DNA of 64,000 nucleotides from Acidimicrobiales bacterium (GTDB taxonomy: Bacteria; Actinomycetota; Acidimicrobiia; Acidimicrobiales; SZUA-35). Positions 1 to 64,000 of the stretch are shown here, piece by piece. How positions within the stretch are numbered: position 1 is the stretch's first letter; every line of letters starts with the position of its first letter. The notes beneath the pieces were generated by a model. That model was not told the origin of the DNA and did no database searches. It saw only the letters and a list, made by a program, of their open reading frames with translations. The position numbers and the translations under genes were made by a program. Location of the stretch: contig JAHDBV010000003.1 in assembly GCA_020630195.1 (NCBI GenBank), positions 1 through 64,000 of the forward strand. Direction: 5' to 3'.

Positions 1-1873
1 CCTGGTCGACCCAGCGCACCACGTAACCGAGGATGCCCTGCGCGTTGTTGTCGAGTTCGGCCTGGATCTCGTCGTCGCTCCAGTCGGCGGACGCCGAGAC
101 CGGGATGCGCAGCAGGTCGTCGAGGGTGGCTCGGGGCCCGTCGGCCGCCGCGGCGGCGAGCAGCTTGCCCTGCTCGTTCACCACGTCGACCTGGTGGTAG
201 TGCGTGGCGTGCAGCGTGGCGGCGGTGGGGGAGGGGACCCACGCACAATTCGCACCGGACCGAGGGTGGCCGATCTTCTGATCGAGCATGTCGGCCATGC
301 GGTCGGGGGCGGCCCACATGCCCTTCCCGATCTGGGCCTTGCCCCGGAAGCCGCAGGCGAGGCCGACGTCGACGTTCCAGTCCTCGTAGGCGCCGATCCA
401 GGTCTCGGCCTTCATGTCGGCCTTGCGGACCATCGGACCGGCCTGCATCGAGGTGTGGATCTCGTCGCCGGTGCGGTCGAGGAAGCCGGTGTTGATGAAA
501 CAGACCCGGTGGCGGGCCTTGCGGATGCACTCGGCGAGATTGACCGTGGTGCGGCGCTCTTCGTCCATGATCCCGATCTTCACGGTGTGGCGGGGCAGGC
601 CGAGCAGGTCTTCCACCCGGTCGAACAGGTCGTTGGCGAAGGCGACCTCGTCGGGGCCGTGCATCTTCGGCTTCACGACGTAGACGGCGTTGGTGCGGCT
701 GTTGCGCCGCACGCCCTCGGGCTTGGCGAGGTCGTGCAACGCACAGGCCACGGTCATGAGCGCATCGAGGATGCCCTCGGGGATCTCGTTGCCGTCGGCG
801 TCGAGCACGGCCGGCGTGGTCATGAGGTGGCCGACGTTGCGGGTGAGCAGCACCGCCCGGCCGGCCATCGTGAGCTCGTTGCCGTTGGTGCCGGTGTAGG
901 TGCGGTCGTCGTGGAGGCTGCGGGTGAAGGTGGTGTCGCCCTTCGTGACCTCTTCCGCGAGGTCGCCCTTCATCAGGCCGAGCCAGTTGCGGTAGGCGAG
1001 GGCCTTGTCCTCGCCGTCGACGGCGGCGACGGAGTCTTCGCAGTCGACGATGGCGGTGAGGGCCGACTCGAGATGGATGTCGGCGACCCCGGCGGCGTCG
1101 GCCGCACCGATCGAGTCGGTCGGATCGATCTGGATGGCGATGCCGAGGCCGTGGTTGCGGAGCAGGATCTCGGTGGGGGCGGCGGCGTCGCCCGCGTGGC
1201 CGGCGAAGGCGCCGGTGTCGGCGAGGCCGTTGGTCGAGCCGTCCTGCATGGCCACGACGAGCGCACCGTCGGCGACCGTGTAGCCGGTGGCCTCCGTGTG
1301 TGAGCCGGTGGCGAGCGGCGCGACCTCGTCGAGGAAGTTGCGCCCCCAGGCGATCACCCGGGCGCCGCGGGCCGGGTCGTAGGGGCCGGGAGGTGCGGTG
1401 TCGCCGAGGGCGTCGGTGCCGTAGAGGGCGTCGTAGAGCGACCCCCAGCGGGCGTTGGCGGCGTTGAGGGCGTAGCGGGCGTTGGTGACCGGCACCACGA
1501 GCTGGGGCCCGGGCACGCTGGCGATCTCGGGGTCGACGGCCTTCGTGGTGATGATGAAGTCGCCGGCCGGCGGCACGAGGTAGCCGAGCTCCTCGAGGAA
1601 GGTGCGGTAGGCCTCGGCGTCGTGGGGCTCACCGGCCCGCTCCCGGTGCCAGCCGTCGATGGCGGCCTGCATCTCGGCTCGCACCTCGAGCAGCTCGGCG
1701 TTGCGGGGGCCGAACTCGGCCACGAGGGTGGCGAGGGCCACCACCACGGTCTCGGCGTTGAGTTCGATGCCGTCCACGAGCTCCTCGGTGATGAAGCGGT
1801 GGAGGGGCGCCGAGATCCGCAGATGGCTGGGCGTCTCGGCGGGGGTGGGCGACGAAGGGGGGTGTTCGCTCAT
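1..1873 (-). CDS. glcB: malate synthase G (3' end outside window)
   Basis: Condenses glyoxylate with acetyl-CoA to malate in the glyoxylate bypass or glycolate use. It is missing from the ORF track because its stop lies beyond the left edge. I translated it from the complement: ATG at 1873, about 624 residues visible of the roughly 720-730 usual for the monomeric G isoform. Family motifs seen include [12 protein letters not shown], the following [19 protein letters not shown] segment with the catalytic acidic and Arg residues, and [12 protein letters not shown] in the middle domain. It diverges from a GntR regulator across 59 bp, so shared control is likely. Only about 100 C-terminal residues are unseen. 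Confidence 0.95.
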
Positions 1874-1890
1874 ACCCCGGACCCTATGGG

Positions 1891-1910
1891 GTCAACTGTT
1901 AACAGTCAAC
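1891..1910. promoter_or_regulatory. candidate GntR operator between glcB and gntR
   Basis: GTCAACTGTTAACAGTCAAC holds three GT(C/T)AAC units starting every 7 bp (1891, 1898, 1905). Its centre ACTGTTAACAGT (1895-1906) is a perfect 12-bp palindrome. The site lies in the only gap between the two divergent genes, 18 bp from glcB and about 22 bp from gntR. FCD-type GntR proteins usually bind short palindromes next to their own gene. Binding is inferred. Confidence 0.6.
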
Positions 1911-1919
1911 ATCACGTGC

Positions 1920-1925
1920 TATCGT
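1920..1925 (+). promoter_or_regulatory. leaderless-type -10 box of gntR
   Basis: TATCGT ends 7 nt before the GTG start of gntR and no Shine-Dalgarno sequence is present. This is the spacing expected if transcription starts at the start codon. Confidence 0.4.
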
Positions 1926-1932
1926 TGCCCTC

Positions 1933-2586
1933 GTGAACCTCTCCCTGGCGCACACCGACCTCGGCTCGGCCGTGACGACGGCCCTTCGCGACGCCATCGT
2001 CTCGGGGCGGTTCGAGGCGGGGGAGCGGCTGGTGGAGACCGAGCTCGCCGAGCAGTTCGGCACGAGCCGCGGGCCGATCCGCGACGCCCTGGCCGAGCTG
2101 GAACGCACCGGCCTCGTCGAGTTGCGGCCCCGGAAGGGGTCGTTCGTCCGCACGCTCACGGCCACCGACGTCGCCGAGGTCTACAGCCTGCGGATCACGC
2201 TCGAGTCGATGGCGATCCGCACCGCGATCGAGGCCGGGCGGGGTGACACGATCGGGCCGGAGCTGTTGGACGCGTTGGCCGTCGCTCACGCCGAGTCCAC
2301 GAACGGCGACGGTTCCGCGATCGGCATGGCCGACATCGCCCTCCACCGGGCGGTCGTGGCCGCCGCCGGGCACCAACGGCTGCTCGACGCCTGGGAGGCG
2401 CTGGCCGATCAGACGTTGCTGATGATGGCGACCCTGCCGTCGGTGGCGCCCGACATCCAGGGCCCGATGGGTGCCCACCGGGCGATCGTCGATGCGCTGT
2501 CGTCAGGTGATGCCGACGTCGCCGTGGCGGCGCTCGTCGACCACCTGACCGAGGCCAGCGAAGCGATGTCGGCCCGCTTCACCTGA
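1933..2586 (+). CDS. GntR-family regulator, FCD (FadR-like) subfamily
   Basis: Ligand-responsive DNA-binding repressor or activator of 217 aa. The N-terminal winged helix (about residues 10-75) has the helix-turn-helix TELAEQFGTSRGPIRDALAE and a wing ending in RKGSFVRTL. The rest is an alpha-helical FCD effector domain with typical His positions (ALHRAVVAAAGH, AHRAIV). It diverges from glcB, so it probably senses a glyoxylate/glycolate-type or other carboxylate metabolite; the ligand is not visible. The start is a GTG without a Shine-Dalgarno sequence but with a -10 box 7 nt upstream. Its last codons lie in a 22-bp sequence repeated 907 bp downstream. Confidence 0.9.
   Translation: MNLSLAHTDLGSAVTTALRDAIVSGRFEAGERLVETELAEQFGTSRGPIRDALAELERTGLVELRPRKGSFVRTLTATDVAEVYSLRITLESMAIRTAIEAGRGDTIGPELLDALAVAHAESTNGDGSAIGMADIALHRAVVAAAGHQRLLDAWEALADQTLLMMATLPSVAPDIQGPMGAHRAIVDALSSGDADVAVAALVDHLTEASEAMSARFT
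2565..2586 (+). repeat. 22-bp direct repeat, copy 1 (gntR 3' end)
   Basis: GATGTCGGCCCG-CTTCACCTGA covers the last codons and stop of gntR. An identical copy is at 3472-3493. Downstream of both copies a second short identity (CGCGCTCGG) follows, so the duplicated segment was probably longer and has diverged. Together the copies bracket a lower-GC toxin/immunity islet. Confidence 0.9.
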
Positions 2587-2606
2587 GTCCCAAATCCCCG
2601 CGCTCG

Positions 2607-2623
2607 GTGATGCCGGGCATCAC
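2607..2623. terminator. hairpin after gntR
   Basis: GTGATGCC-G-GGCATCAC gives an 8-bp stem with a minimal loop, 20 bp past the gntR stop. There is no T-tract, as is common in high-GC actinobacteria. It lies just inside the left end of the islet. Confidence 0.4.
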
Positions 2624-2673
2624 GCAGTGGTGGGAACTCCGGCGAGCGCGCCACGTCGGTCTCGGCCGATTCG

Positions 2674-2856
2674 TCAGATCTCCCCGAGCTCGATCGGTCG
2701 GTACCCGAGTGCCGTGTCAACGATCTCTTCGACGCTCGGCAGTCGATCGATGGTCGTCGACCAGGCGAAGGTTGTCTCTCGAGGAAGTGGGCCCTTCCAC
2801 TGCAGACCTGATCGGAGCGGACCTCCGGCTTCCGGCCGTACATCCCAAACCTTCAA
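2674..2856 (-). CDS. possible small protein coupled to the immunity gene
   Basis: A 60-residue frame that the ORF track shows only as the tail of a longer shadow ORF. A TTG start overlaps the TGA of the upstream immunity gene (TTGA), with GGCGGA some 9 nt before it. The product begins MKVWDVRPEAGG and ends GYRPIELGEI, with plausible protein composition. I do not recognise a family. It could be a second immunity or accessory protein, or the displaced tail of a larger gene. The coupling and composition are the only support. Confidence 0.35.
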   Translation of the reverse strand: MKVWDVRPEAGGPLRSGLQWKGPLPRETTFAWSTTIDRLPSVEEIVDTALGYRPIELGEI

Positions 2857-3227
2857 GTGGGTCGTCCGCCGGAGCTGGGGAGGCTTTCCTCGATGTGCTG
2901 GTTCGGTGAGAGCGTGATCGCCTCCAATGCTGGGTAGTAGCGAAAGACAACATCTCGCTGGATGTTGTTCGCCATTTCCTGCGCAAGGCGTCGGCCGAGC
3001 ATGTTGTGGAGTTCGATGCATGAACTGCACTTGAAACCGCCGCCTGGGGGAGGGTCGTTCGTGTAAGTATCTCGGTAGAGGGAGTTCCACCTGAGAATGT
3101 CGCTGGCCAGCTCCGACGGTAGTCCGAAGGCATGGAAGCGATCCGGCGGAAGCGTCTCCACGTCCCCGTTGGCGGATGCAATTTCTATCGGACTTTCAAG
3201 ATAATTGTACGCAAGTCTGGTTTGCAC
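2853..3227 (-). CDS. immunity-like protein of an orphan toxin cassette
   Basis: 124 aa from GTG at 3227, chosen because GGCGGAG lies 7 nt upstream. The ATG proposed by the ORF track (3320) would place this frame deep inside the toxin gene. The start overlaps the 3' end of the toxin frame by 32 bp, a typical toxin-then-immunity coupling. The protein has FGLPSELASDILRWNSLY followed by a helix with GRRLAQEMANNI and a late aromatic strand (VVFRYYP). I associate this pattern with small cytoplasmic immunity proteins next to polymorphic toxin tips, by resemblance only. Base composition is clearly less GC-rich than the surroundings. Function is inferred mainly from context. Confidence 0.5.
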   Translation of the reverse strand: MQTRLAYNYLESPIEIASANGDVETLPPDRFHAFGLPSELASDILRWNSLYRDTYTNDPPPGGGFKCSSCIELHNMLGRRLAQEMANNIQRDVVFRYYPALEAITLSPNQHIEESLPSSGGRPT

Positions 3228-3576
3228 CTGATCGCTCCGCCTCGCGGGACCTTGGGTTCGCCTGCACGACGAATCCGTTTTCGCTGATTGTGATCTGGAC
3301 CTGTCGTACTCGCCCGTCAAAGAACACTCGGTATGCGCTGGTGTCAGTGTCTAACACATCAACAGCTCGACCCCCCGAGGCGGCGGTGTGGAGGAGTGGG
3401 AGGATCTGGTCCTCGCTGGTGCCTTTGTTGGCGAAGCCTTGTCCATGACGCAATGTGACGTTTCGGCTGTTGATGTCGGCCCGCTTCACCTGACCGCCGT
3501 GCGTTGGAAGTCCAGCGCGCTCGGCTGACCCACCTGTCACGATCGTCGGATGTTGACCCGACTCGAACTTCGTCAT
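3196..3576 (-). CDS. orphan toxin C-terminal domain, probably without its N-terminal delivery part
   Basis: The frame runs from ATG 3576 to TGA at 3196 (126 aa). Only the part after about residue 35 looks like a domain: LRHGQGFANKGT, then a helix, then strands YRVFFDGRVRQVQITI and NGFVVQANP. This beta-rich C-terminal block with an early His resembles nuclease tips of polymorphic toxins of the BECR (Barnase-EndoU-ColicinE5/D-RelE) type; that is a visual resemblance, not a search result. The first ~35 codons read through the 22-bp repeat and chromosomal flank, so the original N-terminus (secretion and repeat regions) is absent. The true start is unknown and it may be a silent cassette. The next gene overlaps its end. 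Confidence 0.45.
   Translation of the reverse strand: MTKFESGQHPTIVTGGSAERAGLPTHGGQVKRADINSRNVTLRHGQGFANKGTSEDQILPLLHTAASGGRAVDVLDTDTSAYRVFFDGRVRQVQITISENGFVVQANPRSREAERSGANQTCVQLS
3472..3493 (+). repeat. 22-bp direct repeat, copy 2
   Basis: Perfect copy of 2565-2586, ending in the same TGA although no gntR frame leads into it here. It marks the right border of the lower-GC islet. GNAT coding sequence starts 56 bp further on. Confidence 0.9.
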
Positions 3577-4059
3577 GCCGATGCCCTGGAGACGTTCCTC
3601 GCCGGCTTCGACGGTCGGGAGGACGAGCTACACGGCTACTTCTGCGACCGCGACGCCACGATCGAACGAGCCGTCGCCGAGTTGGCCGCCTGGGAGGCCG
3701 GTGACGGCCTGCCCGACGGTTGGGTGCCGTGCACGACGTTGTTCTGGGAGGACGATGGCGCGCTCGCCGGGGTCATCAACATCCGCCACGACCTCAGCCC
3801 GCAACTCGAACAGGTCGGTGGCCACATCGGCTACTCGGTGGCACCGTCGCATCGAGGACACGGCGTCGCGACCGCCATGCTCGGTGGTGCACTCGACGAG
3901 TGCCGGCGCCTCGGCATCGAGCGGGCCCTCCTCACCGCCGACTCCAGCAACGTCGCCTCGTGGCGGACGATCGAACACCACGGCGGTGTCCTCCAGAAGG
4001 AGGAACCCCACGAGGGTGTGCCGCAGCGTTGGTACTGGATCGACGCGACCGCCGACTGA
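3550..4059 (+). CDS. GNAT-family N-acetyltransferase
   Basis: Acetyl-CoA-dependent acetyltransferase of 169 aa. The acetyl-CoA-binding motif A is the segment GYSVAPSHRGHGVATAML (R/H-x-x-G-x-G/A), followed by the late strand-helix LTADSSNVASWRTIEHHGG typical of the family. The substrate cannot be predicted. Start ATG 3550 has CACGAT ending 6 nt upstream and no Shine-Dalgarno sequence, matching the leaderless pattern seen elsewhere here. Before the upstream islet arrived, this gene probably followed gntR directly. Confidence 0.85.
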   Translation: MLTRLELRHADALETFLAGFDGREDELHGYFCDRDATIERAVAELAAWEAGDGLPDGWVPCTTLFWEDDGALAGVINIRHDLSPQLEQVGGHIGYSVAPSHRGHGVATAMLGGALDECRRLGIERALLTADSSNVASWRTIEHHGGVLQKEEPHEGVPQRWYWIDATAD

Positions 4060-4137
4060 TCCGGCGCTGCGTCGACCCGGCGACCTTGGTCGGGGCCTCG
4101 ACTAGGTTCCGCGGGACCACGTCCCCAGGAGGCCGCC

Positions 4138-5289
4138 GTGTCGGAACCGATCACCCTCGCCGCACTCGAGACCGACCCCGATCCGATCCTCGCCGCCCTC
4201 CGACGGGACCAGCCCGTGGCCTTCGTCGACGCGCTCGACATGTGGCTCGTCACCCGATGGGACGACGTCGAGACGATGGAGAACGATCCCTCGACCTACT
4301 CCGCCGCGACGGAGCCGTCGTTCCTCGCCCGGGCACTCGGCGACAACATGCTGACGACCGATCCGCCCGACCTCGAACGGATCCAGGGCCTCTTCCGCCC
4401 CACGTTCCGACCGAGCGGCCGAAGCGGCGGCTTCGTGTCCGACGAGCTCGTCGCGCTGGCCGACTCGTTGATCGACGAGGTCGACCCGGCCGGCTTCGAT
4501 GTCATGACCGAGCTGGCCCAGCCGCTCGCCGCCGCCAGTCTCGCCACCGTGCTCGGCCTCGACCATCACGGCTTCGACCGCATGTGGGCCTGGTGCGAAG
4601 GGCTCTGTGCCGACATCGCCAACTTCGAGAACGACCCGGCACTCACCGAGATGGGGCGGGTCGCTCGCGAGGAGCTGGGTGAGGCCATCGCCACCCGGAT
4701 CGACACGGCCCGTGACGCCGACGACGGGAGCGGAATCGGCGCCTTCGTCCGGGCCGGGGCGAGCCCGACCGAGATCGTCAACAACGTCCGACTGATGATC
4801 TCGGGCGGGATCAACGAGCCCCGCGACGGCATCGGTCTCGTGGTCTGGACCCTGCTCGAGCGACCCGACCTCCGATCGATCGTTCGTGACGAGCCGGCCA
4901 AGATGCAACGCCTCATCGAGGAGGTGTTCCGCGTGTTCAGCCCGGTCGGCACCGTCACCCGTCAGACCACCTCCGACGTCGAGCTCGGCGGTGTCGCGAT
5001 CCCGGCCGGCGCCCTCGTCGCCGGTGTGCTCCGCTCGGCGAATCTCGACGAGACGCGCTGGACGGACCCCCTCGAGATCGACCTCGAACGACGCGAGGGC
5101 CCCCACGCCGCCTTCGCCCTCGGCGCCCACCGATGCCTCGGCGAGTGGCTCGGTCGCCAGGTCGTCCGAGTCGGCGTCGAGCGCCTCCTCGCCCGGTTCC
5201 CCGACCTCCGCCTCGACCCCGGCGCCGACGTGACGCTCCACGGATTCGAGTTCCGCGGCCCGACGTCGGTCCGGGTGATCGCGGCCTGA
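4138..5289 (+). CDS. cytochrome P450
   Basis: Heme-thiolate monooxygenase of 383 aa, a usual length for soluble bacterial class I P450s. Seen are the I-helix ISGGINEPRDG (the GGxxEP variant common in actinobacteria), the K-helix EVFR (ExxR) and the heme loop FALGAHRCLGEWLGR with the Cys ligand. The GTG start follows AGGAGG at 9 nt. Electrons must come from a ferredoxin and reductase encoded elsewhere. The SDR gene 49 bp downstream on the same strand suggests a two-step hydroxylation and oxidation, which is inference. Confidence 0.95.
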   Translation: MSEPITLAALETDPDPILAALRRDQPVAFVDALDMWLVTRWDDVETMENDPSTYSAATEPSFLARALGDNMLTTDPPDLERIQGLFRPTFRPSGRSGGFVSDELVALADSLIDEVDPAGFDVMTELAQPLAAASLATVLGLDHHGFDRMWAWCEGLCADIANFENDPALTEMGRVAREELGEAIATRIDTARDADDGSGIGAFVRAGASPTEIVNNVRLMISGGINEPRDGIGLVVWTLLERPDLRSIVRDEPAKMQRLIEEVFRVFSPVGTVTRQTTSDVELGGVAIPAGALVAGVLRSANLDETRWTDPLEIDLERREGPHAAFALGAHRCLGEWLGRQVVRVGVERLLARFPDLRLDPGADVTLHGFEFRGPTSVRVIAA

Positions 5290-5338
5290 CGCCGGAGGCC
5301 TCGACGGTTCGCGCCGTCGATGACGCGACACTGACCCG

Positions 5339-6088
5339 ATGACCGAGCGCACATCACACGTCGCCCTCGTGACCGGCGCGTCCCGGGGGCTCGGAGCCGC
5401 CATCGCCCGACGCCTCGCCGCCGACGGCTGGTCGGTCGCCGTCAACGGGATCGACGCCGAGGAGACCGAGGCCGTCGCGGCCGCCATCGTCGCCGACGGG
5501 GGCACGGCCGCCCCGTTCGTCGCCGACGTGCTCGACGAGGCGACCATCGTCGCGATGGTCGGCGACATCGCCACCGTGCTCGGACCGGTCACCTGCCTGG
5601 TGCTCAACGCCACCGGCCCACAGCCCGACGGCGACGTCGACGGCACCGGGTGGCCCGAGGTCGAGGCCGAACTCGACTTCTTCGCCCGATCACCGCTGAT
5701 CGTCGGGCAGGCCGTGCTCCCGGGTATGCGGGCCGCCGGAACCGGGCGCATCGTGCACATCGACTCCGAGGTCGTCTCGAAGACCCCCGCCAACCGGGTC
5801 GCCTACACCACGGCCAAGGCCGCCCAGGTCGGCCTCGCCCGGAGCTGGGCCGTCGAGCTCGCGGCCGAGGGCATCACGGTCAACACCGTCGCCCCCGGGT
5901 TCGTGCCGGTGGAACGCCACGACGTCGTCGCCGAGGTGCACCGCGAGGCCTACCGGGCCACGGTGCCGATGGGCACGATGGGCAGCCCCGACGACGTCGC
6001 CGCCGCGGTGGCCTTCTTCGCCTCCGACGACGCCCGCTTCATCACCGGCCAGCGACTCCTCGTCGACGGCGGCCGCTCACTCGGCTGA
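5339..6088 (+). CDS. short-chain dehydrogenase/reductase (FabG-like)
   Basis: NAD(P)-dependent oxidoreductase of 249 aa. The Rossmann glycine motif is TGASRGLG near the N-terminus, the catalytic Ser and YxxxK are IDSE...AYTTAKAA, and the C-terminus FITGQRLLVDGG is standard for classical SDRs. The usual NAG after beta-4 is LNATG. It follows the P450 gene on the same strand after 49 bp and may act on its product; the substrate is unknown. Confidence 0.92.
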   Translation: MTERTSHVALVTGASRGLGAAIARRLAADGWSVAVNGIDAEETEAVAAAIVADGGTAAPFVADVLDEATIVAMVGDIATVLGPVTCLVLNATGPQPDGDVDGTGWPEVEAELDFFARSPLIVGQAVLPGMRAAGTGRIVHIDSEVVSKTPANRVAYTTAKAAQVGLARSWAVELAAEGITVNTVAPGFVPVERHDVVAEVHREAYRATVPMGTMGSPDDVAAAVAFFASDDARFITGQRLLVDGGRSLG

Positions 6089-6116
6089 CCGGCCCGCCCC
6101 GCGGGTGGGCGACCGC

Positions 6117-6668
6117 TCAGACGGTGAGCAGGCGGAGCAGGCCCAACACGAGCGACCCGATCGACACCACCGTGAAGATCGCCCGAGCACGCTGCCCGGT
6201 GTCGGACAACGACGCCCACGCCGACAACGCGAGCCCCGTGGCGAACATCACCAGTGCGGCCTGGAAGTTGACGCTCCGGGAGCTCTGCTCGAGGCCACGC
6301 TGGTAGGCGGCGTCGGCGAGATCCTGCGCCTCGAACCCACCCGACCAGATCGGGTCGTCGGCGAACCGGGCCCGGAGATCGTCCTCACCGTCGCACGTCG
6401 TCTCGGCATCGGCGTCGATCAGCGCGAGCACGCAGACCCGGTCGAACTCGTCGTCCGACTCCTCGAGCAACGACTCGACGGCCACCCCGAGCAGGAAGTT
6501 CGCATCGGTGAGGTCGAGATTGGATGCGGCGTACTGGTCGTCGGCGTCGGACGCCGCCCCGGCCGCCAGGAACGCCGAGACGGCCACGAGGACCGAACAC
6601 ACCGCCGTGAGACCGGCGGCCGTGGTGGTCGACGCCCACCACGCCCGCTCGAGATCGGGGGTCTTCAT
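6117..6668 (-). CDS. small integral membrane protein, unknown function
   Basis: 183 aa from ATG 6668; the track's start 20 codons earlier would run into the upstream SDR gene. One hydrophobic segment near the N-terminus (about residues 10-35), a central soluble acidic stretch with two Cys (RVCVLAL, TTCDGEDD), and two more helices at the C-terminus. It is the last gene of a three-gene minus-strand operon, 4 bp after the SDR stop. No family recognised. Confidence 0.75.
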   Translation of the reverse strand: MKTPDLERAWWASTTTAAGLTAVCSVLVAVSAFLAAGAASDADDQYAASNLDLTDANFLLGVAVESLLEESDDEFDRVCVLALIDADAETTCDGEDDLRARFADDPIWSGGFEAQDLADAAYQRGLEQSSRSVNFQAALVMFATGLALSAWASLSDTGQRARAIFTVVSIGSLVLGLLRLLTV

Positions 6669-6672
6669 CGGT

Positions 6673-7416
6673 TCAGAGCGCGTCCCAGCCGCCGGCGTAC
6701 CCGACGTTCTGGCCCGTGGTGAATCCACTCGACCCGTCGCAGAACACGGCGCAGAAGGCCGCGAACTCCTCCATCGAACCGAGACGACGCATCGGGACCT
6801 GCGACTCGATCCGAGCCCGGATCTCCGGATCGTCGGCGCCCGAGGCGGCCCGGAAGGCCGGGAAATCCATGAAGTTCGTGCCGACCGAGTTCACCTGCAC
6901 CCCCGAGCGGCTGACCTCCATCGCGGCGTTCTGCACGAGCATGTTCGCCGCGGCCCGGGTCGACGAGTACAGCGGCGCACCCCACGTGGGACGCAGGCCC
7001 GAGGCCGACGTGATCACGAGGGCCTGCCCGCCGCCGGCGGCCACCATCGGCGGCAGCACGGCCTGGAGGAAGTGGAACGGCGCCTCGACGTTGCCCCGGG
7101 TCACCGCACGCAGGTCGTCGAGAGACGCGTCGAGCATCCGGCCCTGGATGATCTGGCCCGAGAACATGACGGCCGAGTCGAGCCGACCGAAGCGCTCCTG
7201 TGCCGCCGCGACGAGACGGGCCGGAGCATCGGCGTCGCCCAGATCGGCGACGCCCTCCACGACCTCGACCGCGGCGCCGGCTCCGGTCAGTTCCTCGACC
7301 AGGCCGGCGGCGGGGTCGCCGAGCACCAGGTCGTGCTCCCGGGCGGCCAACAGCCGGGCCAGATCCGGACCGACGTAGAAGCCGGCGTTCGCGACGACCG
7401 CGACCCGGCGGCTCAC
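6673..7416 (-). CDS. atypical short-chain dehydrogenase/reductase
   Basis: 247 aa from GTG 7416, which overlaps the upstream stop as GTGA; the longer ORF in the track runs into the PEP-like gene. The N-terminal VAVVANAGFYVGPDLARLL replaces the usual TGxxxGxG with a relaxed glycine pattern. The catalytic region ITSASG...LYSSTRAAANML has Arg where YxxxK normally has Lys. The C-terminal TTGQNVGYAGGW is SDR-like. The Lys-to-Arg change means activity or cofactor preference may differ from classical members. Translationally coupled to the swivel-domain gene. Confidence 0.8.
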   Translation of the reverse strand: MSRRVAVVANAGFYVGPDLARLLAAREHDLVLGDPAAGLVEELTGAGAAVEVVEGVADLGDADAPARLVAAAQERFGRLDSAVMFSGQIIQGRMLDASLDDLRAVTRGNVEAPFHFLQAVLPPMVAAGGGQALVITSASGLRPTWGAPLYSSTRAAANMLVQNAAMEVSRSGVQVNSVGTNFMDFPAFRAASGADDPEIRARIESQVPMRRLGSMEEFAAFCAVFCDGSSGFTTGQNVGYAGGWDAL

Positions 7417-9146
7417 GGCAGCTCGATGACGGTCACGGTGCCGGTGTTGCCGTCGACCTCGATGGTGGCGCCGTCGGGGATCGTGCGGGTCGCCCCGACG
7501 GCCGACACGACACACGGGATACCGAGCTCGCGGCTCACGATCACGGCGTGGCTCATCGTCGCGCCCACGTCGACCACGACCGCCTCGGCGGCGAGGAACA
7601 GCGGCGTCCACGACGGGTCGGTGATCGGGGCGATCAACACGTCACCCGGGCCGAGATCGCCGGGTTCGGCCGGATCGAGCACGACCCGGGCGGTGCCGCG
7701 GGCCACACCGGGGCACCCGGCGATGCCCTGGAGGGTGTCGCCGGCCCCGGACGCCTCGACGTCACCGTCGGCCGACTCCCAGGTGTCGACCGGCGGGATC
7801 GTGCCCTCGAAGATGAACGGCGGGATCTTGTTCGACAGCTCGGCCCGCAGCGCCTTGCGCTCCTCGATCGTGTCGAGCCACTCGGCCGGATTCTCCATGC
7901 ACGCCGCCAGCTCCTCGGAGTTCAGCAACGCGAGATCGACACCGTCGGCGGGGCCGCCACGTTCGGTGACACGGCGTCCGAGTTCACGTCCGGAGAGGCG
8001 CACCGTGTGCACGGCCTTGATGATCGTCGTCTTCGACCGTTCCCGGCACTGCGAGAGGATCTGGGTCGACCGCAGCGCCTTGTCGAACTGCCACCGGTCG
8101 ACTGGATTCAGTGCCGCACGGACCTCGGCCACCGCGGCTTCCCGTTCGGCCGAGAGCCGTGCGCTCTGGGCGGCCGGAGCATGGGAGTCGTCCGCGTAGC
8201 GCATCCGGTCGATGGCGGCGAGGGCCAACTCGGGGCGAAGCTCCCACGGATCGGCGCCGGCGTCCCACTCGTTCGGGCCACGGGAGCCGAACTCGGCGAT
8301 GAACTCGGCGAAGGAGGCCTTCCAGGCGGCGGCCGCCTCGTCGCCACCGTTGGCGAGGGTGTCGATCGAATCGAGCACCCCGTCGATGCCGGTGTCGAAC
8401 ACGCCCCGCAGCGACGGGGCGTCGTGGGCGGAACGGGCGAGGGCCCACATCGCCGACGACGGTGCCGCCGACTCGACGTCACCGATGCCGCCGAGGATCG
8501 ACACGAGCTTGTCGCCCTTGTCGGCCTTGACGCAGAGATCGGTCAGGAGCCCCGAGGTGAGGGCCACGGCGAAGGTCACCTCGATGTGGCGGCTGAACAG
8601 ATCCCGGAAGAGCGGCTTGAACTTGTCGGGCAGCTCGTACAGCTCGGCCTCACTCGCCGTGGCGAGCTCGGGCATGGCGTCGGTCCAGGCCTGTACCCGG
8701 CGCTTGTCGTCCTCGAGCTCGGGGATCGGCTCGGTCATCCCGAGCAGCTGGAAGACCTTCTTGCCGATCTTCAGCGTGGACCGGAGGTTCTTGTCGCCCT
8801 TGCGGGGCACATACGCCGGGGCGTCGGACTCGCCGAAGAACTGGGTGTCGATCTGTTCGACCGAGCCGCCCGGCGCCCGCACACCGACCATGCGGACGTA
8901 GCTCGCGTTGATGTAGCAGTAGCCACCGAAGACGCCGAGGATCACCATCTCGTCGTCGCCGAAGTCGCCCGGGGCCACGATGCCGAACCGCTCGTAGGCG
9001 TCGCGCCAGCCCATCTCGGCCTCGTAGCCGTAGCTGTCCCAGGTCAGCGGCAGCACGACCTCGGGGAACACCTCACCGACGTTGCCCCGGGTGTAGAGCG
9101 GCCACTTCGCGCTCGGTTGGTCATCGGCCGGCCAGATCTTCGTCAT
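7413..9146 (-). CDS. PEP-utilising enzyme, mobile (swivel) domain protein
   Basis: 577 aa from ATG 9146, preceded by GAGGGGG at 4 nt. The C-terminal ~110 residues are the phosphohistidine swivel domain of PEP synthase/PPDK relatives, with VVDVGATMSHAVIVSRELG, where His is the phospho-acceptor. The N-terminal ~460 residues are mostly helical and show neither an ATP-grasp nor a PEP-binding barrel that I recognise. The family includes subunits of multi-component phosphotransfer enzymes, so partners are probably encoded elsewhere. It heads the operon with an SDR and a membrane protein. A paralogue lies at 41852-43552. Confidence 0.8.
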   Translation of the reverse strand: MTKIWPADDQPSAKWPLYTRGNVGEVFPEVVLPLTWDSYGYEAEMGWRDAYERFGIVAPGDFGDDEMVILGVFGGYCYINASYVRMVGVRAPGGSVEQIDTQFFGESDAPAYVPRKGDKNLRSTLKIGKKVFQLLGMTEPIPELEDDKRRVQAWTDAMPELATASEAELYELPDKFKPLFRDLFSRHIEVTFAVALTSGLLTDLCVKADKGDKLVSILGGIGDVESAAPSSAMWALARSAHDAPSLRGVFDTGIDGVLDSIDTLANGGDEAAAAWKASFAEFIAEFGSRGPNEWDAGADPWELRPELALAAIDRMRYADDSHAPAAQSARLSAEREAAVAEVRAALNPVDRWQFDKALRSTQILSQCRERSKTTIIKAVHTVRLSGRELGRRVTERGGPADGVDLALLNSEELAACMENPAEWLDTIEERKALRAELSNKIPPFIFEGTIPPVDTWESADGDVEASGAGDTLQGIAGCPGVARGTARVVLDPAEPGDLGPGDVLIAPITDPSWTPLFLAAEAVVVDVGATMSHAVIVSRELGIPCVVSAVGATRTIPDGATIEVDGNTGTVTVIELP

Positions 9147-9209
9147 CGAGTCCCCCTCGTCATGGTCGCTGCGACGGTAGTCGGTCCTCCCGGAAGCGTT
9201 CGAAGTCCG

Positions 9210-9215
9210 TAGCCT
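9210..9215 (+). promoter_or_regulatory. leaderless-type -10 box of the Vps62-like gene
   Basis: TAGCCT, 7 nt before the GTG start at 9223, with no Shine-Dalgarno sequence. Confidence 0.45.
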
Positions 9216-9222
9216 GCGCGGG

Positions 9223-10983
9223 GTGAGCGACGACGAGCAGCTGTCACCGGACCGCCAACTCGAGCTGCTCCGACGGTTCGCGCCGACCCTCGCCCACGAC
9301 GAACGCGAGCTCTTCCACCCCACCGAGGTCGACGCCTTCGCCCGGGCCGCCACGTTGTGCCGGGGCGACATCGAGCTGTGCCAACCCGGCGAGCTCGCCC
9401 TCGCCGACCTCGACGACCGCTTCGGCATCGGCGCCCACCTCCGGTTCGTGTCCGACGACGACCGGCGGGCCGTGGTGAAGGACGAGGCCCGCCGGCTCGC
9501 CCGCAAACTCCTCAGTCCCCGCCTCGGACGGGTCGGCATCTTCGGGCGGATCCTCGACGCGATCTTCCTCGTGTCGCTCCTCGTCCGCCCGATCACGCCG
9601 CAGCGGACCACCGTCGCGGCGGCGTTGAAGGCCGAACGGCTCGGCCTCGTCGACCAGCCACCGGTGGTCTACGGGCGGGTGTTGCGGGAAGGCGAGTGGC
9701 TGGTGTGCCACTACGCCTACTTCTACGTGATGAACGACTGGCGCTCGGGCTATCGGGGCGTGAACGACCACGAGGGCGACTGGGAGATGGCGTGGGTCTT
9801 CGTCGACCCCGCCGACGAGCAACCCGTGTGGGTCGCCGCCTCGTCGCACGACCATCACGGCGCCGATCTGCGCCGCCACTGGGAGGACCCCGAGCTCGTC
9901 TGGAGCGACGGGCACGTCACCCTGTTCCCCGGTGCCGGATCCCACGCCCTCTACATGCGCCCCGGCGACTACGTCACCCGGATCGACGTGCCGGCACTGC
10001 GGCCGTTGTTGCGGGCCCAACGTTGGCTGCGGCGGGCGCTGCGCATCCGCGACGACGCGGCCGACCGTGGCCTCGGCCCGGCGCTCGGCGCCCCGTTCGT
10101 CGACGCCGCCACCGGCGACGGTCGGCGGGCAACGGACTGGGACGTGCGGCTCCTCGACGAGTCGGCACCGTGGGTCGGGGAGTACCGGGGCCTGTGGGGG
10201 CTCGACACCGGCGACCCGACCGGCGGCGAACGCGGACCGTCGGGTCCGAAGTTCTCCCGCAACGGCGAGATCCGCACCTCCTGGGCCGACCCGATCGGCT
10301 TCGTCGACCTGCACGGCACGCCGCCACCGTCCGCCCTCGACGTCCGTCTGAGCCTCCCGAAGCTCGACCAGGTGCTCGACGATCTCCAGGTCGAGATCAG
10401 TCGGCGGGGGCGCCTCCTGCCGCTCGCCAGCCGGACCGGCGACCCGGACGAGATGGCCGAGGAATCGGAACGCATGACCGAGCTGCTCCAGCAGAAGGCC
10501 GAGCTCGAAGACCTGCGGCGGCGCTACGAGCGGGGCGACGACGACCGGCGTGACGTGGCGATGCGATCCCACCTCACCCATCCGGCCATCCCCCTGCCGG
10601 CGCCGAAGGAGACCGGCTGGCTGCTGGCGTTGTGGGCGGCCGCCTCGATCCCGTTGATCCTGCTCGCCGTGGCCGCGGTGTTGATCCTCGAATCGGCGAC
10701 GCTCGTCACCGTGCTGGTGCTCGGCGCGATGGTGGCCACGTTGCTCGAACAGCTCGTCCGCCGGCACTTCCAGGCGACACTCCGTCTGGGTCTGGTCTTC
10801 GGTGCACTGGCGTCGATCTGGCTGGTGTTCCTCGCCGGTGCGATCACGGTGTCGCGCTATGCCCTCGGTGCCGCCCTGGTGGTGGGTGCCGGGGTGCTGT
10901 TCTTCGCGAACGTCGGTGAGCTCGGCGCGGCCCAACGCTTCCGCAGCCGGGCCGAAGCCGCCCGCAACGCCCCCGACCGCTGA
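9223..10983 (+). CDS. Vps62-like protein with C-terminal membrane domain
   Basis: 586 aa. The central part (about residues 150-260) contains YYRG-type surroundings with NDHEGDWEMAWVFVD, ASSHDHHGADLRRHW and FPGAGSHALYM, the pattern of the Vps62 family known from fungi and plants. The biochemical role of that family is unclear. A charged coiled-coil-like stretch (about 405-450) precedes four hydrophobic helices (about 470-565). The N-terminal ~100 residues begin QLELLRRFAPTLAHDERELFHP, typical of bacterial members. The His/Glu/Asp-rich core suggests metal or phosphate-ester chemistry, which is inference. Confidence 0.7.
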   Translation: MSDDEQLSPDRQLELLRRFAPTLAHDERELFHPTEVDAFARAATLCRGDIELCQPGELALADLDDRFGIGAHLRFVSDDDRRAVVKDEARRLARKLLSPRLGRVGIFGRILDAIFLVSLLVRPITPQRTTVAAALKAERLGLVDQPPVVYGRVLREGEWLVCHYAYFYVMNDWRSGYRGVNDHEGDWEMAWVFVDPADEQPVWVAASSHDHHGADLRRHWEDPELVWSDGHVTLFPGAGSHALYMRPGDYVTRIDVPALRPLLRAQRWLRRALRIRDDAADRGLGPALGAPFVDAATGDGRRATDWDVRLLDESAPWVGEYRGLWGLDTGDPTGGERGPSGPKFSRNGEIRTSWADPIGFVDLHGTPPPSALDVRLSLPKLDQVLDDLQVEISRRGRLLPLASRTGDPDEMAEESERMTELLQQKAELEDLRRRYERGDDDRRDVAMRSHLTHPAIPLPAPKETGWLLALWAAASIPLILLAVAAVLILESATLVTVLVLGAMVATLLEQLVRRHFQATLRLGLVFGALASIWLVFLAGAITVSRYALGAALVVGAGVLFFANVGELGAAQRFRSRAEAARNAPDR

Positions 10984-11043
10984 CCCGACGCCCGGCGTCG
11001 TCGATGCCCGGTCGCTGTCTCAGATGTCGCCCATGATGGGCGG

Positions 11044-11673
11044 ATGCAGACCGATGTCCGCAACGGCTACGACCGCAACGCCGAGGTGTACGCCCGCCTG
11101 TTCACCGGCGAGGTCGAGGCCGATCCCGACGCCATGGCCTGGCTCGGCCGGTTCGTCGACGCCGTCGGCCCACGAGCCGGTGCCGTCGCCGATCTCGGGT
11201 GTGGGCCCGGCCACGTCACCGATCTCCTGTGCCGGCACGGGGTCGCGGCGGTCGGGTCCGACATCTCCGCCGGACTGCTCGCCGAGGCCCGGCGACGGTT
11301 CCCGCAGCGCTCCTATCGGCTGGTCGACTCGACGGCGCTCGACATCGGGGACGGTGCGCTCGGGGGCATCGTGAGCCGCTACTCGATCATCCACATGCCG
11401 GTCGGCTCGTTGCCCGGCGTGTTCGCCGAGTGGCGTCGGGCGCTGGCCCCGGGCGCACCGATGCTGCTGTCGTTCTTCGGCGCCCGCACGCCGGACACCC
11501 ATGCCGAGGCGTTCGATCACAAGGTCGTCACGGCCCACGCCCTCGAGCCGGCCACCATCGCCGAGCTGCTGGGCACGGCCGGGTTCGACGTCGTCGATCG
11601 GGCAGCGATCCCGATCCCGGCCGGCGGTCGCCCGTACGACCAGGCGACGATCCTGGCCCGCCGGTCCACCTGA
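11044..11673 (+). CDS. class I SAM-dependent methyltransferase
   Basis: 209 aa. Motif I is VADLGCGPGHVTDLL, motif II places Asp at GSDISAGLLAEAR, and a post-motif region SRYSIIHMP follows. It fits methyltransferase 11/25-type small-molecule enzymes. N-terminal NGYDRNAEVYA is the usual lead-in helix of the family. Substrate unknown; the gene stands alone between Vps62-like and a convergent GNAT. Confidence 0.88.
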   Translation: MQTDVRNGYDRNAEVYARLFTGEVEADPDAMAWLGRFVDAVGPRAGAVADLGCGPGHVTDLLCRHGVAAVGSDISAGLLAEARRRFPQRSYRLVDSTALDIGDGALGGIVSRYSIIHMPVGSLPGVFAEWRRALAPGAPMLLSFFGARTPDTHAEAFDHKVVTAHALEPATIAELLGTAGFDVVDRAAIPIPAGGRPYDQATILARRST

Positions 11674-11694
11674 GCCGGTCGCCGGGGCCTTCGG

Positions 11695-12093
11695 TCAGCG
11701 CAGCTGCTTGAGTCCGGCCCCGGACGATTCGAATCCGCACACCTCGACGTAGAAACCCCGCAGATCGTCGTCGAAGTCGACGTGGAGCCACTCACACCCG
11801 GCCGCCGCCGACTGGGCGGTGGCCAGCGTGACGACATCCCGGCCGACGCCACGACCCTGCTGCCCGGGCTCGACGATGACGTCCTGCAGCCAGGCGTGGT
11901 CGCCGCCGTCGGTGACGACGTTGCAGAACCCGATCAGACGTCCCTCGAGCCGCGCCACGACCCAGCCGAGGCTGTGTCGTTCGAGGCGTGCGTTCCACGG
12001 CACCTCGTCGGTACCGCCGTGTCCGAAGGCGGCGCCGTGGAGCGCTTCGATCTCGGTGTCGGTGGCCGAGCCGCGCCAGGTGATCTCGATCAC
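11695..12093 (-). CDS. GNAT-family N-acetyltransferase
   Basis: 132 aa, a minimal GNAT fold with the acetyl-CoA loop VEPGQQGRGVGRDVV (Q-x-x-G-x-G) and a terminal FYVEVCGFESSG strand/helix. It begins 3 bp after the stop of the omega-amidase gene, so it is the third gene of that minus-strand operon. Substrate unknown. Confidence 0.87.
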   Translation of the reverse strand: MIEITWRGSATDTEIEALHGAAFGHGGTDEVPWNARLERHSLGWVVARLEGRLIGFCNVVTDGGDHAWLQDVIVEPGQQGRGVGRDVVTLATAQSAAAGCEWLHVDFDDDLRGFYVEVCGFESSGAGLKQLR

Positions 12094-12096
12094 CGG

Positions 12097-12930
12097 TCAG
12101 GACCGGTCATTGAGGAACGGGTAGCGGTCGCGCACCTGCGCCACCCGCTCGGCCGAGAGATCGGCGAGCAGCATCGTCTCGACACCGGCGGCCGAGGCGA
12201 CGACGTCGCCGAACGGATCCATGATCATCGAGTCACCCGAGTAGGCGAGGCCGCTGCCGTCGGTGCCGACCCGGTTCACCCCCACCACGTATGCCAGGTT
12301 CTCGATGGCCCGGGCCCGCAGCAGCGTGGTCCAGTGCTCCCGCCGCGGCCGGGGCCAGTTGGCGGGGATCACGAATCCGTCGACCTCGGGGCCGAGCCGC
12401 CAGAACTCGTCGGCGAAGCGCAGGTCGTAACAGATGAACCAGGCCAGGCGGACGCCGTCGATCTCGGTGATCAGGTACGAGTCGCCGCCCTGATAGTGCT
12501 CTCCCTCGGTGCCGTAGGAGAACGGGTGGATCTTGTCGTAGGTGACGGTCTCGCCCGACGGGCTGGCCAGGACCAATCGGTTCACCGGCATGTCGAGCTC
12601 GGGGTCGTTCGTCGGGATCGACCCGGCCAGATGCACGCCGTGGATGTCGGCGAGGGTCATCAACCACTCGGTCGACGGACCCATCGGTGGCTCGCAGACC
12701 TTCGCCGTGTCCATGGAGAACCCGGTGGGGAACATCTCGGACACCACGACCAGCCCGGCGCCGGCGGCCACCGCGTCGTTCACCTTCGGCACGAGGTGCT
12801 CGCGGGTGGCACGGGCGTCCTCCCAGACGATGTCGTGCTGGATCCCGGCCACCCGCAGGTGCCCCGAGCCCTCCCGGGCCGTCTCGTCGAGATCGATCTC
12901 GATCTCCGGCGTGTCGGATGCGTCGGTCAT
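12097..12930 (-). CDS. nitrilase-superfamily amidase, probable omega-amidase
   Basis: 277 aa. The Glu-Lys-Cys triad is visible as VVSEMFPTGFS, TYDKIHPFSYG and WFICYDLRF. This arrangement matches omega-amidases (YafV/Nit2 group), which hydrolyse 2-oxoglutaramate or 2-oxosuccinamate. The start codon overlaps the aminotransferase stop by 4 bp (ATGA). The pairing with a KAT/YbdL-like transaminase is the established transaminase plus omega-amidase route, in which glutamine donates nitrogen and the amidase makes the reaction irreversible. An extra ~25 N-terminal residues rich in Asp/Glu precede the domain. Confidence 0.88.
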   Translation of the reverse strand: MTDASDTPEIEIDLDETAREGSGHLRVAGIQHDIVWEDARATREHLVPKVNDAVAAGAGLVVVSEMFPTGFSMDTAKVCEPPMGPSTEWLMTLADIHGVHLAGSIPTNDPELDMPVNRLVLASPSGETVTYDKIHPFSYGTEGEHYQGGDSYLITEIDGVRLAWFICYDLRFADEFWRLGPEVDGFVIPANWPRPRREHWTTLLRARAIENLAYVVGVNRVGTDGSGLAYSGDSMIMDPFGDVVASAAGVETMLLADLSAERVAQVRDRYPFLNDRS

Positions 12931-14117
12931 GCGAAGGCCTCCACCAGTCGTTCGCCGGCGGCGATCAGGGTCTCGTCCTGCTTCGCGAAGCAGAACCGGA
13001 TGATGTTCGTCCCGTGCCGGGGATCGTCGTGGAAGACCTGTGTCGGCACCGCCACGACTCCCGCCGTCTCGGGGAGGGCGAGACAGAAGTCGACCCCGTC
13101 GGCCGGCAGGCCGTCGTGTCGGGCGACCACGGGCTCGATGTCGACGGTCGAGAAGTAGGTGCCCTGGGCGGCGTGGAGCCCGAACCCGGCCCGCTCGAGG
13201 TAGCTGCCGAGCAGGTCCCGCTTGGCCAGATGGGTCGCCGTGTAGCCCTCGTAGAAGTCGTCGCCGAGGCGGAGCCCGACCGCCACGGCGTGCTGGAACG
13301 GGCCGGCGTTCACGAACGTCATGAACTGCTTGGCCGTGCGGACCGGTGTGAGCAGTTCGGCCGGGCCACAGGCCCAGCCGACCTTCCAGCCGGTGAACGA
13401 GAAGGTCTTGCCGGCCGACGAGATCGTGATCGTGCGCTCAGCCATACCCGGCATCGAGGCGAGCTGGCGATGTGCACCGTCGAACACGAGGTGCTCGTAG
13501 ACCTCGTCGACCACGGCGATCACGTCGTTGGCGACACACAACTCGGCGATGAGGGCGAGCTCGTCGGCGTCGAACACCTTGCCCGTCGGGTTGTGGGGGG
13601 TGTTCAGCAACAACAACCGGGTGGACGGCCGGATGGCGGCCCGCAGGTCCGACTCGTCGAACCGGAAGATCCCGTCGGTGTCGGGTCGGAGCACGACTGG
13701 GCGCAGCGTCGCCCCGGCCATCGCGATCCCGGCGGCGTAGGAGTCGTAGGTGGGTTCGAACGCCACCACCTGATCACCCGTGTCGCACAGGCCGATCAAC
13801 GAGGCGCTGAGCGCTTCGGTGGCGCCGGCCGTGATCAACACCTCGGTGTCGGGGTCGAGGGTCTGGCCCCAGAAGCGGGCCTGATGGTCGGCGACGGCGG
13901 CCCGCAGCTCCGGGATGCCCGGCAGCGGCGGGTACTGGTTCTTCCCGTCCCGGATCGCGGCGATCGCCGCGTCGGCGACCTCGGCCGGACCGTCGGTGTC
14001 GGGGAACCCCTGGCCGAGATTGATGGCCCCGGTGCGTTGCGCGAGGGCCGACATCTCGGCGAAGACGGTGGTGCCGAAGCCGGCGAGTTTGGCGCTGATC
14101 TGCGGAGCTCTCGTCAC
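12927..14117 (-). CDS. PLP-dependent aminotransferase (methionine/glutamine transaminase type)
   Basis: 396 aa, fold-type I class I/II. The PLP lysine is in SSAGKTFSFTGWKVGW, the cofactor Asp in VVDEVYEHLVF and the Asn in NTPHNPTGKV. INLGQGFPDTDGP at the start is typical of the KAT/YbdL/kynurenine-aminotransferase group, which prefers Met, Gln or aromatic amino acids. Operon partner is the omega-amidase. The GTG start is 6 nt after TAGGGT with no Shine-Dalgarno sequence, hence probably leaderless. Confidence 0.92.
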   Translation of the reverse strand: MTRAPQISAKLAGFGTTVFAEMSALAQRTGAINLGQGFPDTDGPAEVADAAIAAIRDGKNQYPPLPGIPELRAAVADHQARFWGQTLDPDTEVLITAGATEALSASLIGLCDTGDQVVAFEPTYDSYAAGIAMAGATLRPVVLRPDTDGIFRFDESDLRAAIRPSTRLLLLNTPHNPTGKVFDADELALIAELCVANDVIAVVDEVYEHLVFDGAHRQLASMPGMAERTITISSAGKTFSFTGWKVGWACGPAELLTPVRTAKQFMTFVNAGPFQHAVAVGLRLGDDFYEGYTATHLAKRDLLGSYLERAGFGLHAAQGTYFSTVDIEPVVARHDGLPADGVDFCLALPETAGVVAVPTQVFHDDPRHGTNIIRFCFAKQDETLIAAGERLVEAFA

Positions 14118-14123
14118 GGCGTC

Positions 14124-14129
14124 ACCCTA
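14124..14129 (-). promoter_or_regulatory. leaderless-type -10 box of the aminotransferase operon
   Basis: On the minus strand TAGGGT ends 6 nt before the GTG start at 14117. Confidence 0.45.
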
Positions 14130-14171
14130 CGACCTGGGCATCGCGGCGTCGTTTCGTGCGAGAGTCGGGGC

Positions 14172-14684
14172 ATGGCTCCCTTCTCCCGCCTGCTCCGTCT
14201 CTCCGTCGCGCCCGCGCTGGCCGCCCTCGCCGTGTTCGGCGCGGCCGGTGGTGCCTCCGCCCAGGACTCGGGCGACGACCCGGCCCTGGTCGACGAGGGC
14301 GCCGTCATCTACGAGAGCTCGTGCGCCGGCTGCCACGGTGCCGACGGCGAAGGCACCGGCTTCGGTCGATCGCTCATCGGCGTCGCCGAGCAACAGCCCG
14401 ACCGCACCGTGCACCTCGCGAGTGTGGCCAACGGCATCCGCAACATGCCCGAGTTCTCCTCCGACCTCGACGACCAGCAGATCGACGCCGTGGTGTCCTA
14501 CGTACGCCTCACCTTCGTGGCCGCACAGGCCGACGACGGCGAGGACGCCGCGGAGGAGACCCGGGACGAGCTGCCCCGCACCGGTGGCACGCTCACCCTC
14601 GCCGGGATCGCCCTCGCCCTCATCGGCGGCGGCGCCGGGCTCGAGCTGCTCGCCCGCCGACGGGACGTGGCACCGATCGACTGA
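14172..14684 (+). CDS. cytochrome c with an LPXTG-type cell-wall sorting signal
   Basis: 170 aa from ATG 14172; the ORF track lists it only as the tail of a 665-aa frame. Order: Sec signal peptide (about 1-30, ending ASA-QD), one class-I-type c domain with heme site SSCAGCHGADGEG and probable axial Met in GIRNMPEF, and an acidic linker. It ends in LPRTG, a hydrophobic helix (TLTLAGIALALIGGGAGLELL) and a basic RRR tail. That ending is a textbook sortase substrate signal. If processed, a mono-heme cytochrome would be covalently tied to the cell wall; if not, the helix is a plain membrane anchor. No sortase gene is in the window. Confidence 0.85.
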   Translation: MAPFSRLLRLSVAPALAALAVFGAAGGASAQDSGDDPALVDEGAVIYESSCAGCHGADGEGTGFGRSLIGVAEQQPDRTVHLASVANGIRNMPEFSSDLDDQQIDAVVSYVRLTFVAAQADDGEDAAEETRDELPRTGGTLTLAGIALALIGGGAGLELLARRRDVAPID

Positions 14685-14732
14685 TCGGCGTCGCCGGGCA
14701 CGGGTGCCCTTGTCCGCCACGCCCGGGCCACC

Positions 14733-14765
14733 TACGGTCGGTCGCCGTGCCCGCCTGGCGGGCAC
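14733..14765 (+). promoter_or_regulatory. korA promoter and leader hairpin
   Basis: TACGGT (14733-14738) looks like a -10 box. It is followed at once by GTGCCCGCC-T-GGCGGGCAC (14747-14765), a 9-bp perfect inverted repeat. It would be an operator over the transcription start or a hairpin at the 5' end of the ~95-nt leader of korA. Confidence 0.4.
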
Positions 14766-14844
14766 CTACAACTGAGACTCGTGTCGCATCGGCGCCGCAC
14801 CGAGGTGGGGACCTCTCGGGTGTCGGGCGACCGGAAGGGGACCC

Positions 14845-16755
14845 ATGACCGACACTGCTTCGCGTCCGGTCGAGCCCGATGTGCTCGACCGCGTCGTCAT
14901 CCGCTTCGCCGGAGACTCCGGCGACGGGATGCAGCTCACCGGCGACCGATTCACCTCGGCCTCCGCCCTCGCTGGGAACGACCTGGCGACACTGCCGGAG
15001 TTCCCGGCCGAGATCCGGGCCCCGCAGGGGACCCTCGCCGGTGTGTCGGCCTTCCAGGTCCACATCTCCGACCACGACATCCACACCCCGGGCGACGCCC
15101 CGGACGTGCTCGTGGCGATGAACCCCGCGGCGCTCAAATCGCAGCTCGACCGGCTGCCCATGGGCGGCACGGTCATCCTCAACGGCGACGCCTTCGACGA
15201 GCGGAACCTCACGAAGTGCGGCTACGAGGTCGACCCACGCAGCGACGACACCCTCACCGGCTACCGGGTGCACGACGTGCCGATGACGTCGCTCACCGTC
15301 GGCGCCACCGCCGACCTCGACGTGAAGAAGCGCGACGCCGAACGGTCGAAGAACTTCTTCGCCCTCGGCCTCGTGTCGTGGATGTTCTCCCGCCCGCTCG
15401 AACCGACCCTCGAGTGGATCGAGGACAAGTTCGGCAAGCGACCCGAGGTGGTCGCCGCCAACACCGCGGCGTTCAAGGCCGGGCACGCCTATGGCGAGAC
15501 CGCCGAGGTGTTCGGCAACCCGAAGAAGGTGGAAGCGGCTCCACAGGAGCCCGGCACCTACACGAACATCATGGGCAACCAGGCGCTCGCCTGGGGCATG
15601 GTGGCGGCCGGGCAGCTCGCGAAGCTGCCGGTCTTCCTCGGCTCCTACCCGATCACCCCGGCCTCCGACATCCTCCACGAGCTGTCGAACCACAAGAACT
15701 TCGGGGTTCGCACCTTCCAGGCCGAGGACGAGATCGCCGCCGCCGGGTCCGCCGTCGGCGCCGCCTTCGGCGGCCACCTCGCCTTCACGACCTCGTCCGG
15801 GCCGGGCATCGCACTCAAGGGTGAGACCATCGGGCTCGCGGTCTCGATGGAGCTGCCGATGGTGATCATCGACGTGCAGCGGGGTGGGCCGTCCACGGGT
15901 CTGCCGACCAAGACCGAGGCCTCCGATCTGATGCTCGCCCTGCACGGTCGCCACGGTGAGGCCCCGATGCCGGTGGTGGCGGCCCACTCGCCGTCGGACT
16001 GCTTCTTCGCCGCCATCGAGGCGAGCCGGCTCGCGCTCAAGTACCGGACCCCGGTGCTGCTCATGACCGACGGCTACCTCGCCACGGGCTCCGAGCCGTG
16101 GAAGTTGCCCGACGTCGCCGACCTGCCCGACATCTCCGTCGAGTTCGCCACCGAACCGAACATGACCGACGAGGACGGCAACGCCCAGTTCTGGCCGTTC
16201 CTGCGGGACGAGACGACACTGGCCCGCCCCTGGGCGGTGCCGGGCACGCCGGGACTGGAGCACCGCATCGGTGGGCTCGAGAAGGCCGACGGCACCGGCA
16301 ACGTCAGCTACGACCCCGCCAACCACGGCCACATGACCGACCTCCGCGAAGCCAAGGTCGCCGGGATCGCCGCCGACATCTCCGGCCCGGTCACCGACCT
16401 GATCGACGGCGCCTCGATCGCCGTCGTCGGCTGGGGCTCCACGCTCGGCTCGATCACCTCCGCGGTCGACCGCTGCCGGGCCCAGGGCCTGCCGGTCGAC
16501 CGGATCCATCTCACCCACCTCGCGCCGATGCACACGGGCCTCGGTGACCTGCTCTCGAGGTACGAGACGGTGCTCGTGCCCGAGCTCAACAAGGGCCAGC
16601 TCGTCAAGGTCCTCCGGGCCGAGTACCTCGTCGACGCCAAGCCCATCTCGAAGGTGATCGGCCTCCCGTTCACCGCCTCGGAACTCGTCGAGGCCATCCG
16701 AACCGCCGCCGGCCTCGCGCCGACCATCGATCTCACGAACGGAGCATCCGCATGA
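14845..16755 (+). CDS. korA: 2-oxoacid:ferredoxin oxidoreductase, fused gamma-alpha subunit
   Basis: 636 aa. With KorB it oxidatively decarboxylates 2-oxoglutarate (or another 2-oxoacid) to the acyl-CoA, reducing ferredoxin. The N-terminal gamma domain (about 1-190) begins RFAGDSGDGMQLTGD and contains PEFPAEIRAPQGT. The alpha domain follows from about 235 (GNQALAWGMVAAG, then YPITPASDILHEL) and includes SSGPGIALKGE and RGGPSTGLPTKTE. The length is that of actinobacterial KorA. The start follows GGAAGGGGA. KorB is coupled by an ATGA overlap. No ferredoxin gene is adjacent. Confidence 0.93.
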   Translation: MTDTASRPVEPDVLDRVVIRFAGDSGDGMQLTGDRFTSASALAGNDLATLPEFPAEIRAPQGTLAGVSAFQVHISDHDIHTPGDAPDVLVAMNPAALKSQLDRLPMGGTVILNGDAFDERNLTKCGYEVDPRSDDTLTGYRVHDVPMTSLTVGATADLDVKKRDAERSKNFFALGLVSWMFSRPLEPTLEWIEDKFGKRPEVVAANTAAFKAGHAYGETAEVFGNPKKVEAAPQEPGTYTNIMGNQALAWGMVAAGQLAKLPVFLGSYPITPASDILHELSNHKNFGVRTFQAEDEIAAAGSAVGAAFGGHLAFTTSSGPGIALKGETIGLAVSMELPMVIIDVQRGGPSTGLPTKTEASDLMLALHGRHGEAPMPVVAAHSPSDCFFAAIEASRLALKYRTPVLLMTDGYLATGSEPWKLPDVADLPDISVEFATEPNMTDEDGNAQFWPFLRDETTLARPWAVPGTPGLEHRIGGLEKADGTGNVSYDPANHGHMTDLREAKVAGIAADISGPVTDLIDGASIAVVGWGSTLGSITSAVDRCRAQGLPVDRIHLTHLAPMHTGLGDLLSRYETVLVPELNKGQLVKVLRAEYLVDAKPISKVIGLPFTASELVEAIRTAAGLAPTIDLTNGASA

Positions 16756-17777
16756 CCGCCACCGAAGTGATCCTCGACCCGACCAAGCGGGGCTACTGGA
16801 CCTCCGACCAGGACGTCCGCTGGTGCCCCGGCTGTGGTGACTACGGGATCCTCGCCGCGATGCAGATGATGCACACCGACCTCGACGTGAAACGCGAGGA
16901 CACGGTGTTCGTCTCCGGCATCGGATGCGCGGCCCGCTTCCCGTATTACATGTCGACCTACGGCATGCACTCGATCCACGGACGTGCCCCGGCGATCGCC
17001 ACCGGTCTCGCGGTCGCCCGACCCGACCTCCACGTCTGGGTCGTCGGTGGTGACGGCGACATGTTGTCGATCGGCGGCAACCACCTGATCCACGCGCTGC
17101 GCCGCAACGTCAACCTCACGATCCTGCTGTTCAACAACCGGATCTACGGGCTGACGAAGGGCCAGTACTCACCGACCTCCGAGGTCGGCAAGGTGACGAA
17201 GTCGACCCCGCACGGCTCGATCGACCCGCCGTTCAACCCCATCTCGGTCGCTCTCGGCGCCGGTGCCACGTTCGTGGCCCGGACCCACGACCTCGACCGC
17301 AAGCACATGATGGCCACGTTCAAGCGGGCGCATGAGCACCGGGGTGCCGCACTGGTCGAGATCTTCCAGAACTGCAACGTCTTCAACGACGGCGCCTACG
17401 ACAACATCCTCAAGCGGGACGTGCGCAGCGACAAGCTCATCGATCTCACCCACGGCGAACCGATCGTGTTCGGCGCCGAGGGCGACAAGGGGATCATGCT
17501 CGTCGACGGTGAGGCCACCGTCGTGAACGTCGCGGACGTCGGCACCGACGCCCTGCTCGTCCACGACGAGACCCGGCCCGAACCGACCGTGCCCTTCGCC
17601 ATCGGGCGCCTCACCGAGGAGTCGTCGGGCGTCACGCCCGTCGGTGTGTTCCGGTCGGTGCAGGCCCCCGAATACACGAGTGCCGTCAACGACCAGCTCG
17701 TGGCCGCCAACGCCGAGCAGGGTCCGGGCGATCTCGACGCCCTGCTCCGCAGTGGCGCCACCTGGACCGTCGACTGA
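16752..17777 (+). CDS. korB: 2-oxoacid:ferredoxin oxidoreductase, beta subunit
   Basis: 341 aa TPP-binding subunit. WCPGCGDYGILAAMQ at the N-terminus, GIGCAARFPYYMSTYG, and the TPP/Mg motif GGDGDMLSIGGNHLIHALRRN with FNNRIYGLTKGQYSPTS are characteristic. It lacks its own ferredoxin-type 4Fe-4S domain, as in other two-subunit KorAB enzymes. Starts inside the korA stop (ATGA), followed by a strong hairpin. Confidence 0.94.
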   Translation: MTATEVILDPTKRGYWTSDQDVRWCPGCGDYGILAAMQMMHTDLDVKREDTVFVSGIGCAARFPYYMSTYGMHSIHGRAPAIATGLAVARPDLHVWVVGGDGDMLSIGGNHLIHALRRNVNLTILLFNNRIYGLTKGQYSPTSEVGKVTKSTPHGSIDPPFNPISVALGAGATFVARTHDLDRKHMMATFKRAHEHRGAALVEIFQNCNVFNDGAYDNILKRDVRSDKLIDLTHGEPIVFGAEGDKGIMLVDGEATVVNVADVGTDALLVHDETRPEPTVPFAIGRLTEESSGVTPVGVFRSVQAPEYTSAVNDQLVAANAEQGPGDLDALLRSGATWTVD

Positions 17778-17784
17778 GCCGTCG

Positions 17785-17812
17785 GTCGCCCCGCCGCCAC
17801 CGGCGGGGCGAC
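17785..17812. terminator. hairpin terminator after korB
   Basis: A 12-bp perfect stem, GTCGCCCCGCCG and its complement, with a 4-nt CCAC loop starts 8 bp past the korB stop. There is no T-run. Confidence 0.6.
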
Positions 17813-17821
17813 ATCGGCCAG

Positions 17822-17827
17822 TAGCCT
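17822..17827 (+). promoter_or_regulatory. leaderless-type -10 box of the parvulin/mazG operon
   Basis: TAGCCT ends 7 nt before the GTG start at 17835; no Shine-Dalgarno sequence. Confidence 0.45.
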
Positions 17828-17834
17828 CCGGCCG

Positions 17835-18734
17835 GTGCGCACCCGAACGACCCCGCTGACCGCGCTGCTCCTCGCTCTGGCTCTCGTGGCCGGCGCCTGC
17901 GGCCTGAGCCGGGACGGTGGTGACGCCGCCGCCGTCCGGATCACCTACCCCGACGGTGACGTCACGACGATCCTGTCGTCGGAGATCGACGAGCTGTTCG
18001 AGGCCAACACCACGAACGAACGACTCATCGAGCTCAACCAGGGCACGCCGTTCCCGGACACCTATCGGACCGACCTGGCCAACCAGCTGATCTCGGTCGA
18101 CCTGCTCCGCAGCGAGATCGACCGGCTCGGTGGTGAGATCACCGCCGAGGACGAGACCGAGGCCCGCGAGGACCTGCTCGACCAGCTCCGCAGCTTCTAC
18201 CCCGACGAGGCCGAGGTCCAGACCGCGGCGGACGAGCTCAGTGTGTTCCTCGGCCTGCTCATCGACACCCGGGCCGGCCAGCTCGCCTTCGAGCGGGCGC
18301 TCGCCGACACGGCGCCCGACGACGCCGTCGGCGTGCCCTGTGTCCGCCACATCCTGCTCGAGACCGAAGAGGCCGCCGTCGACGTGATCGGGCGGATCGA
18401 CGGTGGCGAGGACTTCGCCGCCGTGGCCATCGAGGCCTCCACCGGTCCGTCCGGCCCCGCTGGTGGCGACCTCGGCTGCTCGCCGAGCACCAACTACGTG
18501 CCCGAGTTCCGCGACGCCGTCGATGCCGCCGAGGTGGGCCAGGTCGTCGGTCCGGTCCAGACCCAGTTCGGCTTCCACGTCGTCGAGGTCACGGGCTACG
18601 AGGTCCAGACCCTCGAACTCGCCCAGCAGCGCTTCGGCGAGGCCTTCAGCGAGCTCGAGGTCGAGGTGCTCGACAGCGACAACCTCGGACAGTGGAGCGA
18701 GGGGCTCGGCCAGATCGTGGCCCCGACCTCGTGA
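17835..18734 (+). CDS. parvulin-type peptidyl-prolyl isomerase lipoprotein (SurA/PrsA-like)
   Basis: 299 aa. The signal peptide ends in the lipobox LVAGAC, so it is a membrane-anchored extracytoplasmic lipoprotein. A helical N-domain (about 45-150) precedes one parvulin domain (about 165-260) with VRHILLETEEAA, GEDFAAVAIE and FGFHVVEVTGY. The internal GDLGCSPSTNYVPEF matches the usual GGdLGw...v.eF part. It probably folds secreted proteins. Its stop overlaps the start of the next gene (GTGA). In mycobacteria a lipoprotein gene (lpqU) also lies between mazG and eno. Confidence 0.88.
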   Translation: MRTRTTPLTALLLALALVAGACGLSRDGGDAAAVRITYPDGDVTTILSSEIDELFEANTTNERLIELNQGTPFPDTYRTDLANQLISVDLLRSEIDRLGGEITAEDETEAREDLLDQLRSFYPDEAEVQTAADELSVFLGLLIDTRAGQLAFERALADTAPDDAVGVPCVRHILLETEEAAVDVIGRIDGGEDFAAVAIEASTGPSGPAGGDLGCSPSTNYVPEFRDAVDAAEVGQVVGPVQTQFGFHVVEVTGYEVQTLELAQQRFGEAFSELEVEVLDSDNLGQWSEGLGQIVAPTS

Positions 18735-20098
18735 CTCCCAGGGTGGTCGTCGGTGGGCTCGGACCCGGCGCCGACCACCACGTGACCGACGAGACCCGCC
18801 AGCGGATCTCGTCGTTCCACGATGCCGGCCTGCCGGTGCGGCTCCGGACCTCGATCCATCCGAGCGCCCATCTCGCCGGCGACCCGGCGAACGCACCCGA
18901 CCTCGCCACCTACGACGAGTACTACGAGACGGCCGACCGGTTCGCCGACGTCTACGCCGCGATCGTCGACGACCTGGTCGCCCTGGCCGGGGCCCACGGC
19001 TCCGTGCTCTACCTCGTGCCCGGCTCACCGCTCGTGCTCGAACGAGCCGTCGCCCGCCTGCGCGACCGGGACGATCTCGACGTCGAACTGCTGCCCTCGC
19101 TGTCGTTCCTCGACCTGTGCTGGGCCCGCCTCGGCGTCGACCCGGTGGAGACCTCGGTCCGCCTCGTCGACGGCCACACCTTCGCCACCCAGGCGGCGGG
19201 GGAGCGGGGTCCGTTGCTCGTGGCCCACTGCCATGCCAACTGGGTGCTGAGCGACATCAAGCTCGCCGTCGACGACGGCCCCGACGAAGTCGTGCTGCTG
19301 CGAGCCCTCGGGACCGACGACGAGGAGATCGTCCGCTGCTCGTGGGACGACCTCGATCGCACGATCGATGCCGACCATCTGACGTCGTTGTGGATCCCCG
19401 AGCTCGCGGCGCCCGTCGCCGTCGAACTCCAACGCACGGTCGAGCTGATGGACACCCTCCGCACGTCGTGTCCGTGGGACGCCGAGCAGACACACGATTC
19501 ACTCCGGCGCTATCTCATCGAGGAGAGCTACGAGGTCGTCGAGGCGATCGACGCCCTCGACGTCGAGGCCGGCGAGGGCTACGAGGACCTCGAGGAGGAA
19601 CTCGGCGACGTCTGGTTCCAACTGCTGTTCCACGCCCGCCTCGCCGCCGAGGCCGGCCAGTTCACCATCGCGGATGTCGCCCGCACCGTGCACGACAAGC
19701 TGGTCTCCCGCCACCCGCACGTGTTCGCCGACGTCGCCGTCGACGGGGCCGACGATGTGGTCACGAACTGGGAGGCGATCAAGCGCGAGGAGAAGCAGCG
19801 CAGCTCGGTGATGGAAGGCATCCCGGGAGCCCTGCCCGCGCTGAGCTACGCCGAGAAGGTGCTCCGCAAGGCCGATCGGGTCGGCACCTCGATCCCCGAT
19901 CTCGAGGCCGAGCCGACGGCCGACGCCGACCTCGACGAGGACACGCTCGCCCGGCAGCTCCTCGCCCTCGTCGACCGGGCCCGCCGGGCCGGACTCGACC
20001 CGGAGCAGGCGCTGCGGGAACTCGCCCGCCGCGCCGCCGACCGGCACGCCGCGGGCGAACGTGCCGGAGGCACCGTGCCGGCCGACTGGCTCGACTGA
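18731..20098 (+). CDS. mazG: tetrapyrrole-methylase-like domain fused to MazG NTP pyrophosphohydrolase
   Basis: 455 aa from GTG 18731, which overlaps the parvulin stop; the track's longer start would overlap that gene by 43 bp. N-terminal ~210 residues begin VVVGGLGPGADHHV with later LYLVPGSPLVLE, a YabN-type methylase domain. The MazG domain (about 245-400) has CPWDAEQTHDSL, EESYEVVEAID and DLEEELGDVWFQLLFHA, giving the metal-binding ExxE...ExxD pattern. It hydrolyses non-canonical or mutagenic (d)NTPs. A degenerate tail of ~60 residues carries residual second-MazG features. In mycobacteria mazG lies close to eno-divIC-DUF501-ppx, as here. Confidence 0.9.
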   Translation: MTPRVVVGGLGPGADHHVTDETRQRISSFHDAGLPVRLRTSIHPSAHLAGDPANAPDLATYDEYYETADRFADVYAAIVDDLVALAGAHGSVLYLVPGSPLVLERAVARLRDRDDLDVELLPSLSFLDLCWARLGVDPVETSVRLVDGHTFATQAAGERGPLLVAHCHANWVLSDIKLAVDDGPDEVVLLRALGTDDEEIVRCSWDDLDRTIDADHLTSLWIPELAAPVAVELQRTVELMDTLRTSCPWDAEQTHDSLRRYLIEESYEVVEAIDALDVEAGEGYEDLEEELGDVWFQLLFHARLAAEAGQFTIADVARTVHDKLVSRHPHVFADVAVDGADDVVTNWEAIKREEKQRSSVMEGIPGALPALSYAEKVLRKADRVGTSIPDLEAEPTADADLDEDTLARQLLALVDRARRAGLDPEQALRELARRAADRHAAGERAGGTVPADWLD

Positions 20099-20111
20099 GC
20101 CCGAACGCGAA

Positions 20112-20137
20112 CACCGCCACCCCGGAGGGTGGCGGTG
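20112..20137. terminator. bidirectional hairpin between convergent genes
   Basis: CACCGCCACCC-CGGA-GGGTGGCGGTG forms an 11-bp perfect stem and 4-nt loop in the 60-bp gap between mazG (plus) and the proline-rich gene (minus). Confidence 0.6.
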
Positions 20138-20158
20138 GTTCGACTCGGACGCTCCGGA

Positions 20159-21472
20159 TCAGCTCGAGAACGGAGGCGGGGGCAGATCCCGCTGGTGATC
20201 GTCGCCGTCACCGAACGGGGAGTCGGTCGGTGTGAACGGCGACGGATCGAACGACGGTGGCGGCGGCACGTCGGGCATCGGCGGGATGTCGAGACGCTCA
20301 CCCGACAGTGCGTCGTCGAGACGTTCGCCCACGTCGCCGACACCTCCGTCGACCACGTCGGCACCGGGCATGCCGTCGACCGCTTCGGAGAGGCCCTCGA
20401 GCGAGGGTTCCGGCAGGCCGTCGGTCAGACCACCGAGTGCGTCGGCCGGGTTCGGGACGGCGTCAGCGATCGAGCCCATCGCGTCGCCGGCGGCCTCGGA
20501 CGCGCCACCCGTGAACTCATCGACGGAGTCACCGAAGCCGGCGGCGGCACCACCGGCGAGACCGGCCGCGCCGGCGGCGGCACCGGCCGCACCCGTCGCG
20601 AACGGCGACGGATCGACATCGGGCCGGGACGAGCGGGGCATCGGATCGAAGTCCGGGGCGGTCTGGGGAACCGGCGGTGGGGTCCCGAAACCCGGAGCGG
20701 GCGGCGGTGCGCCACCGGGAGGTGGTGGGGTCGCACCCGGAGGCGGGGGCTGCATGCCCGGCGCCGGTGGCGGCGGGGTGCTGCCGAATCCCGGCGGCGG
20801 AGGCGTGCCGGGTGTCGGTGCGGCGGTGGGTGCCGGCGCAGCGGCGGGCGGGGGCGCGGCGGCAGGAGGCGGCGGGGTCGATGCCGGGGCCGGGGGTGTC
20901 GAGAACCCGGGGGCCGGCGCCGACGACATCGTGGGTGCCGGGGCCGGCGAGGGCGGCACGGCGGCGGAGGGTGCCGGGGCCGGAGGTGGCGGCGTCGATG
21001 CGGGGGCCGGTGCGGCCATCGGGGCGGGCGGCGTCGCGGGAGCCGCATCCAGGGCGACGTCGAGACCGCCGCCGTGAACCACGCCGTCGGTCAGGCGGGT
21101 CCAGGTGAGGGTGTCACCCGAGTCGGTGCCGTCGACGACCAGCGCCACGGCGGCCTCGTCGAGCACGCTCGTGTCCCATCCATCGACACCGCTACCGCGC
21201 AGCTGCTTCGTCGCCGTGGCCGCACTGGCGGCGCCGAACAGGAACAGCACCGAGGGCGAACCCTCGAGCACGGCGGCCATGCCGGTCGGATGATGTCGCA
21301 CGACGAGGTCGTGGAGACCACCGGCGACGGTGTTGAAGTCCCAACGCGACGCCGCCATGCGGTCGATGAAGGCGGCGAGGTCGGCATTGAGAGCCGGGTC
21401 GTTCACCGAGGCCACCGCAAGGGGGCCCCGGACGGCGACGACGCCGGTTCCGGCTCGAAGACTGGATCGCAT
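20159..21472 (-). CDS. Pro/Ala-rich protein with a ~140-residue N-terminal domain, unknown function
   Basis: 437 aa from ATG 21472, with GAGGAG some 11 nt upstream; the track start is 100 codons earlier. The N-terminus is a compact domain starting MRSSLRAGTGVVAVRG and containing HPTGMAAVLEGSPSVLFLFG. About residues 140-300 are low complexity, dominated by PAPA, PPPP and PPPGG, then Ala/Gly/Asp-rich sequence up to a PPPPFSS end. No signal peptide or membrane helix. The layout resembles scaffold proteins that pair a small recognition domain with a disordered arm, but I do not recognise the domain. Convergent with mazG. Confidence 0.7.
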   Translation of the reverse strand: MRSSLRAGTGVVAVRGPLAVASVNDPALNADLAAFIDRMAASRWDFNTVAGGLHDLVVRHHPTGMAAVLEGSPSVLFLFGAASAATATKQLRGSGVDGWDTSVLDEAAVALVVDGTDSGDTLTWTRLTDGVVHGGGLDVALDAAPATPPAPMAAPAPASTPPPPAPAPSAAVPPSPAPAPTMSSAPAPGFSTPPAPASTPPPPAAAPPPAAAPAPTAAPTPGTPPPPGFGSTPPPPAPGMQPPPPGATPPPPGGAPPPAPGFGTPPPVPQTAPDFDPMPRSSRPDVDPSPFATGAAGAAAGAAGLAGGAAAGFGDSVDEFTGGASEAAGDAMGSIADAVPNPADALGGLTDGLPEPSLEGLSEAVDGMPGADVVDGGVGDVGERLDDALSGERLDIPPMPDVPPPPSFDPSPFTPTDSPFGDGDDHQRDLPPPPFSS

Positions 21473-21603
21473 GTGCGGGTCGATCTCCTCGTGAGGTGCG
21501 GGTCCGTCCGAACCTAGTCGGACGGATGACCCCGCCAGGTGAGGGTCCGGACCGGATCCGATGCATCCGGAGCTGTCCGCACGTCGGCCCGACGTGGTGA
21601 ACT

Positions 21604-24600
21604 GTGCGGGTGATCGCCTCTCGACCGCCCCGACACCGCGACCCCCGGGTGGTGGCCGTCGGCCGCCTTCCGGGCCATGCCCTCGGCGTGCCCGACGACG
21701 CCGTCGATCTCGGCGGGACGTGGGCGTTCCGCCACTGGACCGAGACCGCCCCCGACGACGACTGGGCCTCACCCGGCGCCACGCTCGACGACTTCACGAC
21801 GCTGCCCGTCCCGTCGTCTTGGTCGGTCCACGGCCACGGCATCCCGATCTACACCAACGTCCAGTACCCGTTCCCGATCGACGCCTACCCCGAGTTCCCC
21901 CAGCCCGACGAGGGCGGCGATCACGTCCGCACCATCGACGTGCCGGCCGACTGGGACGGCGATCGGATCATCCTGCGGATCGGTGCGGCCGAGTCGACCG
22001 TCGACGTGCTCGTCGACGGTGTCGAGGTGGGCTACGCCACCGACAGCCGGCTGCCGTCGGAGTTCGATCTGACCGACCACGTCCGGCCCGGCTCGACCCA
22101 CACGCTCGCGCTCCGCGTCCAGCGCTGGTCGGCGTCGACCTGGCTCGAGGACCAGGACATGTGGTGGATGGCCGGCATCCACCGGGAGGTCCACCTCCTC
22201 CGTCGACCGGCGACGGCCCTCGCCGACGTCTCGATCGACACGCTCGACTGGACCGACGACGGCGCCGCCGAGGTCCGGGTCACCGTTGCCGTCGCCGGTG
22301 GTGAGGCCGGCACGCTCGTCCCGCTGCGGGTGCGCATCGCCGACACCGTCGTCGACGACGAGGTCGAGCTCCCCGGGAGCGGCAACGACGCCGGCACCAC
22401 CATCTCGCTGACCGTGCCCGACGCGCCGGCGTGGAGCGCGGAACGCCCCGATCTCGTCGACGCCGAGGTCGTGCTCGGCGACCCGTCGGCCCCGCTCGAC
22501 CGGTTCGGGCGTCGAGTCGGGCTGCGCACCGTCGAGATCCGAGCCGGACGTCTGCTCGTCAACGGTGTGCCGATCGTGCTCCGCGGCGTCAACCGCCACG
22601 ACCACTATCCCGAGACCGGCCGCGTGCTGGACGAGGCGCTCCTCGACGAGGACCTCCGGCTCCTCAAGACCCACAACTTCAATGCCATCCGCACCGCCCA
22701 CTACCCGCACCACGAGCGGCTCTACGAGCGTTGCGACGAGGTCGGCCTCTACGTGGTCGACGAGGCGAACCTCGAGAGCCACGGGCTCGTCCGGGACATG
22801 GCCTCCCACCGTCTGGTGAGCCAGGCGTCGCCGATCCCCACCGACGACCCGGACTTCGCCGACGCCTTCGTCGAACGCGGCGTGCGCATGGTGCAGCGCG
22901 ACCGCAACCACGCCTGCGTGCTCGCCTGGTCGCTCGGCAACGAGTCGGGCTGGGGCCCCAACCACCGCCGCATGGCCGATGCGATCCGGGCGCTCGACGA
23001 CACCCGCCCGATCGCCTACCACCCGGCCGAGCTCGATCCCGCCGTCGACATCATCGGGCCGATGTATCCGAGCCTGACGGTGCTCGCCGAGCTGGCCGAC
23101 CTGCCCGACGAGCGTCCGATCGTGATGTGTGAGTACTCCCATGCGATGGGCAACTCCAACGGTGGGTTCGCCGAGTACGACGAACTGATCGACGCCACCG
23201 ACCGGCTCGGTGGCGGCTTCATCTGGGACTGGGTCGACCAGGCCATCGCGGCCGAGACCGACACCGGCCAGCGGTACTGGGCCTACGGCGGCGACTTCGG
23301 CGACGAACCGAACGACGACAACTTCAACTGCAACGGCCTCGTCGACGCCGACCGGACGCCGCACCCGGCGCTCGCGCACTGCGGCTGGGTGCACCGCCCC
23401 GTCGTGACCCGCGCGGTCGATCCGGCCGGCCGACGCCTGGCGATCCGCAATCGCTGGTCGTTCGTCGACACCTCGCTCCTCAGCGCCAGCTGGTCGCTTC
23501 GTGTCGACGGAGCGGAACTGGCCGCCGGTGCCCTCGCCGCCCCGGTCGTGGATCCGGGGGCGGAGATCGAGGTCGATCTCGACCTCCCGACGGTCGAGGT
23601 GCCCGCCGGTGCCGAGGCCCGCCTCCTCGTCGCCTGGCACGACCCGTCGGGCCACCGTGTCGCTCACGACGACCTCGCCCTGTCGATCGGGCGCCCCGTG
23701 CCCGCCGTCTCGGCCGCCGACGACACCTGGGTCCAGGTGAGCCAGGCCGATCGGACGATGATCACCACCGAGCACATGGAGCTCGTGCTCGACCCTCACG
23801 GCGTGCCGTTCTCATGGGTGATGGGTGGCCGCCAGTGGCTGGCCGGTGCCGGCGTGCTCGGCATCACCCGGGCGATCACCGACAACGACCGGGGCCACTT
23901 CGGCCCCGAGCAGGCCGCCCGCCGCCTCAAGAAGGCCGGGCTGCGTCACGCGGTGCCCGAGCCGCTCGGACCGGTGTCGGTCGACCGGTCGTTCCCCGGC
24001 ATGACCGTGATCGAAGCCCGGTCACGATTCGGTCACGGCCTCGTCGTCCGGCTCCGTTGGATGCTCACCGGCGACGGGGGCGTCGCCCTCGACGTGCTCA
24101 CCGACGCCGAACTGAACACCCCCGCACTGCTGCGGGTCGGGGTCGAGCTCCGCCTCGCCGACGACGATCCCGAACTCGTCTGGTTCGGTCCCGGCCCCGA
24201 CGAGAGCTACAGCGACCGGGTCGGCGGGCTCGTCGTCGATCGCTGGCGCGAGGGTGTGGGCGGCTCCGACTTCGCCTACGCCCGACCGCAGGAGACGGGG
24301 AACCACACGGCGGTCCGGTGGGCCGGTGTGGCCGCCGGCGGTGCGACGCTCATGGCGATCGGTGACACCCGATTCGACACGGCGCTGCGCCGCAACTGGG
24401 ACCACGACATCCGCAAGCACCACCGCCACCCACACGAGGTCGAGCCGGCGCCCCGCCCCATCTGGCGACTCGACGCCGCCCACTCGGGACTCGGTACCGG
24501 CTCCTGCGGTCCGGGTGTGTTGGAGCGGTACCAGGTGGCGCCCGACTCGGTCCGCAACCGGATCCTGTTCGCCGTCGTGCCCGACGGCGTCGACCCGGCC

Positions 24601-24654
24601 GAGCTGGCCCGCCAACCCCACCCGCTGCGCCGCAATCGCCGCCAGCTCTTCTGA
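21604..24654 (+). CDS. lacZ: beta-galactosidase, GH2 LacZ type
   Basis: 1016 aa (E. coli LacZ has 1024). It hydrolyses beta-galactosides in the cytoplasm; no signal peptide. Order: jelly-roll (WMAGIHREVHLLRRP at its end), Ig-like domain, TIM barrel and large C-terminal beta domains. The barrel has GVNRHDHYPETGR, FNAIRTAHYPH, LAWSLGNESGWGPNH with the acid/base Glu, and VMCEYSHAMGNSNGG with the nucleophile Glu. C-terminal WFGPGPDESYSDR is characteristic. GTG 21604 or 21610 may be the start; a TGAACT box 6 nt before 21610 slightly favours the latter. No sugar transporter is adjacent. Confidence 0.93.
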   Translation: MRVIASRPPRHRDPRVVAVGRLPGHALGVPDDAVDLGGTWAFRHWTETAPDDDWASPGATLDDFTTLPVPSSWSVHGHGIPIYTNVQYPFPIDAYPEFPQPDEGGDHVRTIDVPADWDGDRIILRIGAAESTVDVLVDGVEVGYATDSRLPSEFDLTDHVRPGSTHTLALRVQRWSASTWLEDQDMWWMAGIHREVHLLRRPATALADVSIDTLDWTDDGAAEVRVTVAVAGGEAGTLVPLRVRIADTVVDDEVELPGSGNDAGTTISLTVPDAPAWSAERPDLVDAEVVLGDPSAPLDRFGRRVGLRTVEIRAGRLLVNGVPIVLRGVNRHDHYPETGRVLDEALLDEDLRLLKTHNFNAIRTAHYPHHERLYERCDEVGLYVVDEANLESHGLVRDMASHRLVSQASPIPTDDPDFADAFVERGVRMVQRDRNHACVLAWSLGNESGWGPNHRRMADAIRALDDTRPIAYHPAELDPAVDIIGPMYPSLTVLAELADLPDERPIVMCEYSHAMGNSNGGFAEYDELIDATDRLGGGFIWDWVDQAIAAETDTGQRYWAYGGDFGDEPNDDNFNCNGLVDADRTPHPALAHCGWVHRPVVTRAVDPAGRRLAIRNRWSFVDTSLLSASWSLRVDGAELAAGALAAPVVDPGAEIEVDLDLPTVEVPAGAEARLLVAWHDPSGHRVAHDDLALSIGRPVPAVSAADDTWVQVSQADRTMITTEHMELVLDPHGVPFSWVMGGRQWLAGAGVLGITRAITDNDRGHFGPEQAARRLKKAGLRHAVPEPLGPVSVDRSFPGMTVIEARSRFGHGLVVRLRWMLTGDGGVALDVLTDAELNTPALLRVGVELRLADDDPELVWFGPGPDESYSDRVGGLVVDRWREGVGGSDFAYARPQETGNHTAVRWAGVAAGGATLMAIGDTRFDTALRRNWDHDIRKHHRHPHEVEPAPRPIWRLDAAHSGLGTGSCGPGVLERYQVAPDSVRNRILFAVVPDGVDPAELARQPHPLRRNRRQLF

Positions 24655-24669
24655 GCGGGGCCGGGCGGT

Positions 24670-27340
<2,671 letters not shown>

Positions 27341-27341
<1 letters not shown>

Positions 27342-27712
27342 TGTCGGAGCTGTTCGCCACACCGGTGCGCTGGTTCCAGAGCGTCGTCTGGCGGGTGCGT
27401 CGATTCTGGGCCCACCGTCGGGTCCAGCAGATCCGCTCCGGCGGCTCGGTGGTGATCGCGGCGGCCGTGTGTGCCCTCGTGCTCGTCTCGCTCGGGGCCA
27501 TCCCCGTGCGCAACTACGTGACCCAGCGTGATGCACTCGACGAGGCGAACGCCGAGCTCTCCCGGATCCAGGCCGAGGTCGACTCGACCCGCCTCGAACT
27601 CGATCGGCTCCAGACCGACGCCGAGATCGAGCGTCAGGCCCGGGCCAACTACGACCTCGTCTACCCGGGCGAGGAGAGCTTCCGGATCCTGCCCGCCGCT
27701 CCCGGCGAGTGA
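27341..27712 (+). CDS. FtsB/DivIC-type septum formation protein
   Basis: 123 aa bitopic division protein. A basic cytoplasmic N-terminus (about 1-33), one membrane helix (VVIAAAVCALVLVSLGAIPV) and an extracytoplasmic coiled coil (about 60-95) end in the conserved ARANYDLVYPGEESFRILP. It should stabilise the FtsQ/FtsL-like divisome module. The 1-bp overlap with eno and the eno-divIC order match other actinobacteria, where DUF501 and ppx come next; here the cox block intervenes. Confidence 0.92.
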
Positions 27713-27773
27713 TTCCGACCCCGACCGGCGGCGGGGACGGCTGACGGTTTTCCGACGCCACGCGCCCGACGAG

Positions 27774-27779
27774 TAGTGT
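27774..27779 (+). promoter_or_regulatory. candidate coxL promoter -10 box
   Basis: TAGTGT lies 46 bp before the coxL start. The resulting leader carries TTCAGGGGGACC as ribosome-binding site, almost the same as the CTCAGGGGGACG before coxS, so the two transcripts share a leader end. Confidence 0.35.
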
Positions 27780-27825
27780 CGGCCGAGCCCATCGGCAGCA
27801 CGCTCCAGATTCAGGGGGACCACGC

Positions 27826-30120
27826 GTGAGCATTCTCGGCACCCGGGTGCAACGGGTCGAAGACCCGAAGTTCCTGACCACCGGCGGTGTGTACACCGCC
27901 GACCTCGACGACGAACGTCTGGCCGGCGCCGGCCACGTCACCTACGTGCGTTCGACCATGGCCCACGCCACGATCGTGTCCATCGACACCTCCGATGCCG
28001 TGGGGATGGACGGCGTGATCGGCGTCTACACCGCGGCCGATCTCGGGCTCGAGCCCGTACCGCCCTTCGCCCTCGCCAATCCGGAGATGACCAAGACGCT
28101 CCTCGCCACCGGCAAGGTCCGCTATGTCGGCGAGCCCGTGGTGGCCGTCGTCACCGAGCGCGCCGACCAGGGCGAGGACGCGGCCGAGGCCGTGTTCATC
28201 GAGCTCGAACCGCTGCCGGCCGTCGCCTCCATCACCGACGCCCTCGCGGCCTCCGGCGACTCCCTGCTCTGGCCCGACACCGGCTCCAACGTGTGCTCGG
28301 CATCGACCGCCGTCGGCATGCCCGCCAACACCGACCCGGCCGAGTTCTTCGCCGGGTGTGAGGTGATGGTCGAACACACCATCACCAACCAGCGTGTCGC
28401 CGCCTGCCCGCTCGAGGTCCGCTCGGCCGCCGCCGCCTGGATCGACGGTCGCCTCGTCCAGTGGGACTCCACCCAGCACGCCCAGGGCGCGCGGGACGCA
28501 CTCGCGGCCGCCAACGGGGTCGAGGCCGACGCCGTGCGCGTGATCGCCCCCGATGTCGGTGGCGGCTTCGGCGCCAAGATCGGCGTCTACCCCGAGGAGA
28601 TGTTGCTCGGTGGGATCGCCAAGGCCTGCGGTCGGCCCGTGCGCTGGACCGAGACCCGCTCGGAGAACATGCTCTCCCAGGGGCAGGGCCGGGCCCAGCT
28701 GCAGACGATCCGTCTCGGCGGCACGCCCGACGGTCGGGTGACCCACTACCAGCTCGACGTCACCCAGGACGCCGGCGCCCATCCCGAGATCGGGGTGGCG
28801 CTGCCCACCTTCATGACCCGGACCATGGCGCCCGGTGTGTACGACATCGAGAACGTCGAGTGTGAGACCCGCTGCGTCGTGACGAACACCGCGTCGATCG
28901 TGGCCTACCGCGGTGCCGGACGACCGGAAGCCACCGCCGCCATCGAACGGGGCATGGACCTGTTCGCCCTCGAGTGCGGGCTCGATCCCGCCGAGGTGCG
29001 TCGCCGCAACTTCTTCGCACCGTTCACCGAGCCCGTCGAGAACCGGATGACCGGCGTCTACGACGTCGGCGACTACATCGGTTCGCTCGAGAACGCCCTC
29101 GACGCCGCCGGCTACGACGAGCTGCGGGCCGAGCAGGCCCGCCGACGCGAGTCGGGCGACCAGAAGCTGCTCGGCATCGGGGTGTGCACCTACGTCGAGA
29201 TCACCGGCGGCGTCGGTGACTTCTCCGAGACCGGCCGCATCGTCGTCCACGGCGACGGCACGGCGACCGTCTACACCGGCACCTCCCCGCACGGGCAGGG
29301 CCACGCCACGGCCTGGGCGATGATCGCCCAGGACTCGACGGGTATCCCGATGGAGTCGGTGACGGTGATCCACGGCGACACCGACGTGGTGCCCTCCGGC
29401 CTCGGCACGATGGGATCACGCTCGCTCCAGCAGGGCGGCATGGCCGTCAAGCAGGCGGCGGACGCACTCGTCGAGAAGGCGAAGCCGATCGCGGCGTCGC
29501 TGCTCGAGGCGAACGAGGCCGACATCGTGCTCGACAACACCAACGGCACCTTCCACGTCGCCGGGACACCCGCCGTGTCGAAGGGGTGGCCGGAGATCCA
29601 CGCCGCCGCCACCGAGCAGGGTGAGGATCTCGACGTCGAGGAGGTCTTCAAGGCCGCCATGCCGACGTTCCCGTTCGGGACCCACGTGGCCGTGGTCGAG
29701 GTCGATCGCGACACCGGTCAGGCCCGCCTCGTGCGTCACGTGGCCTGCGACGACGCCGGGGTCATCATGAACCCGATGCTCGTCGACGGTCAGGTCCACG
29801 GCGGCATCGCCCAGGGTGCGGCCCAGGCCCTCTACGAAGAGGTCGTCTACGACGCCGACGGCAACAACCTGACCTCCAACTTCATGGACTACGCCATGGT
29901 CTCGGCCGCGGAGCTGCCGAGCTACGAGCGGATCCCGATGGAGACCCCGACGCCGGTCAACGCCCTCGGGGCGAAGGGCATCGGGGAGTCGGGCACGATC
30001 GGTTCGACGCCGTCGATCCAGTCGGCCGTCATCGACGCCCTCTCGCACCTCGGCGTGCGCCACATCGAGATCCCCTGCACCCCCATGCGGGTGTGGGAAG
30101 CGATGAACGCCGGCGGCTGA
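27826..30120 (+). CDS. coxL: form II CO-dehydrogenase-family molybdenum hydroxylase, large subunit
   Basis: 764 aa Mo-cytosine-dinucleotide-binding catalytic subunit. The loop AYRGAGRPEA is the form II signature; true aerobic CO dehydrogenases (form I) have AYxCSFR, so CO as substrate is doubtful and a purine, aldehyde or heteroaromatic is possible. Mo-pterin contacts seen: DVGGGFGAKIGVYPEE, TSPHGQGHATAWAMIAQ and the catalytic-Glu region AKGIGESGTIGSTPSIQSAV. The start has AGGGGGA at 8 nt. It has its own promoter and terminator, separated from coxS-coxM by an opposite-strand gene. Confidence 0.92.
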   Translation: MSILGTRVQRVEDPKFLTTGGVYTADLDDERLAGAGHVTYVRSTMAHATIVSIDTSDAVGMDGVIGVYTAADLGLEPVPPFALANPEMTKTLLATGKVRYVGEPVVAVVTERADQGEDAAEAVFIELEPLPAVASITDALAASGDSLLWPDTGSNVCSASTAVGMPANTDPAEFFAGCEVMVEHTITNQRVAACPLEVRSAAAAWIDGRLVQWDSTQHAQGARDALAAANGVEADAVRVIAPDVGGGFGAKIGVYPEEMLLGGIAKACGRPVRWTETRSENMLSQGQGRAQLQTIRLGGTPDGRVTHYQLDVTQDAGAHPEIGVALPTFMTRTMAPGVYDIENVECETRCVVTNTASIVAYRGAGRPEATAAIERGMDLFALECGLDPAEVRRRNFFAPFTEPVENRMTGVYDVGDYIGSLENALDAAGYDELRAEQARRRESGDQKLLGIGVCTYVEITGGVGDFSETGRIVVHGDGTATVYTGTSPHGQGHATAWAMIAQDSTGIPMESVTVIHGDTDVVPSGLGTMGSRSLQQGGMAVKQAADALVEKAKPIAASLLEANEADIVLDNTNGTFHVAGTPAVSKGWPEIHAAATEQGEDLDVEEVFKAAMPTFPFGTHVAVVEVDRDTGQARLVRHVACDDAGVIMNPMLVDGQVHGGIAQGAAQALYEEVVYDADGNNLTSNFMDYAMVSAAELPSYERIPMETPTPVNALGAKGIGESGTIGSTPSIQSAVIDALSHLGVRHIEIPCTPMRVWEAMNAGG

Positions 30121-30161
30121 GGCCGACCGGAGCGTGGCCCGACGAGGGCCACCGTGAACGA

Positions 30162-30196
30162 CGAAGGGGCCGCACCCAATGGGTGCGGCCCCTTCG
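30162..30196. terminator. strong bidirectional hairpin between coxL and the OmpA/BON gene
   Basis: A 17-bp perfect inverted repeat with a single central base (left arm CGAAGGGGCCGCACCCA), in the 169-bp gap between the convergent coxL and OmpA/BON genes. It is the longest perfect hairpin I found in the window. The rest of the gap shows nothing else. Confidence 0.7.
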
Positions 30197-30289
30197 CGTG
30201 GTGTGTGTTGTGATCGTTCCGAGCTGTACCCCACCTGCCGCCGGGCGAGGGGAGGTGCCGACGGTGGCGGGGACGCCCGGGCGAGTGGG

Positions 30290-32293
30290 TCAGATCTGCT
30301 TGAACTGCACCCGGCGGTTGGCGGCGAGCGACTCGGCGTCGTCGCCCTCACCGAACTGGGTGGTCTCGCCGTAGCCGACCGGCTCGAGGATGTCCCGGCT
30401 CACACCGAGCGACACGAGCGCCTCGACCACCGACTCGGTGCGGGCCTGCGACAGTGCCTGGTTGGCGGCGTCGTCGCCCCGCACGTCGGTGAAGCCCTGG
30501 ACCTCGATCCGGGTGCCCTCGGGAGCGTTGAGCATGATCTCCGCCGCCCGCTCGAGCGTGGGGCCCGAGGCGGTCAGGATCTCCGCCGAATTCGTGGCGA
30601 ACTGGACCGGCTCCAGCTCGACGAGGGCGTTGAGCTCGTTGGCGGTGGGGGAGTCGACCTCGACCTCGTCGATCACCTCGGTCACGCCGGTGATGGCGGC
30701 CGGGGCGGCGAGGGCGGCGGCCTCGAGGCTGTCGGACACGACGGTGCCGGTCACGGTGACCACACCGTCATCGACCGTCACGTCGAGCCCGCTGGCGACG
30801 ACGTCGACGGCGTCCTGGGCATCGCCCTGGATCACGGTCATCTCGTCGACGACCTCGGTGACGCCCTCGATGCCGGCGACCGCGTCGATGGCGGCGGCTC
30901 GGTCGGCCTCGTCGTCGACGATGCCGGTGAGGGTGATCACGGTGCCGTTGGCCGTGGCCGTGCCGTTCTGCACCCCGGCGGCCTCGACGGCGGCCTGGGC
31001 GTCGGGCTGGAGCACGACGAGCTGGTTGTCGACCGACTCGATGCCCTCGACGTCGGCGGCGGCACTCTCGGCGGCGATGGAATCGGCCTCGGTCCCGACG
31101 AACCCGGTGAGCACCGTTGCCGCACCGGTGGTGGCGGCGGCGATGCCGAACGACCCGACGGCGGCGTCGACGTCCGGTGCGAGGTCGACGACCTCGACGA
31201 CGGTCGTCGTGGCGGCCTCTTCCTCGGCCTCGGTGGTGGTCGGGGCGACGGTCGTGGTGGTGACCACGACGTTGCCGTCCTCGTCGACGACCTCTTCGGC
31301 GTCGGTCGGAACGGAGGTCACCACGGCGGCGACGTCCTCGAGGTCGCCACCATCACGCCAGGTGTTCCAGGCGGTGACACCGATCACGGAACCGACCACG
31401 AGCAGGCCGGCGGCCACGATCTGGCTGTCGGCGGACCAACCCCACTCCGGGATGAGCTTGTCGCCGTAGCCGGCGGCCCCGCCACCGCCACCGCCGGTCG
31501 AACCGGTGGAGGCGGATCCGGCACCGGCTCCTGCGGCGGCACCTCGGCCCGAGGCCGAACCCGTCGCGGCACCCGCGCCGTCGTCATCGGAGACCGAGCC
31601 ACGCACGGTCGAGGCCGCAGCGGCTCCACCGGCGGCGACGGTGCCGGCGGCACCGGCCACCGCACCGGAGGCCGACCCGGCGGCCCCACGAGCGGCATCG
31701 GCAGCGGAGCCGGCAGCATCGCCGACGGCCCCGGTCGCGCCGGACGCCGCAGCGGCGGCACCTCCGGCGGCGGCCGCTCCGGCCCCCGCAACGGCGGCAC
31801 CCGCACCACCGACGGCATCGGTGGCCGAGCCCGCGGCACCGGCGGCGGCGTCCTTGGCACCCGCCGCGGCGTCCTTGGCCGAATCGGCGGCACCGGCGGC
31901 TGCGTCCTTGGCGCCTGCCGCGGCGTCCTTGGCGGAATCGGCGAGCCCGGAGAGCTTGTCCTTCATCTTCCCGCCGAACTTGCCGGCGCCGGCGGCCAGG
32001 CCACCGGCGGCAGCGGCAGCGGCGCCCTTGCCAGCGCCTGCGGCACCGGTCACGCCGTCGATCGCACCGGCGGCGGCGTCGCCGGCCGCACCGGCGGCAT
32101 CGCCCGCCGCTCCGGTCACACCATCAGCGGCACCACGCACGGCCTCACCGGCCGTACCGGCGGCGTCGCCGGCCGCACCCCGTGCGGCCCCGGCGGCATC
32201 GGCCGCCGCGTCGCCGTCGAGCAGCTGTCGCTCGATGGCTTCGGTGTATTCGGTGGAAGCGGACTCAGCGTCCTGCGGTCGTTCTTCGCCCAT
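30290..32293 (-). CDS. OmpA-domain protein with three BON domains and a long Ala-rich repeat region
   Basis: 667 aa from ATG 32293, just after a GAGGGAGAACCGC leader. Residues ~30-280 are Ala/Gly-rich low complexity with repeated [18 protein letters not shown]-type units. One membrane helix follows (about 290-312, [18 protein letters not shown]), then a Thr/Glu linker, three BON modules (about 350-540, each with a V-x-L-T/V-G strand such as [14 protein letters not shown]) and an OmpA peptidoglycan-binding domain ([20 protein letters not shown]...RRVQF). The order helix-BON-OmpA resembles mycobacterial ArfA/OmpATb. It lies between coxL and coxS on the other strand. Confidence 0.85.
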
Positions 32294-32412
32294 TGCGGTT
32301 CTCCCTCGTCTCGCACCCGACGCTTCGGCGGGCGGAGAAGTCGCGCAGAAGTCTGACACGTCCGGTCCCGCCCGTCCGTCGAACGATCACATCCGCCCCG
32401 ACGGCGACCTCC

Positions 32413-32432
32413 GGCGCCACTTGTGTGGCGCC
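32413..32432. promoter_or_regulatory. hairpin/operator between the OmpA/BON gene and coxS
   Basis: GGCGCCAC-TTGT-GTGGCGCC, an 8-bp perfect inverted repeat, lies 56 bp upstream of coxS in the 194-bp divergent region. It could be an operator for either gene or a leader structure. I found no second clear signal in this gap. Confidence 0.35.
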
Positions 32433-32487
32433 TCCGTCGCTGTGCCAGACTCGCCGTCGCTGTTCATCACGACTCAGGGGGACGCCG

Positions 32488-32964
32488 GTGGAAGTCACCG
32501 TCACCATCAACGGGCAGGCCGTCTCGGCCGACGTCGAGGCCCGCACCTTGCTCGTCCACTACATCCGTGACACCGCCGGCCTCACGGGCACGAACGTCGG
32601 GTGCGACACCTCGTCGTGTGGCGCCTGCACCGTGCATCTGAACGGCGAGGCCGTGAAGAGCTGCACGATGCTCGCCGTCCAGGCCGACGGCCAGGACGTC
32701 ACGACCATCGAGGGCCTCGCCCCGTCCGCCGACGAGATGCATCCGATGCAGGAGGCCTTCATGCAGTGCCATGCGCTGCAGTGCGGCTACTGCACTCCCG
32801 GCATGGTCATGGCGTCGGTCTCGTTGCTCGACGAGAACCCGAACCCGTCCGAAGCCGAGGTCCGCGAGGGGCTCGAGGGCAACCTCTGCCGCTGCACCGG
32901 CTACCACAACATCGTGAAGGCCGTGCTCACGGCCTCCGGTGCCACCGAAGGGATGCCGGCATGA
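32488..32964 (+). CDS. coxS: molybdenum hydroxylase small (2Fe-2S) subunit
   Basis: 158 aa from GTG 32488, with AGGGGGA upstream; the track start is 102 codons too early. The N-terminal plant-type 2Fe-2S site is [16 protein letters not shown] plus a later Cys in SCTML. The C-terminal helical 2Fe-2S site is [10 protein letters not shown] and [12 protein letters not shown]. All eight Cys are present. It passes electrons from Mo in CoxL to FAD in CoxM. Stop overlaps coxM (ATGA). Confidence 0.95.
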
Positions 32965-33788
32965 TCCCCGTCGCCTTCGACTACCAGCGGGCCGATTCGG
33001 CCGAGGCGGCGCTCGCCGCGCTCGCCGAGCACGGCGACGAGGCCAAGCTCCTCGCCGGTGGCCACTCGCTGCTCCCGATGATGAAGCTGCGCCTCGCCTA
33101 CCCGACGGTGCTCGTCGACATCGGTCGTCTGAACGACCTGTCGTACGTGCGCGACGGTGGTGACCACGTGGCCATCGGTGCGCTGACCCGCCACCGCGAC
33201 ATCGAGATCGATCCGATGATCGCCGAGCACGCGCCGCTGCTCGCCCGCGCCACCGCCAACGTCGGTGACCCGCAGGTGCGCCACCGCGGCACGCTCGGTG
33301 GTTCCCTCGCCCACGCCGACGCGGCGGCCGACCATCCCTCGGCGCTGTTGGCGCTCGGTGGGTCGGTGGTCGTGCGCTCGGCCGACGCGGAGCGCGTGAT
33401 CGACGCCGGCGACCTGTTCACCGGCTTCCTCGAATCGGCACTCGAGCCGACCGAGATGATCACCGAGATCCGCATCCCCAAGCACACGGGTGCCGGCTGG
33501 AGCTTCCAGAAGTTCAACCGCCGCGCCCAGGACTGGGCGATCGTCGGCGTGTCGGCGCAGCAGGTGAACGGGCACGCCCAGGTGGCGCTCGTGAACATGC
33601 ACCCGACCCCCGTGCGGGCCACCGCGGTCGAAGAGGCCCTCGCCAACGGCGCCTCGGCGGCCGACGCCGCGGCACTCGCCGCGGAGGGCATGGAGCCGTC
33701 GAGCGACCTCAACGCGAGCGTCGAGTACCGCCAGCACCTCGCACGGGTGCTGGTCGGGCGGGCGCTCACCGACGCGGGCATTGCCTGA
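32961..33788 (+). CDS. coxM: molybdenum hydroxylase FAD-binding medium subunit
   Basis: 275 aa from ATG 32961. FAD-binding motifs are [16 protein letters not shown] and [18 protein letters not shown], then [18 protein letters not shown]. The C-terminal domain fits CoxM/CutM proteins. The start is inside the coxS stop. Unlike canonical cox operons (M-S-L) or many form II operons (S-L-M), coxL here lies upstream and separate. Confidence 0.94.
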
Positions 33789-34740
33789 CCGGAGCGGCGA
33801 CCGCCTGCGCGACGCACACGACGTGGCCGACGGGGACGGCGCGACACGGATCGTGTCGTTGCTGCCGTCGGCCACCGAGATCCTCTTCTGGCTCGGCCTC
33901 GGCGATCGAGTGGTCGGTGTCACCTACGAGTGCACCGTCCCCGCCGAGGCCGCGTCGCGTCCGCACGTCACCGACACGATCATCCCGGCCGGAGCGACCC
34001 CCGCCGAGATCGACACCGTGATCCGCGAGGCGGTGGCCGAGGGCCGGGCGCTCTACGAACTCGACCGTGACCTCCTCGCCGAGCTCGATCCCGACCTGAT
34101 CGTCACCCAGGACCTCTGCCGGGTCTGTGCACTGCCGGCGGGCGACGTCGACGCGGCGGTGGCCGAGCTCGGGTGTCGAGCCCGGGTGTGTTCCTACGAC
34201 CCGATGACCCTCGACGAGGTGCTCGACGGCATCGAGGCCATCGCCGTGGCCGCCGGCGCCGGCCCGGACGGGTTCGCCCGGATCGAGGCGGCCCGGGAGC
34301 GGCTCGCCGCCCAACGGGCCCGCGGGGCGGCGATCACCGACCCGCCCGAGGTCCTGCTGCTCGAGTGGGTCGACCCGCCGTTCGGACCGGGGCACTGGAT
34401 CCCCGATCAGCTCGCCGCGGCCGGGACCGTCCCGGTGCTCGCCCACGCCGGCGGACGGTCCGCCGCCACCGAGTGGACGTCGATCGTCGACGCGGACCCC
34501 GCCGTCGTGCTCGTCGCTCCCTGCGGATTCGACGAGACGGCTGCGGCCGAGCAGGCCCGCAGCGTCGTCGACCGCGACGAGCTGTCGGATGTCGCCGCCG
34601 TCCGGAGCGGACGTGTCCACCACCTCGACGGCGACAGCCACGTGGTCCGTCCGGGGCCCCGGCTGCTCGACGGCATCGATGCGATGTACGACCTCGTCCA
34701 CGGTGGGAGCTCCGGCGAGCCCACCGGACCGCGGCAGTAA
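33781..34740 (+). CDS. BtuF/helical-backbone substrate-binding-like protein without signal peptide
   Basis: 319 aa. [32 protein letters not shown] is the start of cobalamin/siderophore-type binding proteins. Later blocks ([36 protein letters not shown]) match the actinobacterial cobalamin-binding-protein-like group. No signal sequence or lipobox, so it is probably cytoplasmic. Start TTG 33781 overlaps coxM by 8 bp; GTG 33823 is an alternative nearer the domain start. Its place between coxM and xdhC suggests a link to cofactor handling, which is inference. Confidence 0.72.
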
Positions 34741-34751
34741 CCTCGATCCCG

Positions 34752-35066
34752 ATGCGAGAGATCCTCACCGACCTGCAGCGCTGGCGCCGCCAGGGCAAAC
34801 GTGTCGCCATCGCCCGCGTGGTCGACGTCGAGGGTTCGGGCCCCCGTCAACCCGGCGCGGCGATGGCCGTCGCCGAGGACGGCGAGGTGGCCGGCAGCGT
34901 GTCGGGTGGTTGTGTCGAGGGCGCCGTGGTCGAGGCGGCGCTCCAGTGTCTCGAGACCGGTTCCCGGGAGCTCGTGACGTTCGGCTACTCCGACGACGAC
35001 GCCTTCGCGGTGGGCCTCACCTGCGGCGGCACGATCCATCTCTTCCTCGAACCGCTGGACTGGTGA
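34752..35066 (+). CDS. XdhC/CoxI family N-terminal domain protein
   Basis: 104 aa from ATG 34752; the track hides it inside a 297-aa frame. GSGPRQPGAAMAVAEDG and GSVSGGCVEGAVVEAAL are the XdhC/CoxI N-domain signatures, and LTCGGTIHLFLEP ends the domain. XdhC proteins bind and sulfurate the Mo cofactor before insertion into the hydroxylase. The C-terminal half is encoded separately just downstream (TGATG overlap). Confidence 0.85.
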   Translation: MREILTDLQRWRRQGKRVAIARVVDVEGSGPRQPGAAMAVAEDGEVAGSVSGGCVEGAVVEAALQCLETGSRELVTFGYSDDDAFAVGLTCGGTIHLFLEPLDW

Positions 35067-35863
35067 TGTCCGACGATCCCACCCTGTTCGACCGGGTGGC
35101 GTCCGCACTGGCGGCCCAGGAGGCCGCCGCGCTCGCCACCGTGATCGACGGCCCGAACGCCGGCGCGAAACTCCTGCTCGACACCGACGGTGCCCTGCTC
35201 GGATCGCTCGGCAACGACGATCTCGACCGGGTGGTCGGCCGGGACCTGCAGGGGGAGCTCGCCGCCGGGACGTCCGGCATGCGCCACTACGGCGAACGAG
35301 GCGAGGCCCGGGCCGACGAGGTCCGCGTGTTCGTCGAGACCTACGCGCCGCCGCCGCGGATGTTGATCTTCGGCGCCGTCGACTTCACGGCCGCGCTCGT
35401 GCGGGTGGCGAAGATCCTCGGCTACCGGGTGACGGTGTGCGACGCCCGTCCCGTGTTCGCCACGAAACGTCGCTTCCCGGCCGCCGACGAGGTCGTGGTC
35501 GACTGGCCGCACCGCCTGCTCGACGAGATCGGTGACGAGCTCACGGGCCGCGATGCGGTGTGCGTGCTCACCCACGACCCCAAGTTCGACGTGCCGGCCG
35601 TGATCGCGGCCCTCGAGACCGGCGCCGGCTACATCGGGTGCATGGGGTCGCGGCGCACCACCGACGACCGCAACGCGCGGCTGCGCGACGAAGGGGTTCC
35701 GGAGGCCGACATCGAGCGGATCTGGGCGCCGATCGGGCTCGATCTCGGAGGTCGGACACCCGAGGAGACCGCCATCTCGATCTGTGCGGAGATCATCGCC
35801 CGGCGGGCCGGCAAGGACGACGTCAAGCCACTCACCCGCACCGAGGGCGACATCCACGGCTGA
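35066..35863 (+). CDS. XdhC family protein, Rossmann-domain half
   Basis: 265 aa from ATG 35066. A partial N-domain (about 1-90) leads into the XdhC Rossmann domain: MLIFGAVDFTAALVRVAKILGYRVTVCDARPVF, VLTHDPKFDVPAV and GYIGCMGSRRTT. The C-terminus IGLDLGGRTPEETAISICAEI is family-typical. Together with the preceding protein it should mature the Mo-MCD cofactor of CoxL. Confidence 0.9.
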   Translation: MSDDPTLFDRVASALAAQEAAALATVIDGPNAGAKLLLDTDGALLGSLGNDDLDRVVGRDLQGELAAGTSGMRHYGERGEARADEVRVFVETYAPPPRMLIFGAVDFTAALVRVAKILGYRVTVCDARPVFATKRRFPAADEVVVDWPHRLLDEIGDELTGRDAVCVLTHDPKFDVPAVIAALETGAGYIGCMGSRRTTDDRNARLRDEGVPEADIERIWAPIGLDLGGRTPEETAISICAEIIARRAGKDDVKPLTRTEGDIHG

Positions 35864-35959
35864 CCGTCGGTCAGTCACATCCCGGGTGGTCCCACCCCAT
35901 CTGGGCCGCCCGACCCATCGGACACTGGATTCCGATGCCCGCGGGCCGATGGAGGTCCG

Positions 35960-38383
35960 ATGGCCATGCCGGATCTCTCACGTGCGCTCGCCCCCTGGCG
36001 GCGGCTCCAGCTCGGCCAGAAGGCCGCGCTCGCACTGCTGGTGTCCTGTATCCCGCTCGTGTTGATGGGTCTGCAGATCTCGGCGATCGCCGGTGAGCAG
36101 CTGCGGGCGCAGACCCTCCAGTCGCTCGAACTGGCCTCGACACTCGGCTCGGAACGGGTGTCGGTCTCGATCGATCACCTCGAGGAACGTGTCGCCGAGA
36201 TCGCGGCCACCCCCGAGTTCCGCGACATCGTCGCCGACCACGCCGAACGCTCGTCGGAGAGCACGGTGCAGCGCTTCGCCGACATCACGGCCGACCTGCG
36301 CACCGGACTCGCCCCGGACGGCCTCGTCGGGATCGCGGTGTACGAACGCGGCCAGCCGACACCCCTCGCCGCCGACGGGTTGCTCGCCCCCGAGTCGACC
36401 TCGACGGCCCTGCGTGACGCCACCCCCGACGGGATCGTGAACGTCGCCGACGCCTTCGTCGCCGACGGGGTCGCCCACCTGCCGGTCGTGCGACGCGTGT
36501 CGGTCGATGGTTCGAAGTCGATCGAACTCGTGACCCAGTGGAGCCTCGACACCGTCGTCCCCACCGACGACCTGTCCGGACTCGGCCGCACGGCCCGGTC
36601 CGAACTCGGCGCGTTCCAGGCCGACGGCCGGGTCGTCGTGCTGCGCTCCTGGAACGCCGACCGGGTCGGTGTCGCCGAAGCCCTCGAGGTCTCCACCACC
36701 GCGGCCGGGATCCAGATCGACGACACCGGCGAGACGGTGCGGGCCACCGCCCGGATCGACGGGCTCGGTTGGGTCCATGTGACCGAGGTCGAACGCGACG
36801 AGCTCTACGCCGATCTCGCCGGGGTCCGTGACGCCCTCATCGCGGTGTTCATGGGCGCCGGACTCGTCGTGCTCACCGTCGGAGCGGTGCTGTTCCGCTC
36901 GTTCACCCGCCGCCTCGGTCGGGTGACCGCGGTGGCCGAGTCGATCGCCGAGGGCGACCTCACCGTCCGGATCGACGACCCCCAGGCCGACGAGGTCGGT
37001 CGTCTCTCGACCGCGTTCGACACGATGGCGGTGAGCCTCGCCACCGACATCGATCGCCGGGAACGGGTCGAGCAGCAGCTCGCCTTCCAGGCCACCCACG
37101 ACGCCCTCACCGGCCTGCCGAACCGGATGGCCCTGACCGACCATCTCGACACACTCGTCGCCGACCCGACGAACCACCCGGTCTCGGTGTGCTTCGTCGA
37201 CCTCGACGGGTTCAAGGCCGTCAACGATCAGCTCGGTCACGCGGCCGGTGACGAACTCCTCAGCCGGGCGGCACAACGGCTGTCCGACGTGACCCGGACC
37301 CACGACTACGTGGCCCGACTCGGTGGTGACGAGTTCGTCCTCGTGTTCCCCTCCACCGGGGCCAACGAGGCCTCCGCCATGGCCGAGCGGATCGTCGCCG
37401 CACTCGAACTGCCCTTCGAGGTCGCCGATGCCGAGGTCGAGATCTCGGCCTCCATCGGTGTGGCCGACGCGACCGATCCGACCGAGGCCAGTGAGCTCAT
37501 CCGCCAGGCCGACATCGCCATGTACCGGGCCAAGGCGCTCGGCAAGGGCCAGGCCGCCGTCGTCGACCCCGAGACGTTGCGGGAACTCGACGATCGCCTC
37601 CAGATGGCCGCGCAGCTGCGTGAGGCCCTCGTCGGTGACGGGCTCGAGTTGGTGTTCCTCCCCATCGTCGATCTCGCCAGCCGTCGCCTGGTGGCCGTCG
37701 AAGCCGAGGTCTGCTGGCATCACCCCGACCGCGGCGTCATCGCCGGCGACGAGTTCGAGCAGTTCCTCACCAGTGCCGGCCTCGAGTCGTTGGTCGACGA
37801 GTGGACGATCCGCACCGCACTCGGCACCTGGGCCGACCTCACCGTCGACGGCTTCGCCATCGACGACCTCGAGCTCGCGATCAACCTCGGCAAACGCACC
37901 TTCCTCACCCCGAAGACCCGCCAGGTCCTGCGGAAGTCGCTGAACCGGCACGAGCTCCGCGCCGACCGGCTCCGGCTCGAAGTCGACGAGACGGTGTTGC
38001 GGGCCAACCGTGACGGCCTCGCCGATGCGTTCGCCGGTTACCGGGCCCTCGGTGTGCACGTGATCATCGACCGGTTCGGCTCGGACTACTCGAACCTCGA
38101 TCGTCTCCGTCGCCTCGCGATCGACGGGGTGAAGCTCTCGGCCGGCGCCGATGGCCTCACCGACCGGGACGATCTCCCGGGCAGAGCCCTCGTCGGCTCA
38201 CTCGCCACCCTGGCCGAGGCCGCCGGACTCCGTGTCGGTGCGACGGGTATCGATCGCGCCGACGCGCGTGACCGGCTCGTCGAGCTCGGCTGCCACGAAG
38301 GTCAGGGCTCCTGGCTCTCGGAGCCGCTGACCCGACGCCAGCTGGAGCGTCTCGTCGAGTCCCGCCACCTGCTCGAAGCCTGA
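35960..38383 (+). CDS. membrane GGDEF diguanylate cyclase with a degenerate EAL domain
   Basis: 807 aa. Helix at about 24-45, extracytoplasmic sensor (about 46-290), second helix (about 293-312), HAMP linker, GGDEF domain (about 370-530) and EAL-like domain (about 550-800). The GGDEF half looks active: RLGGDEFVLVF, with the inhibitory I-site RTHD exactly five residues before GGDEF. The EAL half has lost key residues: EAL is EAE, the R of the xxRW motif is Cys, DDFG is DRFG and the KID motif is KLS. It probably makes c-di-GMP but does not degrade it. Start has GGAGG at 5 nt. Unusual neighbour of Mo-enzyme maturation genes. Confidence 0.9.
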   Translation: MAMPDLSRALAPWRRLQLGQKAALALLVSCIPLVLMGLQISAIAGEQLRAQTLQSLELASTLGSERVSVSIDHLEERVAEIAATPEFRDIVADHAERSSESTVQRFADITADLRTGLAPDGLVGIAVYERGQPTPLAADGLLAPESTSTALRDATPDGIVNVADAFVADGVAHLPVVRRVSVDGSKSIELVTQWSLDTVVPTDDLSGLGRTARSELGAFQADGRVVVLRSWNADRVGVAEALEVSTTAAGIQIDDTGETVRATARIDGLGWVHVTEVERDELYADLAGVRDALIAVFMGAGLVVLTVGAVLFRSFTRRLGRVTAVAESIAEGDLTVRIDDPQADEVGRLSTAFDTMAVSLATDIDRRERVEQQLAFQATHDALTGLPNRMALTDHLDTLVADPTNHPVSVCFVDLDGFKAVNDQLGHAAGDELLSRAAQRLSDVTRTHDYVARLGGDEFVLVFPSTGANEASAMAERIVAALELPFEVADAEVEISASIGVADATDPTEASELIRQADIAMYRAKALGKGQAAVVDPETLRELDDRLQMAAQLREALVGDGLELVFLPIVDLASRRLVAVEAEVCWHHPDRGVIAGDEFEQFLTSAGLESLVDEWTIRTALGTWADLTVDGFAIDDLELAINLGKRTFLTPKTRQVLRKSLNRHELRADRLRLEVDETVLRANRDGLADAFAGYRALGVHVIIDRFGSDYSNLDRLRRLAIDGVKLSAGADGLTDRDDLPGRALVGSLATLAEAAGLRVGATGIDRADARDRLVELGCHEGQGSWLSEPLTRRQLERLVESRHLLEA

Positions 38384-38409
38384 CCCGAGCCCCGCCACGT
38401 CCGCGCCGT

Positions 38410-38415
38410 TAGGTT
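38410..38415 (+). promoter_or_regulatory. leaderless-type -10 box of mocA-coxG
   Basis: TAGGTT ends 6 nt before ATG 38422; no Shine-Dalgarno sequence. Confidence 0.5.
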
Positions 38416-38421
38416 GCCGGC

Positions 38422-38988
38422 ATGCGTCGTCGGGGAATCGCGGGTGTGTTGTTGGCCGCCGGGGCGGGATCCCGGTTCGCCGGGCCCGACCACAAGCTGC
38501 GATCCGAGGTGCGTGGCCGCCCACTCGTGTCGTGGCAGCTCGACGCCATGGCCGCCGCCGGGTTCGACCGCTGCTTCGTCGTCACCGGTGCGGTGGACCT
38601 GTCCGACCTGGTGCCCGACGGCGTGACCGAGGTGCACCATGCCGGATGGGCCGACGGCCAGGCCGGATCACTGCAGGCCGGTATCACCGCCGTCCGTGAA
38701 GCGGAGCTCGGCGCCGCGGTGGTGGGCGTGGCCGACACCCCCGGGGTCACCGTCGCCGCGTGGCGGGTGGTGGGGGCCTCGGCCGGGCCGATCGTGGTGG
38801 CGAGTTTCGACGGAGCCCACCGCCCACCGGTGAAGCTGGAGTCCGAGGTCTTCGACCTGTTGCCCACCGACGGCGACGAAGGAGCACGCGCCCTGCTCCG
38901 GGATCGGCCGGATCTCGTTTCTGCGGTACCGTGCCCGGGCGACCCATCCGACATCGACACCGAGGAAGACCGGAACCGATGGAGCTGA
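38422..38988 (+). CDS. mocA: MocA/MobA-like molybdenum cofactor nucleotidyltransferase
   Basis: 188 aa. The nucleotide loop GVLLAAGAGSRFAGPDHKL and the Mg-site region GVADTPGVT define the MobA/MocA family. In a cluster with cox genes it most likely makes molybdopterin cytosine dinucleotide, the cofactor of CoxL. The end overlaps coxG by 10 bp, so the two are coupled. Confidence 0.85.
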   Translation: MRRRGIAGVLLAAGAGSRFAGPDHKLRSEVRGRPLVSWQLDAMAAAGFDRCFVVTGAVDLSDLVPDGVTEVHHAGWADGQAGSLQAGITAVREAELGAAVVGVADTPGVTVAAWRVVGASAGPIVVASFDGAHRPPVKLESEVFDLLPTDGDEGARALLRDRPDLVSAVPCPGDPSDIDTEEDRNRWS

Positions 38989-39722
38989 CCAACGACTTCG
39001 TCGTCGACCGACCCGTCGACGAGACCTGGACGATCCTGAACGATCTCGAGTTCATCGCCCCCTGCATGCCCGGGGCCCAGCTCCAGGAGATCGAGGGTGA
39101 CGAGTACCGAGGGGTCGTGAAGGTCAAGGTGGGCCCGATCACCGCCCAGTACAAGGGCAAGGCCCGGTTCGTCGAGCAGGACGAGGCGAACAAGACCGCC
39201 AAGCTCAAGGCCGAGGGGCGCGACCCCCGCCAGGGCAACGCCAACGCCATGGTCACCGCCACCATGAGCGCCGGCGAGGCGCCCGACACGACCAACGTGA
39301 CGGTGCACACCGATCTCGCGCTGTCCGGCAAGATCGCCAGCTTCGGCCGCGGCGCCATCGAGGACGTCTCCAAGAAGATCCTCGGCCAGTTCGTCGACAA
39401 CCTCCGCGACAAGCTCGCCGAAGGTGCCGGTCCCGCCGCCGAGGCCGCCGCGCCCGCGGCGGCTGCCGCTCCGGCCGCTGCCGCTGCTGCGCCCGCCGCT
39501 GCCGCCGAGGCCGTCGCCGATCCCGCTCCGGCCGCCGAGCCGGCGGCCGCCGCCGAGCCCGCCGCACCGGCGGTGCGCAAGATCGACTCGCCCGAGGCCG
39601 AGCCCGTCGACCTCCTCGACGTCGCCGGCGACTCGATGGTGAAGCGCCTCGCACCGGTGCTCGGTGGCCTGGTGCTCCTGCTCGTGCTGCGGATGATCCT
39701 CCGCGGCGGCAGCGACGACTGA
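38979..39722 (+). CDS. coxG: CoxG-type SRPBCC protein with Ala-rich linker and membrane anchor
   Basis: 247 aa from ATG 38979; the track starts 73 codons early. MELTNDFVVDRPVDETWTILND and CMPGAQLQEIEGDEYRGVVKVKVGP are typical of CoxG, which attaches the hydroxylase to the membrane. After the SRPBCC fold (about 1-147) comes a ~50-residue Ala/Pro/Glu linker. One C-terminal helix (VLGGLVLLLVLRMIL) follows. Ten-bp overlap with mocA. Confidence 0.9.
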   Translation: MELTNDFVVDRPVDETWTILNDLEFIAPCMPGAQLQEIEGDEYRGVVKVKVGPITAQYKGKARFVEQDEANKTAKLKAEGRDPRQGNANAMVTATMSAGEAPDTTNVTVHTDLALSGKIASFGRGAIEDVSKKILGQFVDNLRDKLAEGAGPAAEAAAPAAAAAPAAAAAAPAAAAEAVADPAPAAEPAAAAEPAAPAVRKIDSPEAEPVDLLDVAGDSMVKRLAPVLGGLVLLLVLRMILRGGSDD

Positions 39723-39730
39723 CAGCGTCG

Positions 39731-40261
39731 ATGACGGATCGGGTGGTCGCCTCGACGGCTGCGGAGGCCGGTGCCGACGCGCCGACCGACGACCTGGCCG
39801 AGGTCGTGACGCGGCTGCTCGGACGCAAACCGATGGGACGGTTCTCCGTCGTGGTCGCCCGACCCGACGGCACCCCGGCGGTGCTGCGCAACGCCCCGCT
39901 GCTCGACGACGGCCGTCCGATGCCGACGACGTTCTGGCTCGCCGATCCGGCGCTCAACAAGGCGATCGGCACCCTCGAAGCCGAGGGCGGGGTCAAGGCC
40001 GCCGAAGCGGCGATCCCCGCCGCGGACATCGCGGCGACCCACGCCCGCGCCGATGCCCGTCGGGCCGCCGAACTCCCCGCAGGCCACGACGGCCCCGCAC
40101 CGTCGGGCGGCGTGGGCGGCACCCGACAGGGCGTCAAGTGCCTGCATGCGCACTACGCCAACTGGCTCGCCGGTGACGAGGACCCGGTCGGGGCATGGGT
40201 CGATGCCCGGCTCCGACTCGTCGGCCGACACTGGCGTGACGACCGGGGCGACGCCGCATGA
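39731..40261 (+). CDS. DUF501 family protein
   Basis: 176 aa. LLGRKPMGRFSVVVARPDGTPAVLRNAPLLDDGRPMPTTFWL and VKCLHAHYANWLAG are DUF501 hallmarks. The function of the family is unknown, but it is nearly always found between a DivIC-like gene and ppx in actinobacteria. Here only the ppx side is retained; the divIC neighbour is 12 kb away. Four-bp overlap with ppx. Confidence 0.9.
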   Translation: MTDRVVASTAAEAGADAPTDDLAEVVTRLLGRKPMGRFSVVVARPDGTPAVLRNAPLLDDGRPMPTTFWLADPALNKAIGTLEAEGGVKAAEAAIPAADIAATHARADARRAAELPAGHDGPAPSGGVGGTRQGVKCLHAHYANWLAGDEDPVGAWVDARLRLVGRHWRDDRGDAA

Positions 40262-41181
40262 CCAGGGTGGCGGTGGATCTCGGCACCAACACGCTGCGAT
40301 GGCTGATCGACACCGGTGACGGTGCTCCTCGGCGGGCCGTGCGGATGTGCGGGCTCGGTCGAGATCTCGAGCGCACGAAGGCCTTCCATCCCGACGCCCT
40401 GGCCGCGGTCGACGCCGGCCTGGCCGAGCTCGCCACCGAACTCGCCGGTCTCGCCGGCCCCCGCATCCGTGCCGTGTCGACCGCCGTGGCCCGGCGTGTC
40501 GACGACGTCGAACCGCTCGCCGCGCTGGTGCGGTCGCACCTCGGGGTCGAACTCGAGGTCGTCTCCGGCGAGGACGAAGCGGCACTCGCCGCCGCCGGGG
40601 TGACCGCCGGGCTGCCCGATCTCGCCGGTGCCGGCCCCGTCGTCGTGATCGACATCGGGGGCGGTTCCACCGAGTTCGTCCTGCTCGACGACGGCGCCGT
40701 GACGGCGGCGATGTCGCTCGACATCGGCGCCCGCACCGTCACCGACCAGTACCTCGACAGCGATCCTCCCCGGGCCGCCGAGCTGTCGGCCGCTCTCTCG
40801 GTCATCGAGCTCTATCTCGACGATCTCCGTCGGGATCGTCCGGCCATCACCGACGCCATCGACGACGGTGCCTCCGTGGTGATGGTCGCCGGCACGGCCA
40901 CCACCGTCGCCGCCGTGGAGATCGGACTGCTCGAGTGGGATCCCGCCCGGGTGCACGGCTTCGAGCTCGACAAGCCGGCGGCCGAGGACGTCTACCGGAC
41001 CCTCGCCACCGAGTCGGCCGAGGATCGGGCCTTCAACCCCGGCCTGCCCGCCGACCGGGTCGACGTGATCGTCGGCGGCTGTTGCGTGCTCGTCGAGACC
41101 ATGCGCCAACTCGGCATCGAGATGGTGACCGTCTCGGTCAGCGACCTGCTCGACGGGCTCCTGGCCTCGGTGGGGGACTGA
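40258..41181 (+). CDS. ppx: exopolyphosphatase (Ppx/GppA family)
   Basis: 307 aa, the short two-domain actinobacterial form without the C-terminal HD part. ASKHA phosphate loops are VAVDLGTNTLRWLI and VVIDIGGGSTEFVL; the catalytic Glu region is SGEDEAALAAAG. Start inside the DUF501 stop (ATGA). It hydrolyses polyphosphate or (p)ppGpp-related substrates. Confidence 0.92.
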   Translation: MTRVAVDLGTNTLRWLIDTGDGAPRRAVRMCGLGRDLERTKAFHPDALAAVDAGLAELATELAGLAGPRIRAVSTAVARRVDDVEPLAALVRSHLGVELEVVSGEDEAALAAAGVTAGLPDLAGAGPVVVIDIGGGSTEFVLLDDGAVTAAMSLDIGARTVTDQYLDSDPPRAAELSAALSVIELYLDDLRRDRPAITDAIDDGASVVMVAGTATTVAAVEIGLLEWDPARVHGFELDKPAAEDVYRTLATESAEDRAFNPGLPADRVDVIVGGCCVLVETMRQLGIEMVTVSVSDLLDGLLASVGD

Positions 41182-41792
41182 TGGCCACCATCCCGGCACC
41201 CACCGCCACGACGCTCATCGGTCGGCGCGTGATCCTGCGGCCGCTCCGCCAGGACGACTTCGGCTCGTGGCGCGAGGTCCGTCGTCGCAACCGCGACTGG
41301 TTGACCGTGTGGGAGCCGTCGCGGCTGCCCGGCAGTCCCGACGTCGTCGAGGACCGCAATGCGTTCGCCCTGCGCTGCCACGCACGGCATCGTGACTGGC
41401 AGAACGGTTCGGGGTACGGCTTCGGTGTGTTCGTCGCCGGTCACTTCGCCGGTGAGGTGAACATCAACTCGGTCCAGCGGGGTGCGTTCCAGAACGCCTA
41501 CATCGGCTACTGGATCGACGAGGCCAGGGCCGGCCACGGCTACACCCCCGAGGCCGTCGTGCACGTGCTCCGGTTCGGGTTCGAGACGCTCGGTCTCCAC
41601 CGCCTCCAGATCGCCATCGTGCCCCGCAACACCGCCTCGCTGCGTGTGGTCGACAAACTCGGCGTCCGTTCCGAGGGGGTCGCCCAGCGCTACCTCGAGA
41701 TCAACGGCACCTGGGAAGACCACGAACGGTTCGCCATGACGACCGAGGAGTGGACGGCCCGTCGCTCGGAGCTGCTGGGCGCCTGGCTGTAG
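41181..41792 (+). CDS. RimJ/RimL-type GNAT acetyltransferase
   Basis: 203 aa from ATG 41181 (TGATG with the ppx stop); the track frame begins far upstream. RRVILRPLRQDDFGSWREVR, YWIDEARAGHGYTPEAV and LHRLQIAIVPRNTASLRVVDKLG are typical of enzymes that acetylate ribosomal protein N-termini or small molecules. Last gene of the DUF501-ppx operon. Confidence 0.9.
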   Translation: MATIPAPTATTLIGRRVILRPLRQDDFGSWREVRRRNRDWLTVWEPSRLPGSPDVVEDRNAFALRCHARHRDWQNGSGYGFGVFVAGHFAGEVNINSVQRGAFQNAYIGYWIDEARAGHGYTPEAVVHVLRFGFETLGLHRLQIAIVPRNTASLRVVDKLGVRSEGVAQRYLEINGTWEDHERFAMTTEEWTARRSELLGAWL

Positions 41793-41839
41793 CCGTCGGC
41801 GCCTCGTCGGCGGACGGGCGACGCTGGACCCGGTCGAAC

Positions 41840-41845
41840 TAGCGT
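41840..41845 (+). promoter_or_regulatory. leaderless-type -10 box
   Basis: TAGCGT, 6 nt before ATG 41852; no Shine-Dalgarno sequence. Confidence 0.5.
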
Positions 41846-41851
41846 CGGCCC

Positions 41852-43552
41852 ATGGACGCCACCTTCACCGCACCAGGGCCCGGGAAGTGGGCGCTCGACC
41901 GCAGCCACTACGACGGCGGAACCACGCCGCTCGTGCAGGAACTGCTCGCCGGGGCGATGACCGACGCCGTCCGGGGCGTGTTCGACACGCTCGGGGTGCC
42001 CGCCGAGACCGTCGACTGCCGCTGGGTACACGGGTTCTGTTACACGCGTCTGCGTCCGCTCGTGCGGCCGGACCAGCCGAGCACGTCGGCCCCGCCCGCC
42101 GCCGCCGTCTGGTTGCTGTCCCGACTCCACCCCGAGTTCCGGCGCCGCAACAAGCTCGCACTCGAGAATCTCGAGACCTCACCCGCGCCGGCGGTGATCG
42201 ACGAGTGGCGCTCGACCATCCGACCACGGCTCGTCGAGATCAACCGTCGGCTCGGCGCGGTCGATCTCGACGCCGCGTCGACCGACGCCCTCGGTGCCCA
42301 TGTCACGGAGGTCATCGAGCACTGCGAGTTCACCTTCCGCGAGCACTTCCGTCTGCACGGCTACGACCTCGGTCCGATCGGCAACCTCATCATGGAGGCC
42401 GAGCCGTGGGGGCTCTCCGCCGGTGAGGTGGTCGCCGCACTCGCTGGCGCCTCACCCTCCACGACCGACCCGATCGACGAGCTGGCGGCGATCCACGCCG
42501 CCGTGGTGTCGGCCGGTGCCGTACCCGCCGAGCTCGGCTCCCTCGACGACGTCCGGGCGGCCTCACCCGAGGCCGCCCGTCTGCTCGAGGCCTACCTCGA
42601 TCGTCGCGGCACCGTCCTCTACGCCGGGTACGACGTCGAGTCGCCGACACTCGGCGAAGCCCCCGAGGTGGTGCTGGCCACGATCGTCAACACCGCCAGC
42701 CCGTCGGGCGACCACGAGGCCGCCGCGGCGCTGGTGGCCGACGAGCTCCGGGCCCGGGTCCCCGCCGGCGACCGCGATCGGTTCGACGAGTTGTTGGCCG
42801 AAGCCCGCGACGCCATGGATCTGCGCGACGACAACGGCCCGATCACGATCGAGTGGCCGACCGGGTTGCTCCGGTTGGCCGTGTTGGCGCTCGGGCGCCG
42901 GCTCGTGGCCGACGGTCGCCTCGATGGTGGTGCGCCCGATGCGTCGACGCTCGTGTTCGAACTCACCGTCGACGAGATCCGCACCGCGAGTCGCGGTGGG
43001 TCCGTTCCGGCGACGGCCGAGCTGGCCGACCGGCGTGCCGCCCGCCGCGCCGCCCTCGACCTCGATCCACCGCTCGCACTGGGCGACGACGAACCCTCAC
43101 CCGACCCGTCGGTGTTGCCGGAGGGTCTGCGACGCCTGATCGTCATGACCGAGACCGTGCTCGCCGAGCTCGGCATGAACGCGAACGACGTCGAGATCGG
43201 GGCCACGGCGGCCGAGGCCGCCGGTGCCGACGGGCTGCGGGGCACGGGCATCGGGATGGGTTCCGTCACCGGGATCGCCCGGGTCGCGACCACCGCCGAG
43301 GACGCGCTCGCCGGCCTCGAGCCGGGTGAGATCCTCGTGACCCGGATGACCAGCCCCGCCTACAACATGGTGCTCACGTTGGTCGACGGGCTCGTGACCA
43401 CCGACGGTGGCCCGATGAGCCACGCCGCCGTGCTCAGCCGTGAGCTCGGCATCCCGGCGGTGATCGGGGCCGCCGCCGCGATCGACCACGTCCGGACGGG
43501 CGATCGCATCACCGTCGACGCCGACCGGGGCGAGATCCGCCTCGGCGACTGA
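41852..43552 (+). CDS. PEP-utilising enzyme, mobile (swivel) domain protein, second copy
   Basis: 566 aa. The C-terminal swivel domain has GEILVTRMTSPAYNMVLTL and TTDGGPMSHAAVLSRELG with the phospho-acceptor His. The N-terminal ~440 residues are helical with no ATP-grasp or PEP barrel visible. Same architecture and size class as 7413-9146, but the upstream halves share little by eye. Possible roles are phosphotransfer component or degenerate PEP-synthase relative with partners in trans. Confidence 0.78.
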   Translation: MDATFTAPGPGKWALDRSHYDGGTTPLVQELLAGAMTDAVRGVFDTLGVPAETVDCRWVHGFCYTRLRPLVRPDQPSTSAPPAAAVWLLSRLHPEFRRRNKLALENLETSPAPAVIDEWRSTIRPRLVEINRRLGAVDLDAASTDALGAHVTEVIEHCEFTFREHFRLHGYDLGPIGNLIMEAEPWGLSAGEVVAALAGASPSTTDPIDELAAIHAAVVSAGAVPAELGSLDDVRAASPEAARLLEAYLDRRGTVLYAGYDVESPTLGEAPEVVLATIVNTASPSGDHEAAAALVADELRARVPAGDRDRFDELLAEARDAMDLRDDNGPITIEWPTGLLRLAVLALGRRLVADGRLDGGAPDASTLVFELTVDEIRTASRGGSVPATAELADRRAARRAALDLDPPLALGDDEPSPDPSVLPEGLRRLIVMTETVLAELGMNANDVEIGATAAEAAGADGLRGTGIGMGSVTGIARVATTAEDALAGLEPGEILVTRMTSPAYNMVLTLVDGLVTTDGGPMSHAAVLSRELGIPAVIGAAAAIDHVRTGDRITVDADRGEIRLGD

Positions 43553-43564
43553 GCGCGGCTCGGG

Positions 43565-44341
43565 TCAGCTCTTCGAGCTGATGCGGGCGGCCAGCTCGGC
43601 GAGGCGGGCCTGGAACTCGGGCTGCTGGGTCGAGTGGGCCTGGGGGGCGACTTCGTAGGCCACGGCGGCGTCCTGGGTGGTGATCGCACCGGACCGCATG
43701 TGGGCGAGCGACTTCTTCGTCTCGATGATGAGGTCCCGTGGTGCCGCCGCGGCGCGGGCCGCCATCTCCTGGGCGTGGGGGAGGAGCTGGCCGTCGTCGA
43801 CACACCGATGGGCCAACCCGACCCGGGCCGCCTCCTCACCGTCCATCACGTCGGAGAACAGGATCGCGGCCGCCGCGGTCTGCGGGGTCGTGATGTTCTG
43901 GAACATCCAGGTGTGCCCACCGCCGGGGTGGATGCCGAGCTGCATGAAGCGCACGTCGAAGCGGGCCTTCCGGGCCGCGAGGCGCACGTCGCAGATCAGG
44001 GCGAGGTTCATGCCCGCCCCGACGGCGGCGCCGTTCACGGCGGCGATGGTCGGCAACGGTGAGCGGCCGAACCGCAGGAAGCCCTGGTAGATCGCCATCA
44101 GGCTGCCTTCGGCGGCCTCGACGTCGGTGCTGCCGCCGAGGTGCGACAGGTCGGCGCCGGCGGAGAACGCCTTGCCCGCACCGGTGACCACGATGGCGCC
44201 GACGTTCGGGTCGGCGTCGACCCGGTCGAGGATCTCCTCCACCTCGTCACACATGGCGAGGGTCATCGCGTTGCGGCGGGTGGGATCGTCGAGGGTCACG
44301 GTGGCGACGCCGTCGGTGATGTCGAGGTGAGCAAGAGCCAT
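43565..44341 (-). CDS. enoyl-CoA hydratase/isomerase family protein
   Basis: 258 aa crotonase fold. The oxyanion-hole pieces are AFSAGADLSHLGG and AVNGAAVGAGMNLALICD. At the usual catalytic Glu site the sequence reads FMQLGIHPGGGHTWMF, so Gln/His replace acidic residues and hydratase activity cannot be assumed. CACACT ends 6 nt before the ATG, fitting a leaderless start. Standing alone, its acyl-CoA substrate is unknown. Confidence 0.88.
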   Translation of the reverse strand: MALAHLDITDGVATVTLDDPTRRNAMTLAMCDEVEEILDRVDADPNVGAIVVTGAGKAFSAGADLSHLGGSTDVEAAEGSLMAIYQGFLRFGRSPLPTIAAVNGAAVGAGMNLALICDVRLAARKARFDVRFMQLGIHPGGGHTWMFQNITTPQTAAAAILFSDVMDGEEAARVGLAHRCVDDGQLLPHAQEMAARAAAAPRDLIIETKKSLAHMRSGAITTQDAAVAYEVAPQAHSTQQPEFQARLAELAARISSKS

Positions 44342-44444
44342 GGCGGCAGTGTGGCATCCCGCACGACCCCGACACCACGCCGACCGTGGCCGGAGGTTCC
44401 CCGCCGGGGGGTGATCCGGTGGCAGCGCCGGGGCGGGACGGACC

Positions 44445-44450
44445 TACGAT
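44445..44450 (+). promoter_or_regulatory. leaderless-type -10 box of the maf operon
   Basis: TACGAT, 6 nt before GTG 44457; no Shine-Dalgarno sequence. Confidence 0.5.
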
Positions 44451-44456
44451 GCAGCG

Positions 44457-45050
44457 GTGGCGTTGATCCTCGCTTCGTCGTCGCCCCGACGGCTCGAGCT
44501 CCTGGGCCTCCACGGTCTCGAGCCGGTGGTGGCACCGGCGGACATCGACGAGACGCCGCGCCCGTCCGAATCGGCCGACGAGCTCGTTCGTCGGCTCGCG
44601 GCGGAGAAAGCCGCCACCATCGGTGCTCGCTCCGACGCCGACGCCGTGATCGTCGCCGCCGACACCATGGTGGTGCTCGACGGTGACCCGCTCGGCAAAC
44701 CCGTCGACGCCGACGAGGCCCGCTCGATGCTGCGCCGGCTCGACGGCCGGGAGCACCGGGTGCTCACCGGTGTCGCCGTGGCCACCGCGGACCGGCTCGA
44801 GGTCGAGGTGGCCGCCACCACCGTGTGGTTCCGGGCACTCGGGGACGAGCTGGTCGAGTGGTACGTCTCGACAGGGGAGTGGGACGGCAAGGCCGGGGCC
44901 TACGGCATCCAGGGGCGAGGCGCACTGCTCGTCGAGCGGATCGACGGCCCCTACGACAACGTCGTCGGCCTGCCGATGGTGACCCTCGATCGTCTGCTCC
45001 GACGGGTCGGCCCGGCTCTGCACAGCCTCGCCGAGGTGGCCGGTGTCTGA
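44457..45050 (+). CDS. maf: Maf-like nucleotide pyrophosphatase
   Basis: 197 aa. LILASSSPRRLELL, AEKAA, ADTMVVLDGDPLGKP and GKAGAYGIQGRGALLVERIDG are the Maf signatures. It hydrolyses modified or canonical NTPs and is linked to septum control in some bacteria. Overlaps the next gene by 8 bp. Confidence 0.94.
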   Translation: MALILASSSPRRLELLGLHGLEPVVAPADIDETPRPSESADELVRRLAAEKAATIGARSDADAVIVAADTMVVLDGDPLGKPVDADEARSMLRRLDGREHRVLTGVAVATADRLEVEVAATTVWFRALGDELVEWYVSTGEWDGKAGAYGIQGRGALLVERIDGPYDNVVGLPMVTLDRLLRRVGPALHSLAEVAGV

Positions 45051-46218
45051 GGAGCCCCGCCGCCCCAACCGGCTCAACCGGATGGCGAGCACCCGGGTCG
45101 GCATCGGTCGATCCGAGTCGGTCACCGACCTCGTCGACGAGATCGGCTTCGGTGAACTCGGCGGTCAACGCATCGCCCAGTTCCTCAAGCAGGGGGCCAT
45201 CTTCGCCCTCGGTGTCGTGGCGCTCTACCTCTTCGCCCCCCAGCTGCTCGACATCATCTCCCAGGCCGAACGCCTCGTCGTGATCCGCTGGTGGTGGTTC
45301 GTGGTGATGATCGGGCTCGAGGTGCTGTCGTTCGTCTTCGTCTGGTACCTCACGCGCCTCGTCCTGCCGAACCTGTCGTGGTTCGTGGCCGCCACGGCGC
45401 AGCTCGTGTCGAACGCCGTGTCCCGGGTCGTGCCCGGTGGCGCCGGCCCCGGTGGCGCGGCGCTCTACCGGATGCTGGCGGTCTCGGGCGTCGATGCCGC
45501 CAAGGCGGGCGGGGCGCTGGCCGCGACGTCGATCGTCCAGACGGCCGCCCTGTTCGCCATCCCCGCCGTCGGTCTGCTGTTGGCCCTCGTCGGCGCACCC
45601 GTCCCGGAGAGCCTGTATCCCGTCGCCGTCGCCGGTGGCCTGTTGTTCCTCCTGCTCGTCGGGCTCGGGTGGCTGTTCGTCACCTTCGATCGCCCACTCG
45701 TCCGGGCCACGGTCGGCGTCGACCGGACGATCGGCGCCGCGTTCCGCCGGTTCGGTGGGTCGCAGCGTTTCGACCCCGACCACACACTCGACGAGCGTGA
45801 TCGCCTCGTCGAGGTGGTGGGCGACAACTGGCTGCGGGTGATCGTGGCCGCCGCGGCCAAATGGGTGCTCGATTACCTCGTGCTCGTGGCCGCCCTGTTC
45901 GCCGTGGGCGCCGAGCCCCGGCTCTCGGTCGTGCTGCTGGCCTATTCGGCCACCGCCGTCGTCGCCATGATCCCGATCACCCCCGGCGGGCTCGGGTTCG
46001 TCGAGGTCACCCTCGTCCAGGTGATCGTGCTGTCCGGTGTGTCCCTCGAGAACGCGTTGCTCGCCACGCTGGCGTACCGGATCGTCAGCTGGCTCCTGCC
46101 TCTCGTCGCCGCGGTGCCCGCCTGGGTGCTGTATCGCCGGCGTTTCCCGCCGAATCCCGAGCGGCTCCGTCAGCCCGCCGCGGATCGGGGCCCCCGACGT
46201 GGCAACGTGGCGTCGTGA
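45043..46218 (+). CDS. lysylphosphatidylglycerol-synthase-type flippase domain protein (UPF0104)
   Basis: 391 aa polytopic membrane protein. About eight helices start at residue ~45; RVVPGGAGPGGAALYRML and IPITPGGLGFVEVTLVQVIVLSG are the conserved loops of this family. It lacks the cytosolic aminoacyl-transferase half of MprF, so it may move or modify a lipid but does not itself lysylate. Coupled to maf and to the MOSC gene by overlaps. Confidence 0.85.
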   Translation: MSEEPRRPNRLNRMASTRVGIGRSESVTDLVDEIGFGELGGQRIAQFLKQGAIFALGVVALYLFAPQLLDIISQAERLVVIRWWWFVVMIGLEVLSFVFVWYLTRLVLPNLSWFVAATAQLVSNAVSRVVPGGAGPGGAALYRMLAVSGVDAAKAGGALAATSIVQTAALFAIPAVGLLLALVGAPVPESLYPVAVAGGLLFLLLVGLGWLFVTFDRPLVRATVGVDRTIGAAFRRFGGSQRFDPDHTLDERDRLVEVVGDNWLRVIVAAAAKWVLDYLVLVAALFAVGAEPRLSVVLLAYSATAVVAMIPITPGGLGFVEVTLVQVIVLSGVSLENALLATLAYRIVSWLLPLVAAVPAWVLYRRRFPPNPERLRQPAADRGPRRGNVAS

Positions 46219-46952
46219 TCACGATCTCCACGCTCTGGCGGTTCCCCGTGAAGTCGATCGGTGGTGAGTCGCTCGAGGCGGCCACCGTCGGCCCGTTCGG
46301 CATCGACGGCGACCGTGCGTTCGGCATCCGGGACACCGAGACGGGCAACATCCTGACCGGCCGCCGGGCGCCCGCCCTGCTGATGGCCACGGCACGGCTC
46401 GTCGACGGATCACCGGTGATCACCACGGACCGAGGTGATCGACTCGACGACGACGCCGCGCTGTCGGCCTGGCTCGGTCACGGCGTCGAACTGGTCGAGG
46501 CCGACCCCGAGCTCGGCGGCACGTTCGAGAATCCGATGAACGTGGAGCACGACACCGACTGGATCTCCTGGACCGGACCGACGGGTGTCTTCCACGACTC
46601 GGGGCGCACGCAGGTGTCGCTCATGTCGACGGCGTCGGTGGGGGAGTGGGACGACCGTCGCTTCCGCACCAACGTCATCGTCGACGGCATCGAGGCGGCT
46701 GCCGGTGAGGACGCCTGGGTGGGTCACCGCCTCGGGCTCGGTGACGACGGTGTCGAGGTGACCGTCGGCAAGCGGATCGACCGGTGTGTGATGGTCACCC
46801 GGCCCCAGCCCGGTCTGGATCGGGACCTCGACGTCTACCGGACGATCCGGGACCAGCGGGGCAACTGCCTCGCCGTCGGGTCGCTCGTCGCCAGCGGAGG
46901 GCGGGTGGCGGTGGGTGACGCCGTGACGGTGCTCGGCCCGATCGACGGCTGA
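46215..46952 (+). CDS. MOSC-domain protein (MOSC N-terminal beta barrel plus MOSC)
   Basis: 245 aa from GTG 46215 (GTGA overlap); the track frame starts 118 codons early. LWRFPVKSIGGESLEAATVGPFGIDGDRAFGI is the MOSC-N signature; the C-terminal half has RRFRTNVIVDG, VGKRIDRCVMVTRPQPGLDRD and VGDAVTVLG. The Cys of RIDRC is where mARC/YcbX proteins bind Mo cofactor, so an N-oxide or hydroxylamine reductase role is plausible. Confidence 0.88.
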   Translation: MITISTLWRFPVKSIGGESLEAATVGPFGIDGDRAFGIRDTETGNILTGRRAPALLMATARLVDGSPVITTDRGDRLDDDAALSAWLGHGVELVEADPELGGTFENPMNVEHDTDWISWTGPTGVFHDSGRTQVSLMSTASVGEWDDRRFRTNVIVDGIEAAAGEDAWVGHRLGLGDDGVEVTVGKRIDRCVMVTRPQPGLDRDLDVYRTIRDQRGNCLAVGSLVASGGRVAVGDAVTVLGPIDG

Positions 46953-46953
46953 G

Positions 46954-48084
46954 TCAGGCCGACTCGAGTTCGGCCAGGAACTGCTGGCCCACCCGACAGT
47001 CCTCGCGCTTGGCACACCACTTGCAGGCGTGCGACGGCCGGAAGGTGGCCTCGCGCTGATCGGTCGTGAGCTCGACGATCTTGCCGACCGCGTCGACGGT
47101 GCGCTGGGCGGTGGCCCACAACATGTCCTCGGTGACCTGCTCGGAGCGGGCCTGGCCGGCGTCGAGGTAGTAGTTGACGAGCATCCGGGGCGGTGTGCCG
47201 TTCTTGAGCGTCTCGAGCAGGGCGTAGAAGCGCAGATCGTCGATGTGGGCAGGCTGGGGGCCACCGGTCTTCATGTCGAGCAGCACACGGCCGGCCTGGT
47301 TGCCCCGGGCGAAGCCGAGGCTGAGGTCGACCTTGCCCGACAGCACGATCCGGTCGTCGCAGAGGTCGGCTCGGACCCGGCTCTCCGTCACCGGACGCCA
47401 TGCTCGTCGCAGCGGCGGGAACCCGTCGAGGAAGGCCGCCACCCGGTCGTTCGCCGCCGCGAGCAGCTCGGCCCGGGTCGGTTCGTCGAGGGTGGCGAGG
47501 AAGTCGCCCACACGGGCGTAGGGGTCGGACTCGAGGCGGGCGATCGCACCCTCGACGAGGTCGAGCGGGGTGGGGGTCCCGCGCCAGGTGATCGACAGCT
47601 CGATCGCCTTGTGGGCCACGACGCCGCGGGCGATCGGCACGGTCCAGGCGAAGGTGTCCTCCGCCTCGGCGAGGTAGCGCTGCTCGCACGCGTGGATCTG
47701 GCTGATCCGATGCTTCGACACGAAGAGCGGATCGGGGCGACCGTCACCGTCGTGATCGTCTCCGCCCCGTCGGTGTTCGAGCCAGGCCGCATGGGCGTCG
47801 GCCGCCGTGGCGAGTGACGACTCGAGCTGCGCCCGCAGGGTCGGGCCGAGGTCGGGGTCGAAGCTCGGTCGATCGGTGGTGCCGAGCTCATCGAGGAGCC
47901 GCTGCTGGGTCGGGGTCAGCTGCTCGGGGACGAGACCGCCGCCCGAGGCCGCCGGGGTGGGGCGCGGCGGCGCCGATGGGTCGACGGGGGTCGGGGGTTC
48001 CGAGGCCGGTGCGGCATCGACGATCTCGCCGTCGGCGAGGAACTCCTCGGGCGGTGCGGCCTCACCGGCCACGTCCTCGCTCAC
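46954..48084 (-). CDS. RecB/AddB-type PD-(D/E)XK nuclease with Fe-S cysteines
   Basis: 376 aa from GTG 48084, overlapping the upstream stop (GTGA). The first ~125 residues are Pro/Ala/Asp-rich and probably disordered. The nuclease core has HKAIELSI, VLSGKVDLSL (Asp) and VLLDMKTGGPQ (the DxK pair). Cysteines frame it: SQIHACEQRYL before and HACKWCAKREDC after, the Cas4/AddB arrangement that holds a 4Fe-4S cluster. No helicase partner is adjacent. It may act in DNA repair or as a free-standing exonuclease. Confidence 0.85.
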   Translation of the reverse strand: MSEDVAGEAAPPEEFLADGEIVDAAPASEPPTPVDPSAPPRPTPAASGGGLVPEQLTPTQQRLLDELGTTDRPSFDPDLGPTLRAQLESSLATAADAHAAWLEHRRGGDDHDGDGRPDPLFVSKHRISQIHACEQRYLAEAEDTFAWTVPIARGVVAHKAIELSITWRGTPTPLDLVEGAIARLESDPYARVGDFLATLDEPTRAELLAAANDRVAAFLDGFPPLRRAWRPVTESRVRADLCDDRIVLSGKVDLSLGFARGNQAGRVLLDMKTGGPQPAHIDDLRFYALLETLKNGTPPRMLVNYYLDAGQARSEQVTEDMLWATAQRTVDAVGKIVELTTDQREATFRPSHACKWCAKREDCRVGQQFLAELESA

Positions 48085-48818
48085 GTCGGACCACCGGCCC
48101 GGGCCACCACCCACTCGAAGAGGACGTCATGTCCGTCGTCGAGCTGGCGCTCGGGATGCCACTGGACGGCGATGAGCGGTTGGCCCTCCATCTCGACGGC
48201 CTCGACGTGGCCGTCCGCGGTCCGGCCGGTGACGGTCAACCCGGGTGCGATCGCATCGAGGGCCTGATGGTGGGCGGAGTTGGTGTCGATCGAGGTGTCG
48301 TCGAAGACGGTGGCGAGCTCCGAGCCGGCCGTGGCGGTGACCCGATGGCGGAACGCCCACCGGGCGGTGGCATCGGCTTCGGCGTCGTCGGTGCGGGGCA
48401 GCCGGGGATGCGCGTCGGAGTCGCCGATCATGTGCTGGTGCAGGGTGCCGCCGAGCGCCACGTTGAGGATCTGGACGCCGCGGCAGATGTAGAGGGTGGG
48501 GAGCCGGGCGGCCAGTGCGGCGCGCACGATCGCGAGGTCGGAGGCGTCGGCCGCGGCGTCGGGGGCGAACGATCGGGTGTTTTCGTGCCCGTAGTTCGCC
48601 GGGTCGACGTCGCGCCCACCGGTCACGACCAGGCCGTCGAGTGCCTCGACGAGATCGCCGGCGGTCGTGTCATCGGCGAACGGGAGCAGCAGCGGGATCC
48701 CACCGGCCCGCTCGACCGCCGTGACATAGGTGGCCGAGAGGGTGAACAGGTCGTTGCGGGGGTGCACCGACGTGGCGAGCTCACGTCGCCAGGTGGTGAG
48801 TCCGATCCGGGGCGCCAT
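48081..48818 (-). CDS. class I glutamine amidotransferase-like hydrolase (peptidase C26, PuuD-like)
   Basis: 245 aa from ATG 48818 (MAPRIGLTTW); the track start is 13 codons earlier. The nucleophile Cys is in PTLYICRGVQILNVALGG, and the His/Glu pair in VQWHPERQ. GLVVTGGRDVDPANYGHE fits gamma-glutamyl-GABA hydrolases of putrescine use. No other puu gene is near, so the gamma-glutamyl substrate is open. Coupled to the nuclease gene. Confidence 0.9.
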   Translation of the reverse strand: MAPRIGLTTWRRELATSVHPRNDLFTLSATYVTAVERAGGIPLLLPFADDTTAGDLVEALDGLVVTGGRDVDPANYGHENTRSFAPDAAADASDLAIVRAALAARLPTLYICRGVQILNVALGGTLHQHMIGDSDAHPRLPRTDDAEADATARWAFRHRVTATAGSELATVFDDTSIDTNSAHHQALDAIAPGLTVTGRTADGHVEAVEMEGQPLIAVQWHPERQLDDGHDVLFEWVVARAGGPT

Positions 48819-48874
48819 GGGCCGAGTCTGCCAGGAGACGGCGCCGCTGCCCTTCACTGTCAGACCCCCTCGTC

Positions 48875-49306
48875 ATGATGGTGTTCGTGGAGCAGATGAC
48901 GTCGGTGCGATTCGCCGAGATGGCGAGGCGATTGGGGCAGGACGCCCGTCGTCTCGGCCATGTCGTGCCGACGTTCCGCTCGCCGCCTCGCGCGGCGGGT
49001 GTGCGGCGATCGATCCGGCGTCGGGCCGATGGCGGTGCCACCGTCGCGGTCCGGCTCCGGGATCGTCCGGTGCTGGCCGTCGCCGCCGACATGGTCGACG
49101 GCATCGCCGCCACGAACCGACTCGAGGGAGCGGCGGCCGACGCGCTGCGGGACGCGCTGTGGCGGACGGTCACCGAGGTCGCCGCCGGCTTCGAACAGCG
49201 GGTCGAGCGTCCCCTCGCACCGGTTGCCGGTGCCTCGGTGGCCGAGGTCGCCGTGGCGGCGGGGGTCGGGCCGGTGTCCACGGTCGCGGCGCCGCTCGCC
49301 GCCTGA
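48875..49306 (+). CDS. small conserved-looking protein, unknown function
   Basis: 143 aa. No signal peptide or membrane helix. A basic N-terminal half (RLGQDARRLGHVVPTFRSPPR, RRSIRRRADGGATVAVRLR) is followed by an acidic-helical AADMVDGIAATNRLEG. Codon use matches the neighbours. The pattern looks like a protein shared among Acidimicrobiia-type genomes, but I cannot name it. It diverges from the amidotransferase and converges on the LacI gene with a 1-bp gap. Confidence 0.65.
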   Translation: MMVFVEQMTSVRFAEMARRLGQDARRLGHVVPTFRSPPRAAGVRRSIRRRADGGATVAVRLRDRPVLAVAADMVDGIAATNRLEGAAADALRDALWRTVTEVAAGFEQRVERPLAPVAGASVAEVAVAAGVGPVSTVAAPLAA

Positions 49307-49307
49307 G

Positions 49308-50336
49308 TCAGACGTCGCTGGTGGTCGGGCTGGCGTGGCCGCTGGTGGTGCGGGCCACCAGTTGGGGCTCGAACACGTAGGTGTCGTTGAACTGATGCGA
49401 GCCGGCGATGCCGGAGAGCACGGCGTCGCAGATCAGCTGCGACATGTCCTCGAACGGTTGGCGCAGTGTGGTCAACGGGGGGTTGCTGTAGCTGGTGACG
49501 TCGGTGCCGTCGTAGCCCACGACCGAGAGCTGTCCCGGGACCGACAGGCCGTTCGAGACGGCGGCCGACACGGCGCCGAGTGCCATGAGGTCGTTGCCGG
49601 CGACCACACCGGTGATGCCCTGGCGCACCAGGCGACTGCCCCCGGCACGGCCGCCTTCGATGGTGAACACGGTCTCGACGATCGCGTCGTCGGGCTCGGT
49701 CAGCCCGTGGCGGGCGAGGGCACGCCGGTAGCCGTCGATGAAGCGTGGGGTCGGGATGTAGCGCGGCGATCCCAGGATGAGCCCCAGCCGTTCGTGGCCG
49801 AGTGCGACCAGGTGGTCGACGGCTCGTTCGGCACCCGCGCCCTCGTCGCATCGGATGTGCGGGACGTCGAGGTGGGTCGTGTCGCCGTTCACGAACACGA
49901 GCGGCACGTTCCGCTCCCGGAGACGTTCGTAGGCGCCGAGATCGCCGCCGACCTCCGCATGCCGGCCACCGACGAAGATCATGCCGTCGACGCCGGCGCT
50001 GAGGAACTCGTCGATGTTGCGCTCCTCCGGTGCCAGGCGGGGATCGGCCGCGGCGACCGAGGTGAGGATCCCGTGCCGGCCGAGCCGGGTGCCGATGTGG
50101 TGGGCGAAGGCCGGGAACACCGGATTCGTCAGCTCGCCGACGATGAGGCCGACCACACCCCGCTGCACGGCGCGGGGCTCCGGCACGTCGGTGAATCCGA
50201 GCTCGGCGAGTGCGGCCACTACCCGGGCCCGGGTGCTGCGGGCGACGCCGGGACGACCGTTGAGCACACGGCTCACCGTCGGCTCGCTCACGCTGGCGAG
50301 CTCGGCGACGTCTTTCAGGGCGGGCCGGTTGATCAC
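49308..50336 (-). CDS. LacI-family transcriptional regulator of the mal operon
   Basis: 342 aa. The N-terminal HTH and hinge read LKDVAELASVSEPTVSRVLNGRPGVARSTRARV; the effector domain is a periplasmic-binding fold (VVGLIVGELTNPVFPAFA, VVGYDGTDVTSYSNPPLTTLRQP). It diverges from malE across 160 bp, so it probably represses malEFG and the GH13 genes until a malto-oligosaccharide binds. Confidence 0.92.
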   Translation of the reverse strand: MINRPALKDVAELASVSEPTVSRVLNGRPGVARSTRARVVAALAELGFTDVPEPRAVQRGVVGLIVGELTNPVFPAFAHHIGTRLGRHGILTSVAAADPRLAPEERNIDEFLSAGVDGMIFVGGRHAEVGGDLGAYERLRERNVPLVFVNGDTTHLDVPHIRCDEGAGAERAVDHLVALGHERLGLILGSPRYIPTPRFIDGYRRALARHGLTEPDDAIVETVFTIEGGRAGGSRLVRQGITGVVAGNDLMALGAVSAAVSNGLSVPGQLSVVGYDGTDVTSYSNPPLTTLRQPFEDMSQLICDAVLSGIAGSHQFNDTYVFEPQLVARTTSGHASPTTSDV

Positions 50337-50365
50337 CGGGCCAAGTCAACCCGGCTTTCAGAAAA

Positions 50366-50411
50366 CTTGCAAGCAACCTCGGTGGCCGTTGCAGGAAAGT
50401 TTGCCTAGATT
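50366..50411. promoter_or_regulatory. lacI-malE intergenic operators and malE -10 box
   Basis: CTTGCAAG (50366-50373) is a perfect palindrome centred in AACTTGCAAGCAA. A related TTGCAGGAAAGTTTGC lies at 50389-50404. TAGATT at 50406-50411 directly after it looks like the malE -10 box. The TTGCA(A/G)G half-sites are of the kind bound by LacI-family maltose regulators. About 85 nt of leader follows before malE. Confidence 0.5.
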
Positions 50412-50496
50412 GCCTGGAGCTTTCGAACTACTGCGGAGTAGCAGCAGTTCCTCGATGCAGCTGTTGCGTCGAGCAAGTTGATTCAGGGAGAGACCC

Positions 50497-51819
50497 ATGA
50501 CCAAGCGATTCCGACTGCTGTCGGCGCTCCTGGTGGCCCTGGCCCTCGTGGCCGCCGCCTGCGGGAGCGACGAGTCCACCGCCACCGACACCGAGGAAGC
50601 CGAGGCCACCACGACCACGGCGGCCGAGGAGACCACCACCACCGAGGCCGAGGCCATGGAAGAGGAGGCGATGGAGGAAGAGGCCATGGAGGAAGAGGTC
50701 GCCGAGACCCTCCTCATCTGGGCCGACGAGAACCGCGTCAACGCCCTCAGCGCCGTCGCCCCCGCCTTCACCGAGGCCACCGGGGTCGAGGTCGAGATCG
50801 AGCTCGTCGACTTCGGCGAGATCCGCGACCAGGTCACCCAGGCCGGCCCCGCCGGCGAGGGCCCGGACATCTTCGCCGGCGCCCACGACTGGACCGGTGA
50901 GCTCGCCGCCAACGGCGTCATCGACGCCATCGACGTCTCCGGCAACGGCGGCTTCGTCCAGACGGCGCTCAACGCCTTCAACTTCGAGGGGCAGAACTAC
51001 GCCGTGCCGTACGCGACCGAGGCGATCGCCATGTACCGCAACACCGACCTCGTGGCCGACGCCCCGGCCACCTGGGCCGACCTCGAGGCCGCCTGCGCCG
51101 AGGCCGGCGTGGCCACCTGCGTGGTCGTGCCCGGCGGCGGTGACGCCCCCGACGCCTACCACAACTACCCGTTCGTCTCCGCCTTCGGTGGCTCGATCTT
51201 CGCCTTCGACGCCTCCACCGGTTTCGATGCGTCGGTCGTGAACCTCGACGCCGCCGAGACCGTCCAGGGCATCGAGTTCCTCGAGGCCCAGTCGGCCGCC
51301 GGCACCATCGCGTCGACCAACTACGACGGCGCGAAGAACCTCTTCCTCGAGGGTGAGGCCGCGTTCTGGATCACCGGCCCGTGGGAGCTCGGTGGCATGC
51401 GCGACCAGGCCGACATCAACTTCGACGTCTCGCTCATCCCGCAGATCGGCGACGCCCCCGTGCAGCCGTTCGTCGGCGCCCAGGGCTTCTTCATGTCGGC
51501 GTTCTCCGAGAACCCGCTGCTCGCCCAGTCGTTCCTCGTCGACTTCATCGCCACCGACGACACCATGCAGGCCCTCTACGACGCCGATCCCCGCGGCACC
51601 GCCTGGACCGCCGTGCTCGACGGCCTCTCGGCCGACCCGCAGGCCCAGGCCTTCGCCTCGTCGGCCTCGAACGGCATCCCGATGCCGAACATCCCGCAGA
51701 TGGGTTCGGTCTGGGGTCCGCTCGGTGACAACGTGCAGCTCGTCCGCAACGGTGAGCTCACCGGCGCCGACGCCATGACCGCCGCCGCCGAAGCGGTCCG
51801 GGCCGCCGTGGCCGGCTGA
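50497..51819 (+). CDS. malE: maltose/maltodextrin ABC transporter substrate-binding lipoprotein
   Basis: 440 aa. The signal peptide ends in the lipobox LVAAAC. A Thr/Glu-rich tether contains an almost perfect three-fold EAMEE repeat (15-bp units at DNA level). The MalE fold follows: LLIWADENRVNALSAVAPAFTEATGVEVEI, GPDIFAGAHDWTGELA, VPYATEAIAMYRN, GEAAFWITGPWELGG. It captures malto-oligosaccharides outside the membrane for MalFG. Confidence 0.92.
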   Translation: MTKRFRLLSALLVALALVAAACGSDESTATDTEEAEATTTTAAEETTTTEAEAMEEEAMEEEAMEEEVAETLLIWADENRVNALSAVAPAFTEATGVEVEIELVDFGEIRDQVTQAGPAGEGPDIFAGAHDWTGELAANGVIDAIDVSGNGGFVQTALNAFNFEGQNYAVPYATEAIAMYRNTDLVADAPATWADLEAACAEAGVATCVVVPGGGDAPDAYHNYPFVSAFGGSIFAFDASTGFDASVVNLDAAETVQGIEFLEAQSAAGTIASTNYDGAKNLFLEGEAAFWITGPWELGGMRDQADINFDVSLIPQIGDAPVQPFVGAQGFFMSAFSENPLLAQSFLVDFIATDDTMQALYDADPRGTAWTAVLDGLSADPQAQAFASSASNGIPMPNIPQMGSVWGPLGDNVQLVRNGELTGADAMTAAAEAVRAAVAG

Positions 51820-51852
51820 TCGACCTGATCCACGAACCCGGGGCCCGGCCGC

Positions 51853-53586
51853 ATGAGTGACCTCGAGACCACCGAATCGACCACGACCGATCCGGTCGTG
51901 CCGTCGAAGAAGGTGGCGCTCCATCACTCGAGCGGTCGGGCCCTGCTCGTTCGGACGGTGCTCGTCGCACTGTTCGACGCCGTGGCGATCTACCTGATCG
52001 CCCAGTTCCTGGCCAACCAGTCGTGGGCGGTCGCGGCACTCACCGGTGTGGTGATGCTGCTCGTCAACTACGCCTACCTGCACCCGCGCGCCCAGGCGAG
52101 TCGCTGGTTGACCCCGGGCCTCGCCCTGATGATCGTGTTCGTCGCCTACCCGGTGCTCTACACGACCTACATCTCGTTCACGAACTTCCAGACCGGCAAC
52201 CTGCTGAACCGCGACCAGGCCATCGAACGCCTGTTGGAGGTGCCGATCCGCACCGGGGAGTCGGGCGAGCTGCTCACCATGTACGTGTATCGGGACACGG
52301 CGGACACGCTCGCCCTGCTCGTCGGTGGCGACGACACCGACCCCTACATCGCCGCACTCCGCGACGGCCCGGACGACACCGAGCTCCGCCCCGTCGCCGA
52401 CCTGTCCGGCACCACGATCGACCTCGCGGCGCCGCCCGAGACGATCGAGGGCTTCGAACTCGTCGCCGGCCTCGGCCTCACGGCCGAGAACCGCCGCCTC
52501 GAGGGAGCGGCGATCAACGTGCCCGGCGGTTCGGCCACCGTCGAGACCCTGAAGACCGCCCGGATCGAGATCGGCGGCCTGCGCTTCACCCACGACGAGG
52601 CCCGGGACGTGCTCGTCGACGCCCAGCTGGGTGTCGAGTGCCCGGCAGGGGAGGGCACCTTCTACTGCGACGGGGTGCCCGAGGCCGAGGTGCAGCGCAT
52701 CGCCCTCCTCGCCGAGGACTCCGGCATCGTCTGTGCCGACGGTCGTTGCGACGACGTGCCTCTGTTCGCACTCGACCAGTCGCTCGCCGGCTGGCAGCAG
52801 ATCATCGGCTTCGACAACTACGCCGAGGTCGTCTCGAACGAGCGCATCCGCGAGCCGTTCTTCCGGGTGCTCGCCTGGAACGTGGCGTTCGCGTTCGGTT
52901 CGGTCCTGCTCAACTTCGCCTTCGGGCTCGGGCTCGCGCTCACCCTGAAGGACGATGCGATGCGGTTCCGCTCGGTGTACCGGGCGATCTACATCGTCCC
53001 GTACGCCATCCCCGGGTTCCTCTCGATCCTCGTCTGGCGGGGGCTGCTCGACCGCGACTTCGGTCAGATCAACGGGATGCTCGAAGGGGTCGGGCTCGGC
53101 GGGGTCGACTGGTTGGCCGACCCGACGAACGCCATGATCGCCGTGTTCCTCGTGAACCTCTGGCTCGGCTTCCCCTACATGTTCCTCATCTGCTCGGGTG
53201 CGCTCACGTCGATCCCCGAGGAGTTGCTCGAGGCGGCCCGGGTCGACGGCGCCGGGGCCTGGAAGTCATTCCGGATGATCACCCTGCCGCTGCTGCTGGT
53301 GTCGACGGCGCCACTGTTGATCGGGGCGTTCTCCTTCAACTTCAACAACTTCGTGTTGATCTTCCTGCTCACGAACGGCGGCCCGCCGCTCACCGGCTAC
53401 GACGTGCCGGTCGGCTCGACCGACCTGCTGATCTCGTTCACGTTCGACATCGCCGCCGGTGCCGGACGCGGCTCACAGTTCGCCCTCGCCACGGCGATCA
53501 TCGTGATCATCTTCCTGTTCCTGGCGACGACGTCGGCCATGAGCTTCCGGCTCACGAAGAAGCTGGAGGAGATCTATGACCAGTGA
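51853..53586 (+). CDS. malF: maltodextrin ABC transporter permease MalF
   Basis: 577 aa. Three early helices (about 30-110), then a large extracytoplasmic insertion (about 115-325, with four Cys that may form disulfides) before the core permease helices. That insertion is the MalF P2-like loop that contacts MalE. The EAA loop is EELLEAARVDGAGAWKSFRMITLPLL. Overlaps malG by 11 bp. Confidence 0.92.
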   Translation: MSDLETTESTTTDPVVPSKKVALHHSSGRALLVRTVLVALFDAVAIYLIAQFLANQSWAVAALTGVVMLLVNYAYLHPRAQASRWLTPGLALMIVFVAYPVLYTTYISFTNFQTGNLLNRDQAIERLLEVPIRTGESGELLTMYVYRDTADTLALLVGGDDTDPYIAALRDGPDDTELRPVADLSGTTIDLAAPPETIEGFELVAGLGLTAENRRLEGAAINVPGGSATVETLKTARIEIGGLRFTHDEARDVLVDAQLGVECPAGEGTFYCDGVPEAEVQRIALLAEDSGIVCADGRCDDVPLFALDQSLAGWQQIIGFDNYAEVVSNERIREPFFRVLAWNVAFAFGSVLLNFAFGLGLALTLKDDAMRFRSVYRAIYIVPYAIPGFLSILVWRGLLDRDFGQINGMLEGVGLGGVDWLADPTNAMIAVFLVNLWLGFPYMFLICSGALTSIPEELLEAARVDGAGAWKSFRMITLPLLLVSTAPLLIGAFSFNFNNFVLIFLLTNGGPPLTGYDVPVGSTDLLISFTFDIAAGAGRGSQFALATAIIVIIFLFLATTSAMSFRLTKKLEEIYDQ

Positions 53587-54475
53587 GCTCCGCTCCGCCG
53601 CCCCGGTCCGGCGTCGCCGATCGTTCGGCGCCTGGTTCCGCCGCTCCGGCGGGCGTCACCTCGTCGCGATCCTCGCCTCGGTGTTCGCGCTCTACCCGGT
53701 CGTCTGGATCATCTCGGCCGCGTTCAACCAGTCGAACACGCTCGCCTCGGCCCGTCTCATCCCGCGCAACATCACGTTCGAGAACTTCTCCGGCATCTTC
53801 GACAACGACGTCTCGCCGGTGTCGACGTGGATGTGGAACAGCTTCTACATCGGCCTGATCGCCGCCTCGATCAACGTGCTCGTGGCCGCCTTCGCCGCCC
53901 ACGCGTTCAGCCGGTTCGACTTCCGTGGCCGACGGGCACTGCTGACGTCGCTGCTCGTGATGCAGATCTTCCCGCAGTTCCTCGGATTCATCGCCTTCTT
54001 CGTGATGTCCCGCCAGATCGGCGAGGTGGTCCCGGCGTTCGGGTTCAACACCCACGGGTTCCTGATCCTCGTCTACATCGGCGGCGCGGCGGGCTTCAAC
54101 GCGTTCCTGCTCAAGGGGTTCCTCGACACCATCCCGAAGTCGCTCGACGAGGCGGCCACGATCGACGGTGCGGGTGCGTTGACGCAGTTCTTCCGGATCA
54201 TCCTCCCGCTCGCCCGTCCGATGCTGGCGGTGATCTTCATGATCACGTTCATCGCCACGTTCTCGGAGTTCATCCTCGCGAGCTTCCTGCTGACCGAGTC
54301 GTCGAAGGACACGCTGCCCGTCGGTCTCCAGACCTTCCTGGCCGAGGGCTACAACGCCAAATGGGGAGTGCTCGCCGCCACGGCCCTGCTCGGAGCGGCG
54401 CCGATCGTGACGGTCTTCATCGTCGCCCAGAAGCACATCATCGGCGGCCTCGCCGCCGGCTCCGTCAAGGGCTGA
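53576..54475 (+). CDS. malG: maltodextrin ABC transporter permease MalG
   Basis: 299 aa, six predicted helices. The EAA loop KSLDEAATIDGAGALTQFFRIILPLA contacts the ATPase. The C-terminal YNAKWGVLAATALLGAAPIVTVFIVAQKHIIGGLAAGSVKG is the canonical MalG ending. No malK follows; an ATPase shared with other sugar transporters (MsmK/MalK type) must be supplied in trans. Confidence 0.94.
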   Translation: MTSELRSAAPVRRRRSFGAWFRRSGGRHLVAILASVFALYPVVWIISAAFNQSNTLASARLIPRNITFENFSGIFDNDVSPVSTWMWNSFYIGLIAASINVLVAAFAAHAFSRFDFRGRRALLTSLLVMQIFPQFLGFIAFFVMSRQIGEVVPAFGFNTHGFLILVYIGGAAGFNAFLLKGFLDTIPKSLDEAATIDGAGALTQFFRIILPLARPMLAVIFMITFIATFSEFILASFLLTESSKDTLPVGLQTFLAEGYNAKWGVLAATALLGAAPIVTVFIVAQKHIIGGLAAGSVKG

Positions 54476-56710
54476 ATGTTGCGGTACCCGCACGCGAGAA
54501 GGCCGATCTCGGCCGGTCTGCGTACGGGGTTCCTGGTGCTCGCGCTCATCGCGGCCGCGTGCACGTCGTCCGACGCGACCGAGGACACGGCCGAGCCGAC
54601 CGCGTCGATCGAGACCACCGTCGCCGCACCGGCCGAGACGACGACCAAGCTGCCGCCGGGGCCCGAGGTCGGTCCCGTCGCCGCACCCGTGCGGCATCCG
54701 GCGACCGCCCGACCGATCTACTTCGTCATGCCCGACCGCTTCGAGAACGGCGACCCGACCAACGACACCGGCGGGATCGACGGCGGGCCGCTCGACCACG
54801 GCTTCCTGCCGACCGACCGGGGCTTCCACCACGGTGGCGACCTCGCCGGCCTCACCGCCCGGCTCGACTATCTCGAGGGGCTCGGCGTCGGCGCCATCTG
54901 GATCACCCCGCCCTTCACGAACCGTGCGGTGCAGGGCAACGGGACCATCGAGGGCTCGTCGTCGGGCTATCACGGCTACTGGCAGATCGACTGGGACCGG
55001 GTCGATCCCCATCTCGGGACCGAGGCCGAGATGCAGGCCTTCATCGCCGCCGCCCACGATCGGGACCTCGAGGTCTATTTCGACGTGGTGATCAACCACA
55101 CGGGCGACGTCATCTCCTTCGCCGAGGACAGCTACGTCTACTACTCGACCTCGGCCCGACCGTTCCGGGACGCCGACGGTGTCGAGTTCGACCCGGCCGA
55201 CGTCGCGGGCGCACCCGACTTCCCCGAGCTCGATCCCGCCGTGTCGTTCGCCTACACCCCGACGTTCGCGAGCCCCGATCTCGCCGAGGCGAAGTCACCC
55301 GCCTGGCTGAACGACGTGACGCTCTATCACAACCGGGGTGACTCGACGTTCCAGGGGGAGTCGAGCATCCACGGCGACTTCTTCGGCCTCGACGACCTCT
55401 TCACCGAACATCCCCGGGTCGTCGAGGGCATGACGCAGCTGCACGGCGACCTCATCGAACGGTACGGGATCGACGGGTTCCGGATCGACACCATGAAGCA
55501 CGTCAACATCGAGTTCTGGGAGCACTTCGCCCCGGCGATCCGGGCCCGGGCCGCCGAGCTCGGCGACGACGACTTCTTCTTCTTCGGTGAGATCGTCGGG
55601 TCCGACCCGATCCTGCAGTCGGCCCACACCAACCTCGGCGTGCCGGCCACGCTCGACTTCATCGTCGACGCAGCCCTCGAGCGCTACGTCGGCGGCTCCG
55701 GCCAGGGCGCGGTCCTCGCCCAGGCCTTCGACGACGACGACTGGTTCACCGACGCCGACAACAACGCGTCGATGCAGGTCACGACGTTCGGGAATCACGA
55801 CCACGGCCGGATGGGCTACCTCGTCGACCGGGCCAATCCGGGCGCGAGCGAGGACGAGCTCCTGATCCGGATGCGGCTCGGGTTCGACCTGCTCTTCCTC
55901 GTGCGGGGTCAACCCGTCGTGTACTACGGCGACGAGCAGGGGTTCGTCGGCACGGGCGGCGACCAGCTCGCCCGTCAGTCGATGTTCCGGTCGGTCACGC
56001 CCGAGTACGTCGACGACGACAACGTGGGCTCCGACGAGACTCCGGCCGACGACAACTTCGACACCGACCATCCGCTCTACACCCACGTCGCCTCGCTCAC
56101 CGAGCTGCGCCGGCAACACCCGACGTTCGTCACCGGGGCGATGATCGTGCACGAGACGCCCGGACCGACCTTCGGTTTCTCCCGCATCGATCGGGACGAA
56201 CGCGTCGAGTACCTCGTGGTGACGAACGCCAACGAGTCGCTCGGTGTGCCGACCCGGCTCACGGCGCTGAGCCGTGACACGACGTTCGAGTCGGTCGCCG
56301 GGGTCGGGGTCGCCATCGATCCGGTCACCACCGACGCCGCCGGTGAGGTGCTGATCGAGGTGCCGCCGCTCTCGGCGGTGGTCCTGCGTGCCACCACCCC
56401 GCTGCCGATCGCGCCCGAACCACCGACGATCTCGATCGTGCGGCCGGACGACGGCGGTCTCGTCCCCACCGAGCGCTACCGGATCGAGGCCCGCGTGGAG
56501 GGTGCCCGCTATGCGGAGGTGACCTTCGCCTACTCGGTCGACGGCGCAGCGCCCGTTGTCATCGGCACCGACGACAATCCGCCGTACCGGGTCTACTGGA
56601 ACAACGCCCACCTGCCCGGCGGGACCGACATCGAGATCATCGCCACCGTCGAGGACGGCTCGGGTCGATGGGTCGCCGATCGCACGACCGCCACCATCGG
56701 AGACCGATGA
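54476..56710 (+). CDS. secreted GH13 alpha-amylase-family lipoprotein
   Basis: 744 aa, starting on the base after the malG stop. Lipobox ALIAAAC and a Thr/Pro tether place it on the outer face. The GH13 barrel has FDVVINHT (region I), GFRIDTMKHV (nucleophile Asp), FFFGEIVGS (acid/base Glu) and TFGNHDHGR (region IV). After a beta-sandwich C-domain, a ~90-residue Ig-like module (PTISIVRPDDGG to the end) may bind starch. It should cut starch or long dextrins for uptake by MalEFG. Confidence 0.92.
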   Translation: MLRYPHARRPISAGLRTGFLVLALIAAACTSSDATEDTAEPTASIETTVAAPAETTTKLPPGPEVGPVAAPVRHPATARPIYFVMPDRFENGDPTNDTGGIDGGPLDHGFLPTDRGFHHGGDLAGLTARLDYLEGLGVGAIWITPPFTNRAVQGNGTIEGSSSGYHGYWQIDWDRVDPHLGTEAEMQAFIAAAHDRDLEVYFDVVINHTGDVISFAEDSYVYYSTSARPFRDADGVEFDPADVAGAPDFPELDPAVSFAYTPTFASPDLAEAKSPAWLNDVTLYHNRGDSTFQGESSIHGDFFGLDDLFTEHPRVVEGMTQLHGDLIERYGIDGFRIDTMKHVNIEFWEHFAPAIRARAAELGDDDFFFFGEIVGSDPILQSAHTNLGVPATLDFIVDAALERYVGGSGQGAVLAQAFDDDDWFTDADNNASMQVTTFGNHDHGRMGYLVDRANPGASEDELLIRMRLGFDLLFLVRGQPVVYYGDEQGFVGTGGDQLARQSMFRSVTPEYVDDDNVGSDETPADDNFDTDHPLYTHVASLTELRRQHPTFVTGAMIVHETPGPTFGFSRIDRDERVEYLVVTNANESLGVPTRLTALSRDTTFESVAGVGVAIDPVTTDAAGEVLIEVPPLSAVVLRATTPLPIAPEPPTISIVRPDDGGLVPTERYRIEARVEGARYAEVTFAYSVDGAAPVVIGTDDNPPYRVYWNNAHLPGGTDIEIIATVEDGSGRWVADRTTATIGDR

Positions 56711-58542
56711 ACCGCCCCGCACCCGCCGATCCCGCCGAGCTGCTGACCCGCTGCCACCACGACCCGTCGGTGCGGTGGGTCTCGAACCCGACGCCCGCCC
56801 CGGGGGAGACCGTCACCGTGACGGTGCTCGTGCCGGGCGCCAGCGACGTGAGCGAGGTGCGGCTCCGCACGATGCACGACGGTGAAGCCCGGTGGTGGGA
56901 GGGGGTCGCCCGGCCCGTCACCGGGGGAACCGAATGGGACCTCGAGCTCCGGTGCCACAACGCCACCACGAACTACCGCTTCTGGCTCGACGGTGACGAC
57001 GGTGCCCGCTGGCTCACCGGCCTCGGTGAGGTGTGGCACGACCCGCTCGACACCCACGACTTCCGGCTCGTCACCACCGGACGGACCCCGACCTGGGTGC
57101 CCGAGACGGTCTGGTATCAGATCTTCCCCGACCGCTTCGCCACCTCCGGGCGGCACCGGCACACGTTCCCCGAGTGGGCCGACCCCGCCGACTGGTCGGA
57201 CCCGGTCGTCACGGGCCCGCCGGCCATGACCCAGCTCTACGGCGGCGACCTCGACGGCATCGTCGAGCACCTCGATCATCTCGTCGAGCTCGGAGTCGGC
57301 GGCATCTACCTCAACCCCGTGTTCCCCGGTCGTTCGAATCACCGGTACGACGCCGCCACCTTCGATGAGGTCGACCCCGTGCTCGGCGGTGACGAGGCCC
57401 TCGTCCGGCTGCGGGAGGCGACCCGGGCCCGGGGCCTGCGACTCATGACCGACATCACCCCGAACCACACCGGTGACGGGCACGAGTGGTTCCGGGCGGC
57501 CCAGGCCGATGCCGACTCGGTCGAGGCGGGCTTCTTCCACTTCACCGACCATCCCGACGAGTACGAGAGCTGGCTCGGTGTGCGCTCGTTGCCGAAGCTC
57601 GACCATCGAGACCCGGAACTCGGGCCGCGCCTCATCGACGGCCCGGCCTCGGTGATCGGCCGCTTCCTCCACGAACCGTTCGACATGGACGGCTGGCGCG
57701 TCGACGTCGCCAACATGACCGGCCGCTACGGGCTCATCGACGAGAACGAACAGGTCCGCAACCGGATCCGGGCCACGGTGGAGGGCGCCGGCGACGACAA
57801 GTGGCTCGTCGGTGAACACTTCTTCGACGGCACCCGTGACCTCGACGGCCAGGGCTGGCACGGCGTGATGAACTACGCCGGGGTGGCCCGGCCGATCGTC
57901 TCCTGGCTCGGTGAGTTCTCGACCCTCGCCGCGATGATGCCGGGGCCCGGCCAGGACCCTCGCGACGGTGTGCAGGTGGCCGCCGCGATGGACGACGTGC
58001 GAGGTGCGTTGCCGTGGCAGGTCGTGCTCGGCTCGATGGCGCTGCTCGGCTCGCACGACACCGCCCGCTGGCAGACGATGGCGCGGAGCCCGGAGCTCGC
58101 TCGGGTCGGGTTCGCCTTCATGGTCTGTCTCCCGGGTACCCCGTGCTTCCTCTATGGCGACGAGGTCGGGCTCACCGGCACCGATGCCGAACAGGCCCGC
58201 CGCACGATGCCGTGGGACCCCGACGGCTGGGACCACGACCTGCTGGGCTTCCACCGCGAGGTGCTCGGCCTGCTGCGCTCCACTCCGGCCCTCGCCCACG
58301 GAGGCTTCCGTTGGGCCGAGATCGCCCCCGACGCACTCACGTTCCTGAGGGAGACCGACGACGACCGGATCCTCGTGCGGGTGAGCCGGGCCGCCGCCGA
58401 GACGATCCTTCCGCTCGCCGGACTCGTCGCCAGCGGGGCCACGCCGCTCCTGCTGACCGGCGACGCCGCGGTCGACGTCGTCGACGAGTCCGTGGTGCTG
58501 TCGGCCCCCGGGCCCTCGGTGACCGTGGTCCGTTTGGCCTGA
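56707..58542 (+). CDS. intracellular GH13 maltodextrin hydrolase (neopullulanase/cyclomaltodextrinase type)
   Basis: 611 aa from ATG 56707 (ATGA overlap), no signal peptide. The N-terminal ~120 residues form a CBM34-like module, then the barrel: TDITPNHTGDGHEWF, GWRVDVANMTG (nucleophile), VGEHF (acid/base) and LLGSHDTARWQT. SHDT instead of NHD is usual for this subgroup. It should degrade imported malto-oligosaccharides to glucose and maltose. Last gene of the mal operon. Confidence 0.92.
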   Translation: MNRPAPADPAELLTRCHHDPSVRWVSNPTPAPGETVTVTVLVPGASDVSEVRLRTMHDGEARWWEGVARPVTGGTEWDLELRCHNATTNYRFWLDGDDGARWLTGLGEVWHDPLDTHDFRLVTTGRTPTWVPETVWYQIFPDRFATSGRHRHTFPEWADPADWSDPVVTGPPAMTQLYGGDLDGIVEHLDHLVELGVGGIYLNPVFPGRSNHRYDAATFDEVDPVLGGDEALVRLREATRARGLRLMTDITPNHTGDGHEWFRAAQADADSVEAGFFHFTDHPDEYESWLGVRSLPKLDHRDPELGPRLIDGPASVIGRFLHEPFDMDGWRVDVANMTGRYGLIDENEQVRNRIRATVEGAGDDKWLVGEHFFDGTRDLDGQGWHGVMNYAGVARPIVSWLGEFSTLAAMMPGPGQDPRDGVQVAAAMDDVRGALPWQVVLGSMALLGSHDTARWQTMARSPELARVGFAFMVCLPGTPCFLYGDEVGLTGTDAEQARRTMPWDPDGWDHDLLGFHREVLGLLRSTPALAHGGFRWAEIAPDALTFLRETDDDRILVRVSRAAAETILPLAGLVASGATPLLLTGDAAVDVVDESVVLSAPGPSVTVVRLA

Positions 58543-58593
58543 TCAGACAGTCCGACTGACCATCGGAGCGGGCCGGGTGCGATCCTTCCGGAC

Positions 58594-59886
58594 GTGAGCG
58601 ACGGCACCGGCGAGACGCGACACGACCTCGCCGCGCTCGCCGAGGCGGCGCTGCTGGCCGACCTCGCCGTCGGGATCGCCGTCGGGTTCCGACTGACACC
58701 GGTCGCGGCGCTCGGTCACGTGCTCGCCGCGGTGCCGATGGGGGTCCTGGCCGCCCGTCGTGGCACCCGCACCCTGGCCATCGGCGGGTTCGTCGCGCTC
58801 ACCCTCACGTTCCTCTTCGCCGGGCTCGGACAGGCCGGCACCACCCTCGTGTCGATCCTCTGGGGAGGGGTCGCCGGGCTCGCCCACCGCCGGGGATGGC
58901 CCCGGTGGCGCGCCGTCGTCACCTCGGTCGCCGTCGGGTGGACGGTGGTGGCGACGCTCACGGTCGCGTGGTTCTCGACGTTCTCGGGGCTCCGGGAGGT
59001 GGCGTTCGAGTCGGGCGAGGCCCAGTGGGGCGGGGTGGCCACGCTGTTGCGATCGGCGGGGCTCGACGTCGTCGCCGACCTCGGCGACGAGACCGTTGCC
59101 TGGGGAATCGAGCACTGGTGGATCGCGGTACCCGCCTTCCAGGTGCTCGTGTCGATCTGGCTCGCACTGCTCGTCCGCCGCCTCGCCGCCCCGGCGTTGG
59201 CGCGGATCGACCGGGCCTTCGCCGTGCCGTCGCCCGGCTCGGCGGCCACCCGCCCCGGAGCGTGGGTCGGAGCCCGGCCCGACGATGGCCGGTCGGTGCT
59301 CGCCGCCCGGGGCGTCGGTGTGGCGGGTCGACTCGCGCCGGTCGATCTCGATCTGTGCCCGGGGGAGATCGTGGTGGTGCGGGGTCCGAACGGGTCCGGC
59401 AAGTCGACGTTGCTCGGTGTGTTGGGTGGTCGGATCCATCCCGACCACGGCTCGGTGACGACCGACCTGGTGGGCGGAGCGGTCGGCGGTGTGCACGAGA
59501 TCGGTCAGCGGCCGGAGTCGGGCGTGCTCGGTGTGACCGTCGACGCCGATCTCCGTTGGGGTCCCACAGCGCTGCCCGATGCGCTCGTGGAGGCGACCCG
59601 GCTCCGGCTCGGCGTGCCCGACGCCGACCGGGAGGCGAGTGGTCTGTCGGGCGGGGAGCTCCAGCGTCTCGCCGTCGCGGCGGTGGCGCTGCGTCGTCCC
59701 GGCCTGGTCCTGAGCGACGAATCGACGGCGATGTTGGACGTCGACGGTCGCGAGGCGGTCCGGACCGAACTCCGACGGCTCGCCGAGGCCGGCGCCGCCG
59801 TGGTCCACGTCTCCCACCTCGACGCCGACCTCGCCCTCGCCGACCGGATCGTCGAACTCGCCCCCGCGGTCGGGGTGCGCCGATGA
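58594..59886 (+). CDS. ECF-type transporter: membrane (S-like) domain fused to ATPase
   Basis: 430 aa. Residues ~1-210 contain five or six hydrophobic helices and an amphipathic linker, like ECF substrate-capture components. Residues ~230-430 are an ABC ATPase: VVRGPNGSGKSTLLGVLGG (Walker A), GLSGGELQRLAVAAVAL (signature) and GLVLSDESTAMLDVDG (Walker B, Asp-Glu kept). Mycobacteria have a comparable fusion (Rv2326c) with both ATPases in one chain; here the second ATPase is separate. The vitamin or metal transported cannot be told. Confidence 0.82.
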   Translation: MSDGTGETRHDLAALAEAALLADLAVGIAVGFRLTPVAALGHVLAAVPMGVLAARRGTRTLAIGGFVALTLTFLFAGLGQAGTTLVSILWGGVAGLAHRRGWPRWRAVVTSVAVGWTVVATLTVAWFSTFSGLREVAFESGEAQWGGVATLLRSAGLDVVADLGDETVAWGIEHWWIAVPAFQVLVSIWLALLVRRLAAPALARIDRAFAVPSPGSAATRPGAWVGARPDDGRSVLAARGVGVAGRLAPVDLDLCPGEIVVVRGPNGSGKSTLLGVLGGRIHPDHGSVTTDLVGGAVGGVHEIGQRPESGVLGVTVDADLRWGPTALPDALVEATRLRLGVPDADREASGLSGGELQRLAVAAVALRRPGLVLSDESTAMLDVDGREAVRTELRRLAEAGAAVVHVSHLDADLALADRIVELAPAVGVRR

Positions 59887-60512
59887 GCCTCGAGGTCCGC
59901 GATGTCGGTGTGGTCCACGACGTGGGGACCCCGTGGGCCCACCCGGCACTCGACGGGGTCTCGTTGCGGGCCGAGGCGGGCGACCGGCTCGTGGTGGTCG
60001 GCCACAACGGGGCCGGGAAGTCGACCCTCGCGTGGGTGCTGGCCGGGGCGACCTCGCCCACGTCGGGCACGGCGACACTCGACGGGTCGCCGCTGACCGA
60101 CCGGGCCGGCGACATCGGGTTCGTGATCCAACACACGAGGCTCCAACTCCAGCGGCCCACCGTCGGGGCGGAGCTGGCCGCACACGACCTCCGCCCACCC
60201 GAGTCCTTCGCCGCGCTCGCCGCCGTCGGCCTCGATCGACGGCTCGTCGCTCGACGGATCGAGGAGCTCTCGGTGGGTCAGCAGCGACGCGTCGCGCTCG
60301 GCATCGCGCTCGCGGCACGGCCGCGGCTTCTGGTGCTCGACGAACCACTGGCCGGCCTCGACCGCGACGGGGTCGAGGTGCTGCTCCGAGCGCTCGCCGC
60401 CGTGCCGGCGTCGACGATCGTCGTGACCGTCACCCACGAGCTCGACGACTGGCGTCGGCTGGGGGATCGACGGGTCGAGTTGCGTCGAGGACGTGTCGAG
60501 GTCGGCACATGA
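59883..60512 (+). CDS. ECF transporter ATPase subunit (EcfA-like)
   Basis: 209 aa from ATG 59883 (ATGA overlap); the track frame begins 329 codons too early. Walker A VVGHNGAGKSTLAWVLAG, signature ELSVGQQRRVALGIALAARP (SVGQQ variant), Walker B LLVLDEPLAGLDRDG and the switch His in VTVTHELDDW. It pairs with the ATPase half of the previous protein. Confidence 0.9.
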   Translation: MSLEVRDVGVVHDVGTPWAHPALDGVSLRAEAGDRLVVVGHNGAGKSTLAWVLAGATSPTSGTATLDGSPLTDRAGDIGFVIQHTRLQLQRPTVGAELAAHDLRPPESFAALAAVGLDRRLVARRIEELSVGQQRRVALGIALAARPRLLVLDEPLAGLDRDGVEVLLRALAAVPASTIVVTVTHELDDWRRLGDRRVELRRGRVEVGT

Positions 60513-61306
60513 CGAGCGCCGCCGGTCTCACCCTGCTCCGGGTCGTCCCGGTCGACGGGTGGCTGCACCGCCTCGACCCGCGCACCAAGATCGCCGTGCT
60601 CCTCGCCGTGGTGCTCACGGTCTCGATCAAGCCGAGCTGGGCGGGTCTCGCGGCGGTGGCCGTCGCCATCCTCGCCGCCGCGGCGACCGGTGGAATCCCT
60701 TGGTCGGCCCGGCCGCGCCTGCCCCGGATCTTCCTGCTGGCGATCGGCCTCAGCCTCGTCCTCGGACTGCTCGCGGGTGGTGAGCCGGGTGTGGCGATCG
60801 GTGGTGTCACCGAGATCGGCATGGGCGGTCTGCTCGCCCAGCTGCGGTTCCTGGCCGTGACGTTCGTGATCCTGGCGGCGACCCATCTCTTCGGTTGGAC
60901 GACCTCGCTCAGCGAGCTGCCCGCAGCGGCCAACTGGTACCTCCGGCCGTTGGGACGCCTCGGCCTGCCGGTCGACGAGCTCGTCACCGCGCTGGCGCTG
61001 GGCGTTCGTGCGTTGCCGCTCCTGCTCGACGAGGTCGCGGCGGCCGTGCGCCTCGCACGCCGCCGCCCGAGGCCACCGGTGACGGACCCTCGTCAACGAC
61101 TGGTCGGCCCGCTCGTCACGTTCGTCGACCTCGCCTCGACGGTCACGTCCAGCACGGTGCGCCGGGCCCTGGAGGTCGGCGAGACGCTCCAGCGGCGTGG
61201 GCTCGACGACGGCGGTGACCTCGGCGGTCGTCCGGGGCGTGGTGATCTGATCGCCGTGGTCGCCACGATCGGCCTCGTCGTGGCGGTCGTGCGGCTCCCG
61301 GGGTGA
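60509..61306 (+). CDS. ECF transporter transmembrane subunit (EcfT-like)
   Basis: 265 aa from ATG 60509 (ATGA overlap). WLHRLDPRTKIAVLLAVVL is the canonical EcfT start. The two coupling Ala-Arg-Gly-type motifs appear as VRLARRRPR and VGETLQRRGLDD. Five to six helices. It completes a three-gene ECF transporter operon. Confidence 0.9.
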   Translation: MTSAAGLTLLRVVPVDGWLHRLDPRTKIAVLLAVVLTVSIKPSWAGLAAVAVAILAAAATGGIPWSARPRLPRIFLLAIGLSLVLGLLAGGEPGVAIGGVTEIGMGGLLAQLRFLAVTFVILAATHLFGWTTSLSELPAAANWYLRPLGRLGLPVDELVTALALGVRALPLLLDEVAAAVRLARRRPRPPVTDPRQRLVGPLVTFVDLASTVTSSTVRRALEVGETLQRRGLDDGGDLGGRPGRGDLIAVVATIGLVVAVVRLPG

Positions 61307-61317
61307 GCCGACCCCGG

Positions 61318-61554
61318 TCAGAGGCGCTCGACGCGGATCTGTTCGTCGCGGATCACCGACGCGAGATGGGCCGGAAGGCGATCGGGCGACCAGTCGTCGT
61401 CCGTGTAGCCGGCGACCGCCGACTCGTCCTGCCATGCCGCATCGATCCCCGGCGCGAGGAGCGCCGCGAGCAGCTCTCGCTCGTGGTCGGAGAGCCCCGA
61501 GGCGAACGCACGGAGCTTCTCGAGCAGGCCGGCGGCTGAGTTGACGTCGTCCAC
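61318..61554 (-). CDS. small acidic protein, possible peptide precursor
   Basis: 78 aa from GTG 61554, chosen over the track start (61560) because AAGGAG lies 5 nt before it. Helical N-terminus with GLLEKLRAFASGLSDHERELLAALLAPG, then an aromatic/Asp-rich part (YTDDDWSPDRLPAHL). Helical leaders with an SDxERELLAALL-type stretch occur in small actinobacterial proteins near regulators, some of them suspected peptide precursors. No maturation enzyme is in view. TAGCCT about 20 nt upstream could be its -10 box. Convergent with EcfT. Confidence 0.6.
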   Translation of the reverse strand: MDDVNSAAGLLEKLRAFASGLSDHERELLAALLAPGIDAAWQDESAVAGYTDDDWSPDRLPAHLASVIRDEQIRVERL

Positions 61555-61661
61555 GGTCACTCCTTCTGAGGCTATCCGTCAGCGGTCGTCGATGATCTGA
61601 CGTTCGAGCGACCCGCGGGTTACAAATCGTCGCGAGGAACCCTCCGAGGACGGGGGTGGGC

Positions 61662-64000
61662 TCACCCCGTCGAGGCCTGCACCTGCCGCACGAGCTCCAC
61701 CGTCTCGGAGTCGAGTGTGAGGTCGTTGGCACCGATCGCGGCGAGATGATCCCGCCACGTCACGAGCGCGCGGTCGACCCGATCGGGCATGTCGGCCCGC
61801 AGCCGCAGCCGGAGCGCTCGTTCCGATCTCGGCGTGAGGGTCGCCGCCCGGACCCCCGCCGCTGCGGCTGCGTCGACGTCGCCGGCTCGCAGGAGCAACT
61901 CGCCGGCCCGACACGCCGCCGAGGTCGCGAGCGACCGGATCCGCGCCCGGTCGGCTCGCAGCCACGGCTCCTCGGGCTCTTCGGCGAGGAGGTCGCCCGT
62001 GAACGTCGCGGAGCCGTCGAGGAGACGTCGAACCGCCTCGGAACCGATACCGGCGACCTCCAGCTCACGGGCCCGCTCGCACTCTTCCTCGAGGTGCTCG
62101 AGGTCGGTGTGGTGCGCGGTGGGATCGAGCCGGATGATGGAGCCCTCGACCCGGAGGATCCTGCGGATCGTGTCGTGGTCGTGGCAGCGCCTGAGGGCGG
62201 CGGAGAGGTTGTTCTGCCGACGCTTGAGGTCGAAGTCGGGCCAGAGGCGTGCGGCGAGTTCGTTCCGATCGATCGGGCCGAGGACGGCGAGCAGGCCGAG
62301 CAGCCGCCGTTCGGCCAGTCGAGGCAATTCGACCTCGCGTCCGGTCTCGTCGAAGGTCCGTGTCGGGCCGAGGACGTGGACGGCGATCCGGGGGACGAGT
62401 TCGGCCGGGAGCCCGGCGAGCAGGCGATCGAGGGCATCGTGGTGATCGACGTGGCGAGCCCGGAGGGCCTGCCAGTGGTGTCCGATCCCTGGCACCTCGA
62501 GTGCGAGCTCGTGGCGGGTCTCGTCGGGTTCGGCGATCGACGCGGCGAGCAGGAGCTCGGCGAGTTGCACCGGGGCGACGCGGGCACGGAGCACGCCGGT
62601 GTCGCTCCAGGGAAGCGCCGCCGCGGCGGTCGGGTCGTCGTGGTGGCGGAAGCGGGCGAGGGCCCGGCCTGCCTCGATGGCGACGCGGGCCGACGGACCG
62701 ACGTCGAGGTCGTCGAGGAAGTCGGCGACGGCCGGTCGGTGGTGGGCGGCGCAACGCAACGCCGGCAGGATCGACCAGGTCGCCACGAGGGGCCAGGGCT
62801 CGACCACGTCACGGTCGAGTGCGGCGAGTGCTTCCTCGTCGATCGCGTCGAGGTCGCCGACGGCGAGCGCCCGCAGGACCCGAGCGGCCTCGGTGAATCG
62901 GAAGCTGGATGTGCTGTCCGGCGGGTGGGCGGCCTCCGCGGCCTCCGCGTGTTCCAGGGCCAGCCCCCGGCGCCCTGCCATGGTGGCGATCATCGCGAGC
63001 ACGCCGTGCACGGGACCGGTCTGCTGATCGAGCTGACGACCCCGGATGCCCGCCGCTGCGGGCTGGGCCACGGCGAGGGCGAGGTCGGGAGGCACGTCAC
63101 CGCGCATCCAGAGGGCGAACGCGAAGGTCATGTCGGTCGATTCGGTGGCACCGGTGTCGCGTCGGCCGAACACGCCGACCCGCTCGGGCCAACCGAGCTC
63201 GGAGTACCCGAGGTCCACCACCATCGAGGTCCAGGGACCGGGCGGGAGGTTCGACAGCGCCGTGGTCGCCCGACGGGCGTCGCCGAACCCCAGGGCGCCG
63301 CGGCCGAGGATCCGCGCACGGATCGCGGCCGCAGCGGGCTCGCCGGCGTCGATGAGTTCGCCGAGCCGTGGCAGCACCTGGATCATCGGCTCCCGGCTCC
63401 CGGCGAAGTAGGCGCTCTGCCCGTGGTGCCACAGTGCGGCGGCCTCGATCGTGGTCGCGCCTTCGGATGCCGCGAGGTCGGCGGCGGCCCGGAAGCCGGC
63501 GATCGCGGTGGGGTCGCCGTCGCGATACCCCTGGACCGCCTCGGCCAGCACCGTGGCGGCCGAGGCACGGTCGTCGACGGCTGCGAGTGCGGCGTGAACC
63601 GCCCCGATGACGGGGAGCGCCATGGAGATCGACGGAAGCGCCACCAGCTCGTGCAGGAGTCGGTGCAGAGCCGGGCCGTCGCCGGCGAGTCGCCAACGCC
63701 CGGCCGCGGTGACGACGTCGCCCCGCTCGGACGCCCAGCCGGCGGCGTCGCCGAGGATCCGCCGTCGATCCGCTTCGTCCAGCCGGCGCCGAGCGGCATC
63801 GGCCCACAACCCATGTGGTCGGTGGGGGCGGCGCTGCCGGTCGACCAGAGGGAGGTCGCCGAAGAGCGGACCGATGCCGTCCGCCGGTCCGTCGAGGCGT
63901 GCGACGTCGTCGTCGGTCAGATCGCCACCGTCGTCGAGCAGCACCGCCGCAGCGAGGAGCTGGGCCCGGCGCTCCGGCTCGAGCCGGTCGAGGGTCTCGT
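61662..64000 (-). CDS. large regulator with C-terminal winged helix and BTAD domain (5' end outside window)
   Basis: The frame is open to the right edge (at least 779 codons). The visible N-terminal ~500 residues are TPR-like helical repeats rich in Ala/Leu, like the middle of MalT/LuxR-type STAND regulators. Then come a winged-helix DNA-binding domain (about 560-640 from the edge: LPRLAERRLLGLLAVLGPIDRNELAARLWPDFDLKRRQNNLSAALRR) and a BTAD domain (GDLLAEEPEEPWLRADRARI...). An NB-ARC/AAA ATPase probably lies further upstream, outside the window. The neighbouring 78-aa gene is the nearest candidate target. Confidence 0.82.
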   Translation of the reverse strand, partial: ETLDRLEPERRAQLLAAAVLLDDGGDLTDDDVARLDGPADGIGPLFGDLPLVDRQRRPHRPHGLWADAARRRLDEADRRRILGDAAGWASERGDVVTAAGRWRLAGDGPALHRLLHELVALPSISMALPVIGAVHAALAAVDDRASAATVLAEAVQGYRDGDPTAIAGFRAAADLAASEGATTIEAAALWHHGQSAYFAGSREPMIQVLPRLGELIDAGEPAAAAIRARILGRGALGFGDARRATTALSNLPPGPWTSMVVDLGYSELGWPERVGVFGRRDTGATESTDMTFAFALWMRGDVPPDLALAVAQPAAAGIRGRQLDQQTGPVHGVLAMIATMAGRRGLALEHAEAAEAAHPPDSTSSFRFTEAARVLRALAVGDLDAIDEEALAALDRDVVEPWPLVATWSILPALRCAAHHRPAVADFLDDLDVGPSARVAIEAGRALARFRHHDDPTAAAALPWSDTGVLRARVAPVQLAELLLAASIAEPDETRHELALEVPGIGHHWQALRARHVDHHDALDRLLAGLPAELVPRIAVHVLGPTRTFDETGREVELPRLAERRLLGLLAVLGPIDRNELAARLWPDFDLKRRQNNLSAALRRCHDHDTIRRILRVEGSIIRLDPTAHHTDLEHLEEECERARELEVAGIGSEAVRRLLDGSATFTGDLLAEEPEEPWLRADRARIRSLATSAACRAGELLLRAGDVDAAAAAGVRAATLTPRSERALRLRLRADMPDRVDRALVTWRDHLAAIGANDLTLDSETVELVRQVQASTG

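Follow-up and report, generated by a model that had tools for sequence, protein, structure and literature searches.

A mono-heme cytochrome c with a conserved C-terminal LPxTG sorting signal in Acidimicrobiales, probably anchored by sortase

We have identified a gene for a small c-type cytochrome with an LPxTG-type C-terminal sorting signal in a 64,000-nucleotide stretch of DNA from an Acidimicrobiales bacterium (the whole stretch is called the window here). The open reading frame at 14172-14684 on the forward strand translates to 170 residues, in which a Sec-type signal peptide is followed by a class I mono-heme cytochrome c domain, a short linker, the pentapeptide LPRTG, a hydrophobic helix and an RRR tail. 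The features of the gene are as follows:

14172..14684, forward strand: gene for a 170-residue cytochrome c of putative sortase type, based on translation, Pfam models PF13442 and PF00034, and 18 orthologues
14172..14261, forward strand: signal peptide of Sec type I, residues 1-30, with a predicted cut after ASA and without a lipobox Cys
14322..14336, forward strand: CAGCH heme c attachment motif, residues 51-55, seen in the sequence; C51, C54 and H55 invariant in 18/18
14445..14450, forward strand: Met92-Pro93, presumed distal heme ligand on the model of class I cytochromes c; invariant in 18/18
14571..14585, forward strand: LPRTG sorting motif, residues 134-138; L, T and G invariant in 18/18, with P (13 sequences) or A (5 sequences) at the second place
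14592..14654, forward strand: hydrophobic C-terminal helix, about residues 141-161 by sequence; the AlphaFold2 model has a helix at 140-165
14655..14663, forward strand: RRR basic tail, residues 162-164, seen in the sequence; orthologues are also basic after the helix

Two Pfam models match the heme domain above their cut-offs, Cytochrome_CBB3 (PF13442; residues 39-111, E = 1.2e-14) and Cytochrom_C (PF00034; residues 40-112, E = 1.1e-10). The protein has one CxxCH and is hence mono-heme, and the presumed distal ligand opens an MPEF sequence (residues 92-95). An AlphaFold2 model built on 16 orthologues (mean pLDDT 79.5) displayed a signal helix at residues 4-24, class I cytochrome c helices, a coil around LPRTG and the C-terminal helix at 140-165, and its Foldseek matches were small cytochromes of class I, c-552 and c6 among them. 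The CxxCH, distal Met and fold that define a class I c-type cytochrome were all found by Pfam, alignment and structural model. At the end of the signal peptide, A30 is invariant and Q31 nearly invariant among the 18 aligned sequences. The junction reads ASA-Q in the window protein, and a lipobox Cys is absent from it and from all 18 orthologues in the alignment; identity as a lipoprotein cytochrome c was ruled out on the ASA-Q junction.

Signal peptide, LPxTG-like motif, hydrophobic stretch and basic C-terminal tail succeed one another in the order expected of a sorting-signal protein. The preliminary description of this DNA had reported a CxxCH mono-heme domain with a signal peptide, which translation and Pfam bear out, and an LPRTG motif with a hydrophobic helix and an RRR tail, which the sequence confirms. 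The Gram_pos_anchor model (PF00746) gave the cytochrome tail 16.0 bits, below the curated cut-off of 20. Five other tails encoded in the genome pass this cut-off, and low scores are frequent among short actinobacterial tails. Given the protein's own composition, LPxTG would arise by chance anywhere in 170 residues with a frequency of about 0.4%, a figure that does not yet require a position beside a terminal helix and basic tail. A chance origin is excluded because the motif is retained in 18 of 18 homologues.

The search for orthologues covered relatives, the order and GTDB contigs, and yielded 18 orthologous genes in 16 genomes from three families of one order; in the GTDB contigs, a single-protein query gave no match and an alignment query found orthologues. 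Wherever a taxon is given, the orthologues belong to Acidimicrobiia, order Acidimicrobiales (families f1, which is the window's own, f17 and f27). Scores in the order, class and phylum samples were bimodal, with about 200 bits for orthologues and under about 90 bits for all else, and no homologue outside the order exceeded about 90 bits in the class and phylum samples.

Past the heme domain, the only residues invariant among the 18 orthologues are L134, T137 and G138 of the motif and G154, a glycine of the helix; linker length and helix sequence are variable. L-[P/A]-x-T-G is kept in every orthologue, as LPxTG in 13 and LAxTG in five. The preliminary description had made its reading depend on the fate of this motif in homologues, and it is the motif that persists though the helices diverge, leaving that reading in place. 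The tail might nevertheless be a membrane anchor alone, the C-terminal helix holding the cytochrome and LPRTG going unused by sortase. C-terminal helices are a common anchor, and the other cytochromes c of the genome have a lipid or membrane-helix anchor; a plain helix, however, would not preserve the L, T and G of the motif in all 18 proteins while helix and linker drift, and the genome also encodes sortases and other sortase substrates. We therefore consider a purely membrane-anchoring tail very unlikely. An assembly or frame artefact that fused two genes is a further conceivable source of the architecture, as the window genome assembly (4.9 Mb) is fragmented into 200 contigs and 82% complete. 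The orthologues refute such a fusion, with an identical architecture in 16 genome assemblies, and its probability is negligible.

Other mono-heme cytochromes found were mostly lipoproteins that stop at the heme domain. When 52 heme domains were placed in a tree, a single branch with a bootstrap of 92 separated the 18 LPxTG proteins from the rest; given the few alignment columns, this represents moderate support. The lipobox cytochromes of the same bacteria fell outside this 18-member clade. These sequence relationships are compatible with a single origin of the LPxTG anchor on the cytochrome.

A survey of 397 genomes of the phylum for CxxCH followed by L[PA]xTG, using a crude DNA pattern, returned 19 matches, approximately equal to the number from a reversed-pattern control. 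The pattern misses the window gene itself, which has a longer linker, and convergent cases elsewhere are thus possible. Among the in-frame matches, a plausible tail was seen only in a distant actinobacterium (L285; G740:C33:57897-58123), where an in-frame CLVCH lies about 70 residues before LPLTG and a hydrophobic tail. To judge from its lack of a Met-Pro motif and its unconvincing heme domain, this protein is probably not a cytochrome.

The absence of sortase genes had also been named in advance as an outcome that would count against anchoring. Three PF04203 sortases score over the cut-off in the window genome, one class-E-like and two class-F-like, and the reading stands on this point as well. 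All three could be aligned to sortases of solved structure in the regions of the catalytic His and Cys. The best model for the class-E-like enzyme was that of class E (NF033747, 153.9 bits, below the cut-off of 160), and its motifs AGHR and TLTACHP align with a solved sortase; the class-F-like enzymes scored about 142 bits with NF033748, below the cut-off of 166. Approximately ten further LPxTG/LAxTG tails were recognized in the genome with the Gram_pos_anchor model and by inspection (three LPVTG, two LPETG, one LPTTG, one LPATG and three LAFTG). CxxCH is absent from these proteins, and no second protein combining a cytochrome with LPxTG was found among the PF00746 and PF13442 matches of the genome. 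SrtE1 of Streptomyces coelicolor cleaves LAETG as well as LPETG and prefers Ala two-fold (PMC5148588). Because SrtE1 takes both motifs, which fits the mixture of P and A in the orthologues, the class-E-like enzyme is favored, and by this analogy it would most likely be the one that acts on the cytochrome. The class-F-like enzymes are possible alternatives for cutting it.

The class-E-like sortase gene of the window genome (G000, C101:11273-12454) and a complete System I ccm operon diverge from each other, 115 nt apart (together C101:11273-18355, L169). The operon comprises genes for an ABC ATPase, CcmB, a CcmC-type protein, CcmE, CcmF, a thioredoxin-like protein and CcmH. Of 30 sampled genomes, 27 have a CcmA homologue beside a class-E-like sortase, and one of the three exceptions is at a contig end. 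We regard this adjacency as suggestive only. The conserved block is wider and extends to the genes that flank the sortase opposite the ccm operon, on which ground we rejected the adjacency as proving a dedicated system; the same arrangement is also seen in genomes that yielded no LPxTG cytochrome.

A second class-E-like sortase gene was found on contig C44 of a relative, G028 (L076; 1662-2801, minus strand; PF04203, 3.2e-28). The gene for an LPxTG cytochrome follows it on that strand, with a likely start 125 nt beyond the end of the sortase gene (the pair spans 1075-2801, minus strand). This linkage lies within one contig of a genome that is 88% complete with 4% contamination, and which carries a separate ccm-linked sortase copy as well. 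From the gene order, it is possible that this sortase is dedicated to the cytochrome; such a pair occurs at one of 17 orthologue loci.

No conserved partner operon was detected across the 17 loci, the only informative recurrent neighbors being that one sortase and a MarR-family gene near the cytochrome in seven (L066, L068, L070, L071, L072, L074 and L090), in varying orientations. The recurrence of the MarR-family gene could point to a role of the cytochrome in sensing redox state, oxygen or NO, or in heme-based scavenging, tied to the neighboring regulator. MarR proteins are cytoplasmic, however, while the cytochrome is exported, and no receptor connects them; the variable orientation and the invariance of Met92, as in electron-transfer cytochromes, likewise argue against a sensor or scavenger, which we judge improbable. 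The MarR neighbor may simply control expression of the cytochrome. The preliminary description had also placed the gene between a transaminase operon and KorAB, which suggested a tie to them. That position is correct in the window genome, but the arrangement is absent at the 17 orthologue loci, none of which, the same-genus locus included, has a match to KorA, KorB or an aminotransferase nearby. The position is therefore uninformative on function, and the suggested tie was abandoned as local to the window genome, with no synteny even within the genus.

The other cytochromes c that were read in the window genome have, by sequence, a lipobox or a membrane helix. The respiratory chain has a bc-type complex (G000:C154, L277; 7167-11659) with a membrane-anchored diheme cytochrome, a split cytochrome b and a Rieske protein. 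A Fer4-type ferredoxin gene precedes the genes of this complex. The nearest solved sequences to the window protein are those of the first heme domain of QcrC from actinobacterial bc complexes (for example PDB 7e1v and 6hwh; E about 1e-11), and both proteins carry a class I heme domain with CxxCH after a signal peptide. QcrC is a diheme subunit of a complex with a membrane helix, whereas the window protein is stand-alone, with one heme and an LPxTG tail. Identity as a QcrC subunit was ruled out by the single CxxCH, by a score of 44 bits versus a cut-off of 200 with NF050122, and by the location of the bc-complex genes on another contig.

On these findings, the window protein is very likely a functional cytochrome c that is anchored by sortase, and the chances are about even that the anchored protein also serves as an electron carrier. 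These Acidimicrobiales would probably, then, fasten an electron carrier covalently to the wall. Genes for heme loading by Ccm and for sortase transfer are both present in the window genome, and both systems are presumed to act on this cytochrome. We infer the following course of cleavage, wall linkage, acting sortase and redox partners. The cytochrome would be exported by Sec and loaded with heme outside the membrane by System I (Ccm), while the C-terminal helix would hold it in the membrane briefly. A sortase, most likely the class-E-like enzyme, would then cut between Thr137 and Gly138 and join the cytochrome to a peptidoglycan precursor, the product being a wall-tethered mono-heme electron carrier at the inner wall. 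Electrons would pass from the membrane-bound bc-type complex, or from another dehydrogenase, through the cytochrome to an acceptor between membrane and wall, and in cells that presumably lack an outer membrane the covalent tether would prevent the escape of this small, soluble cytochrome.

A carrier near the membrane that is fed by the bc complex is favored mainly because the heme domain is related to that of QcrC and the Met ligand is invariant. A short tether bearing one small heme would suit a carrier kept near the membrane and one that exports electrons equally well, and electron export across the wall is speculative. In that case the anchored cytochrome could take part in extracellular electron transfer, passing electrons across the wall to an external acceptor: a wall-bound heme would sit between membrane and outside, and wall-bound cytochromes have been proposed to take part in metal reduction by Thermincola, as discussed in PMC4137172. 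The protein has only one heme, however, no multiheme cytochrome or extracellular reductase gene is linked to it at the orthologue loci, and no further LPxTG cytochrome was found in the genome that could form a chain. We consider such outward transfer unlikely. Rather doubtful is a fuller version of the wall-bound carrier, in which the sortase anchor would have replaced a lipid or membrane anchor, with a dedicated sortase in at least one lineage, and electrons would cross the zone of the wall to reach acceptors outside the membrane.

Several known systems resemble parts of this protein. Lipoprotein mono-heme cytochromes c, such as the Bacillus c-551 type, are represented in the same bacterial class, and two in the window genome (L161 and L164) are alike in fold, size and MP(A/G)F region; in contrast to the window protein, they have a lipobox Cys, have no C-terminal tail and fall outside the LPxTG clade. 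Isd-type NEAT hemoproteins of Gram-positive bacteria are anchored by sortase and bind exchangeable heme b for iron uptake, and they differ from the window protein in having neither CxxCH nor a cytochrome c fold. Sortase-anchored LPXTG/LAXTG surface proteins share its pentapeptide, hydrophobic stretch and basic tail. The known substrates of class E sortases in Streptomyces are chaplins and other surface proteins, with no c-type cytochrome found described among them (PMC5148588). Among published cases, ANME archaea offer the closest parallel, in that their small multiheme cytochromes may carry PGF-CTERM archaeosortase motifs (PMC9012536), a C-terminal sorting signal predicted to yield a covalent anchor; those cytochromes are archaeal and multiheme, with a predicted lipid link made by archaeosortase, and the machinery is not homologous to the system considered here. 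A literature search, mainly of open-licence papers, found no description of a wall- or sortase-anchored c-type cytochrome in bacteria. Such proteins do look rare, as had been supposed when the gene was first noticed. Both halves of the protein, cytochrome c and sortase signal, are of known kinds; it is their combination that is conserved across families of an order with no description found.

Cells without an outer membrane must stop small cytochromes from diffusing away, and lipid anchors, membrane helices and fusion to respiratory complexes are the known ways of retaining them. A covalent wall tether made by sortase would, if true, be a further way. It would also turn the wall into a site of redox chemistry, in an order that is represented here almost entirely by metagenomes, and class E sortases would gain a bioenergetic substrate.

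Two other sets of exported proteins were observed in the window genome. Three small exported proteins with cysteines share a near-identical QVRGQ-LP-TG end (L034, 357-677; L035, 1480-1824; L036, 152-556, minus strand). Upstream of each class-F-like sortase gene lies a gene whose exported product has a C-terminal helix and is similar in the two cases (L002, 23-1249; L003, 108-1049); these products may be DUF4397-like.

Follow-up and report, generated by a model that had tools for sequence, protein, structure and literature searches.

CdgC, a Streptomyces membrane protein with a 10TM-PAS-PAC-GGDEF-degenerate EAL layout, was shown to be an active cyclase despite its highly degenerate EAL domain (PMC6205966). 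LapD has a periplasmic sensor, a HAMP domain, a GGDEF domain, and a degenerate EAL domain; its GGDEF domain is degenerate as well, and its EAL motif reads KVL with a pocket arginine, R450, at the centre of the c-di-GMP pocket (PMC3032553). In Actinobacteria, c-di-GMP-loaded RsiG holds the sigma factor WhiG inactive; the targets of Rubrobacter WhiG include c-di-GMP turnover genes, the published WhiG-class (flagellar/WhiG sigma) consensus is TAAA / GCCGATAA, and twin-motif RsiG has been reported in three of four Acidimicrobiales (PMC8325347). The membrane sensor CoxC is linked to a gene cluster for CO dehydrogenase, whose cox genes it controls as an MHYT transcriptional regulator (PMC11347149). 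A search of the literature for a diguanylate cyclase associated with xdhC or with xanthine dehydrogenase returned nothing relevant and, to our knowledge, c-di-GMP signalling in uncultured Acidimicrobiales is little studied.

Here, we report a gene for a predicted sensor diguanylate cyclase with a degenerate EAL domain (807 aa; 35,960–38,383, + strand) in the window, i.e., the whole 64,000-nt stretch of Acidimicrobiales DNA that was analysed. Like CdgC, the product is an actinobacterial membrane protein with a conserved GGDEF and a highly degenerate EAL domain; the two differ in the sensor (10TM-PAS in CdgC, dCACHE-HAMP here) and in the genome context, and the accessible part of the CdgC report mentions no WhiG-type promoter (PMC6205966). 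The order of parts is that of LapD, but the GGDEF domain here is intact and the pocket arginine is replaced by a cysteine, C585, the counterpart of LapD R450 (PMC3032553). With the WhiG/RsiG/c-di-GMP switch the locus shares the promoter consensus, an actinobacterial WhiG and c-di-GMP turnover genes among the candidate targets, whereas the target here is embedded among Mo-hydroxylase maturation genes, with a transcript that looks leaderless (PMC8325347). CoxC is likewise a membrane sensor associated with a gene cluster, that of a CO dehydrogenase, but it is no c-di-GMP enzyme, in contrast to the dCACHE plus GGDEF-EAL protein described here (PMC11347149).

A predicted sensor cyclase with a degenerate EAL domain

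The ORF has no internal stop and its coding signal is among the strongest in the window. The protein is built, in order, of an extracytoplasmic dCACHE-fold sensor, a transmembrane helix, a HAMP domain (residues 311–360; 36,890–37,039; PF00672, 4e-13), a GGDEF domain (378–530; 37,091–37,549; Pfam, 6e-46), and a degenerate EAL domain (551–789; 37,610–38,326; Pfam, 2e-42), all on the + strand. The sensor (about residues 36–292; 36,065–36,835) has no Pfam match and no sequence-level match to dCACHE domains. Its fold was assigned from an AlphaFold2 model of residues 36–292 (pLDDT 85, pTM 0.80), for which Foldseek found dCACHE ligand-binding domains in the PDB (2p7j, 3lie, 6ios, 7k5n) with E values down to 1e-7 at a moderate TM of about 0.6; the model shows the long N-terminal helix and the two PAS-like lobes by which dCACHE domains are recognized. 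This domain would face outward from the membrane. The initial annotation had described a membrane sensor domain and had suggested the substrate or redox state relevant to the hydroxylase as its signal. Seven sensor residues are invariant among the orthologues (R, G, F, V, W, G, W), none of them Cys or His, and this together with the extracytoplasmic dCACHE fold speaks against redox or haem/CO sensing in the cytoplasm.

The GGDEF motif is intact at residues 455–459 (37,322–37,336), with the I-site RTHD at 446–449 (37,295–37,306), exactly five residues upstream. An I-site RxxD at this distance from GGDEF is common among diguanylate cyclases, not universal. In the window gene and its 11 full-length orthologues (together the 12 orthologues), R446 and D449 are invariant, as is the signature of diguanylate cyclase metal and GTP residues (GGDEF, DLDGFK, ND, GH, DxLT, and AMYRAKA.GK). 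When the window gene is compared with that of its congener, GGDEF is the most constrained domain (dN/dS 0.11), ahead of EAL (0.20) and the sensor (0.31). From these motifs we predict that the 807-aa protein is a diguanylate cyclase, apparently an active one.

The EAL half departs from the canonical active site at each of the positions first annotated: EAE at residues 581–583 (37,700–37,708), C585 for the R of EALxR (37,712–37,714), DRFG for DDFG at 704–707 (38,069–38,080), and KLS for KID at 725–727 (38,132–38,140). To these we add ATGID for (A)EGVE (38,240–38,254), which places T762 at the catalytic glutamate. The orthologues have in common DR or DK for DD and A or T for the EGVE glutamate; R or K replaces the second Asp of DDFG in 11/12, the exception being genome G008, in which the first Asp is lost instead (TDFG, together with AGVD). 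The catalytic Glu of EGVE and the DD of DDFG are never all kept, so that none of the 12 orthologues has an intact EAL active site. That the EAL domain still hydrolyses c-di-GMP and makes the protein bifunctional could be argued from the residues kept in the window protein (E581, N642, E674, E677, D704, K725, and Q782); we regard it as highly improbable, given the loss of the second Asp in nearly every orthologue and the T or A at the EGVE glutamate in all of them, a change by which a recent classification calls EAL domains inactive (PMC12900916). The fold itself is retained, with matches to single-domain EAL structures at a TM of about 0.9, and the dN/dS of 0.20 indicates that purifying selection continues to act on the dead EAL. 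The EAL half is thus, judging from its residues, most likely a pseudo-phosphodiesterase that keeps the fold and, largely, the first metal-site residues and has lost the catalytic base and the second Asp. The earlier reading of an active-looking cyclase with a dead EAL domain therefore agrees with the motifs of the whole orthologue set.

The LapD-like order of parts also raises a different reading, in which the protein acts chiefly as a receptor for c-di-GMP (LapD- or FimX-like), its dead EAL domain binding c-di-GMP and signalling to a partner or outward through the HAMP domain. Most orthologues keep the Arg beside the EAL motif and the KID, both c-di-GMP-pocket residues. C in place of R, and KLS, are confined to the genus of the window, its congener having Q and KLA, while most other genera keep R and KID; C585 and KLS make c-di-GMP binding by the EAL domain doubtful in this genus. 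Since, moreover, the GGDEF domain is intact, unlike that of LapD, the window protein has lost the pocket Arg and the D of KID, and the NCBIfam LapD model scores 126 bits against a cut-off of 1020, we consider a receptor role distinctly unlikely. An active cyclase with a pseudo-phosphodiesterase domain is the reading that we retain.

The Mo-hydroxylase locus and the history of the gene

The cyclase gene lies between xdhC (Mo-hydroxylase maturation, PF13478; 35,066–35,863, with an approximate start, the conserved part beginning near 35,066) and a gene for a mocA-like molybdenum cofactor nucleotidyltransferase (38,422–38,988, 38 nt downstream), as had been annotated. A coxG-like gene (38,985–39,722; PF06240), a DUF501 gene and ppx follow; upstream are the genes for the 2Fe-2S subunit (32,488–32,964), the FAD subunit (32,961–33,788), a BtuF-like protein and the molybdopterin large subunit (27,826–30,120). 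The genes of xdhC, mocA, coxG, and the three subunits are all on the + strand. Form I CO dehydrogenase (cox) has an AYXCSFR loop in its large subunit. The active-site loop here is AYRGAGR and the curated CODH models score under their cut-offs, indicating a cox-like Mo-hydroxylase, not a form I CO dehydrogenase; the cluster, first compared with cox systems, is thus a cox-like one.

Several features of the surroundings are recorded here as such. The large-subunit gene beside divIC (27,826–30,120 in the window; L154 3494–5770) is absent from this place in most family members; it is at the same place in G043, of another family, and the window may keep the older arrangement. An OmpA/BON-domain gene (30,290–32,359, − strand) lies between the large-subunit and FeS-subunit genes and has homologues at the locus in many relatives, and the BtuF-like binding-protein gene (33,781–34,740), between the FAD subunit gene and xdhC, is also kept in many of them. 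In an outgroup family (L155 7241–9320), the eno-ppx locus has, between xdhC and the gene of the FAD subunit, what seem to be genes of the coxD and coxE types. A second GGDEF-EAL gene of the same genome (C151) is convergent with another Mo-hydroxylase large-subunit gene; this pair (L116 5946–12,935; L117 8672–13,931) was seen in both genomes of the window's genus and nowhere else, and we took it as coincidence.

We surveyed 60 relatives, mostly metagenome bins; the same Acidimicrobiales family is represented by 39 genomes. Full-length orthologues, 39–75% identical in alignment, were found in 11 of the 60, all of the same family and distributed over six genera. In 9 of these 11 genomes a single contig shows the gene flanked by xdhC and mocA; the G004 contig starts immediately ahead of the cyclase gene, so that the mocA side alone is visible, and in G008 the FeS-FAD-xdhC-GGDEF-EAL block is inverted as one unit. 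In G012 the copy at this locus (L068, about 4500–6000) is broken: it retains the EAL half and the beginning of the sensor, is without the GGDEF domain and has a shifted frame; the hydroxylase genes are still present there, and the break may be an assembly fault. No orthologue was found away from xdhC. Across 84,980 species genomes, orthologues were confined to Acidimicrobiales/Actinomycetota bins matching the genomes of the family, plus one unrelated cyanobacterial match. Among 397 genomes of the order, those outside the family gave matches at the general GGDEF-EAL level (about 300 bits or less) and no orthologue; inspection of the eight best extra-family matches showed no xdhC nearby and, where the EAL motifs could be read, canonical ones.

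Such a distribution might suggest a cyclase dedicated to the Mo-hydroxylase, one that senses its substrate or a related signal, ties c-di-GMP to enzyme activity and is transcribed within the maturation operon. It agrees with the same-strand position between xdhC and mocA, conserved across genera g1, g2, g4, g7, and g9, with the short gap to mocA (22–88 nt in 9/10), with the block that moved as a unit in G008, and with the lack of orthologues apart from xdhC. However, 18 genomes in g3, g10, and g11 have the same xdhC but not this gene (xdhC itself is in 34 of the 39 family genomes); in most of these 18, mocA is directly next, in three a large-subunit gene is there, and one showed no mocA on the stretch. 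The cluster also occurs in other families, where it has no cyclase gene, and the hydroxylase therefore does not need the cyclase. In G002, G025, and G035 the contig ends at the locus, so that presence of the gene is not readable there. Conservation of the gene next to xdhC and mocA thus extends over a clade of six genera; the 18 xdhC-bearing genomes of three genera are without it, and no orthologue was found in other families.

In a rooted FastTree tree (modest support at some nodes; outgroup of other families with few genes), the carriers all belong to one clade, within which the gene was lost once, in the g5+g11 lineage; this fits one gain and one loss. The midpoint tree agrees with the rooted tree on this history, and the tree of the cyclase protein itself is compatible with vertical descent. 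The genomes of g11 have no FeS gene of the cluster, and those of g5 have none of the Mo genes searched. The loss of the cyclase gene hence coincides with that of the local hydroxylase; this is one event, suggestive and no more, and one gain plus one loss are too few to show a coupling of gene and hydroxylase. The whole eno-ppx locus, furthermore, is syntenic across the family and the cyclase gene is vertically inherited, which makes the conserved adjacency weak evidence of function.

A conserved promoter-like site and the FliA/WhiG sigma factors

A FliA/WhiG-type promoter, of a class that serves motility and development genes, is predicted at 35,926–35,952 (+ strand), within the 96-nt gap between xdhC and the cyclase gene: a −35 element TGGA (35,926–35,929), a 15-nt spacer and a −10 element GCCGATGG (35,945–35,952), followed after 7 nt by the ATG. 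This layout recurs before all 12 orthologues (TNRA-N15-GCCGATRR), the spacer being exactly 15 nt every time and the start codon 6–9 nt after the site; in four genes the position of the site shifts the likely start codon 27–30 nt upstream of the aligned start. Column by column, T (12/12), A (11/12), the T two bases downstream (11/12), and CCGA (12/12) are kept while spacer and flanks drift. Every one of the 12 sites matches the TAAA / GCCGATAA consensus at 7–10 of 12 positions, the window's own site departing from it at 4/12. By this match, the cyclase gene is predicted to have its own conserved FliA/WhiG-type promoter, and its transcript looks leaderless, starting close to or at the start codon.

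In 1.08 Mb of DNA from the family and its relatives, TNRA before leaderless −10-like sites is enriched at 15 nt and at no other distance (0.09 vs about 0.02), seven of the eight matches at 15 nt being the cyclase gene itself. The genome of the window has 41 occurrences of the pattern vs 23 for the reversed control, so many of them must be chance. About ten lie 5–8 nt before a coding start, including those of the genes for a histidine kinase, a PAS-GGDEF protein, and a PAS-EAL protein. The leaderless candidates (L204, L208, L200, L160, L164, L184, L207, and L210), behind which there are also genes for lipoprotein-like, nucleotidyltransferase-like, and membrane proteins, form a first sketch of a WhiG regulon. 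In 39/39 family genomes a FliA/WhiG sigma gene passes the curated cut-off, and most have two. The RsiG motif E(X)3S(X)2R(X)3Q(X)3D was not found in the scanned neighbourhoods of the sigma genes, a sigma-70 promoter and terminator scan of 32,300–41,300 gave nothing above chance, and an Rfam scan of the whole window matched no c-di-GMP or Moco riboswitch. The place of the gene in a same-strand cluster, on the other hand, also allows transcription from upstream.

The role of the cyclase at the hydroxylase locus

The own conserved promoter points to a c-di-GMP/WhiG regulon, and the cyclase gene probably belongs to such a signalling regulon rather than serving as a sensor for the enzyme. We judge it reasonably likely, on sequence grounds, that the protein is a ligand-gated membrane diguanylate cyclase with a pseudo-phosphodiesterase EAL domain, transcribed from its own FliA/WhiG-type promoter in a WhiG-type c-di-GMP regulon, with a positional link to the hydroxylase. 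In this mechanism, the dCACHE sensor would bind a small molecule outside the membrane, the HAMP domain would relay the change to the GGDEF domain, and the latter, as its intact motifs suggest, would make c-di-GMP under I-site feedback, the dead EAL domain most likely serving dimerization or allosteric control. Transcription from the FliA/WhiG-type promoter would place the gene in a WhiG-type sigma regulon with other c-di-GMP genes; because c-di-GMP-loaded RsiG restrains WhiG, the product of the cyclase would damp its own promoter.

The dedicated cyclase considered above has in its favour that a single lineage of the clade lost the gene, the one in which the hydroxylase FeS gene went missing as well. 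The 18 xdhC-bearing genomes that have no cyclase gene, the own conserved promoter and the absence of Cys and His from the invariant sensor residues count against it, and we hold it to be unlikely. The same observations bear on the tie of c-di-GMP output to the hydroxylase that the initial annotation had put forward: the coincident loss fits it, but the 18 genomes and the promoter count against it. Its suggestion to look for c-di-GMP-binding motifs next to the gene led to none, no such domain being found in the neighbouring gene products scanned; PilZ in the window's genome is on another contig and nowhere else. On the best account, the cyclase came to its place in a Mo-hydroxylase locus by chance or by recruitment.

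mocA and coxG, a short distance behind, may be read through from the cyclase promoter. It is conceivable, at low probability, that the WhiG-type promoter drives a sensor cyclase-mocA-coxG operon and that an RsiG-like c-di-GMP control forms a negative feedback loop also setting Mo-hydroxylase maturation; if true, this would be a link from c-di-GMP to Mo-enzyme maturation, none having been described in the literature that we found.

The locus is also a warning that conserved neighbours, taken by themselves, can point to the wrong pathway. The reach of c-di-GMP to molybdenum-enzyme maturation becomes a testable question, and the conserved WhiG-type promoter before the cyclase, at a fixed chromosomal place, is a concrete handle on the WhiG regulon of this group.
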